The translations under genes and the position numbers were made by a program. From Rodentibacter mrazii (GTDB lineage: Bacteria > Pseudomonadota > Gammaproteobacteria > Enterobacterales > Pasteurellaceae), in NCBI RefSeq assembly GCF_001998825.1, contig NZ_MLHG01000006.1, forward strand, positions 1-47,174: a stretch of DNA of 47,174 nt, written 5' to 3'. The notes beneath the pieces were generated by a model that had not been told where the DNA came from, did not search any database, and saw only the letters and a list, made by a program, of their open reading frames with translations. The first letter of the stretch is position 1; every line of letters begins with the position of its first letter. Positions 1 to 47,174 of this stretch are shown here, piece after piece.

Positions 1-85
1 TTTTTAGTTAAAAATAAAAATTTAGAGAAAAATAACCGTACTTTTGCTTGTTTTTTCTTCAGCGGCGGTATAGACTCTTAGCCAC

Positions 86-160
86 TTTAGTCGGGGTGCC
101 ACATGTGGCTGAGATGATACCCGTGAACCTGAAACAGTTAGCACTGACGTAGGAAACTAA
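86..160 (+). promoter_or_regulatory. TPP (thi-box) riboswitch aptamer
   Basis: The leader of the thiamin operon contains the conserved thi-box core: CGGGGTGC at 92-99, CTGAGATGATACCC at 109-122, GTGAACCTGA at 123-132 and the closing block GTTAGCACTGACGTAGG at 137-153. TTAGT near 87-91 can pair with ACTAA at 156-160 to close helix P1. The family binds thiamin pyrophosphate and lowers expression of thiamin genes. Here it sits 90 bases upstream of thiZ and probably controls the whole thi operon. A TATAGA at 69-74 could be the -10 box of the promoter, but no good -35 is seen at normal spacing. The aptamer call is very secure. Confidence 0.96.
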
Positions 161-210
161 TATGCCAAAATATCCTTTCATTTCTCATTTCATTCTTAAT
201 TTTTCATTCT

Positions 211-249
211 CGCCTATTCAAATCTCTTGTTAATTTTGAGAGGTGGGCG
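211..249 (+). promoter_or_regulatory. Probable riboswitch expression platform masking the thiZ ribosome binding site
   Basis: CGCC at 211-214 can pair with GGCG at 246-249, and CTCT at 224-227 can pair with AGAG at 239-242. The resulting hairpin would cover the thiZ ribosome binding site GAGAGG (238-243). No run of T residues follows, so control of translation initiation is more likely than termination. The pairing is read by eye and has not been folded; the alternative partner in the ligand-free state was not identified. Confidence 0.5.
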
Positions 250-984
250 ATGGTACATATCCAGAATTTAAGTCTTAATTTTGGTGGTCAACCCTTATTT
301 GAGCGGCTTAATTTATCCCTTTTTCAAAAAGAGTGGGTAAGTCTATTAGGTTCATCAGGCGTCGGTAAATCGACTTTGTTACGTCTGATCGCAGGCATTG
401 ATACTCAAGGTTCGGTGCAAGGACAAATCAATGTTGAGCCTAATGTACGTATAGCATGGTTGCCGCAAAAAGATACGCTTTATCCGTGGTTGTCGATAGT
501 CGATAACGTGCAGTTACACGCAGTCTTATACGGGCAAAAATCTGCCAAAACGACCGAACAAGCCAAATTGCTGTTAGATAAAGTAGGAATGTTTTCTCAT
601 TTGCATAAGGCTTGCTCGCAATTATCAGGCGGACAGCGACAACGTGTGGCACTTGCCCGTATCTTAATGCAAAACGCAGATCTGGTTTTACTTGATGAAC
701 CCTTTTCCGCCTTAGATGCGATTAGTCGCCATCAAATACAAAATTTGGCGTACGAATTGCTGCAGGAAAAATCCGTTTTATTGGTTACTCACGATCCACA
801 AGAAGCCCTACGATTAAGTCAGCGTATTTTTGTCTTACGTTCTTTGCAAGTGAATCAGCCTGCAATATTCTCTGACACCATCATCCCCACAGGTAAAGCG
901 CCGCGTGAATTCGAACAAGGGGAGCTATGGGGATTGCAACAACAATTATTGCTGGAATTATCAGCGAACATGGGGGAGAGATGA
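250..984 (+). CDS. thiZ: ABC transporter ATP-binding protein for thiamin precursor uptake
   Basis: Cytoplasmic ATPase subunit of an importer of the nitrate/sulfonate/taurine class, paired with the permease and binding protein that follow. The 244-residue protein shows Walker A GSSGVGKST at 34-42, the ABC signature LSGGQ at 125-129, Walker B LVLLDE at 145-150 and the switch histidine H181, so it should be active. The ATG is preceded by GAGAGG at 238-243, seven bases away. It is the first gene of the operon under the TPP riboswitch. Together with thiX and thiY it matches ThiXYZ, which in other bacteria imports N-formyl-aminomethyl-pyrimidine. The substrate is inferred from context. Confidence 0.92.
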   Translation: MVHIQNLSLNFGGQPLFERLNLSLFQKEWVSLLGSSGVGKSTLLRLIAGIDTQGSVQGQINVEPNVRIAWLPQKDTLYPWLSIVDNVQLHAVLYGQKSAKTTEQAKLLLDKVGMFSHLHKACSQLSGGQRQRVALARILMQNADLVLLDEPFSALDAISRHQIQNLAYELLQEKSVLLVTHDPQEALRLSQRIFVLRSLQVNQPAIFSDTIIPTGKAPREFEQGELWGLQQQLLLELSANMGER

Positions 985-1733
985 AAAGCGTCTTAAAACC
1001 CGTGATGATTGGGGTTGCAATGTTATTGATATGGCAACTGGTTGTGGTGATTGGCAATTTTCCGCATTACATTTTACCATCACCCCAATCGGTTGGATTA
1101 CAGTTGATTTCTCATTTCAATTTGTTATGGCAACACACAAAAACAACTCTACTTGAAATTGGAGTGGGTTTATTTTTTGGCTTTTTGTGCGGTTTAAGCT
1201 CGGCATTATTGCTGTCGTTTTCAAAAAAAATTTCTACCTTACTATTACCGATTTTGGTTATTTCACAAGCCATTCCGGTATTTGCCATTGCACCATTACT
1301 GGTATTGTGGTTTGGCTATGGAATGGCATCGAAAATTGTGATGTCCACATTGATTATTTACTTTCCTGTTACCGCCGCCTGCTACGATGGTTTGCGCAAT
1401 ACACCACAAACTTGGCTGGATTTAGCTAATACCTTCCAACCTTCTCTCTTGCGCTTGTTACTTAAAGTTCGGCTACCTGCCGCATTACCCGCTTTTGCCT
1501 CAGGGCTTCGCATCGCCGTTTCTGTTGCTCCTATTGGAGCAGTTGTTGGAGAGTGGATTGGTTCTTCGCAAGGCTTAGGTTATTTAATGATTCATGCTAA
1601 TGCGCGAATGCAGGTCGATTTAATGTTCGCGGCATTACTGATTCTAGTCGGCATCTCCCTCTGTTTGTATTTTGGTATTGATTGGCTATTACGCCGATTT
1701 ATTCCTTGGGGAAACGCTATTCATTCATCATAA
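981..1733 (+). CDS. thiX: ABC transporter permease for thiamin precursor uptake
   Basis: Inner-membrane permease of the ThiXYZ importer, about 250 residues with around six hydrophobic segments. The EAA-type loop that contacts the ATPase is visible in the C-terminal half around GEWIGSSQGLGYLMI. I chose the ATG at 981 because it overlaps the thiZ stop in ATGA and is preceded by GGGGGAGAG at 972-980. An upstream in-frame ATG at 927 would overlap thiZ by 58 bases and has no comparable ribosome binding site. The four-base overlap suggests translational coupling, as is usual for ABC subunits needed in fixed ratio. Confidence 0.92.
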   Translation: MKSVLKPVMIGVAMLLIWQLVVVIGNFPHYILPSPQSVGLQLISHFNLLWQHTKTTLLEIGVGLFFGFLCGLSSALLLSFSKKISTLLLPILVISQAIPVFAIAPLLVLWFGYGMASKIVMSTLIIYFPVTAACYDGLRNTPQTWLDLANTFQPSLLRLLLKVRLPAALPAFASGLRIAVSVAPIGAVVGEWIGSSQGLGYLMIHANARMQVDLMFAALLILVGISLCLYFGIDWLLRRFIPWGNAIHSS

Positions 1734-1745
1734 AAGGGGACACAA

Positions 1746-2690
1746 ATGAAAAAAATAGTTCGTTATTTAAGTGTGATTATTGGATTAACAAGTAGTTTTT
1801 CTGCGCTAGCTAAAGAGAAGCTGACATTGCTATTAGATTGGTATGTCAATCCTGATCACGCAGCCATTATTGTGGCGCAACAAAAAGGCTTTTTTGCGCA
1901 AAACGGCTTGGAGGTAGAAATTATTGAACCAGCCGATCCTTCCCTTCCCCCTAAATTAGTGGCAGCAGGGCAAGCGGATTTAGCCATTGACTATCAACCC
2001 CAACTTTATCAACAAGTTGCGGAGGGTTTACCCCTAATAAGAATTGCGACATTGGTTTCAACGCCACTGAATAGCGTGGTGACGTTACAAAAAAGTGGCA
2101 TTAAAACCTTAGCAGATTTGAAAGGTAAGAAAGTGGGGTATTCGGTGAGTGGTTTTGAAGATGTGTTATTAGAAACGATGCTTCATTCCGTGAAACTTAC
2201 CAAGGAAGATATTGAGTTGGTGAATGTGAATTGGTCACTTTCACCCTCGTTATTAACGGGACAGGTCGATGCGGTTATCGGGACTTTTCGTAATTTTGAA
2301 TTAAATCAACTGCGTTTAGAAAAGCAAGAGGGGGTAGCGTTTTACCCTGAAGAATCGGGCGTACCAGCTTATGATGAACTTATTGTAGTGGCGAATAAAG
2401 ACAAATTAGATTTTGCAAAATATTCGGCATTTTTGACCGCACTTGAGCAAGCAACAGTCTATCTCATCAATCATCAAGAAGAAGCGTGGCAAGCTTTTGT
2501 CGATTACAAACCGAATGAATTAAATAATGAGCTTAACCGTTTGGCTTGGAAGGACACCTTACCTCGTTTAGCGCTACGCCCAAGAGCGTTAGATCGTCAT
2601 CGCTATCAACAAATGGCGCAATTTTTACAGCAAAAAGGGCTTGTGAAAACCTTGCCTGAGCTGAAAACGTATGCACTAGAACTGCAATAA
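1746..2690 (+). CDS. thiY: Periplasmic thiamin-pyrimidine precursor binding protein
   Basis: A 314-residue substrate-binding protein of the NMT1/THI5-like family. The N-terminus has a signal peptide, MKKIVRYLSVIIGLTSSFSA followed by a likely cut after LA near residue 23. The mature start, KEKLTLLLDWYVNPDHAAI, is characteristic of ThiY-type proteins, followed by QKGFFAQNGLEVE. It should deliver a pyrimidine precursor such as N-formyl-aminomethyl-pyrimidine to ThiX and ThiZ. It lies 12 bases after thiX and 9 bases before tenA, which processes the same type of compound, so the substrate prediction is well supported by context though not proven. Confidence 0.9.
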   Translation: MKKIVRYLSVIIGLTSSFSALAKEKLTLLLDWYVNPDHAAIIVAQQKGFFAQNGLEVEIIEPADPSLPPKLVAAGQADLAIDYQPQLYQQVAEGLPLIRIATLVSTPLNSVVTLQKSGIKTLADLKGKKVGYSVSGFEDVLLETMLHSVKLTKEDIELVNVNWSLSPSLLTGQVDAVIGTFRNFELNQLRLEKQEGVAFYPEESGVPAYDELIVVANKDKLDFAKYSAFLTALEQATVYLINHQEEAWQAFVDYKPNELNNELNRLAWKDTLPRLALRPRALDRHRYQQMAQFLQQKGLVKTLPELKTYALELQ

Positions 2691-2699
2691 GGTGGCAAA

Positions 2700-3347
2700 A
2701 TGATTACGAAACTGATTGAAGGTGCGCAACCTTATTGGCAACGCTATATTGAGCATCAATTTGTGCGGCAAATGGCTCAAGGTACATTACCTAAACGCTG
2801 TTTCCAACACTATCTGAAACAAGATTATCGCTATCTTTTCCATTATAGCCGTGCTTTTGCGTTGGGCCTTTTCAAGGCAAAAAACTTTGCAGAAATGGCT
2901 GTACCACGCAGAACGTTGGATATTCTTAGCCAAGAAATTCAATTACACCTCAATTATTGCAACCAGTGGGGAATAAGCGAACAAGAGATGATAAACACAC
3001 AAGAAAGTGCTGCTTGTGTGGCTTACACCCGCTATTTATTAGATGTTGGAATGGCAGGGGGATTAGCCGAGCTTTATGCCGCTATTGCGCCTTGTGCGGT
3101 GGGGTATGCCCAAGCTGCCCGCTATATCACAACGCATTATCCACGCTTAGCGAATAATCCTTATCAGTCTTGGATCGAAACCTATGCCAGTGCTGAGTTT
3201 CAACAATCTGCAACAGAAACGGCAGATTTTTTAACCGCACTTTGTCAACCACTAAACTCAAATCAACTTGCCCATATTCAGCACATTTTTACCACCGCAA
3301 CGCGTATGGAAATCAATTTCTGGCAAATGGGCTTGGACTTATCTTAA
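2700..3347 (+). CDS. tenA: Aminopyrimidine aminohydrolase TenA
   Basis: Thiaminase II family enzyme of 215 residues, close to the usual length. In the salvage role it hydrolyses aminomethyl-pyrimidine to hydroxymethyl-pyrimidine (HMP). Visible conserved residues are D42 in QDYRYL, the catalytic cysteine C132 in AAIAPCAVGYA and a glutamate E204 in TRMEINFW, matching the Asp-Cys-Glu set of B. subtilis TenA. The ATG follows GGTGG at 2691-2695. Its place directly behind thiY fits a route from imported pyrimidine to ThiD substrate. An uptake signal lies inside the gene at 3234-3242. A separate deformylase, expected if the imported compound is formylated, is not in this window. Confidence 0.93.
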   Translation: MITKLIEGAQPYWQRYIEHQFVRQMAQGTLPKRCFQHYLKQDYRYLFHYSRAFALGLFKAKNFAEMAVPRRTLDILSQEIQLHLNYCNQWGISEQEMINTQESAACVAYTRYLLDVGMAGGLAELYAAIAPCAVGYAQAARYITTHYPRLANNPYQSWIETYASAEFQQSATETADFLTALCQPLNSNQLAHIQHIFTTATRMEINFWQMGLDLS

Positions 3348-3368
3348 CCACTAAAAAAGGAGATGATG

Positions 3369-4160
3369 ATGAAATCTATTTATCTTACAAAAATTCGTGA
3401 GCAAAACCCGCTTATTCATAATATTACCAACATTGTTGCGGCGAATTTTAATGCCAACGGATTATTGGCATTAGGCGCTTCACCGATGATGTCGGCGAGC
3501 GAGGAGGAAATGGTTGAAATGCCCAATTTAAGCCAAGCTCTTGTGATCAACATCGGCACGCTAATTGGCAAAGAGCAGAAAGCCATGTTATTGGCGGGGA
3601 AAACGGCGAATGCGAAAGGGATTCCCGTAGTGCTTGATCCTGTGGGTGTGGGGGCAACGAGTTACCGCCGAGAAACCGTTCGTCAGCTTTTGTCTGAAAT
3701 AAAATTTGCACTGATTCGTGGGAATGCGGGTGAATTGGCAACGATTGCCGGTGAAACGTGGCAAGCAAAAGGCGTAGATGCCGGACAAGGCGATGTAGAT
3801 TTGAAAACCGTTGCTCAACGTGTCGCCAAACAGTACGGCTGTGTCGTATTGATTAGCGGAGCGGTTGATGTGATCAGCGATGGGGTACAAACCGCAACTG
3901 TGCATAACGGCACACCTTTGTTTCCTAAGGTGACGGCATCGGGTTGTTTACTCAGTGCCGTTTGTGGTGCGTTTTTAGCGGTAGATGAGGGCGAACATTT
4001 TGCAGCAACGTTAGAAGCCTGTGTGGCTTATACCGTTGCAGGTGAACTTGCCGCTCAAGGTCTGACGACTCAAGTAGGGCAATTTCAAATACGTTTATTA
4101 GATGAACTGGCGGCACTTAGCCCGGAAATGATCGTACAAAAGGGGCGTATCAATGAATAA
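3369..4160 (+). CDS. thiM: Hydroxyethylthiazole kinase
   Basis: Phosphorylates 4-methyl-5-hydroxyethylthiazole (HET) so it can be used by ThiE. The protein begins [20 protein letters not shown] and shows [17 protein letters not shown], typical of ThiM, and the C-terminal [14 protein letters not shown] catalytic loop. Three ATG codons lie in a row at 3363, 3366 and 3369. The third is chosen because AAGGAG at 3357-3362 is six bases from it and touches the first; the annotation may start at 3363 elsewhere. The end overlaps thiD by eight bases. Length is normal for the family (about 263 residues). Confidence 0.95.
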
Positions 4161-4968
4161 CATTCCCCAAGTGCTAACGATCGCAGGCTCGGACAGTGGC
4201 GGTGGCGCAGGTATTCAAGCCGACCTGAAAACCTTCCAAATGCAAAGGGTATTTGGTACTTCTGTGTTGACTGCCGTTACCGCTCAAAATACGCTGGGCG
4301 TATTGGATATTCACATGATTCCGCTGAAGACGATTCGCTCACAACTGCAAGCGGTCAAAAACGACTTCAACATTGCAAGTGTGAAAATTGGTATGTTGGG
4401 GACGGCAGAGATTATTGAATGTGTGGCGGAGTGCCTTAAGGATCGCCCATTTGGCAATGTAGTGCTTGATCCTGTCATGTTCGCCAAAGGAGGCGCACCG
4501 CTATTACAACCGCAGGCGGTTTCGGCGCTTATTGATCATTTACTTCCATTGGCTGATGTGATCACGCCTAACCTTCCTGAAACAGAAGCCTTAACGGGCG
4601 TGGTGATTTACGATGAAATGAGTATTAAAAAGGCAGCAAAATCCCTGCAAATGCGAGGGGTGCGTAATGTGATTATCAAAGGCGGACATTCACTTAACTC
4701 GCAGAGCGAGCAATGCCAAGATTGGATTTTCCTTGATGATGGACGTGATTTTGTGTTGGCGCGTCCACGTTTTCACACACCGCATACGCACGGTACAGGT
4801 TGTACCTTTTCCGCTTGTTTAACCGCTGAGTTGGCAAAGGGTAAAACGTTGCAAAGTGCGGTCGAAATTGCCAAAGATTTTATCACGGCAGCGATTAGCC
4901 ACCCGCTCGATATCGGTCATGGACACGGACCGACAAATCATTGGGCTTATCATGATTTTGTCAACTAA
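4153..4968 (+). CDS. thiD: Hydroxymethylpyrimidine / phosphomethylpyrimidine kinase
   Basis: Carries out the two phosphorylations of HMP to HMP pyrophosphate. The 271-residue protein has the N-terminal [19 protein letters not shown] signature and the C-terminal [19 protein letters not shown] motif with the catalytic cysteine. It overlaps thiM by eight bases and precedes thiE by 14 bases, so it is translated as part of the operon. An uptake signal is embedded at 4854-4862. Nothing is missing in length or motifs. Confidence 0.96.
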
Positions 4969-4982
4969 AGGGGAATAATGAA

Positions 4983-5651
4983 ATGCAAAAAATTCGAGAA
5001 ATTCTACCGCTTTACTTTGTTGCAGGAACGCAAGATTGTCGGCATCTGGGGCAAAATGGCGCACAAAATTTACTTTCAGTGTTAAAACAAGCATTAGAGG
5101 GGGGAATCACCTGCTTTCAATTTCGGGATAAAGGCAAATTCTCCCTTGAACATTCGCCGGCAGCACAAAAAGCGTTAGCCATTGCCTGTCGGGATATGTG
5201 CCGTGAATACCGCGTGCCGTTTATCGTCAATGATAATGTGGATTTAGCCTTTGAACTTGAGGCAGATGGTGTCCATGTTGGGCAAACGGATATGGCGGTA
5301 GAGGTTATTCGGGCAAAAGCGAATAAAGCAATGATAGTGGGTTGGTCGGTGAATTTATTGGAGGAAGCCAAGATAGGTGAGGCGATGGCGGAAATTGATT
5401 ATTTTGGCATCGGGCCAATTTTTCCCACAAAGTCTAAGGAAAATCCAAAACCAACGCGCGGTATGGCATTTATTCAACATTTGCGAAAATCAGGCATAAC
5501 AAAACCGCTTGTTGCGATTGGGGGGGTGAAGTTAGAACACGTCCGCACTTTACGGGAATTTGGCGCAGACGGTGTGGCAATGATTTCAGCTATCAGTCAG
5601 GCAGAAAATGTTGAAGCGATGACCAAAGCGTTAAGGGAAGCCGGTCGGTAA
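4983..5651 (+). CDS. thiE: Thiamin phosphate synthase
   Basis: Joins HMP pyrophosphate and thiazole phosphate to thiamin monophosphate. The 222-residue TIM-barrel protein shows FQFRDKG, the metal and pyrophosphate site region FIVNDNVDLAFELEADGVHV, GQTD, YFGIGPIFPTKSK and AIGGV, all standard for ThiE. The ATG at 4983 has GGGG at 4970-4973; an ATG at 4978 is out of frame and is not used. It completes the salvage route encoded by the operon. ThiL, which makes the active diphosphate, is not in the window. Confidence 0.96.
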   Translation: MQKIREILPLYFVAGTQDCRHLGQNGAQNLLSVLKQALEGGITCFQFRDKGKFSLEHSPAAQKALAIACRDMCREYRVPFIVNDNVDLAFELEADGVHVGQTDMAVEVIRAKANKAMIVGWSVNLLEEAKIGEAMAEIDYFGIGPIFPTKSKENPKPTRGMAFIQHLRKSGITKPLVAIGGVKLEHVRTLREFGADGVAMISAISQAENVEAMTKALREAGR

Positions 5652-5685
5652 ATGGCGGATTAAAAAGAGATATTGGAGGAAAATA

Positions 5686-6990
5686 ATGAAACAAAATAGC
5701 CCTAAACGAGTCGCTATGGCAACCATGATTGGAACGGCGATTGAGTATTTCGACAACTATATTTACGCGATGGCAGCTGTGTTGGTGTTTAACCATCAAT
5801 TTTTTCACGCAACGGATCCCCTCTCCGGGCAGATTGCCGCCCTTTCTACACTGGCGTTAACCTTTATCGCTCGTCCTCTTGGTGCGGTTTTGTTTGGGCA
5901 TTTTGGTGACCGAATAGGAAGAAAAAATACTTTTGTGATGAGTTTGTTGTTGATGGGCATTTCTACGGTCGCTATCGGGCTGTTGCCTACTTATGACTGT
6001 ATCGGCATTGGGGCAACGATTTTGCTCTGTTTATGTCGTGTCGGGCAAGGGATCGGCTTAGGTGGCGAATGGGGCGGTGCCGCATTAGTCGCCGTTGAAA
6101 ATGCGCCGGAGGGCAAACGCGGTTGGTATGGTACTTTTCCACAACTTGGTGCGCCGTTAGGTCTATTATTGGCGAACGGTGTATTTTTACTAATTGGGGG
6201 CATTTTCGGTCAAGCGGCTATGTTAGATTGGGCATGGCGTATCCCATTTTTATCTTCCATTCTATTGGTTGTCATTGGGTTGTATGTACGACTAAAACTC
6301 ACCGAAGCACCTATTTTCCTCGAAGCGTTAAATAAGCCACAGCCTAAACGCTTGCCAATGTTAGAAGTGGTCACCACCCACTTTAAACCGTTTTTCTTGG
6401 GGATGTTGATTTGTATCGCAGGTTATGTGTTGTTTTATATCATGATCGCTTTTAGTCAAATCTATGCCAAATCTGCACCAACCGTGTCAGAGGCTGGCTA
6501 TGTTATGGGGTTGGGCTTTTCCCCTCAAGTGTTTACCGCGTTATTGATGACAAGTGCAATCTCTTTGGCGGTGACGATTGCTGCCTCCGGTAAATATATC
6601 GACAAAGTGGGTCGCCGAGTTTGGTTGATCTGGACGACAGTAGGGGTCGCAATTTTCGGTATCACATTGCCCTTTTTCCTTGAAAATGGCACAACGACCA
6701 GTCTATTTTGGTTTTTAGTTATCGGCATGGGGTTAATTGGCATGGGATATGGACCGCTTGCCAGTTTTTTACCTGAATTATTCCCAACTCACGCTCGCTA
6801 TTCAGGCGCTTCGCTCACTTATAATGTTGCAGGTTTATTTGGTGCAAGTGTAGCTTCAATTATCGCGTTACCATTGAATGCCAATTATGGCTTAAAAGGC
6901 GTAGGGATTTATTTAGCGTTTAACGCAGTATTAAGTTTAATTGGGCTATGGTTTATTCATGAAACGAAAGATAAAAAATTAGAAGGTTAA
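5686..6990 (+). CDS. MFS transporter of the metabolite:H+ symporter type, ThiU-like
   Basis: A 434-residue inner-membrane transporter with about twelve hydrophobic segments. The MFS signature GHFGDRIGRKNTFVMSLLL lies between segments 2 and 3 near residues 72-90, and the family (ProP/ShiA-like) is also indicated by GTAIEYFDNYIYAMAA at the start and GLGGEWGGAALVAVENAP. It follows thiE by 34 bases with GGAGG at 5676-5680. As I recall, comparative work on thiamin regulons named the Pasteurellaceae gene next to thiMDE thiU and proposed a thiamin-related substrate such as the thiazole. That role is inference from position. Confidence 0.85.
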   Translation: MKQNSPKRVAMATMIGTAIEYFDNYIYAMAAVLVFNHQFFHATDPLSGQIAALSTLALTFIARPLGAVLFGHFGDRIGRKNTFVMSLLLMGISTVAIGLLPTYDCIGIGATILLCLCRVGQGIGLGGEWGGAALVAVENAPEGKRGWYGTFPQLGAPLGLLLANGVFLLIGGIFGQAAMLDWAWRIPFLSSILLVVIGLYVRLKLTEAPIFLEALNKPQPKRLPMLEVVTTHFKPFFLGMLICIAGYVLFYIMIAFSQIYAKSAPTVSEAGYVMGLGFSPQVFTALLMTSAISLAVTIAASGKYIDKVGRRVWLIWTTVGVAIFGITLPFFLENGTTTSLFWFLVIGMGLIGMGYGPLASFLPELFPTHARYSGASLTYNVAGLFGASVASIIALPLNANYGLKGVGIYLAFNAVLSLIGLWFIHETKDKKLEG

Positions 6991-6999
6991 TTCAGAATA

Positions 7000-7059
7000 A
7001 AGTGCGGTTATTTTCTCAAGATTTTAAAAACACAGAAAAATTTGACCGCACTATTTTTT
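7000..7059. terminator. Bidirectional terminator made of an inverted pair of uptake signals
   Basis: AAGTGCGGT at 7000-7008 faces ACCGCACT at 7045-7052, giving an eight-base-pair stem, followed by ATTTTTT at 7053-7059. It lies between the convergent thi operon and the norM gene, where a shared terminator is expected. The second copy has A instead of T at the ninth base. Confidence 0.75.
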
Positions 7060-7078
7060 GAATTCGAAAGGTAGAGCG

Positions 7079-8473
7079 TTATTTCAGTTTTTCTAATCGA
7101 GCCATCAACACATCATCATTCAAACTTTGTATTTTTCTCATTCGATAAAATAATAAAATAGCAGCAAAGGTCAGTGCGACCACAAAAGCAATCCAGAAAC
7201 CTCGTGCACCAATGTTTGGCATCAGTAAATCAGTTCTTGCCAGCGTATAACCTAATGGCACGCCGATTACCCAATAAGCAAAAAGAGTGATATATAGGAT
7301 CACTTTAGTATCTTTGTAACCGCGTAACACGCCACTCACAACCACTTGAATGGTATCGGAAAATTGGTAAATAGCGGCAAGTAAGAGTAAACCGGTTGCC
7401 ATACTAATGACGATTTCATCTGTCACAAAAATGGAGGCAATTTCATAGCGGAAAAAGATTGTGACAAATGCGGTGATGGCAGTGATTGTTAAGCCGAGTA
7501 TTAGGGCTGCATAGGTGATATTTTTGGCTTTTTCAGGCGAACCTGAGCCTAATGCTTGCCCTACAAGGATTGTGGTTGCCATACCGATTGACATCGGAAA
7601 CATAAAAATAAAGGAACTGGTATTTAAGGCAATTTGATGGCTTGCCACAATGGTTGCACCAAGTGGGGAAAGCAATAACGCAGTAAGAGCAAAAAGCGCC
7701 ACTTCGCAGCAAAGTGCGATAGCAATGGGTAAACCAAGTTGTAAGAGTTTTTTTAATGTTGCTACATTGGGTTTTTCAATAAGTTGAGTGAATACTTTTA
7801 ATTGACGCTCTTGACGATTAAAGTAAGAATAAGTAATCATCATTAAACACATCGACCAGTTCACGATTGCAGTTGCCACACCACAACCCACCGCCCCAAG
7901 CGCCGGAATGCCGAGTTTACCGTAAATAAAAATATAGTTGAGGGGAATGTTAAGCATTAGCCCGAGAAAGGTAATCACCATTGCTGGCTTGGTTTTTGCA
8001 ATACCATCATTTAAGCAACGGAAATTGACGAGCAATAAATAAGCCGGTAATCCCCAAAGCATCGCGTGTAAATAATCTCGGGCAATTTGTGCCATATGCG
8101 ATTCCATTTGCATAAATTGCAAGACAAAATCGCTGTGATAAATAAATAATCCAAGAGGAATACTGCTTGAAAGGGCAATCCAAATACCTTGTCGAACTTG
8201 ATGTGCGATGCGATGGCGTTGTCCGGAACCATTTAAATAGGAAATGGTTGGGGGTAAGGCAAGTAATAAGCCATGCCCGAAGAGAACTAACGGTAGCCAA
8301 ATAGAAGCACCGACAGAAATGGCAGCCATATCCGTAGAGCTTACCCGCCCTGCCATAATGGTATCTACAAGCCCCATTGAATTTTGAGCGACTTGTGCCA
8401 GCAAAATAGGGATAGCAATTTTAATTAGTTTTTTAATATCAACGTGATACTCGGATAAAAGACGAAAATTCAT
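7079..8473 (-). CDS. norM: MATE family multidrug efflux protein (NorM / HmrM)
   Basis: A 464-residue inner-membrane antiporter with about twelve hydrophobic segments. The MATE family expels cationic drugs in exchange for Na+ or H+. The start [20 protein letters not shown] and the motifs [21 protein letters not shown] and VASHQIALN are typical of NorM and of H. influenzae HmrM. It is divergent from ribE with 41 bases between start codons, an arrangement I recognise from H. influenzae. Its 3' end converges on the thi operon. The drug range cannot be read from the sequence. Confidence 0.93.
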
Positions 8474-8514
8474 AAATTTGATATACTACGCAAAAATTTG
8501 ATTGAGGGAAATTT

Positions 8515-9126
8515 ATGTTTACAGGAATTGTACAGGGCATAGCCCCGATTCATTCAGTTACAGAAAAGACACATTTTAGAACACAGGTCGTAAAATTACC
8601 ACCTGAAATGCGCAAAGGGTTAGAAATTGGTGCGTCTGTCGCGAATAATGGGGTGTGTTTGACTGTGACTCAAATTCATGATGATTTAGTCAGTTTCGAT
8701 TTAATGCAGGAAACCTTACGAATTACTAATCTAGGCGAATTAAAGGCAGGTGATTTCGTTAATATTGAACGCGCCATGCAAATGGGCGATGAGATTGGCG
8801 GGCATATTTTATCCGGTCATGTGTACTGTACTGCGGTGATTTCAGACATCATCGCAACAGAAAACAATCGCCAAATTTGGTTTGAATTGCCGAATATGGA
8901 AGTTATGAAATATATTTTAACCAAAGGTTTTGTTGCGGTAGATGGCATTAGTTTGACCATTGGTGAAGTGAAAGACAATCAATTTTGTGTGAATTTAATC
9001 CCTGAAACATTACAAAGAACCTTGATGGGGCAACGTAAAATGGGGGATGTGGTCAATATTGAAATTGATCCGCAAACCCAAGCGATTGTGGATACGGTAG
9101 AACGTTATTTGGCGGCTCGTCCTTAA
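8515..9126 (+). CDS. ribE: Riboflavin synthase alpha chain
   Basis: Converts two molecules of dimethyl-ribityllumazine to riboflavin and a pyrimidine product. The 203-residue protein has the hallmark MFTGIV start and two internally similar lumazine-binding halves: [13 protein letters not shown] in the first and [13 protein letters not shown] in the second. The ATG has GAGGGA at 8504-8509. No FMN riboswitch is visible in the short gap to norM. In other naming this gene is ribC. A TATACT at about 8480-8485 might serve as -10 for this gene. Confidence 0.96.
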
Positions 9127-9192
9127 AAGAAAAGTGCGGTCAAAAATCTCGGTATTTATGTACAATCGCACAAACCTATTTTTTGGTTAGCT

Positions 9193-9271
9193 TGTAGGGA
9201 CACACTGCGTGTGTCCGAATTTTAACCTATTGAAATGATTTTATAACGGACACACGCAGTGTGTCCCTACA
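9193..9271. repeat. Nested palindromic repeat, 25-bp perfect inverted arms
   Basis: The arms 9193-9217 and 9247-9271 are perfect reverse complements over 25 bases, separated by 29 bases. Each arm is itself a hairpin: GGACACAC, a three-base loop, GTGTGTCC. A further copy lies at 47092-47115 behind pepN. The rest of the 225-base gap between ribE and dedA holds one uptake signal at 9132-9140 and a partial one near 9334, and no gene. It may serve as a terminator for the convergent ribE and dedA, but there is no good T run. Confidence 0.85.
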
Positions 9272-9351
9272 TGTCGTTGAAATTTCTGTTTTTGTGCATT
9301 TGCTAGATAATATCGAAAAATCTTACTGTTTTTGACCGCTCTTTTATAAAA

Positions 9352-9957
9352 TTAATTTTTTTGTTTTTTCGATTTTTTCCACTTCCAAAATAAGAATAGG
9401 GCAAGAGCAGCAACCAATATGTAAATAACTATTTGACCTTTCTGAATTTGCTCATGCAACCAATCTAAATTTCTCGCGCCAAATTCGCCAAGATAAACCC
9501 AAATCGGTACGGAAATAACGGCAGCACAAAAATCAATTAAGAGAAAGCGGGTATAACTTACACGTCGTGTAATGCCTGAAACCATATAAATCGGTGCTCG
9601 TAGTCCGGGTAAAAAACGGGCGACAAACAATACACGGTTGCCGTATCGAGCAAATTTTTCACGGACCATTTTTAGACGTTGTAAGGTAATGATCTTACGC
9701 ATTGGGCGAAAACGTAAAATTTTTGTACCGTAAATGCGACCGAGCCAGTACATACAAGAATCGCCTGCGAGTACGCCGACCATACTAACGAATAACATGA
9801 GATGGGAATTAACGCTTTCGGGATAAAGTCCGGCAATCACGCCTCCTGAAACAAGAGTAATATCTTCAGGGATGGGTACACCAAAGCCACAGATGATCAA
9901 GACAAAAAATACAGCCCAATAGCCGTAGTCAGTGAAAAAATGAATAAGAAATTCCAT
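9352..9957 (-). CDS. DedA family membrane protein
   Basis: A 201-residue polytopic inner-membrane protein of the DedA / VTT superfamily. Family members are implicated in membrane lipid carrier flipping and envelope homeostasis. The N-terminal FGVPIPEDITLVSGGVIAG and the central FARYGNRVLFVARFLPGLRAP carry the conserved acidic and arginine residues of the family. The C-terminus is lysine-rich (KWKKSKKQKN), as expected on the cytoplasmic side. It is divergent from rplY. I recall a DedA gene next to rplY in H. influenzae. Which DedA paralogue it matches is not decided. Confidence 0.9.
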   Translation of the reverse strand: MEFLIHFFTDYGYWAVFFVLIICGFGVPIPEDITLVSGGVIAGLYPESVNSHLMLFVSMVGVLAGDSCMYWLGRIYGTKILRFRPMRKIITLQRLKMVREKFARYGNRVLFVARFLPGLRAPIYMVSGITRRVSYTRFLLIDFCAAVISVPIWVYLGEFGARNLDWLHEQIQKGQIVIYILVAALALFLFWKWKKSKKQKN

Positions 9958-10041
9958 TTGTGCCTGCTATTTCAATTCTCTTAATGGATAAAAAATAGGG
10001 AAGTATTCTAATCTTTTCTGACTGAATATCCTAGAAAAAGT

Positions 10042-10070
10042 TTGCCTTGATAGATTGGATCTTTTATAAT
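10042..10070 (+). promoter_or_regulatory. Sigma-70 promoter of rplY
   Basis: TTGCCT at 10042-10047 and TATAAT at 10065-10070 are separated by exactly 17 bases, with transcription expected to start near 10077. This gives a 5' leader of about 92 bases before rplY, which contains two hairpins. Confidence 0.75.
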
Positions 10071-10077
10071 CGGCACC

Positions 10078-10143
10078 CTCAAAGCCAAGACTTTGAGTCA
10101 ATTTAGGAAAATTGCTGGGTCGCCTGCAATTTTTTATTTTTTT
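10078..10143 (+). promoter_or_regulatory. rplY mRNA leader with two hairpins, the second terminator-like
   Basis: Hairpin 1 pairs CTCAAAG (10078-10084) with CTTTGAG (10091-10097). Hairpin 2 pairs AAAATTGC (10108-10115) with GCAATTTT (10126-10133) and is followed by TTATTTTTTT to 10143. Leaders of rplY that bind L25 are known in Gammaproteobacteria, so autoregulation by L25 is plausible. The T run suggests transcription attenuation. Function is inferred. Confidence 0.55.
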
Positions 10144-10168
10144 AATCTTACTTAAAGAGAATACTAAA

Positions 10169-10456
10169 ATGGCATTTAAATTTAACGCTGAAGTTCGTAC
10201 AGCGCAAGGTAAGGGTGCGAGCCGCCGCCTGCGTCACAACGGTCAAATTCCTGCAATCGTTTATGGTGGCAGCGAAGCACCGGTTTCAATCATCTTAAAT
10301 CATGATGAATTAAACAACGCACAAGTTCACGATTCTTTCTACTCTGATGTAATTACACTTGTAATTGATGGCAAAGAAGTGGCTGTAAAAGTGCAAGCAA
10401 TGCAACGTCACCCGTTCAAACCAAAATTGGTTCACATTGACTTCAAACGTGTATAA
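10169..10456 (+). CDS. rplY: Large ribosomal subunit protein L25 (short form)
   Basis: Binds loop E of 5S rRNA in the large subunit. The protein is 95 residues, the short single-domain form found in gammaproteobacteria, starting [20 protein letters not shown]. The ATG at 10169 has AAAGAGA at 10153-10159. A possible in-frame start at 10112 would place the leader hairpin inside the coding region and add a hydrophobic extension unlike L25, so it is rejected. A strong terminator follows. Confidence 0.95.
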
Positions 10457-10473
10457 TTTTTGATTTTGATGAA

Positions 10474-10506
10474 AAACACCAAAGAATCTTCTTTGGTGTT
10501 TTTTTA
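10474..10506 (+). terminator. Intrinsic terminator of rplY
   Basis: AACACCAAAGAA pairs with TTCTTTGGTGTT around a tight loop at 10487-10488, followed by TTTTTTT to 10505. It ends 18 bases before the truA start codon. Confidence 0.85.
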
Positions 10507-10523
10507 TGGAAAGCGAGGTGAAA

Positions 10524-11318
10524 ATGAAAATTGCCTTAGGAATTGAATACAACGGACAACATTATTTCGGTTGGCAACGACAAGAAAAATTGAGAACAGT
10601 ACAGGAAGAGTTAGAAAAAGCCCTGTCTTTTGTTGCAAACGAAAAAATTGACGTATTTTGTGCGGGAAGAACGGATTCCGGTGTGCATGGTACAGGACAG
10701 GTTGTGCATTTTGAAACGGATGCAGTCCGTCCTGAAAAGGCTTGGGCGTTTGGTACAAATGCAAATCTGCCTGATGATATAGCGGTGAAATGGGCAAAAG
10801 TCGTGGATGATGAATTTCATGCCCGTTTTTCTGCTACTGCACGTCGTTATCGCTACCTTCTATATTGTAATAAATTACGATCCGCCATTTTACCAGCCGG
10901 CATTACCCATTGCCATTTGGAATTAGATGCGGAAAAAATGCATCAGGCAGGGCAATTTTTATTGGGCGAGCATGATTTTTCTTCTTTCCGAGCCGCGCAA
11001 TGCCAATCAAATACACCGTGGCGAAATATCCATCATCTGAATGTTGCTCAAAAAGGCGAATATATTATTGTCGATATTCAAGCTAATGCTTTTGTTCATC
11101 ATATGGTGAGAAACATCGTTGGGAGTTTAATTGAAGTGGGTGCAGGGAATCAGCCAGTTGAATGGCTTAACTGGCTGCTTGAACAGCGAGATAGAAAACT
11201 TGCTGCTCCTACGGCAAAACCGGACGGGCTTTATTTAGTGAATGTAATTTATCCTGAAAAATTTGCCATTCCTCAGAATAAATTGGGGCCGCTTTTCCTT
11301 GAAGATAAGCTGATTTAG
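10524..11318 (+). CDS. truA: tRNA pseudouridine synthase A (positions 38-40)
   Basis: Makes pseudouridine in the anticodon stem-loop of many tRNAs. The 264-residue protein contains the catalytic aspartate D51 in [15 protein letters not shown], and C-terminal [13 protein letters not shown] typical of TruA. The ATG at 10524 has GAGGTG at 10515-10520; an in-frame ATG at 10506 overlaps the rplY terminator and is rejected. It is followed by accD and folC, as in E. coli, where dedA lies between truA and accD. Confidence 0.95.
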
Positions 11319-11402
11319 TTTGATGAGCTTGTCTGACTAGCAAGGCTCGCCGAATTATGGTTTAATACGCTGAATTTTCTAGTGGATAAATAGGTAAAAA
11401 TA

Positions 11403-12323
11403 ATGAGCTGGATTGACCGAATTTTTAGTAAAAGCCCTTCTTCTTCAACACGCAAATCTAATGTGCCGGAAGGGGTTTGGACAAAATGTACCTCGTGCGA
11501 ACAGGTACTTTATAGTGAAGAATTAAAACGTAACCTTTATGTATGCCCTAAGTGTGATCATCATATGCGTATTGATGCGCGTGAACGTCTTGTTCGTTTA
11601 TTAGATGAGAACTCAAGCCAAGAAATAGCGGCTGATTTAGAGCCAAAAGATATTTTAAAATTCAAAGATTTAAAGAAATATAAAGATCGTATTACGGCGG
11701 CACAAAAAGAAACTGGTGAAAAAGATGCACTCATTACTATGACAGGCACACTTTATAATATGCCGATTGTGGTGGCAGCTTCTAACTTTGCTTTTATGGG
11801 CGGCTCAATGGGATCTGTTGTAGGCGCAAAATTTGTAAAAGCGGCTGAAAAAGCCATTGAATTGAATTGTCCGTTTGTGTGTTTTTCTGCCAGTGGTGGG
11901 GCGCGTATGCAAGAGGCATTATTTTCATTAATGCAAATGGCAAAAACCAGTGCAGTGCTTGCCAAAATGCGTGAAAAAGGTGTGCCTTTTATTTCAGTTT
12001 TAACCGATCCGACTTTAGGTGGCGTATCGGCGAGTTTTGCTATGTTAGGTGATTTAAATATTGCCGAACCGAAAGCCTTAATCGGTTTTGCCGGTCCACG
12101 AGTGATTGAACAAACTGTTCGTGAAAAATTACCGGAAGGTTTCCAGCGTAGTGAGTTTCTATTAGAAAAAGGGGCGATTGATATGATTGTCAAACGTGGT
12201 GATATGCGCCATACCTTGGCAAGTGTATTAAGTAAATTAACCCATCAGCCTTCACCCTTTAGCGAACCTGAGTTAATTGAAGATGACATTGAAGTAAATG
12301 AAGAACATCATGAAGAAAAATAA
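11403..12323 (+). CDS. accD: Acetyl-CoA carboxylase carboxyltransferase subunit beta
   Basis: With AccA it transfers carboxyl from biotin on AccB to acetyl-CoA, the first step of fatty acid synthesis. The 306-residue protein starts [12 protein letters not shown] and has the zinc ribbon C29, C32, C48, C51. The carboxyltransferase core includes [19 protein letters not shown] and [12 protein letters not shown]. The tail is acidic and rich in glutamate. It is 84 bases after truA and one base before, or overlapping, folC depending on the folC start. Confidence 0.96.
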
Positions 12324-12324
12324 T

Positions 12325-13629
12325 ATGAATTTAAAAGCCACTTCGCCACTCGCTGAGTGGCTTTCTTATTTAGAAAATAGCCATTTTAAAGCCATCGATC
12401 TTGGCTTAGAACGAATTAAATCTGTTGCAGAAAAGATGGATATATTACACCCTGCACCTTATGTGATCACCGTTGGGGGAACGAATGGCAAAGGAACAAC
12501 TTGCCGTTTATTAGAAACGATTTTGCTCCGACATGGTTTGCGCGTAGGCGTATATTCCTCTCCCCATTTATTACGTTATAACGAACGTGTACGTATTCAA
12601 AATCAGGATTTACCAGATGAAGCCCATACAGCATCCTTTGCCTTTATTGAAGAAAATAAAACAGAATCTTTAACTTATTTTGAGTTCAGTACTCTTTCTG
12701 CCCTACATTTGTTTAAACAACATCATCTTGATGTCGTGATTTTAGAAGTGGGTTTAGGTGGACGTCTAGATGCCACCAATATAGTAGATAGTAACTTGGC
12801 AGTGATTACTAGTATTGATATAGATCATACGGATTTTCTGGGGGATACAAGGGAAGCTATCGCCTTCGAAAAAGCCGGTATTTTTCGTCAAAACTGTCCG
12901 GTTGTGGTTGGAGAGCCAAATGTACCCAATACGATGCTGGAGCAAGCCGCTCGTTTAGGCTGTCAGGTATCACGCCGTGATGTGGATTGGTCATTTCAAG
13001 TTAATGCAAAAAATTGGCAATGGCAAAGCCGAAAAGTGCGGTTAGAAAACTTACCGTTTTGCCAAATTCCATTAATGAATGCTGCCACTGTGTTAGCAGT
13101 GGTTGAACAACTACCTTTTGAGATTCAAGAGAGCACTCTCCGCCACGCATTACAAAACGTAGAATTAGTCGGGCGTTTCCAGACCATCCAAGGGGATAAG
13201 CGTGAAAAGTTGGCAAGTCTTTTTGATCAAAAACTGGATGATCTACCAACGGTGATCGTTGATGTGGGGCATAATCCCCATGCTGCGACATATTTAAGTG
13301 AAAAATTGACCGCACTTAAAGCTCAAAATCAAGGAAAATTGATCGCCGTGTGCGGAATACTAAAAGATAAAGATGCTCAAGGGGTTTTTGCACATCTTGT
13401 TCCTCTTGTAGATGAATGGCATTGTGTGACTTTAGACGGCTATCGAGGGCAAACGGGGGAAGAATTGCGTCTGAAACTCACAGCGTTTTTCCCTAATGCT
13501 AAAGTAAAATCACTAAATTCAGTGATGAATGGCGTACAGGTTGCATTAAAAAGTGCGGTTAAAAATGACCTTGTTTTAGTGTTTGGGTCATTTCATACGG
13601 TGGCAGAGTTTTGGCAGGAAATAGAATGA
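12325..13629 (+). CDS. folC: Bifunctional folylpolyglutamate / dihydrofolate synthase
   Basis: Adds glutamate to dihydropteroate and to folates. The protein shows the P-loop VGGTNGKGTTCRLLE, SSPHLLRYNERVRI, VILEVGLGGRLDATN and the C-terminal VDVGHNPHAA and FGSFHTVAEF, so both domains are present. The start at 12325 (MNLKATSPLAEWL) matches the family best; in-frame ATGs at 12310 and 12298 overlap accD and could also be used. Three uptake signals lie in its 3' half. The stop at 13627-13629 falls directly beside the remains of an autotransporter gene, so the last few residues may be affected by that junction. Compared with E. coli the C-terminus is only slightly short. Confidence 0.94.
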   Translation: MNLKATSPLAEWLSYLENSHFKAIDLGLERIKSVAEKMDILHPAPYVITVGGTNGKGTTCRLLETILLRHGLRVGVYSSPHLLRYNERVRIQNQDLPDEAHTASFAFIEENKTESLTYFEFSTLSALHLFKQHHLDVVILEVGLGGRLDATNIVDSNLAVITSIDIDHTDFLGDTREAIAFEKAGIFRQNCPVVVGEPNVPNTMLEQAARLGCQVSRRDVDWSFQVNAKNWQWQSRKVRLENLPFCQIPLMNAATVLAVVEQLPFEIQESTLRHALQNVELVGRFQTIQGDKREKLASLFDQKLDDLPTVIVDVGHNPHAATYLSEKLTALKAQNQGKLIAVCGILKDKDAQGVFAHLVPLVDEWHCVTLDGYRGQTGEELRLKLTAFFPNAKVKSLNSVMNGVQVALKSAVKNDLVLVFGSFHTVAEFWQEIE

Positions 13630-16201
13630 TCGCAATGGGATTTCAATCTGTTGCTAATGGAACTGTCGCTGTTGCGATAGGTCGTGAGAGTAATGCGACT
13701 AATACTCAAACAATCGCAATTGGTGATAAAGCAAAAGCACTACAAAATAATGCGATCGTGATGGGGCAACTTGCTAATGCGAATGACACCCAAGCAATTT
13801 CAATTGATGATCGTTCAAATGCATCCGGGAATGCGAGTGTTGTAGGTCCATCCACTAATTCTACAGGTGTAAGCTCAACAGCATTAGGTCATGGTTCTCA
13901 AAGTATGAACAACTATGCTACGGCTGTGAGGCTTTTGCAAAAGTACGGGGAGTAAGTTCTATTTCATTAGGACATGATGCCAATGCGACCCATGTAAATT
14001 CTGTTGCACTTGGAAGCAATTCTCTTTCAACTGCGGCAAATCGAGTGTCATCAGTAAACCTAAATGGATTAACCTATGGAACGTTCGCCGGTATCACCCC
14101 AACTTCGACGGTAAGTGTGGGTTTGAGTGGTAATGAACGCCAAATTGTTAATGTAGACACAGGTCGTAATTAGATACCTCTACTGATGCCATTAATGGTT
14201 AACAACTTTATATAACAAATTTAGTATTAGGTAATTTAGCTAATTCACTTAAAACTATTTTTGGTGGTGATGCGACGTTGTTAACAAATGGTACTATTAT
14301 TATGAGTAATGTTGGTAATACTACGCAAAATAATATCCACGATGCAATTAATGCTATTAAAACTCAAATTACTAATAATGCAGAAGAACCACAAGCCTAT
14401 TTCCACGTCAATAATGGCACAAATGCTGGCACAGGTGATGCGACAACCAACTTAGGTAAGGTTAGTGAGGCAGTCGGGGCATTATCGCTCAATTCTATTG
14501 CAATTGTTACTAATGCGACTGCTACTTCACAAAGTATTGCTCTTGGTAACCTTGCAAATGCTTCATCATCTAGATTATCAATAGTAATAGGTTATAACTC
14601 TCAAGCAACTGGTGGTTATTCGTATGCAATGGGGTCTAATAGCCTGGCATCCAATCAATCGTCAATAGCACTGGGTCAAAATGCTGTTTCATCAAATGTA
14701 ATCTCAATAGAAATAGGGGATAGCGCTGTTTCAACTGGCGAGTATGCATTAGCTTTCGGTAGTGGGGCAAATGCCTCGAAGATAACTGCTATAGCAATAG
14801 GTGCTTCAGCACAAGCCTCTCATGATTTTAGTGTTGCATTAGGGGGTGAGGCGGCAACCGGTGAAGTGATTGGTACAAAATTAGCCGAAGTTAATGGCAT
14901 TACATATGGTGATTTTGCAGGAGATACTCCATTTAGTATGGTTTCTGTTGGTAATGAGGAGTATGAACAGACATGTACTGTTACTAATGTTGCTGCGGGA
15001 CGTATTAACAAAAATTCTAGTGATGCGATTAATGGTAGCCAGTTATATATGGTTGCAAATAAATTGTCTGCTGGCTTTACTTTAAAATACTCAGCAACAA
15101 CTGATGGTGAAAAAAACGGTATTGCTGAGGAAAAATCAAGCCTGGTGATACAGTTGAAATGATTGCCAGTAAAAACTTACAAATCAAGCAAGAGGCTGAC
15201 GGTAAGGTTACTTATGTAACAAAAGATAACGTGACTTTTACCGCTGTGAATGCAATGACCGTTAATGTTGGTGATACAACCATTAATAATGATGGGCTTA
15301 CAATCCAAAATGGTCCAAGCATTACAAAAGGTGGATTGAATGCCGGTAATAAAGTGATTGGCAATGTATCGAAAGGTGTAGCAGATAACGATGCGGTGAA
15401 TGTTAACCAATTAAAAGAGGCAACATCAAATATCACCAACAATATTAATAATTTGGCAAACAACACCATTGCATTAGGCGGTGATAATGGAACAACGACT
15501 AGTGCGCAAGCCTTAAATAAAGAAGGTGGTTTGCAATTTGACGTAAATGGTGGAAATGGCATTAGCACAACGGCAAATGGCTCAAGTATCACTGTAACCG
15601 CAAAACCGATGGTACAACAATTAAGATTGATGTTTCAGGTAATATTGCAGCGAATACAGGTAATGTTATTATCGCATCTAATGTTGATACTACAGATGCA
15701 GCCGGTAATGTTATCCCTGCAGGTAAAGTGAGTGTTGCAGCTGGCGAAGGTAGCAAAGTGGCAACAGTTCAAAATGTAGCTGATGCCATTAACAGTGTTG
15801 GTTGGGTAGTCAATACCGAATAGTATCACCATTAACAATGGTCCAAGTATGACAACGGATAGTATTAATGCAGGGTAGCCCCAGGTGTGAAAGATAGCGA
15901 TGCGGTAAATGTAAGCCAACTTAAAGGTGCAGTGAATAGTATTAATTCACAACTTAATAAGGTGGATAAACGTCGTAAAGCAGGTCACGCTTCAGGATTG
16001 GCAGTTGCTGGCTTAATGCAAGCATATCGTGGAGGTCAATCAGCAGTGACTGCAGGTGTTGGTCAATACCAAAACCAAAGTGCGGTGGCAGTAGGTTATT
16101 CTCGTATTACTGATAGTGGTAAATACGGTGTGAAAGCAGCCTTTACTGCGAATACACAAGGTGAAGTAGGGGGAACATTAAGTGCAGGTTACTTTTGGTA
16201 A
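13630..16201 (+). pseudogene. Trimeric autotransporter adhesin (YadA/Hia type), 5'-truncated and multiply broken
   Basis: Across three frames the sequence encodes head repeats such as SVALGSNS and ISLGHDA, neck motifs ([21 protein letters not shown]), and an intact C-terminal YadA membrane anchor from about 15930 to 16198 that ends in SAGYFW. No start codon with a signal peptide is present; the fragment begins at the folC stop. Lesions seen: a frameshift near 13926, TAG at 14171-14173 with a shift beside it, TAA at 14200-14202 where the neck motif needs serine, shifts near 15135 and 15605, TAG at 15821-15823, and a deletion with TAG at 15876-15878. Family members are trimeric outer-membrane adhesins. 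The stretch 13611-16201 cannot yield a working adhesin. One uptake signal sits in the anchor at 16078-16086. Confidence 0.92.
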
Positions 16202-16334
16202 TCTAACTTCCTCTTAGCTTCCTAAAAACTAAAGACCGGTTTTAATAATAAAATCGGTATAGGCAAGCTATGTTTGCCTATAAAAACCATACGCTATGAG
16301 TATGGAATCAAAAAGCTTAAGAGGTGAACAAAAA

Positions 16335-16388
16335 AATCCTCCTATAATGAATAAGGCTGACAACCCAAATTCAACACATAGGAGGATT
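16335..16388 (+). promoter_or_regulatory. IS200-type hairpin sequestering the transposase ribosome binding site
   Basis: AATCCTCCTAT at 16335-16345 is the perfect reverse complement of ATAGGAGGATT at 16378-16388. The second arm contains AGGAGG (16380-16385), the ribosome binding site of the transposase ATG at 16393. In IS200 this structure is known to block translation and incoming transcription, keeping transposition rare. Confidence 0.8.
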
Positions 16389-16392
16389 AGTT

Positions 16393-16943
16393 ATGGCAAG
16401 TAAATCTAATGATGATTCAAGTCTATCACACACAAGATGGAACTGTAAGTATCATATAGTCTTTATCCGAAGTATCGAAGAAAGCCAATTTATGGAAAAT
16501 TGCGAGTAGATATCGGAGGAATATTAAGGCAGTTGTGTAGTTATAAAGAAATCGAAATTCTAGAAGCTCATGCAATGAAAGCTCATATTCGTATGCTTTT
16601 GAAGATTCTCCCGAAATTGGCCGTATCAAGTTTTATGGGATACCTGAAAGGTAAATTTTCGCTGATGATATTTGAAAGGCAGGCGAATCTGAAATATCAA
16701 TATGGAAATAGACACTTTGGGGCGCAGGGGTACTATGTAAGTACGGTAGGGTTAAACACAAAAGTGGTCGAAGAATATATAAGGAATCAAGAAAAAGAAG
16801 ATATGATTCAGGATAATTTATCAAAGAAAGAATATGTAGACCCCTTTATAGGGGTAAAGTATAGAGTTATTGTACGGTTGTCAGTCTTTTCACATGCCCC
16901 TCAAGGGGCATGTGAAGCACTAGGTCCTTATAGGGTCGCTTAA
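16393..16943 (+). pseudogene. tnpA: IS200-type transposase TnpA, frameshifted and catalytically impaired
   Basis: Reading starts MASKSNDDSSLSHTRWNCKY then HIVF, and one missing base near 16463-16467 shifts it; the expected continuation PKYRRKPIYGKLRVDIGGIL is found in another frame. The catalytic HUH motif, normally H-hydrophobic-H, reads AHIRML, so the second histidine is arginine. The catalytic tyrosine region GYYVSTVG and the tail LSKKEYVDPF are present. The 3' end runs on past the usual stop through the right-end hairpin to 16943. The enzyme family is a single-strand DNA transposase; this copy cannot work. Confidence 0.88.
16891..16914. repeat. Right-end hairpin of the IS200-type element
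   Basis: CACATGCCCC and GGGGCATGTG form a perfect ten-base stem with loop TCAA. Its place 3' of the transposase matches the subterminal hairpin that Y1 transposases recognise. It does not have a T run, so a terminator role is less likely. Confidence 0.7.
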
Positions 16944-16965
16944 AAACCGCCCGTTTTACGGGCGG
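16943..16965 (-). terminator. Intrinsic terminator of matP
   Basis: On the minus strand CCGCCCGT, loop AAA, ACGGGCGG (16947-16965) is followed by TTTTTA. It begins four bases after the matP stop. The stem is GC-only apart from the last pair, so it should be strong. Confidence 0.85.
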
Positions 16966-16969
16966 ATTG

Positions 16970-17416
16970 TTATTTTAATAAATTTTTAAGGCTATCTTTC
17001 ATTGCCGACATTTGGCTTTCATATAGCGCTTTGCTTTCACGTTCATCAATCATATAAGTGATTGTTTCTGAAAGAGTCATATTCATTTTACGTGAATATT
17101 TTGAAAGTCGTAGCCAAACCGCATATTCCAAGTCAATGGATTTCTTTTTTGTGGATTGTTTTTCGGCATTGAAAAAACGTTTTCTTCTTGCTCGAATAGC
17201 TTGATCCAATTTAACAGGTAATGCCGTAGAAAGATGCTGCTTAATCCAATTTTCAATCTTTTGCGGATAATTCTGACTTTCTAATAACTCTGCCACAACA
17301 GATTCTTGTAAGCTTTTTTCTTCGTAGCGCGTGATATTTTCACCTTCACGATATTTTCGGATTAGGTAAATCCATTTCCAATTAGCTTCTTGGTTTTCTA
17401 ACTTTTGATATTTCAT
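16970..17416 (-). CDS. matP: Macrodomain Ter protein MatP
   Basis: Organises the replication terminus by binding matS sites. The 148-residue protein is clearly collinear with E. coli MatP: MKYQKLENQEANWKWIYLI, then REGENITRYE, IRARRKRFFNAEKQSTKKKS and the ribbon-helix-helix region IDLEYAVWLRLSKYSRKMNM followed by TLSETITYMID. The C-terminal coiled-coil region ends KDSLKNLLK. It is divergent from ycbZ, which is followed by fabA, the same order as in E. coli. A near-match to matS lies just upstream of its start. Confidence 0.95.
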   Translation of the reverse strand: MKYQKLENQEANWKWIYLIRKYREGENITRYEEKSLQESVVAELLESQNYPQKIENWIKQHLSTALPVKLDQAIRARRKRFFNAEKQSTKKKSIDLEYAVWLRLSKYSRKMNMTLSETITYMIDERESKALYESQMSAMKDSLKNLLK

Positions 17417-17544
17417 GATATATAAGGGTTAGTGACGTGGTAACTCATTTAATATACGTGTTTTAAATTAATTTTTCCAGCTGATTTTTACAATATACAT
17501 AAATATGAGATAATGCGCTCAATTTTACTAATGAGAAATCGCCA

Positions 17545-19305
17545 GTGAGTTCATCTTTCTTTCAAGAACAATCCCTTAATTGGGAATCGCTACAACCCCA
17601 ATTAAGTTATACTGAACAACCCACTCAACCCCTTGATTTTTGGGCATTACAGCCGAATATCACAAATGCCCTTTCTTTGTTTTTGCGCAATCCAAATCGT
17701 TCCCTCATGGTGTTAAAAGCAGATGATCAGATTGATTATGCTGCCTTGCTTATGCCGTTAGTCCGGAAAATGCTACCCCAAGTGCGGTCGATTTTTGGGG
17801 TAAATTACATTGTGGAACAGGGAGATTCTTTTTCATTTCCTCGAATAGTGGTTGAGCCGGCAAAATCGTTGGAAGATAATTTCGCTGCTTCAGGAGAGGT
17901 GCTAAGCGCATTATATTGCGATCAATTTCAGCTCTTTGGTAGTGTGAAAGTGCATCCGGGTTCGCAAGATATTCAACTTCATCCGGGACTAGTTCACCGT
18001 GCTAATGGGGGCGTATTGATTTTGAGTGCTTCAACATTATTGGCACAATTTGATTTGTGGCAGCGTTTAAAACATATTTTACAAACCAAACGCTTCGATT
18101 GGTATTCTGCACATCCCTTTAAAACACTATCTTGCGAAATTCCGAGTTATCCGCTTGATGTCAAAGTGATCGTGTTAGGCAATCGCACAGAACTTGCCAC
18201 ATTAGGAGAACTGGAAGAAAATTTATACAATTTTGCGGATTATGCCGAAATTGAAAGCTATCTTTCGGTAACCGATATTGATGAGCAAAAAAATTGGGTT
18301 AGCTATGTTCAAGGTGTAGCGGAAGAAAATCAGCTCGCTTTGGATTTTTCAGCATTGAATAAATTGTATCAATTTCTTGTAAGAGAAAGTGAGAATCGAT
18401 TTTTAATTAATGCTTCTCCCGCAATATTGAAAAATATACTACTTAATACCGCGACACTTGCACAAAAAACATCACTAAGTGCGGTTGATTTTGAGGCATT
18501 TTTTCAACAGCAAAGACTACAACACGGCTTTTTAAAAGAACAAACCTATGCCGATATTCTCAATGAACAGGTTTATGTGGAAACAGCAGGTGAAATTGTC
18601 GGGCAAATTAATGGTTTATCCGTGATTGAATACCCCGGTACACCTGTGGTCTTTGGTGAGCCTTCACGTATTAGTTGCGTAGTGCAATTTGGTGAAGGGG
18701 AAGTGGTGGACGTAGAACGTAAAAATGAACTCGCCGGAAATTTACACGGTAAAGGAATGATGATTGCGCAAGCCTGTTTGTCGAATATTTTGGAATTACC
18801 TTCACAGCTCCCTTTTTCCGCCTCCCTTGTTTTTGAGCAATCTTATGGTGAAATTGATGGAGACAGTGCATCGTTAGCAATTTTTTGCGTGCTCGTCAGT
18901 GCATTGGCTGAATTGCCCTTGCCACAACATATCGCAGTAACCGGTTCAATTGATCAATTTGGACTTGTACATGCAGTAGGCGGTGTGAATGATAAAATTG
19001 AGGGTTTTTTCACAATTTGCCAACGGAGAGGGCTTACCGGAAAGCAAGGAGTCATTATTCCGGCAACAACCATTCAGCAATTGAGCCTTTCTGATGAAGT
19101 AGTAAGTGCGGTCAAAAATGGCGAATTTTTTATTTTTCCGGTAGAAGATATTTATCAAACCTGTGAATTGATTTTCCAACGGGATCTATTAGAAGAAAAT
19201 CAAATTTACGAAGATAGCAAAACGCCGATTTCTCGTCTTATCCAGCGACGAATTGATTTTCGTGCAGAGCCACCGAAGAAAGGCTTGTTTAATTTTTTCA
19301 GATAG
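17545..19305 (+). CDS. ycbZ: Lon-like protease YcbZ (LonB-type)
   Basis: A 586-residue protein with a C-terminal Lon protease domain. The catalytic dyad is intact: S441 in GDSAS and K484 in NDKIEG, 43 residues apart as in Lon. The N-terminal half has no recognisable Walker A, matching the inactive or divergent ATPase part of the YcbZ branch. Substrates are not known to me. The likely start is GTG at 17545, with no strong ribosome binding site; no better in-frame ATG lies upstream. Three uptake signals lie inside the gene. The gene is followed by its own terminator and fabA. Confidence 0.92.
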   Translation: MSSSFFQEQSLNWESLQPQLSYTEQPTQPLDFWALQPNITNALSLFLRNPNRSLMVLKADDQIDYAALLMPLVRKMLPQVRSIFGVNYIVEQGDSFSFPRIVVEPAKSLEDNFAASGEVLSALYCDQFQLFGSVKVHPGSQDIQLHPGLVHRANGGVLILSASTLLAQFDLWQRLKHILQTKRFDWYSAHPFKTLSCEIPSYPLDVKVIVLGNRTELATLGELEENLYNFADYAEIESYLSVTDIDEQKNWVSYVQGVAEENQLALDFSALNKLYQFLVRESENRFLINASPAILKNILLNTATLAQKTSLSAVDFEAFFQQQRLQHGFLKEQTYADILNEQVYVETAGEIVGQINGLSVIEYPGTPVVFGEPSRISCVVQFGEGEVVDVERKNELAGNLHGKGMMIAQACLSNILELPSQLPFSASLVFEQSYGEIDGDSASLAIFCVLVSALAELPLPQHIAVTGSIDQFGLVHAVGGVNDKIEGFFTICQRRGLTGKQGVIIPATTIQQLSLSDEVVSAVKNGEFFIFPVEDIYQTCELIFQRDLLEENQIYEDSKTPISRLIQRRIDFRAEPPKKGLFNFFR

Positions 19306-19315
19306 TTACAAGTTA

Positions 19316-19345
19316 AAGAGCGAACAAATGTTCGCTCTTCTTTTT
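19316..19345 (+). terminator. Intrinsic terminator of ycbZ
   Basis: AAGAGCGAAC (19316-19325), loop AAAT, GTTCGCTCTT (19330-19339), followed by CTTTTT. The stem is perfect over ten base pairs. Confidence 0.88.
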
Positions 19346-19392
19346 ACATGATGTCGATGGTTCCATCATTGCAAAACTGATCGGACAAGTTC

Positions 19393-19440
19393 AGCTAACA
19401 AGTGTTTTCTATTTACAGTATTTCTTATTCCTTTTAAAAT
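19393..19440 (+). promoter_or_regulatory. fabA promoter with a FabR-like palindrome
   Basis: TTTACA at 19412-19417 and TAAAAT at 19435-19440 are 17 bases apart, giving a start near 19447. Directly upstream, AGCTAACAAGTGTTTTCT at 19393-19410 is a partial palindrome resembling the E. coli FabR operator, which has a core of ACA-N2-TGT type. The promoter is a fair match. FabR control is an inference; no fabR gene is in the window. Confidence 0.5.
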
Positions 19441-19488
19441 GCTTAATATCAGTGATTCACTGGAATAAAATAAATTATAGGAAGAAAA

Positions 19489-20022
19489 ATGCAAAACACT
19501 TGTACACCAAATAAGAAAGAAAGTTACAGCTATGAAGATTTACTTGCATCCGGCCGTGGTGAACTATTTGGTGCTGAAGGGCCACAACTTCCCGCCCCAA
19601 CAATGTTAATGATGGATCGTATTGTGAAAATGACGGAAGACGGTGGCACTTTTGGAAAAGGCTATATTGAGGCAGAATTGGATATTCATCCGGATTTACC
19701 TTTTTTTAGCTGCCATTTTATTGGCGATCCGGTGATGCCGGGATGTTTAGGTTTAGATGCGATGTGGCAGCTGGTCGGCTTTTTTCTAGGTTGGAGCGGC
19801 GGTAAAGGAAAAGGTCGTGCATTAGGTGTTGGGGAAGTCAAATTTACCGGTCAGGTTTTACCCACAGCAAAAAAAGTGATTTATCGGATTAATATGAAGC
19901 GGGTGATTAATCGTAAATTAGTCATGGGAATGGCTGACGGTGAAGTCGAAGTCGATGGACGCATTATTTATACCGCTACGGATCTGAAAGTCGGGCTGTT
20001 TCAAGATACCTCTACTTTTTAA
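19489..20022 (+). CDS. fabA: 3-hydroxydecanoyl-ACP dehydratase / isomerase
   Basis: Introduces the double bond of unsaturated fatty acids by dehydrating hydroxydecanoyl-ACP and isomerising the product. The 177-residue hot-dog fold protein has the catalytic histidine H76 in [13 protein letters not shown] and aspartate D90 in [15 protein letters not shown]. The C-terminus [10 protein letters not shown] is close to that of E. coli FabA. The ATG has AGGAAGA at 19479-19485. Together with accD in this window it belongs to fatty acid synthesis, though the two are not in one operon. Confidence 0.97.
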
Positions 20023-20091
20023 TGGCAGGAAAGCGATAAAAAATATCGGTCGTAGCGATTTAAAGCTGTAGGATATGCTTAATTGATTTTG

Positions 20092-20118
20092 AGGACAAGC
20101 TGATGGCTTGTCCTTTTT
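20092..20118 (+). terminator. Intrinsic terminator of fabA
   Basis: AGGACAAGC (20092-20100), loop TGATG, GCTTGTCCT (20106-20114), followed by TTTT. It lies between convergent fabA and ybaK. Confidence 0.82.
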
Positions 20119-20133
20119 CATTATTCCCAATTC

Positions 20134-20613
20134 TTATTCTTCATCAATTATATTCACAAACTTAGCATTTAATAAATTGGCTAAATCTCTAGGCGCAAGC
20201 TCTACACTTAATCCTCGTTTTCCTCCGGAAACATAAATGGTTTCAAATTCAAGTGCGGTTGAATTTATAACTGTTTTTAAACGTTTCTTTTGTGCGAGGG
20301 GGCTAATTCCCCCTAACAAATATCCACTGCTTTTTTGAGCAATATCTTTGTCTGCCATTTCTAGTTTTTTGACGTCAATCGCTTTAGCGGCTTTTTTTAA
20401 ATTCAGCATATCGGATGTGGGTAAAACAAAACAGGCAAGCTTTTTTTGATCACCGTTCTCAGCTACAAGTAAGGTTTTGAAAGAACGATGGGGATCTATA
20501 CCTAATTTTTCCGCTGCTTCTTCGCCGAAATGGGTATTATTGGGATCGTGCTCATAAGTATGAAGAATAAAAGGAATTTTTTGTTTTTTAAGTAAATCGA
20601 TTGCCGGTGTCAT
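20134..20613 (-). CDS. ybaK: Cys-tRNA(Pro)/Cys-tRNA(Cys) deacylase YbaK
   Basis: Hydrolyses cysteine wrongly loaded on tRNA-Pro, acting in trans with prolyl-tRNA synthetase. The 159-residue protein is nearly collinear with H. influenzae HI1434, whose structure is known: [20 protein letters not shown], the conserved lysine K46 in RSFKTLLV, and [16 protein letters not shown]. An uptake signal lies inside at 20251-20259. It is divergent from usg with 57 bases between the starts. Confidence 0.95.
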
Positions 20614-20670
20614 TTTATTTTTAGCCCTTTTTTTGTAGAATGGGGCGCTTATTTTATAGCGGAGAAAAAA

Positions 20671-21645
20671 ATGGATGCAAGCCTAAATATTGCCATTGCG
20701 GCAGAATTTGAATTATGTGAGAAAATTGCTGAAGCTCTTGAAGAAAGTAAACTAACGATAGGTAGCATATCAATTGTAGAAATTTCCCCTTTTGATGAAG
20801 AACAAGGTGTGCGTTTTAACAATAAAAGCGTTGTACAGCGTTCTGCGCAAGAAATGGATTGGTCTGAGATTAATTACCTCTTTTTTTCCGGTGATGTCGA
20901 ACAGTTAGCCTCTATTGCGATTGCTGCTGAAAGCGGTTGCGTAATCATTGATATGAAAGGCGTATGCGCTGCACTTTCCGATGTACCTGTTGTAGTACCG
21001 ACAATTAATGAGGGTGATTTAGTTGAATTAAGACAACGTAATATTGTGAGTTTGCCGGATCCTCAAGTTAGCCAACTTGCTTTGGCGATTTCGCCAGTAT
21101 TGCAAACAACTAATATTACTCAAATTTTTGCGACTTCCTTGCTTCCTGCTTCTTATCAAAATGGTGAAACTGTCAGTAAATTAGCAGGACAAACAGCACG
21201 TTTGTTGAATGGTATCCCGTTAGATGACGATGAAAAGCGGTTAGCATTTGATGTCTATTCACAAAAAACAACAGCCTTGTCAGAACAATTTCAAAAGATT
21301 TTTCCTCAATGTAATTCTGTGCTATTTCATGCTGTGCAAGTACCGGTATTTTATGGTATGGCGCAGAAAGTGACCGTACTTTGGGATTATGAGACGGATT
21401 TCCAACCGCAAGATAATGAACTTTTACAATACCATGGTACAAGTATTACACCAGTAATAAATGGGGAAAGAGAAAGTGGGGAAAGACAGGTAAAACTACA
21501 TATTAATCTGTTAAGTGCGGTTGAAAACGGCATGGAATTTTGGACGGTAGCGGATGATCAACGTTTTAATCTCGCTTATCTTGCTGTCAAATTACTCGAA
21601 GCTATTTATCATCAAGGTTATAATTTTAAGGAACAATTATGTTAG
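20671..21645 (+). CDS. usg: USG-1 protein, aspartate-semialdehyde dehydrogenase-like
   Basis: A 324-residue homologue of aspartate-semialdehyde dehydrogenase of the USG-1 type. The N-terminal Rossmann part is weak, and the dehydrogenase active-site cysteine block is not seen at its expected place, so catalytic activity is doubtful, as for the family. The central [13 protein letters not shown] and GERQVKLHI match the family dimer region. The ATG has GGAGA at 20661-20665. It overlaps the next gene by seven bases, so the two are co-translated. Function is unknown. Confidence 0.85.
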
Positions 21646-22934
21646 AACGAGTCTTTAAGTTACGTGAAAAAGGTTCAACCACAAAAACTGAAATTATTGC
21701 GGGTATCACCACCTTTTTTACTATGGTTTATATTGTATTTGTTAATCCATCGATATTAGGTGATGCAGGAATGGACAAACAAGTTGTCTTTGTTACCACT
21801 TGTTTAATTGCGGGTATTGGCACGATGGCAATGGGGTTATTTAGTAATTTGCCGATCGCCCTTGCGCCGGCAATGGGGTTGAATGCCTTTTTCGCTTATG
21901 TAGTTGTTGGGAAGTTGGGCTATTCTTGGGAAATCGGAATGGGAACCATTTTTTGGGGTTCTGTCGGTTTATTCGTCCTAACGCTTTTACAAATTCGTTA
22001 TTGGTTAATGGCGTCCATTCCGTTAAGTATTCGTGTAGGAATTGGAGCCGGGATCGGTTTTTTCATTGCATTAATTGGTTTTAAAAATATGGGGCTTGTG
22101 GTGGCTAATCCGGCTACCTTAGTGGCGCTTGGTGATTTGCATGATCCTACGGTGTTACTTGGCGTACTTGGTTTCTTTATTATCGTTGTATTGGCTGCCC
22201 GTAATATTTTTTCCGGTGTATTGATTTCTATTGCGGTCGTCACGGGGCTTGCGCTTTGGTTGGATGAATCGGTAATGTTTCACGGTGTGATTTCAATGCC
22301 GCCTGCATTAGATGCCGTAGTTGGCAAAGTGGATATTGCCGGTGCGTTGGATACCGCATTGCTGGGGATTATTTTCTCATTTTTATTGGTAAACCTATTT
22401 GATTCTTCCGGTACATTATTGGGTGTAACCGACAAAGCAGGCATTAGCGATGAAAACGGACGTTTCCCAAAAATGAAACAAGCCCTATTGGTTGATAGTA
22501 TCAGTGCGGTGGGCGGTTCATATATCGGTACTTCCGCAATCAGCACTTATATCGAAAGTGGCGCAGGGGTCTCCGTGGGCGGACGCACAGGTTTAACGGC
22601 AGTAACCGTCGGCGTGTTATTTTTATTGACGATTTTCTTCTCACCACTTACTGCCGTCGTGCCAACTTATGCGACTGCCGGCGCATTGGTCTATGTGGGT
22701 ATTTTAATGGCATCCAGCCTCATTCGTGTGTCATGGGATGATTTAACAGAAGCAACGCCGGCATTTATTACCGCAGCCATGATGCCTTTCACTTATTCCA
22801 TCACGGAGGGGATCGCCTTTGGTTTTATCAGCTATTGTATTATGAAAGCCAGCACCGGCCGCATTAAAGAAATCAATGCACCTGTTTGGGTCGTATCGCT
22901 TTTATTTATTGCGAAATTTGTTTGGGTAGGTTAA
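21639..22934 (+). CDS. NCS2 family purine (adenine or guanine/hypoxanthine) permease
   Basis: A 431-residue inner-membrane proton symporter of the AzgA-like branch of NCS2. It starts [20 protein letters not shown] and shows ALAPAMGLNAFFAYVVVG, the family substrate-site block, then LFDSSGTLLGVTDKAG and GTSAISTYIESGAGVSVGGRTG. About 12-14 hydrophobic segments are visible. The ATG has AAGGAAC at 21628-21634 and overlaps usg. E. coli relatives are AdeP/AdeQ and GhxP/GhxQ; which purine this copy carries is not clear from sequence. Confidence 0.9.
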   Translation: MLERVFKLREKGSTTKTEIIAGITTFFTMVYIVFVNPSILGDAGMDKQVVFVTTCLIAGIGTMAMGLFSNLPIALAPAMGLNAFFAYVVVGKLGYSWEIGMGTIFWGSVGLFVLTLLQIRYWLMASIPLSIRVGIGAGIGFFIALIGFKNMGLVVANPATLVALGDLHDPTVLLGVLGFFIIVVLAARNIFSGVLISIAVVTGLALWLDESVMFHGVISMPPALDAVVGKVDIAGALDTALLGIIFSFLLVNLFDSSGTLLGVTDKAGISDENGRFPKMKQALLVDSISAVGGSYIGTSAISTYIESGAGVSVGGRTGLTAVTVGVLFLLTIFFSPLTAVVPTYATAGALVYVGILMASSLIRVSWDDLTEATPAFITAAMMPFTYSITEGIAFGFISYCIMKASTGRIKEINAPVWVVSLLFIAKFVWVG

Positions 22935-22938
22935 TGAC

Positions 22939-22965
22939 AGGGCGAGCCTAAGGTTCGCCCTTTTT
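22939..22965 (+). terminator. Intrinsic terminator after the purine permease gene
   Basis: AGGGCGAGCC (22939-22948), loop TAA, GGTTCGCCCT (22952-22961) with one G-T pair, followed by TTTT. It starts just five bases after the stop. Confidence 0.85.
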
Positions 22966-22991
22966 ATATTCAAAGAAATAAAGGACATATT

Positions 22992-23348
22992 ATGCAAAAT
23001 ATTCTTTTCATCATTCATTCCTCGCCTTATGGGGACGAACATTTTTTTAGTGCATTACGTTTGGCATTACAATTGCAGGAACAGCATAAAAGTGCGGTCA
23101 ATTTAAAGCTGTTTTTGATGTCGGATGCGGTGAACGGGGGGCTGGCAAAACAAAATCCGGCGGAAGGGTATCATTTACAGCAAATGCTGGAAATTTTAAC
23201 GGCTCAAGGGGCAACCGTAAAACTTTGTAAAACCTGTACCAATGCACGTGGTATCACCGAATTACCTTTAGCGGAAGGGGTCGAAATCGGTACTCTCGTT
23301 GAGTTAGCGGATTGGACTGTTGAGGCGGATAAAGTGTTAAATTTTTAA
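22992..23348 (+). CDS. ychN: DsrE-family protein YchN
   Basis: A 118-residue cytoplasmic protein of the DsrE/DsrF fold, collinear with E. coli YchN: FLMSDAVNGGLAKQ, YHLQQMLEILTAQG, and KLCKTCTNARGI with two cysteines, ending VEADKVLNF. Relatives form hexamers and some take part in sulfur transfer, but the role of YchN is not established. It is a single gene between two terminators. An uptake signal lies at 23090-23098. The ATG has AAAGGACAT at 22980-22988. Confidence 0.92.
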   Translation: MQNILFIIHSSPYGDEHFFSALRLALQLQEQHKSAVNLKLFLMSDAVNGGLAKQNPAEGYHLQQMLEILTAQGATVKLCKTCTNARGITELPLAEGVEIGTLVELADWTVEADKVLNF

Positions 23349-23356
23349 TCAATATG

Positions 23357-23387
23357 AATGGCTTACATGATGTAAGCCATTTATTTT
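23357..23387. terminator. Terminator between convergent ychN and ynbE
   Basis: AATGGCTTACA (23357-23367), loop TGA, TGTAAGCCATT (23371-23381), followed by TATTTTTT. The eleven-base stem is perfect. It touches the ynbE stop, so it may serve both strands. Confidence 0.85.
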
Positions 23388-23575
23388 TTCTCTGATACGG
23401 CTTTAGCCTTTTCATCCATCGTGACATTAATATTGTGATCCACCACCACATTCATATTAATGGTGATCCCTTCTTTTGGTGTATCAAGTTGAATGGTCGG
23501 TGTGCAACCTGCCAATACATTAAGGAAAAATAAAGCAACAAAAAAGTGCGGTCGATTTTTAAGGTGTTTTTTCAT
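23381..23575 (-). CDS. ynbE: YnbE family outer-membrane lipoprotein
   Basis: A 64-residue lipoprotein with signal sequence and the lipobox LAGC; C24 is the expected lipidated residue. The mature part, TPTIQLDTPKEGITINMNVV, matches the YnbE family. In E. coli YnbE works with the AsmA-like protein YdbH, forming a bridge for phospholipid transport between membranes. Here its start overlaps the ydbH stop by 17 bases, so translation is coupled. The third partner gene, ydbL, does not follow. An uptake signal lies at 23544-23552. Confidence 0.9.
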   Translation of the reverse strand: MKKHLKNRPHFFVALFFLNVLAGCTPTIQLDTPKEGITINMNVVVDHNINVTMDEKAKAVSEKK

Positions 23576-26294
23576 GTTCTAAATTTTGATAAAGCCGATA
23601 TTGTAAATTTTGTTCAAACTGAGCGCCGTAGTCAATCATATTCCATAATTCAAACATATTTTCTTGGTGATGATAATTTAATGTAATTGGGTGATGTGTT
23701 GGTTTGTTGACATTGAAACCTTTGATTGTTGCGTTCAAATTCATTTGTCCGTTAGAGGTAAGATTAAGACTGGCATGGGAATGGCCAAGTTCCATTTCTT
23801 TTAATAAATCCACGATAATACTTTCGGTCCAGCCACCTTTTTTTAATCCCTTTGTCACTTCATCGTTTAATTTAATACGCATTTTACCGCTTTGTTGCAA
23901 TGTACCATTGCAAATAAGACAGGTGTGATTCTTTAACCAAAAAGGCAATGTCGCATTCATCCGTCCTTCTAAATGGATTTGGTTATATTGTGCCATCGCC
24001 ATAACCCGACTGAGATCAATGTGATGTAATTTGAGCGTAGCCATTTCACTTTGAGGGAAATTAAGTTTATCTAATGTTACCTCACCATCAAATAATCCGA
24101 TTCTCACCTTGCTCAAGGTAAGCGGTTTTAGTTTAGAATACGGATAAGTACCGGATAAATGAAATACAACGTCATTCAGGAATAATGCGCCTTTACGCAT
24201 ATTGTGAACAGAAACCTTAATGGGTTTTTTTGTTGAATTTTGTAAAAGATTATTCTGATAATTTAGCGGAAAATGAATGTCTAAATCCTCAATTTCCCCA
24301 TCAGGAAAAGAAAGTCCGACCTTATAAAGTTGCAGATTCCCCTTCATTGCAATTCCTTCGTGATCGATATTAAAATTGCCTATGCCTTTAATGTGACCAT
24401 GATGAATTAACCAGCCCCACTGTTGAGGAAAAAAGGATTGGAATACGTTTACCGATTGTTTTTTCCAGCTAATTTTTCCTTTTAGTGTTTGATTTTCATA
24501 GTGGGCAAGTAAGTCGATAGGACCAAGGGTGCCGGTCTTTAAATCTCCGGCAATATTAAAACGTTCTATACTTTCCCCATCAACACCGACACTAAAAATC
24601 GGCTTGGTAAAATGTCCGCCGTAATCAAAGGTAATCCGCTCACTTTTGACTTGTAATAAACCTCGAATGTGTTCTTTCTCATAATCCCAACGTAGTCGAT
24701 CTTTCAGCTCTAGAAAAAGTGGTGCCATTTTTATACCGTTAGTTTGTATTTTATTTGAAGAAGCCGTGAGTTGATTTAATTCAATATGGCTGCCTTGCCA
24801 AAAACCAGTACCTTGTAGATTCACCGACGTTTTTAAGGTTTTCCAATAGGCCTTGCCTTGAATCGTCCAATCCCAGCGGTTATTGGCATTGCTTTCCGCA
24901 TTGTGTAATTTATGTTGTGGATCACGTAGTTCAAAAACGGTTTTGATCCCCGCAATAAATTCATCGGCTTGCCCGTCCAGCTTCACATCAATATCAGAAA
25001 ATTGTGGTGTGAAACCTTGTAATGTTGCCAATAATCGACCATCTAACCCATATTTACTGATTTGTACATTATCTAAAGGTAAACGCATATGAATACTTGA
25101 ACCTTGTTGCTGATTATCCATTTTAAAAAGAGATCCCGTATTGAAACGAAGTAAAGGGTCATTAAATGAGCCACCGAGATGATAGCTTAAATTCGTGTGT
25201 GCAACCGTGTTGTTATAGCGTAAATCACCACGCGTTTTTAAATTAAAATGGATCTGATCTTGTTTTTCTCCACCACCAATTTCGCCATTTTCCCCAGAAA
25301 TCACTATCTCGCCTTTACCATACTCACCAAAAGTTTGTACGATGATATTGGTATCAATCCCAAAGGGTAGCCAGCCTTTTTGTGGTGTGCGTAACGACAA
25401 GCCTAAAAATCCTTTAATAGGCTGATAACCGTCAAAGGTCCAATAAAATGTTCCCCAAGAAATTTCCAGCCCGTTCCTAGTAAAAATAAATGGCACATCC
25501 AATAATGGCGATTTTCTTGTGAGATCTTGTGCCTTGATTACGCCATTTTCGCCTTCCCAAGACAATGTTGCTTCGCCGTTATTGACAGAAAAATGAGGGG
25601 TTTCCCATGCTAAGGTCATTTCTCCTTTTGGCTGTATTTGTAGAATTTCATCATTTAATTGAAGGTTAAAATCGGATTGATAAGATTGATTCTGTTCCGG
25701 TTGATAATTGATTTTTCCTTGCCAAATAAAGTGATTATCCTGAGGGGAAAGAGTGGATTGATGATGTAATGTTAATCCTTTGTCATTTTGAGCGGATAAA
25801 TTCAGCTGAAATTGATCCTGGTGACGATTTACCATTGCGGAAATATTGGCATTGAGAATGTCCTGCAAAACGAGGGGAATAAGATGGTTACCATTTGAAA
25901 CTTGAAATTGCTTAATATTAATTTCAAAGCTCGGTATTGTCGCAAAAAGTGCGGTCAATTTTATCGGTGTTTTATCATGGCTACTGGGTATAGTTTGAAT
26001 ACAAGCATAATCGACCACGGCATTTTCAACCGATAAATGGGGTGAAAACCAATCGGTGAGCTGAATATCATGTAGCTTTGCCAGCGTACATTTTCCTGAA
26101 TTGACTTGCAAAGTAGGGAGTGTTAATGCTTCACTGTTTATTGTCCAATCATCAGATAATTGCACAGAATAATTTGGCGTAAGGAAATAATTTACCACCC
26201 GTTCAATTTGTTTTGGCGCAATCCACCAAGGTAAAGAAATTGTTCCGATTAAAAGTATCAACGCCAATAAGGCACAATAGCGACCTTTTCGCAT
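23559..26294 (-). CDS. ydbH: YdbH family AsmA-like intermembrane phospholipid transport protein
   Basis: A 911-residue protein with an N-terminal membrane anchor at about residues 6-26 (CALLALILLIGTISLPWWIA) and a very long periplasmic part rich in beta-strand patterns. E. coli YdbH is of similar length (about 880). Family members TamB, YhdP and YdbH carry phospholipids to the outer membrane. The operon with ynbE strongly supports the call. It is divergent from recB. An uptake signal lies at 25947-25955. Confidence 0.9.
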   Translation of the reverse strand: MRKGRYCALLALILLIGTISLPWWIAPKQIERVVNYFLTPNYSVQLSDDWTINSEALTLPTLQVNSGKCTLAKLHDIQLTDWFSPHLSVENAVVDYACIQTIPSSHDKTPIKLTALFATIPSFEINIKQFQVSNGNHLIPLVLQDILNANISAMVNRHQDQFQLNLSAQNDKGLTLHHQSTLSPQDNHFIWQGKINYQPEQNQSYQSDFNLQLNDEILQIQPKGEMTLAWETPHFSVNNGEATLSWEGENGVIKAQDLTRKSPLLDVPFIFTRNGLEISWGTFYWTFDGYQPIKGFLGLSLRTPQKGWLPFGIDTNIIVQTFGEYGKGEIVISGENGEIGGGEKQDQIHFNLKTRGDLRYNNTVAHTNLSYHLGGSFNDPLLRFNTGSLFKMDNQQQGSSIHMRLPLDNVQISKYGLDGRLLATLQGFTPQFSDIDVKLDGQADEFIAGIKTVFELRDPQHKLHNAESNANNRWDWTIQGKAYWKTLKTSVNLQGTGFWQGSHIELNQLTASSNKIQTNGIKMAPLFLELKDRLRWDYEKEHIRGLLQVKSERITFDYGGHFTKPIFSVGVDGESIERFNIAGDLKTGTLGPIDLLAHYENQTLKGKISWKKQSVNVFQSFFPQQWGWLIHHGHIKGIGNFNIDHEGIAMKGNLQLYKVGLSFPDGEIEDLDIHFPLNYQNNLLQNSTKKPIKVSVHNMRKGALFLNDVVFHLSGTYPYSKLKPLTLSKVRIGLFDGEVTLDKLNFPQSEMATLKLHHIDLSRVMAMAQYNQIHLEGRMNATLPFWLKNHTCLICNGTLQQSGKMRIKLNDEVTKGLKKGGWTESIIVDLLKEMELGHSHASLNLTSNGQMNLNATIKGFNVNKPTHHPITLNYHHQENMFELWNMIDYGAQFEQNLQYRLYQNLEHEKTP

Positions 26295-26428
26295 ATTTCC
26301 CCAATTATCCTGTTTTTGTCGCGGCTTATTGTAACGAAATAATTGCCATTAAAAAATCAATTTAATACATAGCCAAAGCAACAATTCCCCCCTACAATAA
26401 CGCTATTTAATCCCACATTTGCGAAACT

Positions 26429-29400
26429 ATGACAACATCAACGCCGCTTAATCCTGTCGCATTACCTTTAAATCAAGTGAATTTGATCGAGGCCTCAGCC
26501 GGAACGGGGAAAACTTATACCATTGGTTCTCTCTATCTTCGCCTCTTATTACAAGCAGGAGAAAAGAATTTTTCACGCCCGTTAAATGTCGAAGAGATTT
26601 TAGTGGTCACTTTCACGGAAATGGCGACGGAAGAACTAAAGCAAAAAATCCGTGAACGCATCATAGATGCCATTCAAAAATTGTCAGTTTATGCGGAAAC
26701 GCAGTCAGAAAGCGCTTTTAAAGATGATGATTTTCTGACCGCACTTTCTCAGCATATTGATGATCTTCCCCTTGCTATTCAGCGATTAAAATTGGCGGAA
26801 CAAAATATGGATCTTGCGGCAATTTTTACCATTCATGGTTTTTGTCGCCGAATGTTAATGCAGTATGCTTTTTATTCCGGTGTCCATTTCAATTTGGAAT
26901 TAGTAAAAGATCAGTCTGATTTATTGAAGCAATTTGCCAATGAATTTTGGCGTGAACATTTTTACCCACAGTCTTTTGCGGTCGCAAATTTTATTGCACA
27001 AGAGTTGAAATCGCCGGATAGTGTATTCGCACTACTTAAAAATGATATTGGCAAAAATTTCGATGTTGAATTGGAACATCAAGATCTTCTCGTCTTACCT
27101 CTTGAAACGCTTTTAGAAAAAGTGGTGGTGCAACGCAATATCATTGATAAATTGAAACAAACATGGCAAGAAAATGAGGGGGAAATTAAAGATTTCATCG
27201 CACAGGAACTGCAAGATAAGCGATTAAACGGCAATAAATATCGTGCCAATAATCTGCCCGGTTATTACGCACGAGTGGCGACTTGGGTGAAGAATACAAC
27301 AGCACATTCATTGAGTGAAGATATTGTAAAATATTTTACGCAATCAGCAGTGAATGCTAATTCAGCCAGGGACAAAAAGCCAAATTGTTCCACTATTTTA
27401 GAAAAATTGGATCACTTGGTTGAAGAATTTGAACATACGCTTTCCCCAGAATTGCTAAAGAAACTTATTCTCTATCATTACCGGCAAGGCGTTCAACAAA
27501 AACTCCTTGAATATAAACGTAATCATCAAGAAAAGTCTTTTGATGATTTATTACGATTACTTTGTGAAGCCTTACAAAATGAACAGGGCGATCAACTCGC
27601 TGAAATGATCCGTTTTCAATATCCCTTTGCCATGATCGACGAATTTCAGGACACGGATGCACAGCAGTATGAGATTTTTTCCAAAATTTATCGAGAAAAT
27701 CGGCAGAATAATACCGGCTTTATTATGATAGGTGACCCTAAACAGGCGATTTATCGTTTCCGTGGTGCGGATATTTTTACCTATTTAAAGGCTGCCAAGC
27801 AGGCGGATGAGCGTTTTAGTTTAATGAAAAACTATCGTTCCGAGCAACGAATTGTGGAGGGGATAAACAAATTATTTGATTTTCCTAAATCCCCCTTTAT
27901 TTATGACAATATTGAATTTACATCGGTAGGGGCAAAAGCGGATCATCGCCAATTTTATTTAAATGGTGAACAGGAACCGGCTTATCGCTTTTATTTGACG
28001 GAAAAAAATGATGGAAAATTAGATAAAACAGTACTTGCCCAAACTTGTGCGGTTTCAATTCAACATTGGCTAAAAAGTGCGGCTGAAAATCAGGCAGTTT
28101 TTAAGGGGGATGAGGATAGCCAAATTTTACAGGCTGCCAATATTGCCGTTTTGGTGCGTGATAGAAATGAAGCCGCATTAGTGAAAACGGCCTTACAAAA
28201 ATTAGGCATTGCTTCAGTATTCCTTTCTGATCAAAGTAGCGTGTTTGATAGTCGGGTTGCGAAAGAATTGGTACGAGTTTTGAAAGCCTGTTTGAATGTG
28301 ACGGAACGATCTATTTTAAATGCGATTGCTACTGCACTTTTTGGTTTAACGGCGGCAGAAATTCACCAAATTCATCATAACGAACAAGATTGGCAACGAT
28401 GGGCGGATAGTTTTGAGCTATATCAGCAAATTTGGCAACGACAAGGCGTCTTACCCATGTTGCACCATCTTTTACTTGAACAAGGCATCGCCGAACGTTT
28501 ATTGGGTTTACCTACCGGAGAGCGTGATTTAACGGATTTTTTACATCTTGCTGAGATTTTACAGCAAGCCTCTACATTAAATAACAGTGAAGCGGCATTA
28601 CTGAGTTGGTTTGAAAAACAAATTCGTGGAGAGGGCAGACAAGAAGCACAAATTCGTTTAGAAAGCGAACGTCAGTTAGTCAAAATCGTGACGATTCATA
28701 AATCGAAAGGATTGGAATATGATTTAGTTTGGTTACCGTTTTTGGCTGTGCCAAGCCGTGATCTCAATCAATTCGCTAACATGAATCTCTATTACTCAAA
28801 AGATAAAGATCGCGTTTTATGGGATATGGAGAATCGTCATTTAGATGAATTGGCAGAGGAAACTTTTGCAGAAGAGCTACGTTTGCTTTATGTGGCATTA
28901 ACCCGGGCGAAGTATCAAATGGCGTTTGCCTTGCCGGCAGAATTTGATAAAAAATGGAATCCGTTTCTTTATGTACTCAGTCGTGGGGAAATTGGGAAGA
29001 ATTTAGCCCTGTTACAAACTTATTCAAGTAGCTCATTACTTAATGAATTTAAAGTGAATATGTCGAGCATTGTCATTGAACCTGCAGAAAAATTAAATGA
29101 ATTGCCCTCTCTATCCTTTTCTTTACCTCAGAATGAGCTTGCTGTCTCTTCTTTTCACGGTGAGATCGAGCAAAATTGGCATATCACCAGTTTCACAAGC
29201 ATAGAGCAAAAACATCGTTGGAGGAATTATCTGAATGACAGCGTGGTAAAAAAATCCGCTGTTTTTGATGAGGCAAAAGATTACGATACACAGATAATCT
29301 TGCAAAATTCTTCTGAAATATTAACCGCACTTTCCAATGACAATCGGTTGCTCATTGCTGAGTTTCCTCATGGCACGCAAGTGGGAACATTGTTACATCG

Positions 29401-30043
29401 TTATTTAGAAAAAAATGATTTTAATGCACTAACTAATGATGTCGCCCTTGAAAAACTTTGCCAAGAATTGCAGGTGGAAACAGATTTCATCACATTATTA
29501 CAGCAATGGTTTGAGCAAATTGTGCATACTCCCTTGTCGGCATCTCATGGGATCAAATTAATTGATTTGGCAAAATCCGATTATATCAAAGAGATGTCCT
29601 TTTATTTATCCATTCAGGATCATTTTGACGTAGCGGGCTTTAATAAAGCCTTACAATCCTATCATCACTTACCAATTGACATGCTGCAATTTGAAGATAT
29701 CCAAGGCATGATCCGTGGCACCATTGATTTGGTTTTCCGCCATCAAGGCAAGTACTATTTGTTGGATTATAAATCTAATTTTCTTGGTGAAAATTGGGCG
29801 GATTATTCGCCTAACACCTTAGAAAAAGCGATGTTACATCATCACTATGATTGGCAATATTTGCTTTATACTTTGGCATTACACCGTTATTTAAAAACCG
29901 TAGATAACAATTATGACTATGAACGAGATTTCGGTGGCGTATTTTATCTTTTCTTGAGAGGAATGAATGGTGAGCCTCAATCCGGTGTGTTTTTTGATCG
30001 CCCAAGTGTGCAACTCATCAATGAATTAGAGGAGGTGTTTTAA
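26429..30043 (+). CDS. recB: Exodeoxyribonuclease V subunit beta (RecB)
   Basis: 3'-5' helicase and nuclease subunit of RecBCD, which repairs double-strand breaks and degrades foreign linear DNA. The 1204-residue protein has Walker A ASAGTGKT at 22-29, the Walker B block IDEFQDTD, MIGDPKQAIYRFRGADIF, VKIVTIHKSKGLEYDLVWLP and ALTRAKYQM, and the C-terminal nuclease motif with D1113 and K1115 in LLDYKSN. All match active RecB. It overlaps recD in TAATG. recC is not adjacent, as also in H. influenzae. Two uptake signals are inside. Confidence 0.97.
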   Translation: MTTSTPLNPVALPLNQVNLIEASAGTGKTYTIGSLYLRLLLQAGEKNFSRPLNVEEILVVTFTEMATEELKQKIRERIIDAIQKLSVYAETQSESAFKDDDFLTALSQHIDDLPLAIQRLKLAEQNMDLAAIFTIHGFCRRMLMQYAFYSGVHFNLELVKDQSDLLKQFANEFWREHFYPQSFAVANFIAQELKSPDSVFALLKNDIGKNFDVELEHQDLLVLPLETLLEKVVVQRNIIDKLKQTWQENEGEIKDFIAQELQDKRLNGNKYRANNLPGYYARVATWVKNTTAHSLSEDIVKYFTQSAVNANSARDKKPNCSTILEKLDHLVEEFEHTLSPELLKKLILYHYRQGVQQKLLEYKRNHQEKSFDDLLRLLCEALQNEQGDQLAEMIRFQYPFAMIDEFQDTDAQQYEIFSKIYRENRQNNTGFIMIGDPKQAIYRFRGADIFTYLKAAKQADERFSLMKNYRSEQRIVEGINKLFDFPKSPFIYDNIEFTSVGAKADHRQFYLNGEQEPAYRFYLTEKNDGKLDKTVLAQTCAVSIQHWLKSAAENQAVFKGDEDSQILQAANIAVLVRDRNEAALVKTALQKLGIASVFLSDQSSVFDSRVAKELVRVLKACLNVTERSILNAIATALFGLTAAEIHQIHHNEQDWQRWADSFELYQQIWQRQGVLPMLHHLLLEQGIAERLLGLPTGERDLTDFLHLAEILQQASTLNNSEAALLSWFEKQIRGEGRQEAQIRLESERQLVKIVTIHKSKGLEYDLVWLPFLAVPSRDLNQFANMNLYYSKDKDRVLWDMENRHLDELAEETFAEELRLLYVALTRAKYQMAFALPAEFDKKWNPFLYVLSRGEIGKNLALLQTYSSSSLLNEFKVNMSSIVIEPAEKLNELPSLSFSLPQNELAVSSFHGEIEQNWHITSFTSIEQKHRWRNYLNDSVVKKSAVFDEAKDYDTQIILQNSSEILTALSNDNRLLIAEFPHGTQVGTLLHRYLEKNDFNALTNDVALEKLCQELQVETDFITLLQQWFEQIVHTPLSASHGIKLIDLAKSDYIKEMSFYLSIQDHFDVAGFNKALQSYHHLPIDMLQFEDIQGMIRGTIDLVFRHQGKYYLLDYKSNFLGENWADYSPNTLEKAMLHHHYDWQYLLYTLALHRYLKTVDNNYDYERDFGGVFYLFLRGMNGEPQSGVFFDRPSVQLINELEEVF

Positions 30044-31983
30044 TGTTAATGCTCTTACAAACATTGAATGAACAAAATATTATCAGTTTAGGCGATTATT
30101 ATTTTGCCAAACTGATTGCAGATAAACAGCCGGAAGATCTTCCTGAACCCACTAAAAATTTAGCGGTTTTACTGGCAGCACTTTGTAGTTGGCACTATGC
30201 ACAAGGTAATACTTGCGTTGAATTGGATAAAGCATCAGAACGGAATTTATTCGGTTTGGGCTATCGTGCCACAGAGCAGGATTATTTAACTGAAATTCAA
30301 CAAAAAATAGACTTTTTACCTGTGGCACAATGGCAATCTCATTTACGAGGACATCTAGCATTTACGCAAGATCCGATTTCACACATTGCTCCGATGGTTT
30401 TTCAATTTAATGTACTGTATTTTTATCGTATCTGGCAAGATGAATACCGTGTAGTGCAATATATTAAAAACACCTTAAAAAATCACCGCACTTTGGCTTT
30501 TTCTCCTGATGAAATTCGAGAAAAATTAGCGTTATATTTTCCTCAAAAATCGGTAGAGATTGATTGGCAAAAAGTGGCGGTGGCAACGGCGATTAAAAGT
30601 CCATTCACGGTGATTACCGGCGGACCGGGCACCGGAAAAACCACCACCGTGACAAGGCTGTTATTAGTTTTGCAAGAATTATACGAACATCAATTACACA
30701 TCAAACTCGTTGCGCCGACGGGCAAAGCAGCTTCAAGGTTGGAAGAATCCCTCCAAAATGCTTTAGGATTTTTACAACAATCTATGGGATTATCCGAAGC
30801 ATTGGTACAATCCATTCCGCAAAAAGCCGAAACATTACACCGTTTGCTTGGGGTGAATGCCTTTAACGATCATTGTCATCACAATGAAAGAAACCCATTA
30901 CAACTTGATGTTTTGGTGGTGGATGAAACCTCGATGATCGATCTCCCTCTGATGGCAAAATTGATCAATGCCCTCAAACCGGAAACCCGCTTGATTTTAT
31001 TAGGCGATCAAGCACAACTTGCTTCTGTGGAGGCTGGGGCGGTGTTAGGCGAACTGGCACAATGGGTAGAAGAGCCTTATAGCGAGGAACAAGCGAATTA
31101 TTTACGCCAAACCACAGGGTATAATGTGCCAAATGCCACAATCACGAATCCAATGCGTGATAGTTTATGTCATCTCACCTTTAGTCGCCGTTTTGATAAA
31201 GATTCCGGCATTGGTAAACTTGCCGAGCAAATCCAATGTGGCAATGGGGAAGAAAGCCTTAAGCTATTTTCATCTTTTCCTCAGGAATTATATTTTAATT
31301 CGTTTAATGCACAACAAACTGAAGCCGATTGGGTTCAACAAGTAGTGCAAAGTGCGGTTGAAAATTATCGTCTTTATTTAACGGAATTGCGGGAATTACA
31401 AAGGCAGGGCGTGGATTTCAATCAATTGAATGAAGAAGGTAAAACCTATGCGGAGGTGATTCAAGCCCGTTTTAATTCAATCCGATTTTTGACCGCACTT
31501 CGTAGCAGTCCGTTAGGTGTGGAAAATCTGAATAAAGAAATCGCTTTAGCATTGCGTCGAGAGCATTTGCTTTGGTTTAGAAATGAGCAAGATTGGTATC
31601 TTGGCAAACCGATTATGATCACGGAAAACGATCATAATGTGCGTTTATACAACGGGGATATTGGCTTGTGTTTGACAAATGGAAAAGTGTGGTTTGGCAA
31701 TCGTGAAGTGCTAACCAGCCGTATCCCTGCTCATGAGTCGGCATTTATTATGACAATTCATAAATCGCAAGGCTCGGAATTTGATCACACGCTAATGGTG
31801 CTACCGACAGAGCCTAATCCTGTGCTTTCCCGTGAATTGGTGTTTACCGGGGTGACCCGTGCAAAAAAATCACTCAGCGTTTTTGCCGATGAAAAAATCT
31901 GGAAAATGGCAGTACGACAAACGGTAAAACGGCAGAGTGGGTTAGGTAAATTATTAGAAAATTTCACTCAAATAGGAGACTAA
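30043..31983 (+). CDS. recD: Exodeoxyribonuclease V subunit alpha (RecD)
   Basis: 5'-3' helicase subunit of RecBCD. The 646-residue protein has Walker A GGPGTGKTT with K199, the Walker B block VVDETSMIDLPLM, GDQAQLASVEAGAVLGE and the C-terminal MTIHKSQGSEFDHTLMVLP. The ATG shares its A with the recB stop, so the two subunits are translationally coupled. Three uptake signals lie in it at 30485-30493, 31350-31358 and 31492-31500. Length is close to that of relatives. Confidence 0.97.
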   Translation: MLMLLQTLNEQNIISLGDYYFAKLIADKQPEDLPEPTKNLAVLLAALCSWHYAQGNTCVELDKASERNLFGLGYRATEQDYLTEIQQKIDFLPVAQWQSHLRGHLAFTQDPISHIAPMVFQFNVLYFYRIWQDEYRVVQYIKNTLKNHRTLAFSPDEIREKLALYFPQKSVEIDWQKVAVATAIKSPFTVITGGPGTGKTTTVTRLLLVLQELYEHQLHIKLVAPTGKAASRLEESLQNALGFLQQSMGLSEALVQSIPQKAETLHRLLGVNAFNDHCHHNERNPLQLDVLVVDETSMIDLPLMAKLINALKPETRLILLGDQAQLASVEAGAVLGELAQWVEEPYSEEQANYLRQTTGYNVPNATITNPMRDSLCHLTFSRRFDKDSGIGKLAEQIQCGNGEESLKLFSSFPQELYFNSFNAQQTEADWVQQVVQSAVENYRLYLTELRELQRQGVDFNQLNEEGKTYAEVIQARFNSIRFLTALRSSPLGVENLNKEIALALRREHLLWFRNEQDWYLGKPIMITENDHNVRLYNGDIGLCLTNGKVWFGNREVLTSRIPAHESAFIMTIHKSQGSEFDHTLMVLPTEPNPVLSRELVFTGVTRAKKSLSVFADEKIWKMAVRQTVKRQSGLGKLLENFTQIGD

Positions 31984-31984
31984 T

Positions 31985-32632
31985 ATGAAATTATATGCTT
32001 ATGATCATTGTCCGTTTTGTGTGCGTGCAAGAATGATCTTTGGATTAAAAAATCTGCCTTTTGAACTTGTTATTCTCGCCAATGATGACGAAACAACACC
32101 GATTGGTTTGGTGGGTAAAAAAGTGGTGCCGATTTTAATTAAAGAAGATGGCACGGCAATGCCGGAAAGTTTGGATATTGTCCGTTATGTGGATGAGCAT
32201 TTCGGTAGAAAAATACTTTCTGAGCAACTTCGTCCTGAAGTTGAGGAATGGGTAAAAACGGTCGGTCGTTACTATAATCATTTGCTCATTCCACGTTTTG
32301 CTAAAATGGATCTAGCGGAATTTAAAACCCAAAGTGCGGTGGATTATTTCACTAAAAAGAAAACCGAATCAATCGGGGATTTTCAGCAAAATTTAGATGA
32401 AACAGCAAACTATCTTCTGCGCTTACATCAAGATCTGGAAAAGCTTGTGCCTCTGATTAAATCCCCTTCAGCGTTGAATGATGGGCTTTCTTTGGAAGAT
32501 ATTGTTGTTTTCCCAATGTTACGTAATTTAACGTGTGTACGTGATATTCAATTCCCACCGGAAGTGGCGGCATATTTAGAGAAAATGTCCGAACAGAGTG
32601 GGGTGGAGTTGTATTTTGATAAGGCGATTTAA
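31985..32632 (+). CDS. grxB: Glutaredoxin 2
   Basis: GST-like glutaredoxin of 215 residues that reduces disulfides and mixed glutathione disulfides. The active site C9-P-F-C12 is in the N-terminal thioredoxin-like domain (MKLYAYDHCPFCVRARMIFG), with VPILIKEDG and PESLDIVRYVDE for glutathione binding, then a helical C-terminal domain. The start lies one base after the recD stop, preceded by GGAG at 31975-31978, so it is in the recBD transcript. I recall the same order in H. influenzae. Confidence 0.94.
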   Translation: MKLYAYDHCPFCVRARMIFGLKNLPFELVILANDDETTPIGLVGKKVVPILIKEDGTAMPESLDIVRYVDEHFGRKILSEQLRPEVEEWVKTVGRYYNHLLIPRFAKMDLAEFKTQSAVDYFTKKKTESIGDFQQNLDETANYLLRLHQDLEKLVPLIKSPSALNDGLSLEDIVVFPMLRNLTCVRDIQFPPEVAAYLEKMSEQSGVELYFDKAI

Positions 32633-32639
32633 TCACAAA

Positions 32640-32667
32640 AAAACCTGCCAACCGGCAGGTTTTCTTT
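32640..32667. terminator. Terminator between convergent grxB and dps
   Basis: AAAACCTGCC (32640-32649), loop AACC, GGCAGGTTTT (32654-32663), followed by CTTTTT. On the other strand the stem is followed by TTTTTTGTG, so it can serve both genes. Confidence 0.85.
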
Positions 32668-32680
32668 TTATTAGATTGAA

Positions 32681-33163
32681 TTACGCATGGCAAGTTTGGC
32701 AAGCGGCTTTGAACATCCATACCAATTTTTCTTGCTCTTTGATGTAGTCGCTCATTTGAGAAGCGGTACCTTCATCATCGGCATCGCCGGCAAGAGCGAG
32801 GATTTCACGTTGTTGATCAAGCAATACTTTTAAGCCTGATAATGTACCAGATAAACAGTCTTGCGCATTGCTTACCGCAATGTCTTCTTGAATACGAGAA
32901 ACTTTTAAGTATTGGCTATAAGCGTTGTTTGGTGTGTGACCTAAAGTGAGAATACGTTCTGCGAGTTCATCAATTTTAGTGATTAAATCTGTATAAATTT
33001 CTTCAAATTTTGCATGTAATTCAAAGAAGTTTACACCTTTAATATTCCAGTGATAACCACGCACGTTGGTGTAGAAAATTTGATAAGTGGCAAGTAAATC
33101 ATTTAATTTGTTTGCTAATTCTGCGGATTGTTCTTTATCTAAGCCGATAGATGTTTTTGACAT
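32681..33163 (-). CDS. dps: Dps family DNA-binding / ferritin-like stress protein
   Basis: Forms a dodecamer that stores iron and uses hydrogen peroxide to oxidise Fe(II), protecting DNA. The 160-residue protein has the ferroxidase ligand block FYTNVRGYHWNIKGVNFFEL followed by HAKFEEIYTD. I place the start at 33163 (MSKTSIGLDKEQ), with AGAGGA on the minus strand at 33169-33174; an upstream in-frame ATG at 33211 adds an extension unlike Dps. The tail ends ACQTCHA and has little of the lysine-rich tail that binds DNA in E. coli, so DNA binding is uncertain. Confidence 0.93.
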   Translation of the reverse strand: MSKTSIGLDKEQSAELANKLNDLLATYQIFYTNVRGYHWNIKGVNFFELHAKFEEIYTDLITKIDELAERILTLGHTPNNAYSQYLKVSRIQEDIAVSNAQDCLSGTLSGLKVLLDQQREILALAGDADDEGTASQMSDYIKEQEKLVWMFKAACQTCHA

Positions 33164-33352
33164 AATGTTTTCCTCTACATTGTTGATAAACTTTTTACAG
33201 ACAGAAGCCATCTCGCTTCAAGTGTGGCTATTATACATAATAAAAGTAGGGAATAAAGCCACTTTGTTAGATAGAATTGATAGATTATTTGTATCAATTC
33301 TATGTTTTTAAAAAGATTTAACGATTGATTAACAAAATGCCTTTATAACTTC

Positions 33353-33416
33353 AATTGTGATCTTTTTCACAGATTTTATAAATAGTCGATTGATCCGTTG
33401 AGTTTTGATCTACAAT
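33353..33416 (+). promoter_or_regulatory. CRP-dependent promoter of cdd
   Basis: TGTGA at 33356-33360, six bases, TCACA at 33367-33371: a perfect CRP half-site pair. TACAAT at 33411-33416 is a good -10, with no clear -35, giving a start near 33423 and placing CRP at about -60, the class I position. cdd is CRP-controlled in E. coli. The rest of the 293-base gap between dps and cdd holds an uptake signal at 33417-33425, overlapping the start region, and no gene. Confidence 0.8.
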
Positions 33417-33456
33417 AAGTGCGGTTAAATTTTAAGATATTTTTTAAGGAGAGAAT

Positions 33457-34335
33457 ATGCAAGAGTTAATTAAACACGCATTGCCACGGGATATACCATT
33501 GAATCAGGCTATTGTCCAAGAATTGGAAGCAGGGAACTGGGGCGGCTTTTTGGCAGCTCAACAAGTGGCGCGGCTTTGTTTGGATTTTACATTAGAGCCT
33601 TGGCAATTAGCCATACATCTACTTCCTATCGCCGCTTGTTATAGTCATACCGCTGTTTCTCATTTTAATGTCGGTGCGGTGGCAATTGGTCAAAAGGGTG
33701 ATTTCTATTTTGGAGCGAATCAAGAATTTGCGAATGTAGAAATTCAGCAAACCATTCATGCCGAACAAAGTGCGATTAGCCATGCGTGGTTGCGCGGTGA
33801 AACACAAATTGCTCATGTGGTTGTTAATTACACGCCTTGTGGACATTGCCGCCAATTTATGAATGAATTGCAAGGCGCTGAAGAATTGCAGATTCATCTT
33901 CCCCATCGTTTAAATAGCCCATTACATCATTATCTACCGGATTCTTTTGGTCCAAAAGATCTTGATATTACGGCTCATTTATTAGCAAAAGAAGAGCATC
34001 ATTTGATTGCCGATCATTCTGATGAATTGATTAATCAAGCGATCTTAGCGGCGAACCAATCCCATTGCCCTTATTCCGAAAGTCCACATGGCATAGCGAT
34101 GTTGTTTAAAAATGGGGAAATTATTACTGGGCGATATGCGGAAAATGCAGCCTTTAATCCAAGTTTACCCGCATTACAAACCGCATTGAATTTTGCCTAT
34201 TTGAATGACAAAACATTAACAGATATTCAGCGGATTGTGATGGTGGAAAAACCGGTAAAATTGAGCCATAAATCAATGGCAGAAAAACTTTTACAGGCAT
34301 TGAGTCTGCCTGTTTTAGAATATGTAGAGGTATAA
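33457..34335 (+). CDS. cdd: Cytidine deaminase (homodimeric type)
   Basis: Deaminates cytidine and deoxycytidine to the uridines for pyrimidine salvage. The 292-residue protein is the two-domain E. coli form: active domain with zinc ligands H101, C128, C131 and catalytic E103 (TIHAEQSA and TPCGHCRQ), then an inactive second copy of the fold around [13 protein letters not shown]. The ATG has AAGGAGAG at 33447-33454. The upstream CRP site ties it to cAMP control. Confidence 0.96.
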
Positions 34336-34341
34336 AAAATA

Positions 34342-34366
34342 GGGCAGAATAATCTGCCCATTTTAT
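34342..34366. terminator. Terminator between convergent cdd and ureH
   Basis: GGGCAGA (34342-34348), loop ATAA, TCTGCCC (34353-34359), followed on the plus strand by ATTTTAT; on the minus strand the stem is followed by TATTTTTTA. It should work best for the urease operon. Confidence 0.78.
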
Positions 34367-34375
34367 ATGCTTTTT

Positions 34376-35182
34376 TTAGAAAAATTTGGCAAGATTTTGA
34401 AAAAGCACTTGAATTTGCTCGGCACGATGTCCGAGTACACGTACCATTATTCCACCACTGTTCAAAAGGGAAGCACCAACCAGCATGTTTTTTTCCTCCG
34501 TAATATGCGTGTGAATAGTTTGTAAAATTGCCTTTAATTCGACCGCACTTTTACCTAGGTTTAGATAAATTAATGATCCTTGGTGAGAATAGTTTTCCAT
34601 TTGGCTCAATGCGGTGAGATTCGTTGATGAAGGCCGCCATTGAATACAATCCGACACAAGCGGACGTTTTTGACCATTATTTTGTAATGCATAAATTTTC
34701 AAATGGGATGAAAATTGGCGGAAAGCAAAACGTTCATCATTTAACACACGCCCAATGGCGATAATCTCACCGTAAATCAGCTCGCTGTTTGGCTGCATTT
34801 CAATGAGGGTTTTCTGTTTAAATGCAGCATCTTTATGGAGCACCAATGGATGTGGCAAATAGAATAAACGGCTTCCTTCTGCCAAATTAATTTGTGTGAT
34901 TTGTTCGGCGCTTTCGTTTTCATTCATGGCTTGCACACGGGTGAATGCCTGAGTATGAAGTGAAAGTGCGGTCGATTTTGCCAGTGAAATTTGGATATCC
35001 AACAGATCGCCAGCCAGCACACCGGGTGAGGAGGACATTTGCATAGCATTCAATCCCAGCTGCCAAATGTCTGAATAATGAGGCAAAACCATCACTTTAA
35101 AGGGGGGCGTGGCAAAATATTCGGCAAGTTGGGTTTTGCCGTTTTGGGCGAGTTTGGTGGAAAGTTTGAGTTTACTGTTCAT
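34376..35182 (-). CDS. ureH: Urease accessory protein UreH (UreD)
   Basis: A 268-residue scaffold protein that holds apo-urease while UreF, UreG and UreE load nickel; called UreD in Klebsiella and UreH in Haemophilus. Family features seen are KTQLAEYFATPPFKVMVLP near the start, GVLAGDLLDIQISLAKSTAL and LHTQAFTRV, then LFYLPHPLVLHKDAAF. It is the last gene of the operon, 260 bases beyond ureG with repeat DNA between. Uptake signals lie at 34542-34550 and 34964-34972. Confidence 0.93.
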   Translation of the reverse strand: MNSKLKLSTKLAQNGKTQLAEYFATPPFKVMVLPHYSDIWQLGLNAMQMSSSPGVLAGDLLDIQISLAKSTALSLHTQAFTRVQAMNENESAEQITQINLAEGSRLFYLPHPLVLHKDAAFKQKTLIEMQPNSELIYGEIIAIGRVLNDERFAFRQFSSHLKIYALQNNGQKRPLVSDCIQWRPSSTNLTALSQMENYSHQGSLIYLNLGKSAVELKAILQTIHTHITEEKNMLVGASLLNSGGIMVRVLGHRAEQIQVLFQNLAKFF

Positions 35183-35198
35183 TGTTTAAGTCTTAAGC

Positions 35199-35303
35199 CT
35201 TTCTCTTTTAAAAGGGCTAGGGGGGAGATTTTACCATTCTCCTCTCTCTCCTAAAATCCTATGGATTTTCTCTCCCCCTCTCCCGTAAACGAGTGAGGGG
35301 ATT
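35199..35303. repeat. CT/GA-rich palindromic intergenic repeat, ureG-ureH gap, first part
   Basis: The stretch has alternating pyrimidine-rich blocks such as CTCCTCTCTCTCC and CTCTCCCCCTCTCCC, an ATCCTATGGAT core at 35257-35267, and a hairpin CCCCTC/GAGGGG at 35275-35300 ending GAGGGGATTAT. The same layout occurs in the ureF-ureG gap. No coding content is seen. It probably belongs to a family of small dispersed repeats; mobility is not shown. Confidence 0.6.
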
Positions 35304-35400
35304 ATCACGAAATAAATGAATTCGGGTTTGGGCGATGGCAACATAATATTGAATTTAATCTTGATATTAAATTGCTTATGAGCTAGATTCTTTTCTGCCA

Positions 35401-35447
35401 AATCTCCCTTGTCCCTCTTTGCTAAAGAGGGGGGATTATTTTTTATC
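35401..35447. repeat. Hairpin repeat next to the ureG stop
   Basis: AATCTCCC, then CCCTCTTT, loop GCT, AAAGAGGG, then GGGATT form a two-part stem over 35401-35436, followed by ATTTTTTA on the plus strand. The ending GGGGATTA resembles the other urease gap repeats. As the T run follows on the plus strand and the urease genes are on the minus strand, it is not an obvious terminator of ureG. Confidence 0.6.
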
Positions 35448-36078
35448 TCACCAATGCTTTGGGTTCTTCAACATCTTTCAATAAGGCATATTTCTCAATC
35501 CAGCCAATTACTCCCTCTAAATTTTCTTTTTTCATTAGATTGGTGAAAATAAACGGCTGACCGTTACGCATACGACGGGCATCACGTTCCATTATGCTTA
35601 AATCTGCCCCCACAAAAGGCGCAAGGTCGGTTTTATTAATCACCAATAAATCCGAACGGGTGATACCCGGTCCGCCTTTACGTGGAATTTTTTCGCCTTG
35701 TGCTACGTCAATAACGAAAATCGTCACATCCGCTAAGTCCGGGCTAAAGGTTGCAGAAAGATTATCGCCGCCCGATTCGATAAAGACGATTTCCACATCA
35801 GGAAAACGAGCGACCATTTCATCGACTGCCTCTAGGTTCATTGAGGCATCTTCACGGATTGCGGTATGAGGACAGCCACCGGTTTCTACGCCCATAATAC
35901 GCTCAGGCGGAAGCAGACTGTTTTTCGTTAAAAATTCCGCATCTTCTTGGGTGTAAATATCATTGGTGATCACCGCCACACTGTATTTGTCGGCGATTTC
36001 ACGAGTGAGCTTTTCAATTAATGCGGTTTTACCCGCCCCAACAGGACCGGCTACACCGATTTTAATGTAATTACGCAT
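35443..36078 (-). CDS. ureG: Urease accessory GTPase UreG
   Basis: SIMIBI-class GTPase that delivers nickel to urease. The 211-residue protein has the P-loop GPVGAGKT at 11-18 and the nickel-binding C69-P-H71 in [14 protein letters not shown], followed by [16 protein letters not shown] and NKTDL for guanine recognition. All key residues are present. It is separated from ureF by 186 bases of repeat DNA, and from ureH by 260 bases. Confidence 0.96.
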
Positions 36079-36099
36079 TTTATTTCCTTTTTCTAATTA

Positions 36100-36258
36100 T
36101 TCCCCTCTCCCATTTATGGCAGAAGAGGGAGAAATCCAAAGTATTTCGGATGGGGAGAGAATTGTAAAATCTTTATAAAAAATAACCGAACTTCCCCTCT
36201 TTACTTACGAAAATTGCCGAACTCAATTTCTGTCTCTCTCCCCAAGCGGGAGAGAGGA
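36100..36258. repeat. CT/GA-rich palindromic intergenic repeats, ureF-ureG gap
   Basis: CCCCTCTCCC at 36102-36111 faces AGAGGGAGA at 36124-36132, then ATCC..GGAT at 36134-36151, GGGGAGAGAATT, and a hairpin CTCTCTCCC/CGGGAGAGAG around 36234-36256. On the minus strand the blocks read like the copy in the ureG-ureH gap. No coding content is visible. These may be decayed copies of one repeat family. Confidence 0.6.
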
Positions 36259-36264
36259 TAATTT

Positions 36265-36972
36265 TTACGACATATAAAGTCTTGTATAAAGTTGTTCGTG
36301 TTGCATTGCCCGAATATCGTTGGCAAGTGTGGCTGCTCCGAGCCAGTCAGGATCCGGATTTAAACTTAATTCTACCGCTTGTTGTAAGGGCTGGCGTAAG
36401 CTGAATAAAATATCCTGTCCGTCCATTTGGCTTAACGGAATTAGTTTTACTCCATTGGTGATCGCCCCTACTGCCGCATTGTAATAAAAGGCATAGAGCG
36501 TATCGGCTTTGGTAAGCCCCATTGCTTGGGCAATCATGGCGAATACGATAGGGAAGTAGCCTTGTACCAGTTTTTCGGTGATGGCTTGCTGATATGCCAT
36601 GAGAATAGGATGATTTTCATAGCGAATGAAAATTTTTAGCAACCGCACACCGAGTTTAAAACTTCCTTCACGGCTCTCACGAGCAATCTTCGTGGCAGAA
36701 AGTTCCCAATCCAATTCGCATAAACGGTTGAAATTGTGATTTTCCATGGTATCGAAAGCGAGGGAGAGATAAGCCCCGTCATTGTAAACCCAGTTTTGTA
36801 ATAGCTGGGTTTGAACATATTCTTCGAGGGTTGCTTTACTTACCACAATTCGTTGCTGAACAAAGGTTTCTAAACCGTTGGAATGGTTAAAGCCACCAAT
36901 AGGCAAGGTTGGATCAACCAAGTGGAGCAATGCACCTAAATCAGCCAAACTACGGTCTAATGTTGATGCCAA
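36265..36972 (-). CDS. ureF: Urease accessory protein UreF
   Basis: All-helical 235-residue partner that couples UreG to the UreH-urease complex. It shows LLHLVDPTLPIGGFNHSNGLE near the N-terminus and SREGSFKLGVRLLKIF and YYNAAVGAITNGVKLIPLSQ, standard for UreF. Its start overlaps the ureE end by 16 bases, so ureE and ureF are translated together. The ATG lies at 36970-36972 on the minus strand. Confidence 0.95.
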   Translation of the reverse strand: MASTLDRSLADLGALLHLVDPTLPIGGFNHSNGLETFVQQRIVVSKATLEEYVQTQLLQNWVYNDGAYLSLAFDTMENHNFNRLCELDWELSATKIARESREGSFKLGVRLLKIFIRYENHPILMAYQQAITEKLVQGYFPIVFAMIAQAMGLTKADTLYAFYYNAAVGAITNGVKLIPLSQMDGQDILFSLRQPLQQAVELSLNPDPDWLGAATLANDIRAMQHEQLYTRLYMS

Positions 36973-37514
36973 TTTCCATCTCCGTGGTGGTGATAGCTGT
37001 GATGATCGTGACTATGTGAATGGCTGTGCGAATGCCCTTGTGCAGAATTGGCTCGTAGCGCTTGGCTTAAACGGCGTTCTGCTTTTTGTGGGTTAAAGCC
37101 TGCTGATTGTAGCCATTCAAACATTGGTTTGTCGTAAGGTAGGGTGACTTCATCACCATCTAAAAAGAGCGGTGAATGTTTGTTGCCGATTTCATAACAG
37201 GCTCGTGCCATTTCCGGTAGTGTTTTTGGCGAAAGGACGATCACTTCACTCGGTAAAATTTCGATCACTATTGCTCGTTCATCGCTGATAAACACTACAT
37301 CATTATGTTTCAAGCGTTGCCCTTCTTTGAGTAAACGAAATGCCACTTCACGCCCGGTATTGGTGGTTTTCCGTAAAATATTGCGTTCACTTTCATACCA
37401 TTGCAACGCCACCCGTTCGATCGCTTGAGTGGTGATTTTACCTTCACTGCGAAGAGTAGTTAAACTACCCAAAATGCTGTCTATAATGGGGAGGATTGGA
37501 TTAAGAATTTTCAT
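36957..37514 (-). CDS. ureE: Urease accessory nickel chaperone UreE with His-rich tail
   Basis: Nickel-binding chaperone of 185 residues. The N-terminal peptide-binding and central metal domains are followed by a tail from about residue 160 with 12 histidines in 26 residues (HSHSHSHSHDHH, SYHHHG, WHQH), which should bind several nickel ions. It is 225 bases from ureC, an unusually long gap holding a hairpin and an orphan start. The order E-F-G-H matches other urease operons. Confidence 0.95.
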   Translation of the reverse strand: MKILNPILPIIDSILGSLTTLRSEGKITTQAIERVALQWYESERNILRKTTNTGREVAFRLLKEGQRLKHNDVVFISDERAIVIEILPSEVIVLSPKTLPEMARACYEIGNKHSPLFLDGDEVTLPYDKPMFEWLQSAGFNPQKAERRLSQALRANSAQGHSHSHSHSHDHHSYHHHGDGNWHQH

Positions 37515-37739
37515 TTTTGTTATCGACCTTAGGTAATATTTTGGTTATTTCGGCTAATTATTTTTCTGTTCTGTTTAGCCTTGTAAATTAGTTTGTTACG
37601 TATTCTGATTTGTCATTTCTATTGCAAACTATTTTGGAAGTACTCGTTAAACATAATTTAACTCCTTTGGGATTATTATTACTGCTTTTCCAAAGGAGAG
37701 TCGCTATGTCTAATGCAATTTCTCACTCTCCTCAGGTAA
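37515..37739. other. ureC-ureE gap with inverted repeat and orphan ribosome binding site plus ATG
   Basis: CTCCTTTGG at 37662-37670 is the exact reverse complement of CCAAAGGAG at 37690-37698. On the plus strand the second arm holds AAAGGAGAG, a strong ribosome binding site, six bases before an ATG at 37705 that opens a 14-codon frame ([14 protein letters not shown]) ending inside the ureC 3' end. It runs against the urease genes. It may be the cut-off 5' end of a former gene or of an IS200-like element. No function is claimed. Confidence 0.5.
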
Positions 37740-39458
37740 TTAGAACATAAAATACCGCTGAGCCAATGGCACTTTCTCTGCGGGTTCGCAGGTGATTAAT
37801 TCTCCATCAACCCGAACTTCATAGCGTTCCGGATCTACGGTAATTTCAGGTGTGGCATCATTATGAACCAAGTCTTTTTTGCCAATATTACGGCAACCTT
37901 TTACCGCAATGAGCTCTTTTTCGATACCGAAATTTTCTTTAATATTCGCATCGACACCGGCTTGGGACACGAAGAACACCGCGGTTTGGGCGGTGGCTTT
38001 GCCTTGGCTGCCATACATTGGACGGTAGATTATCGGTTGTGGTGTTGGAATAGAGGCATTTGGATCACCCATTTTAGCATAGCTGATAAACCCTTTTTTG
38101 ATTACGGTTTCAGGTTTTACACCAAAAAACATCGGTTTCCATAAGACGATATCGGCAATTTTACCGACTTCTAATGAGCCAACGTGATCCGCAATACCGT
38201 GAGCAATAGCCGGGTTGATGGTGTATTTAGCAATATAGCGTTTAATGCGGAAATTATCGTTGCCTTCCGAACCCAGTTCGCCACGTTGTGCTTTCATTTT
38301 GTCTGCGGTTTGCCAAGTACGGGTGACAACTTCACCGACACGCCCCATTGCTTGCGAGTCGGAACTCATAATTGAGAACACGCCAATATCATGCAGAATA
38401 TCTTCTGCGGCAATGGTTTCAGGGCGGATGCGACTGTCTGCGAATGCGACATCTTCCGGTACACACTTATCTAAATGATGACAAACCATCAACATATCCA
38501 AATGCTCGTCAATGGTGTTTACCGTGAACGGACGGGTCGGGTTGGTGGAAGCGGGGAGTACATTCGGATACATTGCCGCTTTAATGATGTCAGGAGCATG
38601 TCCGCCGCCTGCACCTTCGGTGTGGAAAGTGTGGATCACTCGTCCGTCAATGGCTTTCATCGTATCTTCTAAGAAACCGCTTTCATTGAGGGTATCGGTA
38701 TGGATCGCTACTTGTACATCCATTTCGTCTGCGACTTTCAATGCTGCATCAATGACTGCCGGTGTTGCCCCCCAGTCCTCATGAATTTTTAACCCTAATG
38801 CGCCGGCACGGATTTGTTCTCTTAATGGCTCAAGTGTAGAGCAGTTGCCTTTTCCGAAAAAGCCAACATTAACAGGTAAGGCTTCAGCCGCTTGGAACAT
38901 GCGTTGTAGATTCCATGCGCCGGGCGTGCAGGTGGTAGCGTGTGTGCCGTCAGCCGGTCCTGTACCGCCGCCAATTAATGTTGTTGTACCGTTTTCGAGG
39001 GCGTGTTGGGCTTGTTGTGGGCAGATAAAGTGAATATGGGTATCAATTCCCCCCGCGGTTGCAATTAAATTAGCGCCATTATGGACTTCTGTACTCGCAC
39101 CGATAATCATATTTGTGGTAACGCCATCCATTGTATCGGGATTGCCGGCTTGACCTATGCCAACGATTCGCCCATCACGAATCCCAATATCTGCTTTGAT
39201 AATGCCAAGTTTTGCATCAATAATCATCACATTGGTGATGACAAGATCAAGAACATTAGGATTATCACGCGTTGCCGTACCGGATTGTGCCATACTGTCA
39301 CGGACACTTTTTCCACCGCCAAACTTACATTCATCACCTTTAGTGAGTAAATCTTGTTCAATAGTCGCCCATAAATCCGTATCGCCTAAACGCACGCTAT
39401 CGCCCACTGTTGGGCCATAAGTTGCGACATATTGGGCTCTTGGAATTGTTAATGCCAT
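37740..39458 (-). CDS. ureC: Urease subunit alpha
   Basis: Catalytic subunit that hydrolyses urea to ammonia and carbamate. The 572-residue protein has the nickel ligands H141 and H143 (HIHF), the lysine to be carbamylated K224 (GLKIHEDWG), H253 and H279, and the flap residues C326 and H327 (MVCHHLD). All correspond to Klebsiella residues with an offset of seven, so the site is complete. It lies nine bases after ureB. Confidence 0.98.
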
Positions 39459-39467
39459 TATTTCCCC

Positions 39468-39773
39468 CTACAATTTGCCGTCAATTTTATTATGGAAACC
39501 GTAAATCACTTTGTTTCCGCCAAATTCTACTAACTCCACGGTTTTGACCTCACCCGGCTCAAAACGCACAGCATTGCCTGAGGGGACGTTTAAACGCATA
39601 CCACGGGCTAAAGTGCGGTCAAATTCAAGGGCGTTATTGGTTTCAAAAAAGTGGTAATGTGATCCAACTTGAATTGGACGGTCGCCTTTATTAACGACAT
39701 CGATTTTTACGGTTTTCCGCCCAATATTCGCGTGAATATCACCGTTTGCTAATTTATATTCGCCTGGGATCAT
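39468..39773 (-). CDS. ureB: Urease subunit beta
   Basis: Structural subunit of the urease trimer of heterotrimers. The 101-residue protein starts [19 protein letters not shown] and contains [16 protein letters not shown] and [17 protein letters not shown], standard for the separate beta chain. Beta and gamma chains are separate genes here, as usual in bacteria. It is 110 bases after ureA. An uptake signal lies at 39611-39619. Confidence 0.97.
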
Positions 39774-39883
39774 TGTGTTATTCCTTTATTTTGTTTCGTT
39801 TACAAAGGGAGAAAAGAGCGGTTATTTTTCATTGATTTTTGCCACTTCACTACAATTCTTCCTTCAGTCGTATTTAACCTGAA

Positions 39884-40186
39884 TTATCTGATCGGATTGT
39901 GCACGGTAACGAGTTTTGTACCATCGGGAAAGGTTGCTTCAATTTGTACTTCGTGTACCATTTCGGGGATGCCTTCCATTACATCATCGACAGTTAAAAG
40001 TGTTGCACCGTACTGCATTACTTCCGCCACCGTCATGCCGTCACGTGCCGCTTCTTGTAGGTGGCTGGCAATATAAGCGATAGATTCAGGATAGTTTAAT
40101 TTTACGCCACGGGCTTTGCGTTTTGCCGCAAGCTCACCCGCAAGAAAAAGCATCAATTTTTCTTGTTCTCTTGATGTTAAATGCAT
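39884..40186 (-). CDS. ureA: Urease subunit gamma
   Basis: Structural subunit of 100 residues with [20 protein letters not shown] at the start, [21 protein letters not shown], and [20 protein letters not shown]-like ending (here [14 protein letters not shown]). It is the first urease structural gene, 21 bases after the urea transporter gene, so the two are likely one transcript. Confidence 0.97.
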
Positions 40187-40207
40187 AGTTATTTTCTCTC
40201 TCTTTTA

Positions 40208-41107
40208 TTATGGATTGAATAAATTACTGAGTTTTTCTGAACTTACTTTGTTGTGATCGACTTTGCCCTTAATCCATAGAACAAGCCAAGCCGTAACAAT
40301 AAAGCCGATGGTGTAAGGGGCTAAACCGGTTTTTTCCACGCCAAATTGGATACAAATTGCAAGCGTAATGCCAAAAATCACATAAACAAGGTCTCGGAAT
40401 CGATTGCCGAAAAAGGCACAGGCAAGCAAAATTGCAGAGAAACTATAAATGCCGTTTGCCAGTTGATTTGGTTCGATATCAAACAGAAAACCCGCTAATG
40501 TAGGGCTAATGATCGTTGCACTCATTCCCCAAATCGCGACATTAGGCGAGCTGATGGCGATAGCGATAAATAACAGAATACCGGTGATGAGGCTTCCACC
40601 AAAATTGACTTCTGCCCAAGCATAAAATGGTTGTTTAATCGAATCTAATGTGGCGGTGTGATCAACAAGGTTTGGGGTGGTTTGTGATAATCCGAATAAA
40701 CCGATTTGTGCTATACCCCAGCAAAAAATCCAACAGGTGAATACGAAAGGAAAAGTGTAGGCAACCCAATTTCTTTTGGTAAATTCTCGCATAACCAAGG
40801 TTGCGACAACTGCACTGATAACCCCTAACAGAAAGACTAGGATTGAAACGCCTTTTAGCCCAAAGGTGAACATGGTACACATAAAGGCAAGGCTGGCATT
40901 AAAACCGTATAAACCTTGTTTGATTTCCTCTTTAGGATAATTGAGTTTAATTGCTGTTAATGTGCCGATGATTGCACCAAGTAAACAACCGATTCCTAGT
41001 GCCCAATGGCTGAAAAACATGGCAATGCAGATGATGAGACCTGATAAACCGTTTTTTTGTAAAAAAATTTGCCCGATTCCAACAAGGACAATTTTTATAA
41101 ATTGCAT
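40208..41107 (-). CDS. utp: Urea transporter (UT family)
   Basis: A 299-residue inner-membrane protein with about ten hydrophobic segments in two related halves, each opening with a similar block, as in UT-type urea channels. The start, IVLVGIGQIFLQKNGLSGLI, is typical. In A. pleuropneumoniae a transporter gene of this family also precedes ureABC. It should let urea in for the urease. GGGGAGGG lies 8-15 bases upstream of the ATG on the minus strand. No nickel uptake genes are next to it in this window. Confidence 0.92.
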   Translation of the reverse strand: MQFIKIVLVGIGQIFLQKNGLSGLIICIAMFFSHWALGIGCLLGAIIGTLTAIKLNYPKEEIKQGLYGFNASLAFMCTMFTFGLKGVSILVFLLGVISAVVATLVMREFTKRNWVAYTFPFVFTCWIFCWGIAQIGLFGLSQTTPNLVDHTATLDSIKQPFYAWAEVNFGGSLITGILLFIAIAISSPNVAIWGMSATIISPTLAGFLFDIEPNQLANGIYSFSAILLACAFFGNRFRDLVYVIFGITLAICIQFGVEKTGLAPYTIGFIVTAWLVLWIKGKVDHNKVSSEKLSNLFNP

Positions 41108-41211
41108 AAAAAATACCCTCCCCGATAAAATAATGTCCTTATATTCTAAAGGGATTTTTTAAGATTCAAAGTATTAATCTATATTTTTTCAATAATTTGA
41201 ATGTTAAATTG

Positions 41212-41251
41212 AATAACATTTAAAGTATTGGCTTGTGTTTTAAATGTTATT
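41212..41251. promoter_or_regulatory. 13-bp perfect inverted repeat upstream of the urease operon
   Basis: AATAACATTTAAA at 41212-41224 is the exact reverse complement of TTTAAATGTTATT at 41239-41251, with 14 bases between. It lies about 105-145 bases upstream of the utp start. The arms could be an operator for a dimeric regulator. It does not match the NikR, Fur or CRP consensus that I know. The rest of the 215-base gap has no gene. Confidence 0.45.
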
Positions 41252-41281
41252 TTATCGCAGTGTTCTTAAGATGATAGATAT

Positions 41282-41306
41282 AAAGGCGTATATAAGATAC
41301 GCCTTT
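41282..41306 (-). terminator. Probable terminator of aspC
   Basis: AAAGGCGTAT (41282-41291) and ATACGCCTTT (41297-41306) pair over ten bases around a five-base loop, 16 bases after the aspC stop. On the minus strand TTTATAT follows, a modest T tract. Confidence 0.7.
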
Positions 41307-41322
41307 TGTGATGGGAGAAGGG

Positions 41323-42513
41323 TTAAAGCACCTTCACAATACTTTCACATAAATAACGGATATTATCTTCAGTAATACCTGCCACGTTAATGCGACCTGA
41401 CCGTACCGCATAAATGGCAAATTCGTCTTTCAAACGATCGACTTGTTCTGCGGTTAAACCGCTGAAAGAGAACATGCCGTTTTGTTCAATGATAAAACTA
41501 AAATCTTGTTGAGCACCAAATTCTTTTAATAATTGCACGAATAAATGGCGCATTTTCTTAATTCGTTCACGCATTTCGGTGAGTTCATCATCCCAAGATT
41601 GGCGAAGTAGCGGACTGCTTAGCACTTGTACTACCGTTGCCGCACCATGAGAGGCAGGGTTAGAGTAGAGGGTGCGGATAATAGATTTCACTTGGGTTAA
41701 TGCGGTTGAAGCAATGTCTGAATTTTCAGCCACTAACGTAAATGCCCCGACACGTTCATTATATAAACCGAAATTTTTTGAGAACGAGCTGGCAACCAAT
41801 AATTCTTTATGATTTGCGGCAAAGGTGCGTAAACCAAGGGCATCTTCATCTAAGCCGTTTGCTAAGCCTTGATAAGCAAAATCGAATAATGGCAACCAGC
41901 CGTTTTTTGCAGAAAGATCAGCAAGTTGTTTCCATTGTTCTGGTGTTGGATCGATGCCGGTCGGGTTATGACAGCAACCGTGTAGAAGCACTACATCGCC
42001 TTCGTTTGCATTGCTTAAATCGGCGATTAAATTATCCCAATCTAGCGTTTTGTTTTCTGCATCATAATAGCGATATTCACGAATTGTCATCCCTACCGCA
42101 TTGAAAATCGCATTGTGGTTTGGCCAAGTCGGTGTGCTGATCCAAACATTTTGTGCTTTGGTTTGGCGTTTTATAAACTCTGCGGCAATGCGTAATGCCC
42201 CGGTTCCGCCAAGACTTTGTACGGTTCTAGCACGTTGTTGTTTAATAATATTGCTGTCTGCACCAAATAAAAGTTCTTGGGTTAATCGGTTGTATTCCGC
42301 TATACCATCAATCGTGAGGTAATTTTTAGTATTTTCTTTGTCGAGCAAGCGTTTTTCGGCTTCTTTTACCGCTCGCATGATAGGGGTTGCGCCTTGTGCG
42401 TCTTTATAAACTCCAATACCAAGATTGATTTTATTGGCTCGGGTTTCGGATTTGAATGCTTCACCTAAGCCAAGGATTGGATCAGCAGGGGCGGCTTTGA
42501 TATTTTCAAACAT
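41323..42513 (-). CDS. aspC: Aspartate aminotransferase (aromatic-amino-acid type)
   Basis: PLP enzyme exchanging amino groups between aspartate and 2-oxoglutarate. The 396-residue protein has the PLP lysine K246 in [27 protein letters not shown] and SNPASHGA. I chose the start at 42513 ([15 protein letters not shown]), with AAGGAA upstream; a longer frame from 42606 would begin inside the purK terminator. E. coli AspC is the same length with the lysine at the same place. TyrB activity is also possible. Confidence 0.95.
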
Positions 42514-42598
42514 AGCGTTTTCCTTTTTTAATGGATTTAGGTCTGTTGTTTTATACTGCAAGCTTTTATGTTTAGCAAGTAAAAACACGATAAAAATT

Positions 42599-42642
42599 AA
42601 CCGCACTTTTGTGTTTTGTTAATTACATCAAAAAGTGCGGTT
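42599..42642 (-). terminator. Terminator of purK made of inverted uptake signals
   Basis: AACCGCACTTTT (42599-42610) pairs with AAAAGTGCGGTT (42631-42642) over 12 bases, followed on the minus strand by AATTTTTAT. Both arms contain a full uptake signal. It lies between purK and aspC. Confidence 0.82.
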
Positions 42643-42652
42643 AAAAATGAAT

Positions 42653-43741
42653 TTATTTTAATTGTGCGACTGTCCAGTCCAAACCGGATTGGTAATCTTC
42701 CGGTAAAGTATGTCGAAGTTTTTCCAGTTGTTGAATAATAACGGATTTATTCGGGTGAGAAAGGTTAATATGGCCGACTTTCCGCCCTGCACGCACTTCT
42801 TTGCCATACCAGTGGAGTTGGGCAAACTCTGTCTCTAGCCATTGCGGGTTATGATCTGTGCCAATTAAATTCACCATGACACTTGGAGCAAAGGTTTTCA
42901 AGTTTGGTGTCGGCAAATCCAGTAAAGCACGCAAATGCAATTCAAACTGGCTAATGCTGCAGCCAAGCTGTGTCCAATGGCCACTATTGTGTACACGTGG
43001 GGCAAGCTCATTAATCAGAAGTTTATCGCCAACCACAAAACATTCCATCGCCATGACGCCCACATAATTGAGCTTGTCCATAATTTTACCCAACATCATT
43101 TCAGCTTGAGTTTGCTGACGGGTGTGTTGAGGGAAAGTGGTGTCCATCACGCTATAACGTAAAATCCCATTTTGTTGAAGATTGTGTGTCACAGGATAAA
43201 AGCGTTTTTCACCATTTTTGAAACGAGCACCGACAAGTGATACTTCATCATCAAAAGGAATAAATTGCTCTGCAATCACTTCACCGAATAAATCATCTGT
43301 AATTTCAGTGTTGTTTTCATTGGTGATAATCCATTGTCCGCGGCCGTCATAACCACCGGTACGGCGTTTTACCACGACTTTTTCACTAATGTTTTGGAAC
43401 ACCTCTTGCCATTGATCTTTATTTTCTAATAAGCACCAAGGCGAGGTAGAAAGCCCAAGTTCATCCAAGAGTGATTTTTGCGTTAAACGATCTGCTAACA
43501 AGCCAAAGATGGATTGATTAACAAAATGAGGATGGTTGGCGAGTAATTCGGTAAGGGGGGTTTTTTCCCAACGTTCGATTTCAGCTGTGATAATCGCAGT
43601 TTTCGGTAAGTCAAAAATAGGGGCATTGAAGGCTAAAGGTTTGACTTGAATATCTAAAGGTGCGCCGGCATAGCGAAGCATTCTGCCTAATTGACCATTG
43701 CCAAGAACATAAACCGTAGGGTAGAGGGAAGACTGTTGCAT
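42653..43741 (-). CDS. purK: N5-carboxyaminoimidazole ribonucleotide synthase
   Basis: ATP-grasp enzyme that carboxylates AIR to N5-CAIR in purine synthesis, feeding PurE. The 362-residue protein has VYVLGNGQLGRMLRYAG, VVKRRTGGYDGRGQWI and NELAPRVHNSGHWT, all typical. The start is placed at 43741 (MQQSSLYPTVYVLG); a longer frame from 43798 would begin within the inverted uptake signals. It follows purE, but a terminator lies between. Confidence 0.95.
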   Translation of the reverse strand: MQQSSLYPTVYVLGNGQLGRMLRYAGAPLDIQVKPLAFNAPIFDLPKTAIITAEIERWEKTPLTELLANHPHFVNQSIFGLLADRLTQKSLLDELGLSTSPWCLLENKDQWQEVFQNISEKVVVKRRTGGYDGRGQWIITNENNTEITDDLFGEVIAEQFIPFDDEVSLVGARFKNGEKRFYPVTHNLQQNGILRYSVMDTTFPQHTRQQTQAEMMLGKIMDKLNYVGVMAMECFVVGDKLLINELAPRVHNSGHWTQLGCSISQFELHLRALLDLPTPNLKTFAPSVMVNLIGTDHNPQWLETEFAQLHWYGKEVRAGRKVGHINLSHPNKSVIIQQLEKLRHTLPEDYQSGLDWTVAQLK

Positions 43742-43773
43742 TTTATTTCTCGTTAAAATAATCGAAAAAAACA

Positions 43774-43795
43774 ACCGCACTTTTTTAAGTGCGGT
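43774..43795 (-). terminator. Inverted uptake-signal terminator between purE and purK
   Basis: ACCGCACTT (43774-43782), four T, AAGTGCGGT (43787-43795) is a perfect nine-base stem. On the minus strand it is followed by TGTTTTTTT. It lies 14 bases after the purE stop and 32 bases before the purK start, so it may reduce purK expression or separate the two. Confidence 0.75.
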
Positions 43796-43809
43796 CAAAT
43801 TTTTGAGTG

Positions 43810-44307
43810 TTATATGCGCGGATCAGGATTATCTAATACCGCATTCGTTTGTTTTTCACGGAAAGCCTGTAAACGGGAAAGTAAGTCGTGATCCCAAGCA
43901 GCTAGAATTTGTGCCGCAAGCAGAGCGGCGTTTGCTGCGCCGGCAGGTCCGATGGCTAATGTACCGACCGGAATGCCCTTTGGCATTTGTACGATAGAAT
44001 GAAGGCTATCTACGCCGCTTAACATTGAACTTTTCACCGGTACGCCAAGCACGGGAACAAGGGTTTTTGCCGCAATCATGCCGGGTAAATGCGCCGCACC
44101 GCCTGCGCCGGCAATAATTACTTTATAGCCGTTTCGCTGTGCATTTTCGGCAAAATTAAAAAGTTTATCAGGGGTTCGGTGGGCTGAAACGATTTCAACG
44201 TGATAAGGTACGTTGAGTTCATCTAAAATTTGCGTGCTTTCTTGCATGGTCGCCCAATCGCTTTTGGAGCCCATAACAATAGCAATTTGTGCTTGTGTTG
44301 CAGACAT
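43810..44307 (-). CDS. purE: N5-carboxyaminoimidazole ribonucleotide mutase
   Basis: Converts N5-CAIR from PurK into CAIR. The 165-residue class I PurE has [27 protein letters not shown] with the conserved histidine, and [21 protein letters not shown] chose the start at 44307 ([13 protein letters not shown]); a longer frame from 44403 would cover the PurR box and the promoter. It is divergent from pepN. Confidence 0.96.
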
Positions 44308-44363
44308 TTTTGCTCTCAAAAAAACTAAAAACGGTGCGTAGAATAGCATAAATAAAGGGATCA

Positions 44364-44379
44364 AAGCAAACGTTTGCTC
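44364..44379. promoter_or_regulatory. PurR operator upstream of purE
   Basis: AGCAAACGTTTGCT at 44365-44378 is a perfect 14-base palindrome matching the PurR box core GCAAACGTTTGC. It is 58-71 bases upstream of the purE start and fits repression of purE when hypoxanthine or guanine is plentiful. It could also touch the pepN promoter. Confidence 0.88.
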
Positions 44380-44465
44380 CAGCGTTGAAAGAGAAAATCT
44401 CATTGCAACTTTTGACGTAAAATCATATCCTAATGGGCGATTTTTTCTTAAAAAAAGAGCAAATT

Positions 44466-47075
44466 ATGTTAGCCAAAGCAAAATATCGAAAAGATTATAA
44501 AACTCCGGATTTTACTGTTACGGACATTCATTTGGATTTTCAGTTAGATCCGAATCACACCGTTGTAACAGCAACCACAAAATTCCAACGCTTAAATGAC
44601 GAAGTAACCAGTTTGCGTTTAGACGGTCATAGTTTCCAATTTTCTTCCATTAAATTTAACGGTACACCGTTTACCGCTTATCAACAAAACGGTGAAAGTT
44701 TAACTTTAGATTTAAGTGATAAAAGTGCGGTTGAATTTGAACTGGAAATAGTCACTATTCTTGTGCCGGCAGAAAATACCTCTCTACAAGGTTTGTATCA
44801 ATCGGGCGAGGGTATCTGCACACAATGTGAAGCGGAAGGTTTTCGCCAAATTACTTATATGTTGGATCGTCCTGATGTTCTCGCGCGTTACACCACAAAA
44901 ATCACGGCAGATAAAACGAAATATCCTTACTTACTTTCCAATGGAAATCGTATTGCTGAAGGTGAATTAGACAACGGTCGCCACTGGGTTGAGTGGCGTG
45001 ATCCTTTCCCGAAACCAAGCTATTTGTTTGCCTTAGTGGCGGGTGACTTTGATCTTTTGGAAGATAAATTTACCACAAAAAGCGGACGGGAAGTGGCGTT
45101 AGAACTTTACGTGGATCGTGGTAATCTTGATCGTGCCGGTTGGGCGATGGAAAGTCTGAAAAAATCCATGAAGTGGGATGAAGATCGCTTTAATCTCGAA
45201 TACGATTTGGATATTTATATGATCGTTGCGGTGGATTTCTTCAATATGGGGGCGATGGAAAACAAAGGATTGAATATTTTCAATTCTAAATTTGTATTAG
45301 CGAATCCACAAACGGCAACGGATGAAGATTATCTTGCTATTGAAAGTGTGATCGCACACGAGTATTTCCATAACTGGACGGGGAATCGTGTAACCTGTCG
45401 TGATTGGTTCCAATTAAGTTTGAAAGAAGGCTTGACGGTATTCCGTGATCAAGAATTTTCTTCCGATACCGGCTCTCGTGCGGTAAACCGTATCAATAAT
45501 GTAAAATTTTTACGCACTACACAATTCGCTGAAGATGCCGGCCCAATGGCGCATCCGATTCGTCCGGAAAAAGTGATTGAAATGAATAACTTTTATACGG
45601 TTACCGTGTATGAAAAAGGCGCAGAAGTGATCCGTATGTTGCATACTTTATTGGGCGAGGAAGGATTCCAAAAAGGGATGGCGTTATATATTGCGGAAAA
45701 TGATGGCAAAGCCGCTACCTGTGAAGATTTTGTCTCTGCAATGGAGAGGGCGAACGGGCTTGATTTAACTCAATTCCGTCGTTGGTATAGTCAATCAGGC
45801 ACCCCGGAATTGTTGATTAGCGATGCTTATGACGAACAAACCCACACCTATCGTTTAACCGTTTCTCAATCTACCCCGCCAACAGCCGATCAAATGGAAA
45901 AAGTCAATCTCCATATTCCACTAAAAATGGTGTTGTATGCTCAAGACGGTACGAAACAAATGCTGCAGTACAACGGTACACCATTAAGCGGGGTATTAAA
46001 TATTACGGAAAAAGATCAAGTGTTTGAATTTCACGGCATTTATGGTCGCCCTGTTCCGGCATTGCTGGAAGATTTTTCCGCACCGGTGAAATTAGATTAC
46101 GATTACACCACGGAACAACTTCTTACTTTATTAAAATTTTCCGAAAATGCTTTTGTGCGTTGGGATGCGGCACAAATGTTATTGACGAACGAGTTACGAC
46201 GTAACGTGACTCACTTCCAACAAGGAGAAGATTTCGAAATTTCACCTCAAATTTTGACCGCACTTTTATCAGTGTTGGAAAATTATGAAGACGATATTGA
46301 ATTGGCAACCCTAATCCTTACCTTACCACGGGATATTGAATTTGCCGAAAGTTTTAAAACCATTGATCCCGATGGTATTGTAGCTGCACGCTCGTTTATA
46401 TTGAAGACCATTGCCGAATATCTGAAAGAGCCACTGCTTAAAGCTTACAACCATATTCGTTTGGATGAATATCGTATCACTCAACAGGATATTGCTCTAC
46501 GTGCAATGCGAAACCTTTGCCTAAATTATTTGGCTTATACCTCCTTTGGCAATAATCTCGTTCATAAGCATTACAATGCGGCGAATAATATGACGGACAC
46601 TCTCGCGGCACTGGCTGCGGCAACCAAAGCTTCTCTTCCGTGCCGTGATACCTTGCTCGCAGATTTTGAGCAAAAATGGCAACACGATGGCTTAGTGATG
46701 GATAAGTGGTTTGCATTACAAGCCACCCGACCGGATGAAAATGTGTTAGACATTGTGAATCATCTAATGGCTCACCCAAGTTTTAATTTCAACAATCCAA
46801 ACCGTCTTCGTGCTTTAGTGGGGAGTTTTGCTAATCAAAACCTTAAAGCTTTCCATGAAATCAGCGGTTCAGGTTATCGTTTCTTAACAGATGTATTAAT
46901 CCGCCTCAACGACAGCAACCCACAAGTTGCCGCTCGTCTGATTGAACCCTTGATCCGTTTCGCCCGCTACGACGCCCAACGTCAAACCTTGATGAAACGG
47001 GCATTGGAGCGTTTAAGCACTGTTGAAAATCTTTCTAGAGATTTATTTGAGAAGATTGAGAAAGCGTTGCGCTAG
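44466..47075 (+). CDS. pepN: Aminopeptidase N
   Basis: Zinc metallopeptidase of the M1 family that removes N-terminal residues from peptides in the cytoplasm. The 869-residue protein has GAMEN for substrate N-terminus binding and the zinc site H298-E299-x2-H302 with E321 (HEYFHNWTGNRVTCRDW then KEGLT). The start at 44466 (MLAKAKYRKDYK) is favoured, with AAAGAG at 44455-44460; an upstream in-frame ATG at 44433 has no family support. Uptake signals lie at 44723-44731 and 46257-46265. Confidence 0.96.
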   Translation: MLAKAKYRKDYKTPDFTVTDIHLDFQLDPNHTVVTATTKFQRLNDEVTSLRLDGHSFQFSSIKFNGTPFTAYQQNGESLTLDLSDKSAVEFELEIVTILVPAENTSLQGLYQSGEGICTQCEAEGFRQITYMLDRPDVLARYTTKITADKTKYPYLLSNGNRIAEGELDNGRHWVEWRDPFPKPSYLFALVAGDFDLLEDKFTTKSGREVALELYVDRGNLDRAGWAMESLKKSMKWDEDRFNLEYDLDIYMIVAVDFFNMGAMENKGLNIFNSKFVLANPQTATDEDYLAIESVIAHEYFHNWTGNRVTCRDWFQLSLKEGLTVFRDQEFSSDTGSRAVNRINNVKFLRTTQFAEDAGPMAHPIRPEKVIEMNNFYTVTVYEKGAEVIRMLHTLLGEEGFQKGMALYIAENDGKAATCEDFVSAMERANGLDLTQFRRWYSQSGTPELLISDAYDEQTHTYRLTVSQSTPPTADQMEKVNLHIPLKMVLYAQDGTKQMLQYNGTPLSGVLNITEKDQVFEFHGIYGRPVPALLEDFSAPVKLDYDYTTEQLLTLLKFSENAFVRWDAAQMLLTNELRRNVTHFQQGEDFEISPQILTALLSVLENYEDDIELATLILTLPRDIEFAESFKTIDPDGIVAARSFILKTIAEYLKEPLLKAYNHIRLDEYRITQQDIALRAMRNLCLNYLAYTSFGNNLVHKHYNAANNMTDTLAALAAATKASLPCRDTLLADFEQKWQHDGLVMDKWFALQATRPDENVLDIVNHLMAHPSFNFNNPNRLRALVGSFANQNLKAFHEISGSGYRFLTDVLIRLNDSNPQVAARLIEPLIRFARYDAQRQTLMKRALERLSTVENLSRDLFEKIEKALR

Positions 47076-47091
47076 ATTATTTAAAATGTAA

Positions 47092-47115
47092 GGACACACG
47101 CAGTGTGTCCCTACA
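47092..47115. repeat. Single copy of the GGACACAC palindromic repeat
   Basis: GGACACAC, GCA, GTGTGTCC then CTACA repeats the right arm of the structure after ribE (9248-9271) base for base. It begins 17 bases after the pepN stop. Only one arm is present here. Confidence 0.85.
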
Positions 47116-47151
47116 AATATCACTTGACATTCTTAAATAGGAGCAAAAAAT

Positions 47152-47174
47152 ATGCTTGCCTTGCCTTGCCTTGC
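47152..47174 (+). CDS. Start of a probable phase-variable gene, cut by the window edge
   Basis: An ATG at 47152 with AGGAG at 47139-47143, eight bases upstream, is followed at once by four CTTGC units (47155-47174) that run to the end of the window. Translated, the repeat gives a five-residue period Leu-Ala-Leu-Pro-Cys. Because the unit is five bases, gain or loss of one unit shifts the frame. Such repeats at the start of genes are typical of phase-variable surface or modification genes in Haemophilus. The product is unknown because the body is outside the window. Confidence 0.65.

Follow-up and report, generated by a model that had tools for sequence, protein, structure and literature searches.

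A CTTGC repeat in a short leader ORF as the probable switch of a type III restriction-modification system in Rodentibacter mrazii

The mod-res locus at a contig end

The stretch of DNA analysed here (the window, 47,174 nt) is contig C93 of the 135-contig, 2.48-Mb and possibly incomplete genome of Rodentibacter mrazii (G000). Its 3′ end carries the following features:

44433..47075, plus strand: pepN, an ORF of 880 aa, upstream of the putative switch
47087..47115, no strand assigned: inverted repeat (13 pairs) separating pepN from the leader and resembling a terminator only when read on the minus strand
47124..47151, plus strand: promoter-like site TTGACA-16 nt-AAAAAT (10/12 matches), ending directly before the leader ATG
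47139..47143, plus strand: Shine-Dalgarno (SD) sequence AGGAG of the leader ORF, read from the sequence
47152..47154, plus strand: start codon ATG of the leader ORF, read from the sequence
47155..47174, plus strand: CTTGC tract, 4 units to the contig end, its downstream part very probably on the minus strand of contig C91

The product of the 880-aa ORF, which we take to be aminopeptidase N-like and hence name pepN, is encoded in all 15 genomes of the genus. The window ends with AGGAGCAAAAAATATG(CTTGC)4, in which the tract (CTTGCCTTGCCTTGCCTTGC) extends to the very last base; the four units are a count up to the contig end, the assembly breaking within the tract. The initial annotation had placed an SD and an ATG directly before CTTGC x4 at this edge, and on this point the reading of the sequence agrees with Tandem Repeats Finder, which reports 4.0 units at 100% match. 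A perfect 4 x 5-bp repeat is expected by chance about 4e-5 times in 47 kb, assuming uniform bases. A genome-wide search for other CTTGC tracts, suggested in the same annotation, returned one further CTTGC x3 site, at the end of contig C91, giving two sites in the entire assembly; a reversed control pattern produced 0 matches genome-wide, and a shorter CTTGC pattern agrees with the two-site result.

The minus strand of C91 begins with TGC and CTTGC x3, followed by CTAAACTAAACG; it reads TGC(CTTGC)3CTAAACTAAACGATAATTGCAAGC...TTCGGAGGTCAAATGATCTCTGAA, and the ATG there opens a 626-aa ORF. The order on this strand is tract, 67-nt spacer, mod (626 aa), 10 nt and res (962 aa). Mod matches PF01555 (N6_N4_Mtase; 1.8e-44), PF18273 (EcoP15I C-terminal domain; 2.7e-31), EcoP15I Mod (4zcf_A; 1.5e-177) and PADLOC MTase_III (3.7e-226), and Res contains the helicase and endonuclease domains PF04851 and PF19778, scoring 1136.8 bits against NCBIfam PRK15483 and 1134 bits against EcoP15I Res (4zcf_C). 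Judged by these matches, the mod-res pair is a type III restriction-modification (R-M) system of the EcoP15I group.

Very probably, the reverse complement of C91 is the far side of the window tract, with the two contigs being neighbours and the CTTGC tract continuing past the window onto C91. We infer this join, which no read spans, from the lack of any CTTGC x3 site in the genome besides the window edge and the C91 end, and from the organization of related genomes. In two congeners without a Mod match (G122 and G124), pepN is directly followed by a gene starting MQDVINGLLVVLVPMLLGYLLK, which in the window's genome sits after the 962-aa res ORF on C91; hence, the empty site brings pepN next to the post-res gene of C91. 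Furthermore, a genome of another genus (G014) carries the leader start, CTTGC x6, a matching spacer start and the mod start, all unbroken. The context preceding the tract, AATAGGAG[CT]AAAAAATATG, is common to the window, G014 and the congener G125, which has similar sequence downstream of pepN and whose contig likewise breaks within a CTTGC tract. Across the 15 genus genomes, the stretch following pepN was readable by motif in 12: the tract is present in 2 (G000 and G125), the site is empty in 2, something else is found in 7, and in G123 the contig ends 46 nt on. Altogether, five Rodentibacter drafts break at the mod leader tract (G000:C91/C93, G120:C32, G121:C29, G123:C33 and G125:C22). Since the G123 assembly passes intact through a different CTTGC tract, 13 units long, these breaks hint at longer or mixed-length mod tracts.

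Leader reading frames and the predicted hairpin at the mod start

In the leader frame, the tract would encode (LALPC)n, in line with the Leu/Pro/Cys-rich leader foreseen in the initial annotation, which had further regarded the tract as coding sequence at the 5′ end of the switched gene. The latter assignment has to be abandoned, as the mod frame contains a stop codon 15 nt upstream of the mod ATG and, consequently, a fusion of the tract with Mod is impossible at any number of units; no length class places the repeat in the Mod frame, as one would in the in-ORF SSR type. Phase variation within the gene, as in modA or Neisseria modB, would be in keeping with the 37 of 56 repeat-bearing Mod loci in which the tract is in the Mod frame, including Neisseria gonorrhoeae L073, but a stop intervenes in the mod frame between tract and start not only here but in all 13 leader-type loci examined (see below), making this explanation extremely improbable for the present locus. 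An in-frame fusion of tract and Mod was rejected; it would require both a wrongly assigned mod start and ribosomal frameshifting.

The three tract frames reach their stops at -66, -61 and +1, counted from the A of the mod ATG. The possibility, raised at the outset, that the tract leads into no open frame thus applies to the first two, which stop early, but fails for the third, which stays open to the mod start and terminates in a TGA overlapping it (ATGA). By arithmetic, this coupled frame requires 3 + 5n + 67 + 1 to be divisible by 3, that is, n = 2 modulo 3.

We consider it likely that the repeat switches a phase-variable type III R-M system on and off through translational coupling. The tract sits in a separate short leader ORF, outside mod, and switching would be a relay of translation rather than an in-gene frameshift; in this form, by way of the leader frame, the earlier proposal that the tract renders a gene phase-variable is probably correct. 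Ribosomes would start at the leader ATG (47152) and translate (LALPC)n across the CTTGC tract. With n = 2 modulo 3 (5, 8, 11 ...), the leader frame would remain open through the spacer and end at the TGA of ATGA, and the ribosome would melt a hairpin masking the mod SD and ATG before re-initiating on mod. In the other two classes, into which slippage at the locus would bring the tract, translation would stop 61-66 nt before mod, the hairpin would stay closed and mod would be off; the unprotected mRNA may be lost too.

In classical translational coupling, the stop of the upstream ORF overlaps the downstream start, and a hairpin over the downstream SD is opened by upstream translation. The present locus resembles these systems in its stop/start overlap and, by prediction, in the masking of the downstream SD and start. 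It differs from them in having a repeat-bearing leader as its upstream ORF, so that coupling would be heritable and still reversible. When the 55 nt spanning each start were folded, the ATG was enclosed by at least 5 predicted pairs at 18/18 loci (17 mod loci, with G225 included and G244 left out, and G001) versus 23/47 repeat-free Mod starts, the latter being those that remained after 28 of 75 control loci had been skipped for want of a clear start. At most of the 18 loci, the SD lies in one arm of the predicted hairpin and the first mod codons in the other, G032 being a case in which the SD is not within the hairpin. Compared with dinucleotide shuffles, the mean z is -2.03 for leader loci versus -0.06 for repeat-free loci (P 2e-5), and the mod start downstream of the window has a predicted MFE of -14.8 and a z of -3.42. 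Comparison of 13 loci with 47 other genes yielded P 2e-5 for MFE and P 2e-6 for SD pairing. Under synonymous codon sampling, 10/13 loci fold better than their own mean and 5/13 rank among the lowest 5%; the combined P of 0.0014 refers to loci that are non-independent. The signal is uneven: the hairpins of G113 and G033 are weak (MFE -3.9 and -3.1; z +0.5), and G014 and G049 (z -0.5) and Moraxella lacunata (z +0.5) are barely or not better than shuffles. Eight fused-type starts, including that of G007, in which hardly any repeat is left, have MFE values from -2.1 to -5.9. Elsewhere in the window, the genes at 21639 and 30043 overlap the preceding gene, and their starts are strongly paired, as expected for coupled pairs.

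The leader layout among Mod loci

To place the locus in a wider context, Mod was searched in 140 genomes of the family (75 with a match), in a named collection (best 80 of 570 relatives) and in 199 Moraxellaceae genomes (79 with a match), and 5′ regions were fetched for part of these matches. Among the matches listed, 121 of 177 Mod loci lack a repeat, 37 carry the tract in the Mod frame, 18 are leader-coupled and 1 is neither, with at least one tract-less locus being counted twice, as L124 and L193 apparently are one Rodentibacter contig (15,082 bp). Thus, where the tract is out of the Mod frame, 18 of 19 repeat-bearing loci, from Pasteurellaceae and Moraxella, are leader-coupled. The sole exception, L249 (G217), has an AACC/ACCA tract with no open frame, apparently resulting from a one-base homopolymer difference; its homologues are in frame with Mod. 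The named collection extends well beyond the two families, and among the matches listed from it, a repeat is absent at 75 of 78 loci.

The leader loci employ nine repeat units, namely, CTTGC, CACCG, GCAAC (= CAACG), AGCAC, CCATG, ACAAGCCT, AGCCTAC, AATC and AATTCGC, with perfect tracts reaching 46 units. At all 17 leader-type loci considered (16 mod and 1 type IIG, a set without G225 and G244 (3 residual units), both of which are included in the 177-locus count), exactly one tract frame terminates in the interval from -2 to +10 around the downstream start, and both others stop 22 nt or more ahead of that start. This one-open/two-closed layout, observed in 17/17 loci, is expected in 4.24 when the spacer bodies are shuffled. 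G000, G123, G014 and G001 share a homologous spacer, the exact core of which, with no mismatch, is found only in these four among the 140 genomes, and hence are not independent; the remaining loci differ in unit or spacer. In G001, the leader precedes a type IIG R-M gene (6.5e-220; PF02384). In a tree built from 41 Mod proteins (a Neisseria entry, the remaining one of 42 rows, being without sequence), the leader layout requires 8 changes, at least 6 of them forced by well-supported branches, suggesting that the layout was gained or lost repeatedly; the tree contains some long branches and its bootstrap has not settled. Of 12 loci with a visible leader start, six are in the coupled frame at the assembled length (G049, G048, G107, G032, G001 and G118), and six stop early (G014, G113, G031, G030b, Moraxella cuniculi and M. 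lacunata), and two of these uncoupled loci, G014 and G030b, additionally have a stop inside mod. In M. lacunata, no ATG directly precedes the tract.

The SD of mod (GGAGG) is strong and might act alone, which counts against coupling. Such autonomy would suit a scenario in which the leader and repeat are left over from an in-frame tract and mod is now constitutive, and related genomes indeed contain a repeat-free leader ending in ATGA (L231 of G198) and a vestigial leader (L234 of G187). However, neither the one-open/two-closed frames across many divergent spacers nor the long perfect tracts would be expected of a relic, and we regard this explanation as quite improbable. Under the preferred coupling model, the leaders of G198 and G187 are possibly locked forms of the switch, that of G198 as if locked on.

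In addition, GCAAG, the reverse complement of CTTGC, occurs 13-20 nt after several CTTGC and CCATG tracts (L001 on the minus strand, L055, L069, L063 and L057); pairing with the tract RNA is conceivable, as is an origin from an uptake sequence. A different kind of repeat, a run of about 15 C near position 1330, lies in the 5′ part of a short mod-like remnant at L268 (G235).

Promoter-like box, related tracts and known systems

The element immediately upstream of the tract opens the alternative of a transcriptional switch, in which unit number would set how far apart, or on which helical face, promoter or regulator elements lie. A scan of 46950-47174 found 1 promoter-like site versus 0.3 expected. 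TTGAC is present 19-24 nt (27 in G031) before the tract-preceding start in 21 of 31 repeat-bearing loci, including N. gonorrhoeae L073, with 10/13 leader-type and 11/18 fused-type loci compared with 0/54 background starts; in these counts G000 and G125 are near-copies, and a 32nd row, a non-mod locus, is left out. Such conservation is unlikely to be an accident. Averaged across 20 loci, one of which is empty, the best -10 offset falls on the ATG, which itself inflates the score. A transcript from TTGACA-16-AAAAAT would begin inside the tract and hence lack the leader ATG, which speaks against coupling; the promoter box and the frame evidence can be reconciled only by assuming another transcript start, e.g., read-through from pepN.

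A transcriptional mechanism has been hypothesised for modO of Moraxella catarrhalis (PMC6241649, in part), in which CAACG(n) lies upstream of the ORF (parts of PMC7302503 and PMC6241649). Relative modO mRNA in strain 23246 rose from 1.00 at n=9 to 20.66 at n=10 and was back at 1.75 with n=11 (PMC7302503, Table 2). This roughly 20-fold shift is in the mRNA itself, as a transcriptional switch would have it, and 9, 10 and 11 units of 5 bp also match alternating helical faces. One high value in three lengths fits coupling, but helical-phase alternation also gives low-high-low; the coupling model predicts that expression tracks n modulo 3, not parity. At the present locus, the sole promoter-like site is upstream of the tract, so that n would not alter the spacing within that site and a regulator site beyond the far side of the tract would be needed. 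Furthermore, a transcriptional switch leaves unexplained the leader SD and ATG, the stop-start overlap and the 17/17 one-open/two-closed frames. Overall, we consider it unlikely, and favour coupling through the leader. The modO locus shares with ours a type III mod and a pentanucleotide tract upstream of the annotated ORF, modO expression being length-dependent; it differs in the transcriptional control proposed for it, and the parts of PMC6241649 and PMC7302503 examined mention no leader ORF. The M. catarrhalis modO locus was not recognised among the 22 genus genomes searched, but a Moraxella relative (G225) carries the rotated unit CGCAA x12 in a coupled leader.

The CTTGC unit, held to be unusual in the initial annotation, is less so than thought: tracts of x4 or more are present in 11 of 140 family genomes. 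Their contexts vary, and the idea that the tract marks one gene family was rejected. A coupled leader accompanies CTTGC x4 tracts at mod in G000, G014 and G049:C98, and also in G001; no coupled layout was found at the CTTGC tracts of G036, G050, G068, G123:C87, G132, G134 and G049:C120. The uncoupled tracts have 16 units in L056, 13 in L062, 11 in L059 and L064, and 6 each in L063, L060 and L058. At L061 (G116; minus strand, near position 3593), CTTGC x6 shares its frame with a long ORF, 477 codons as counted from the tract, which looks like an ordinary in-gene repeat, with the ORF start resembling a signal peptide.

The tetranucleotide CAAG gives a similarly mixed outcome. Of 19 CAAG-tract loci, six are in frame with a long ORF (L294, L295, L298, L301, L304 and L306), two have overlapping stop and start (L296 and L300, although the upstream frame of L300 may be a real gene), three have an uncoupled downstream ORF (L289, L302 and L305), and the rest have no coupled or in-frame ORF. 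Therefore, the leader layout is not universal for repeats upstream of genes. L296 (G061; tract at 1501-1577) has a CAAG x19 leader, the third frame of which ends in ATGA at an autotransporter-like ORF (MNHIFRVIWNTSIQSW...), suggesting that the leader switch may exist outside R-M genes. In lex2A/lex2B of Haemophilus influenzae, a repeat-bearing short ORF precedes the functional gene. The repeats of lex2A are CAAG (PMC2651432, in part). According to the same source, H. influenzae biogroup aegyptius F3031 has CAAG x32 located 58 bp upstream of an EcoRI-like methylase gene, making it a candidate for the leader layout.

SSR phase-variable type III mod genes include modA, modB, modM and modP/modQ (PMC11475388, in part; for modM, PMC6241649, in part). 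The R. mrazii system is similar to these in combining type III Mod and Res with a perfect short repeat near the 5′ end and a three-state logic. Unlike in the known genes, in which the repeat is inside the mod ORF, it lies here in a separate leader touching the mod start codon. Our literature searches on SSR, coupling and modO, including the parts of PMC10030836 and PMC2651432 examined, returned no description of a repeat-bearing leader coupled to mod, and a search for publications joining leader peptide, phase variation and R-M found none. In part of one published account, translational coupling and SSR phase variation are treated as separate classes.

On the basis of the recurrent layout, we tentatively propose, with nearly even expectations that it will hold, a third way in which repeats drive phase variation, in addition to in-ORF frameshift and promoter spacing. 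It would consist in a portable leader cassette (SD-ATG-repeat-spacer-hairpin, with overlapping stop and start) that is on in one of three repeat classes and changes both translation and mRNA level; the cassette would have been acquired or lost on several occasions by type III mod genes in Pasteurellaceae and Moraxella, be present also before a type IIG gene, and count among its members repeats elsewhere described as upstream and transcriptional, modO first. Any methylation-controlled regulon, which would make the system a phasevarion like those of the known mod genes, would lie downstream of such a switch. In the leader layout, the N-terminus of the enzyme contains no repeat-encoded residues, something that is impossible for the in-ORF type. 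Scoring of methyltransferases as ON or OFF usually asks whether the repeat keeps the mod ORF in frame. A leader-type mod always looks intact and its repeat looks intergenic, and hence in-frame scoring fails and switch states would be missed. Among the matches listed, this type makes up 18 of 56 repeat-bearing Mod loci, about a third.
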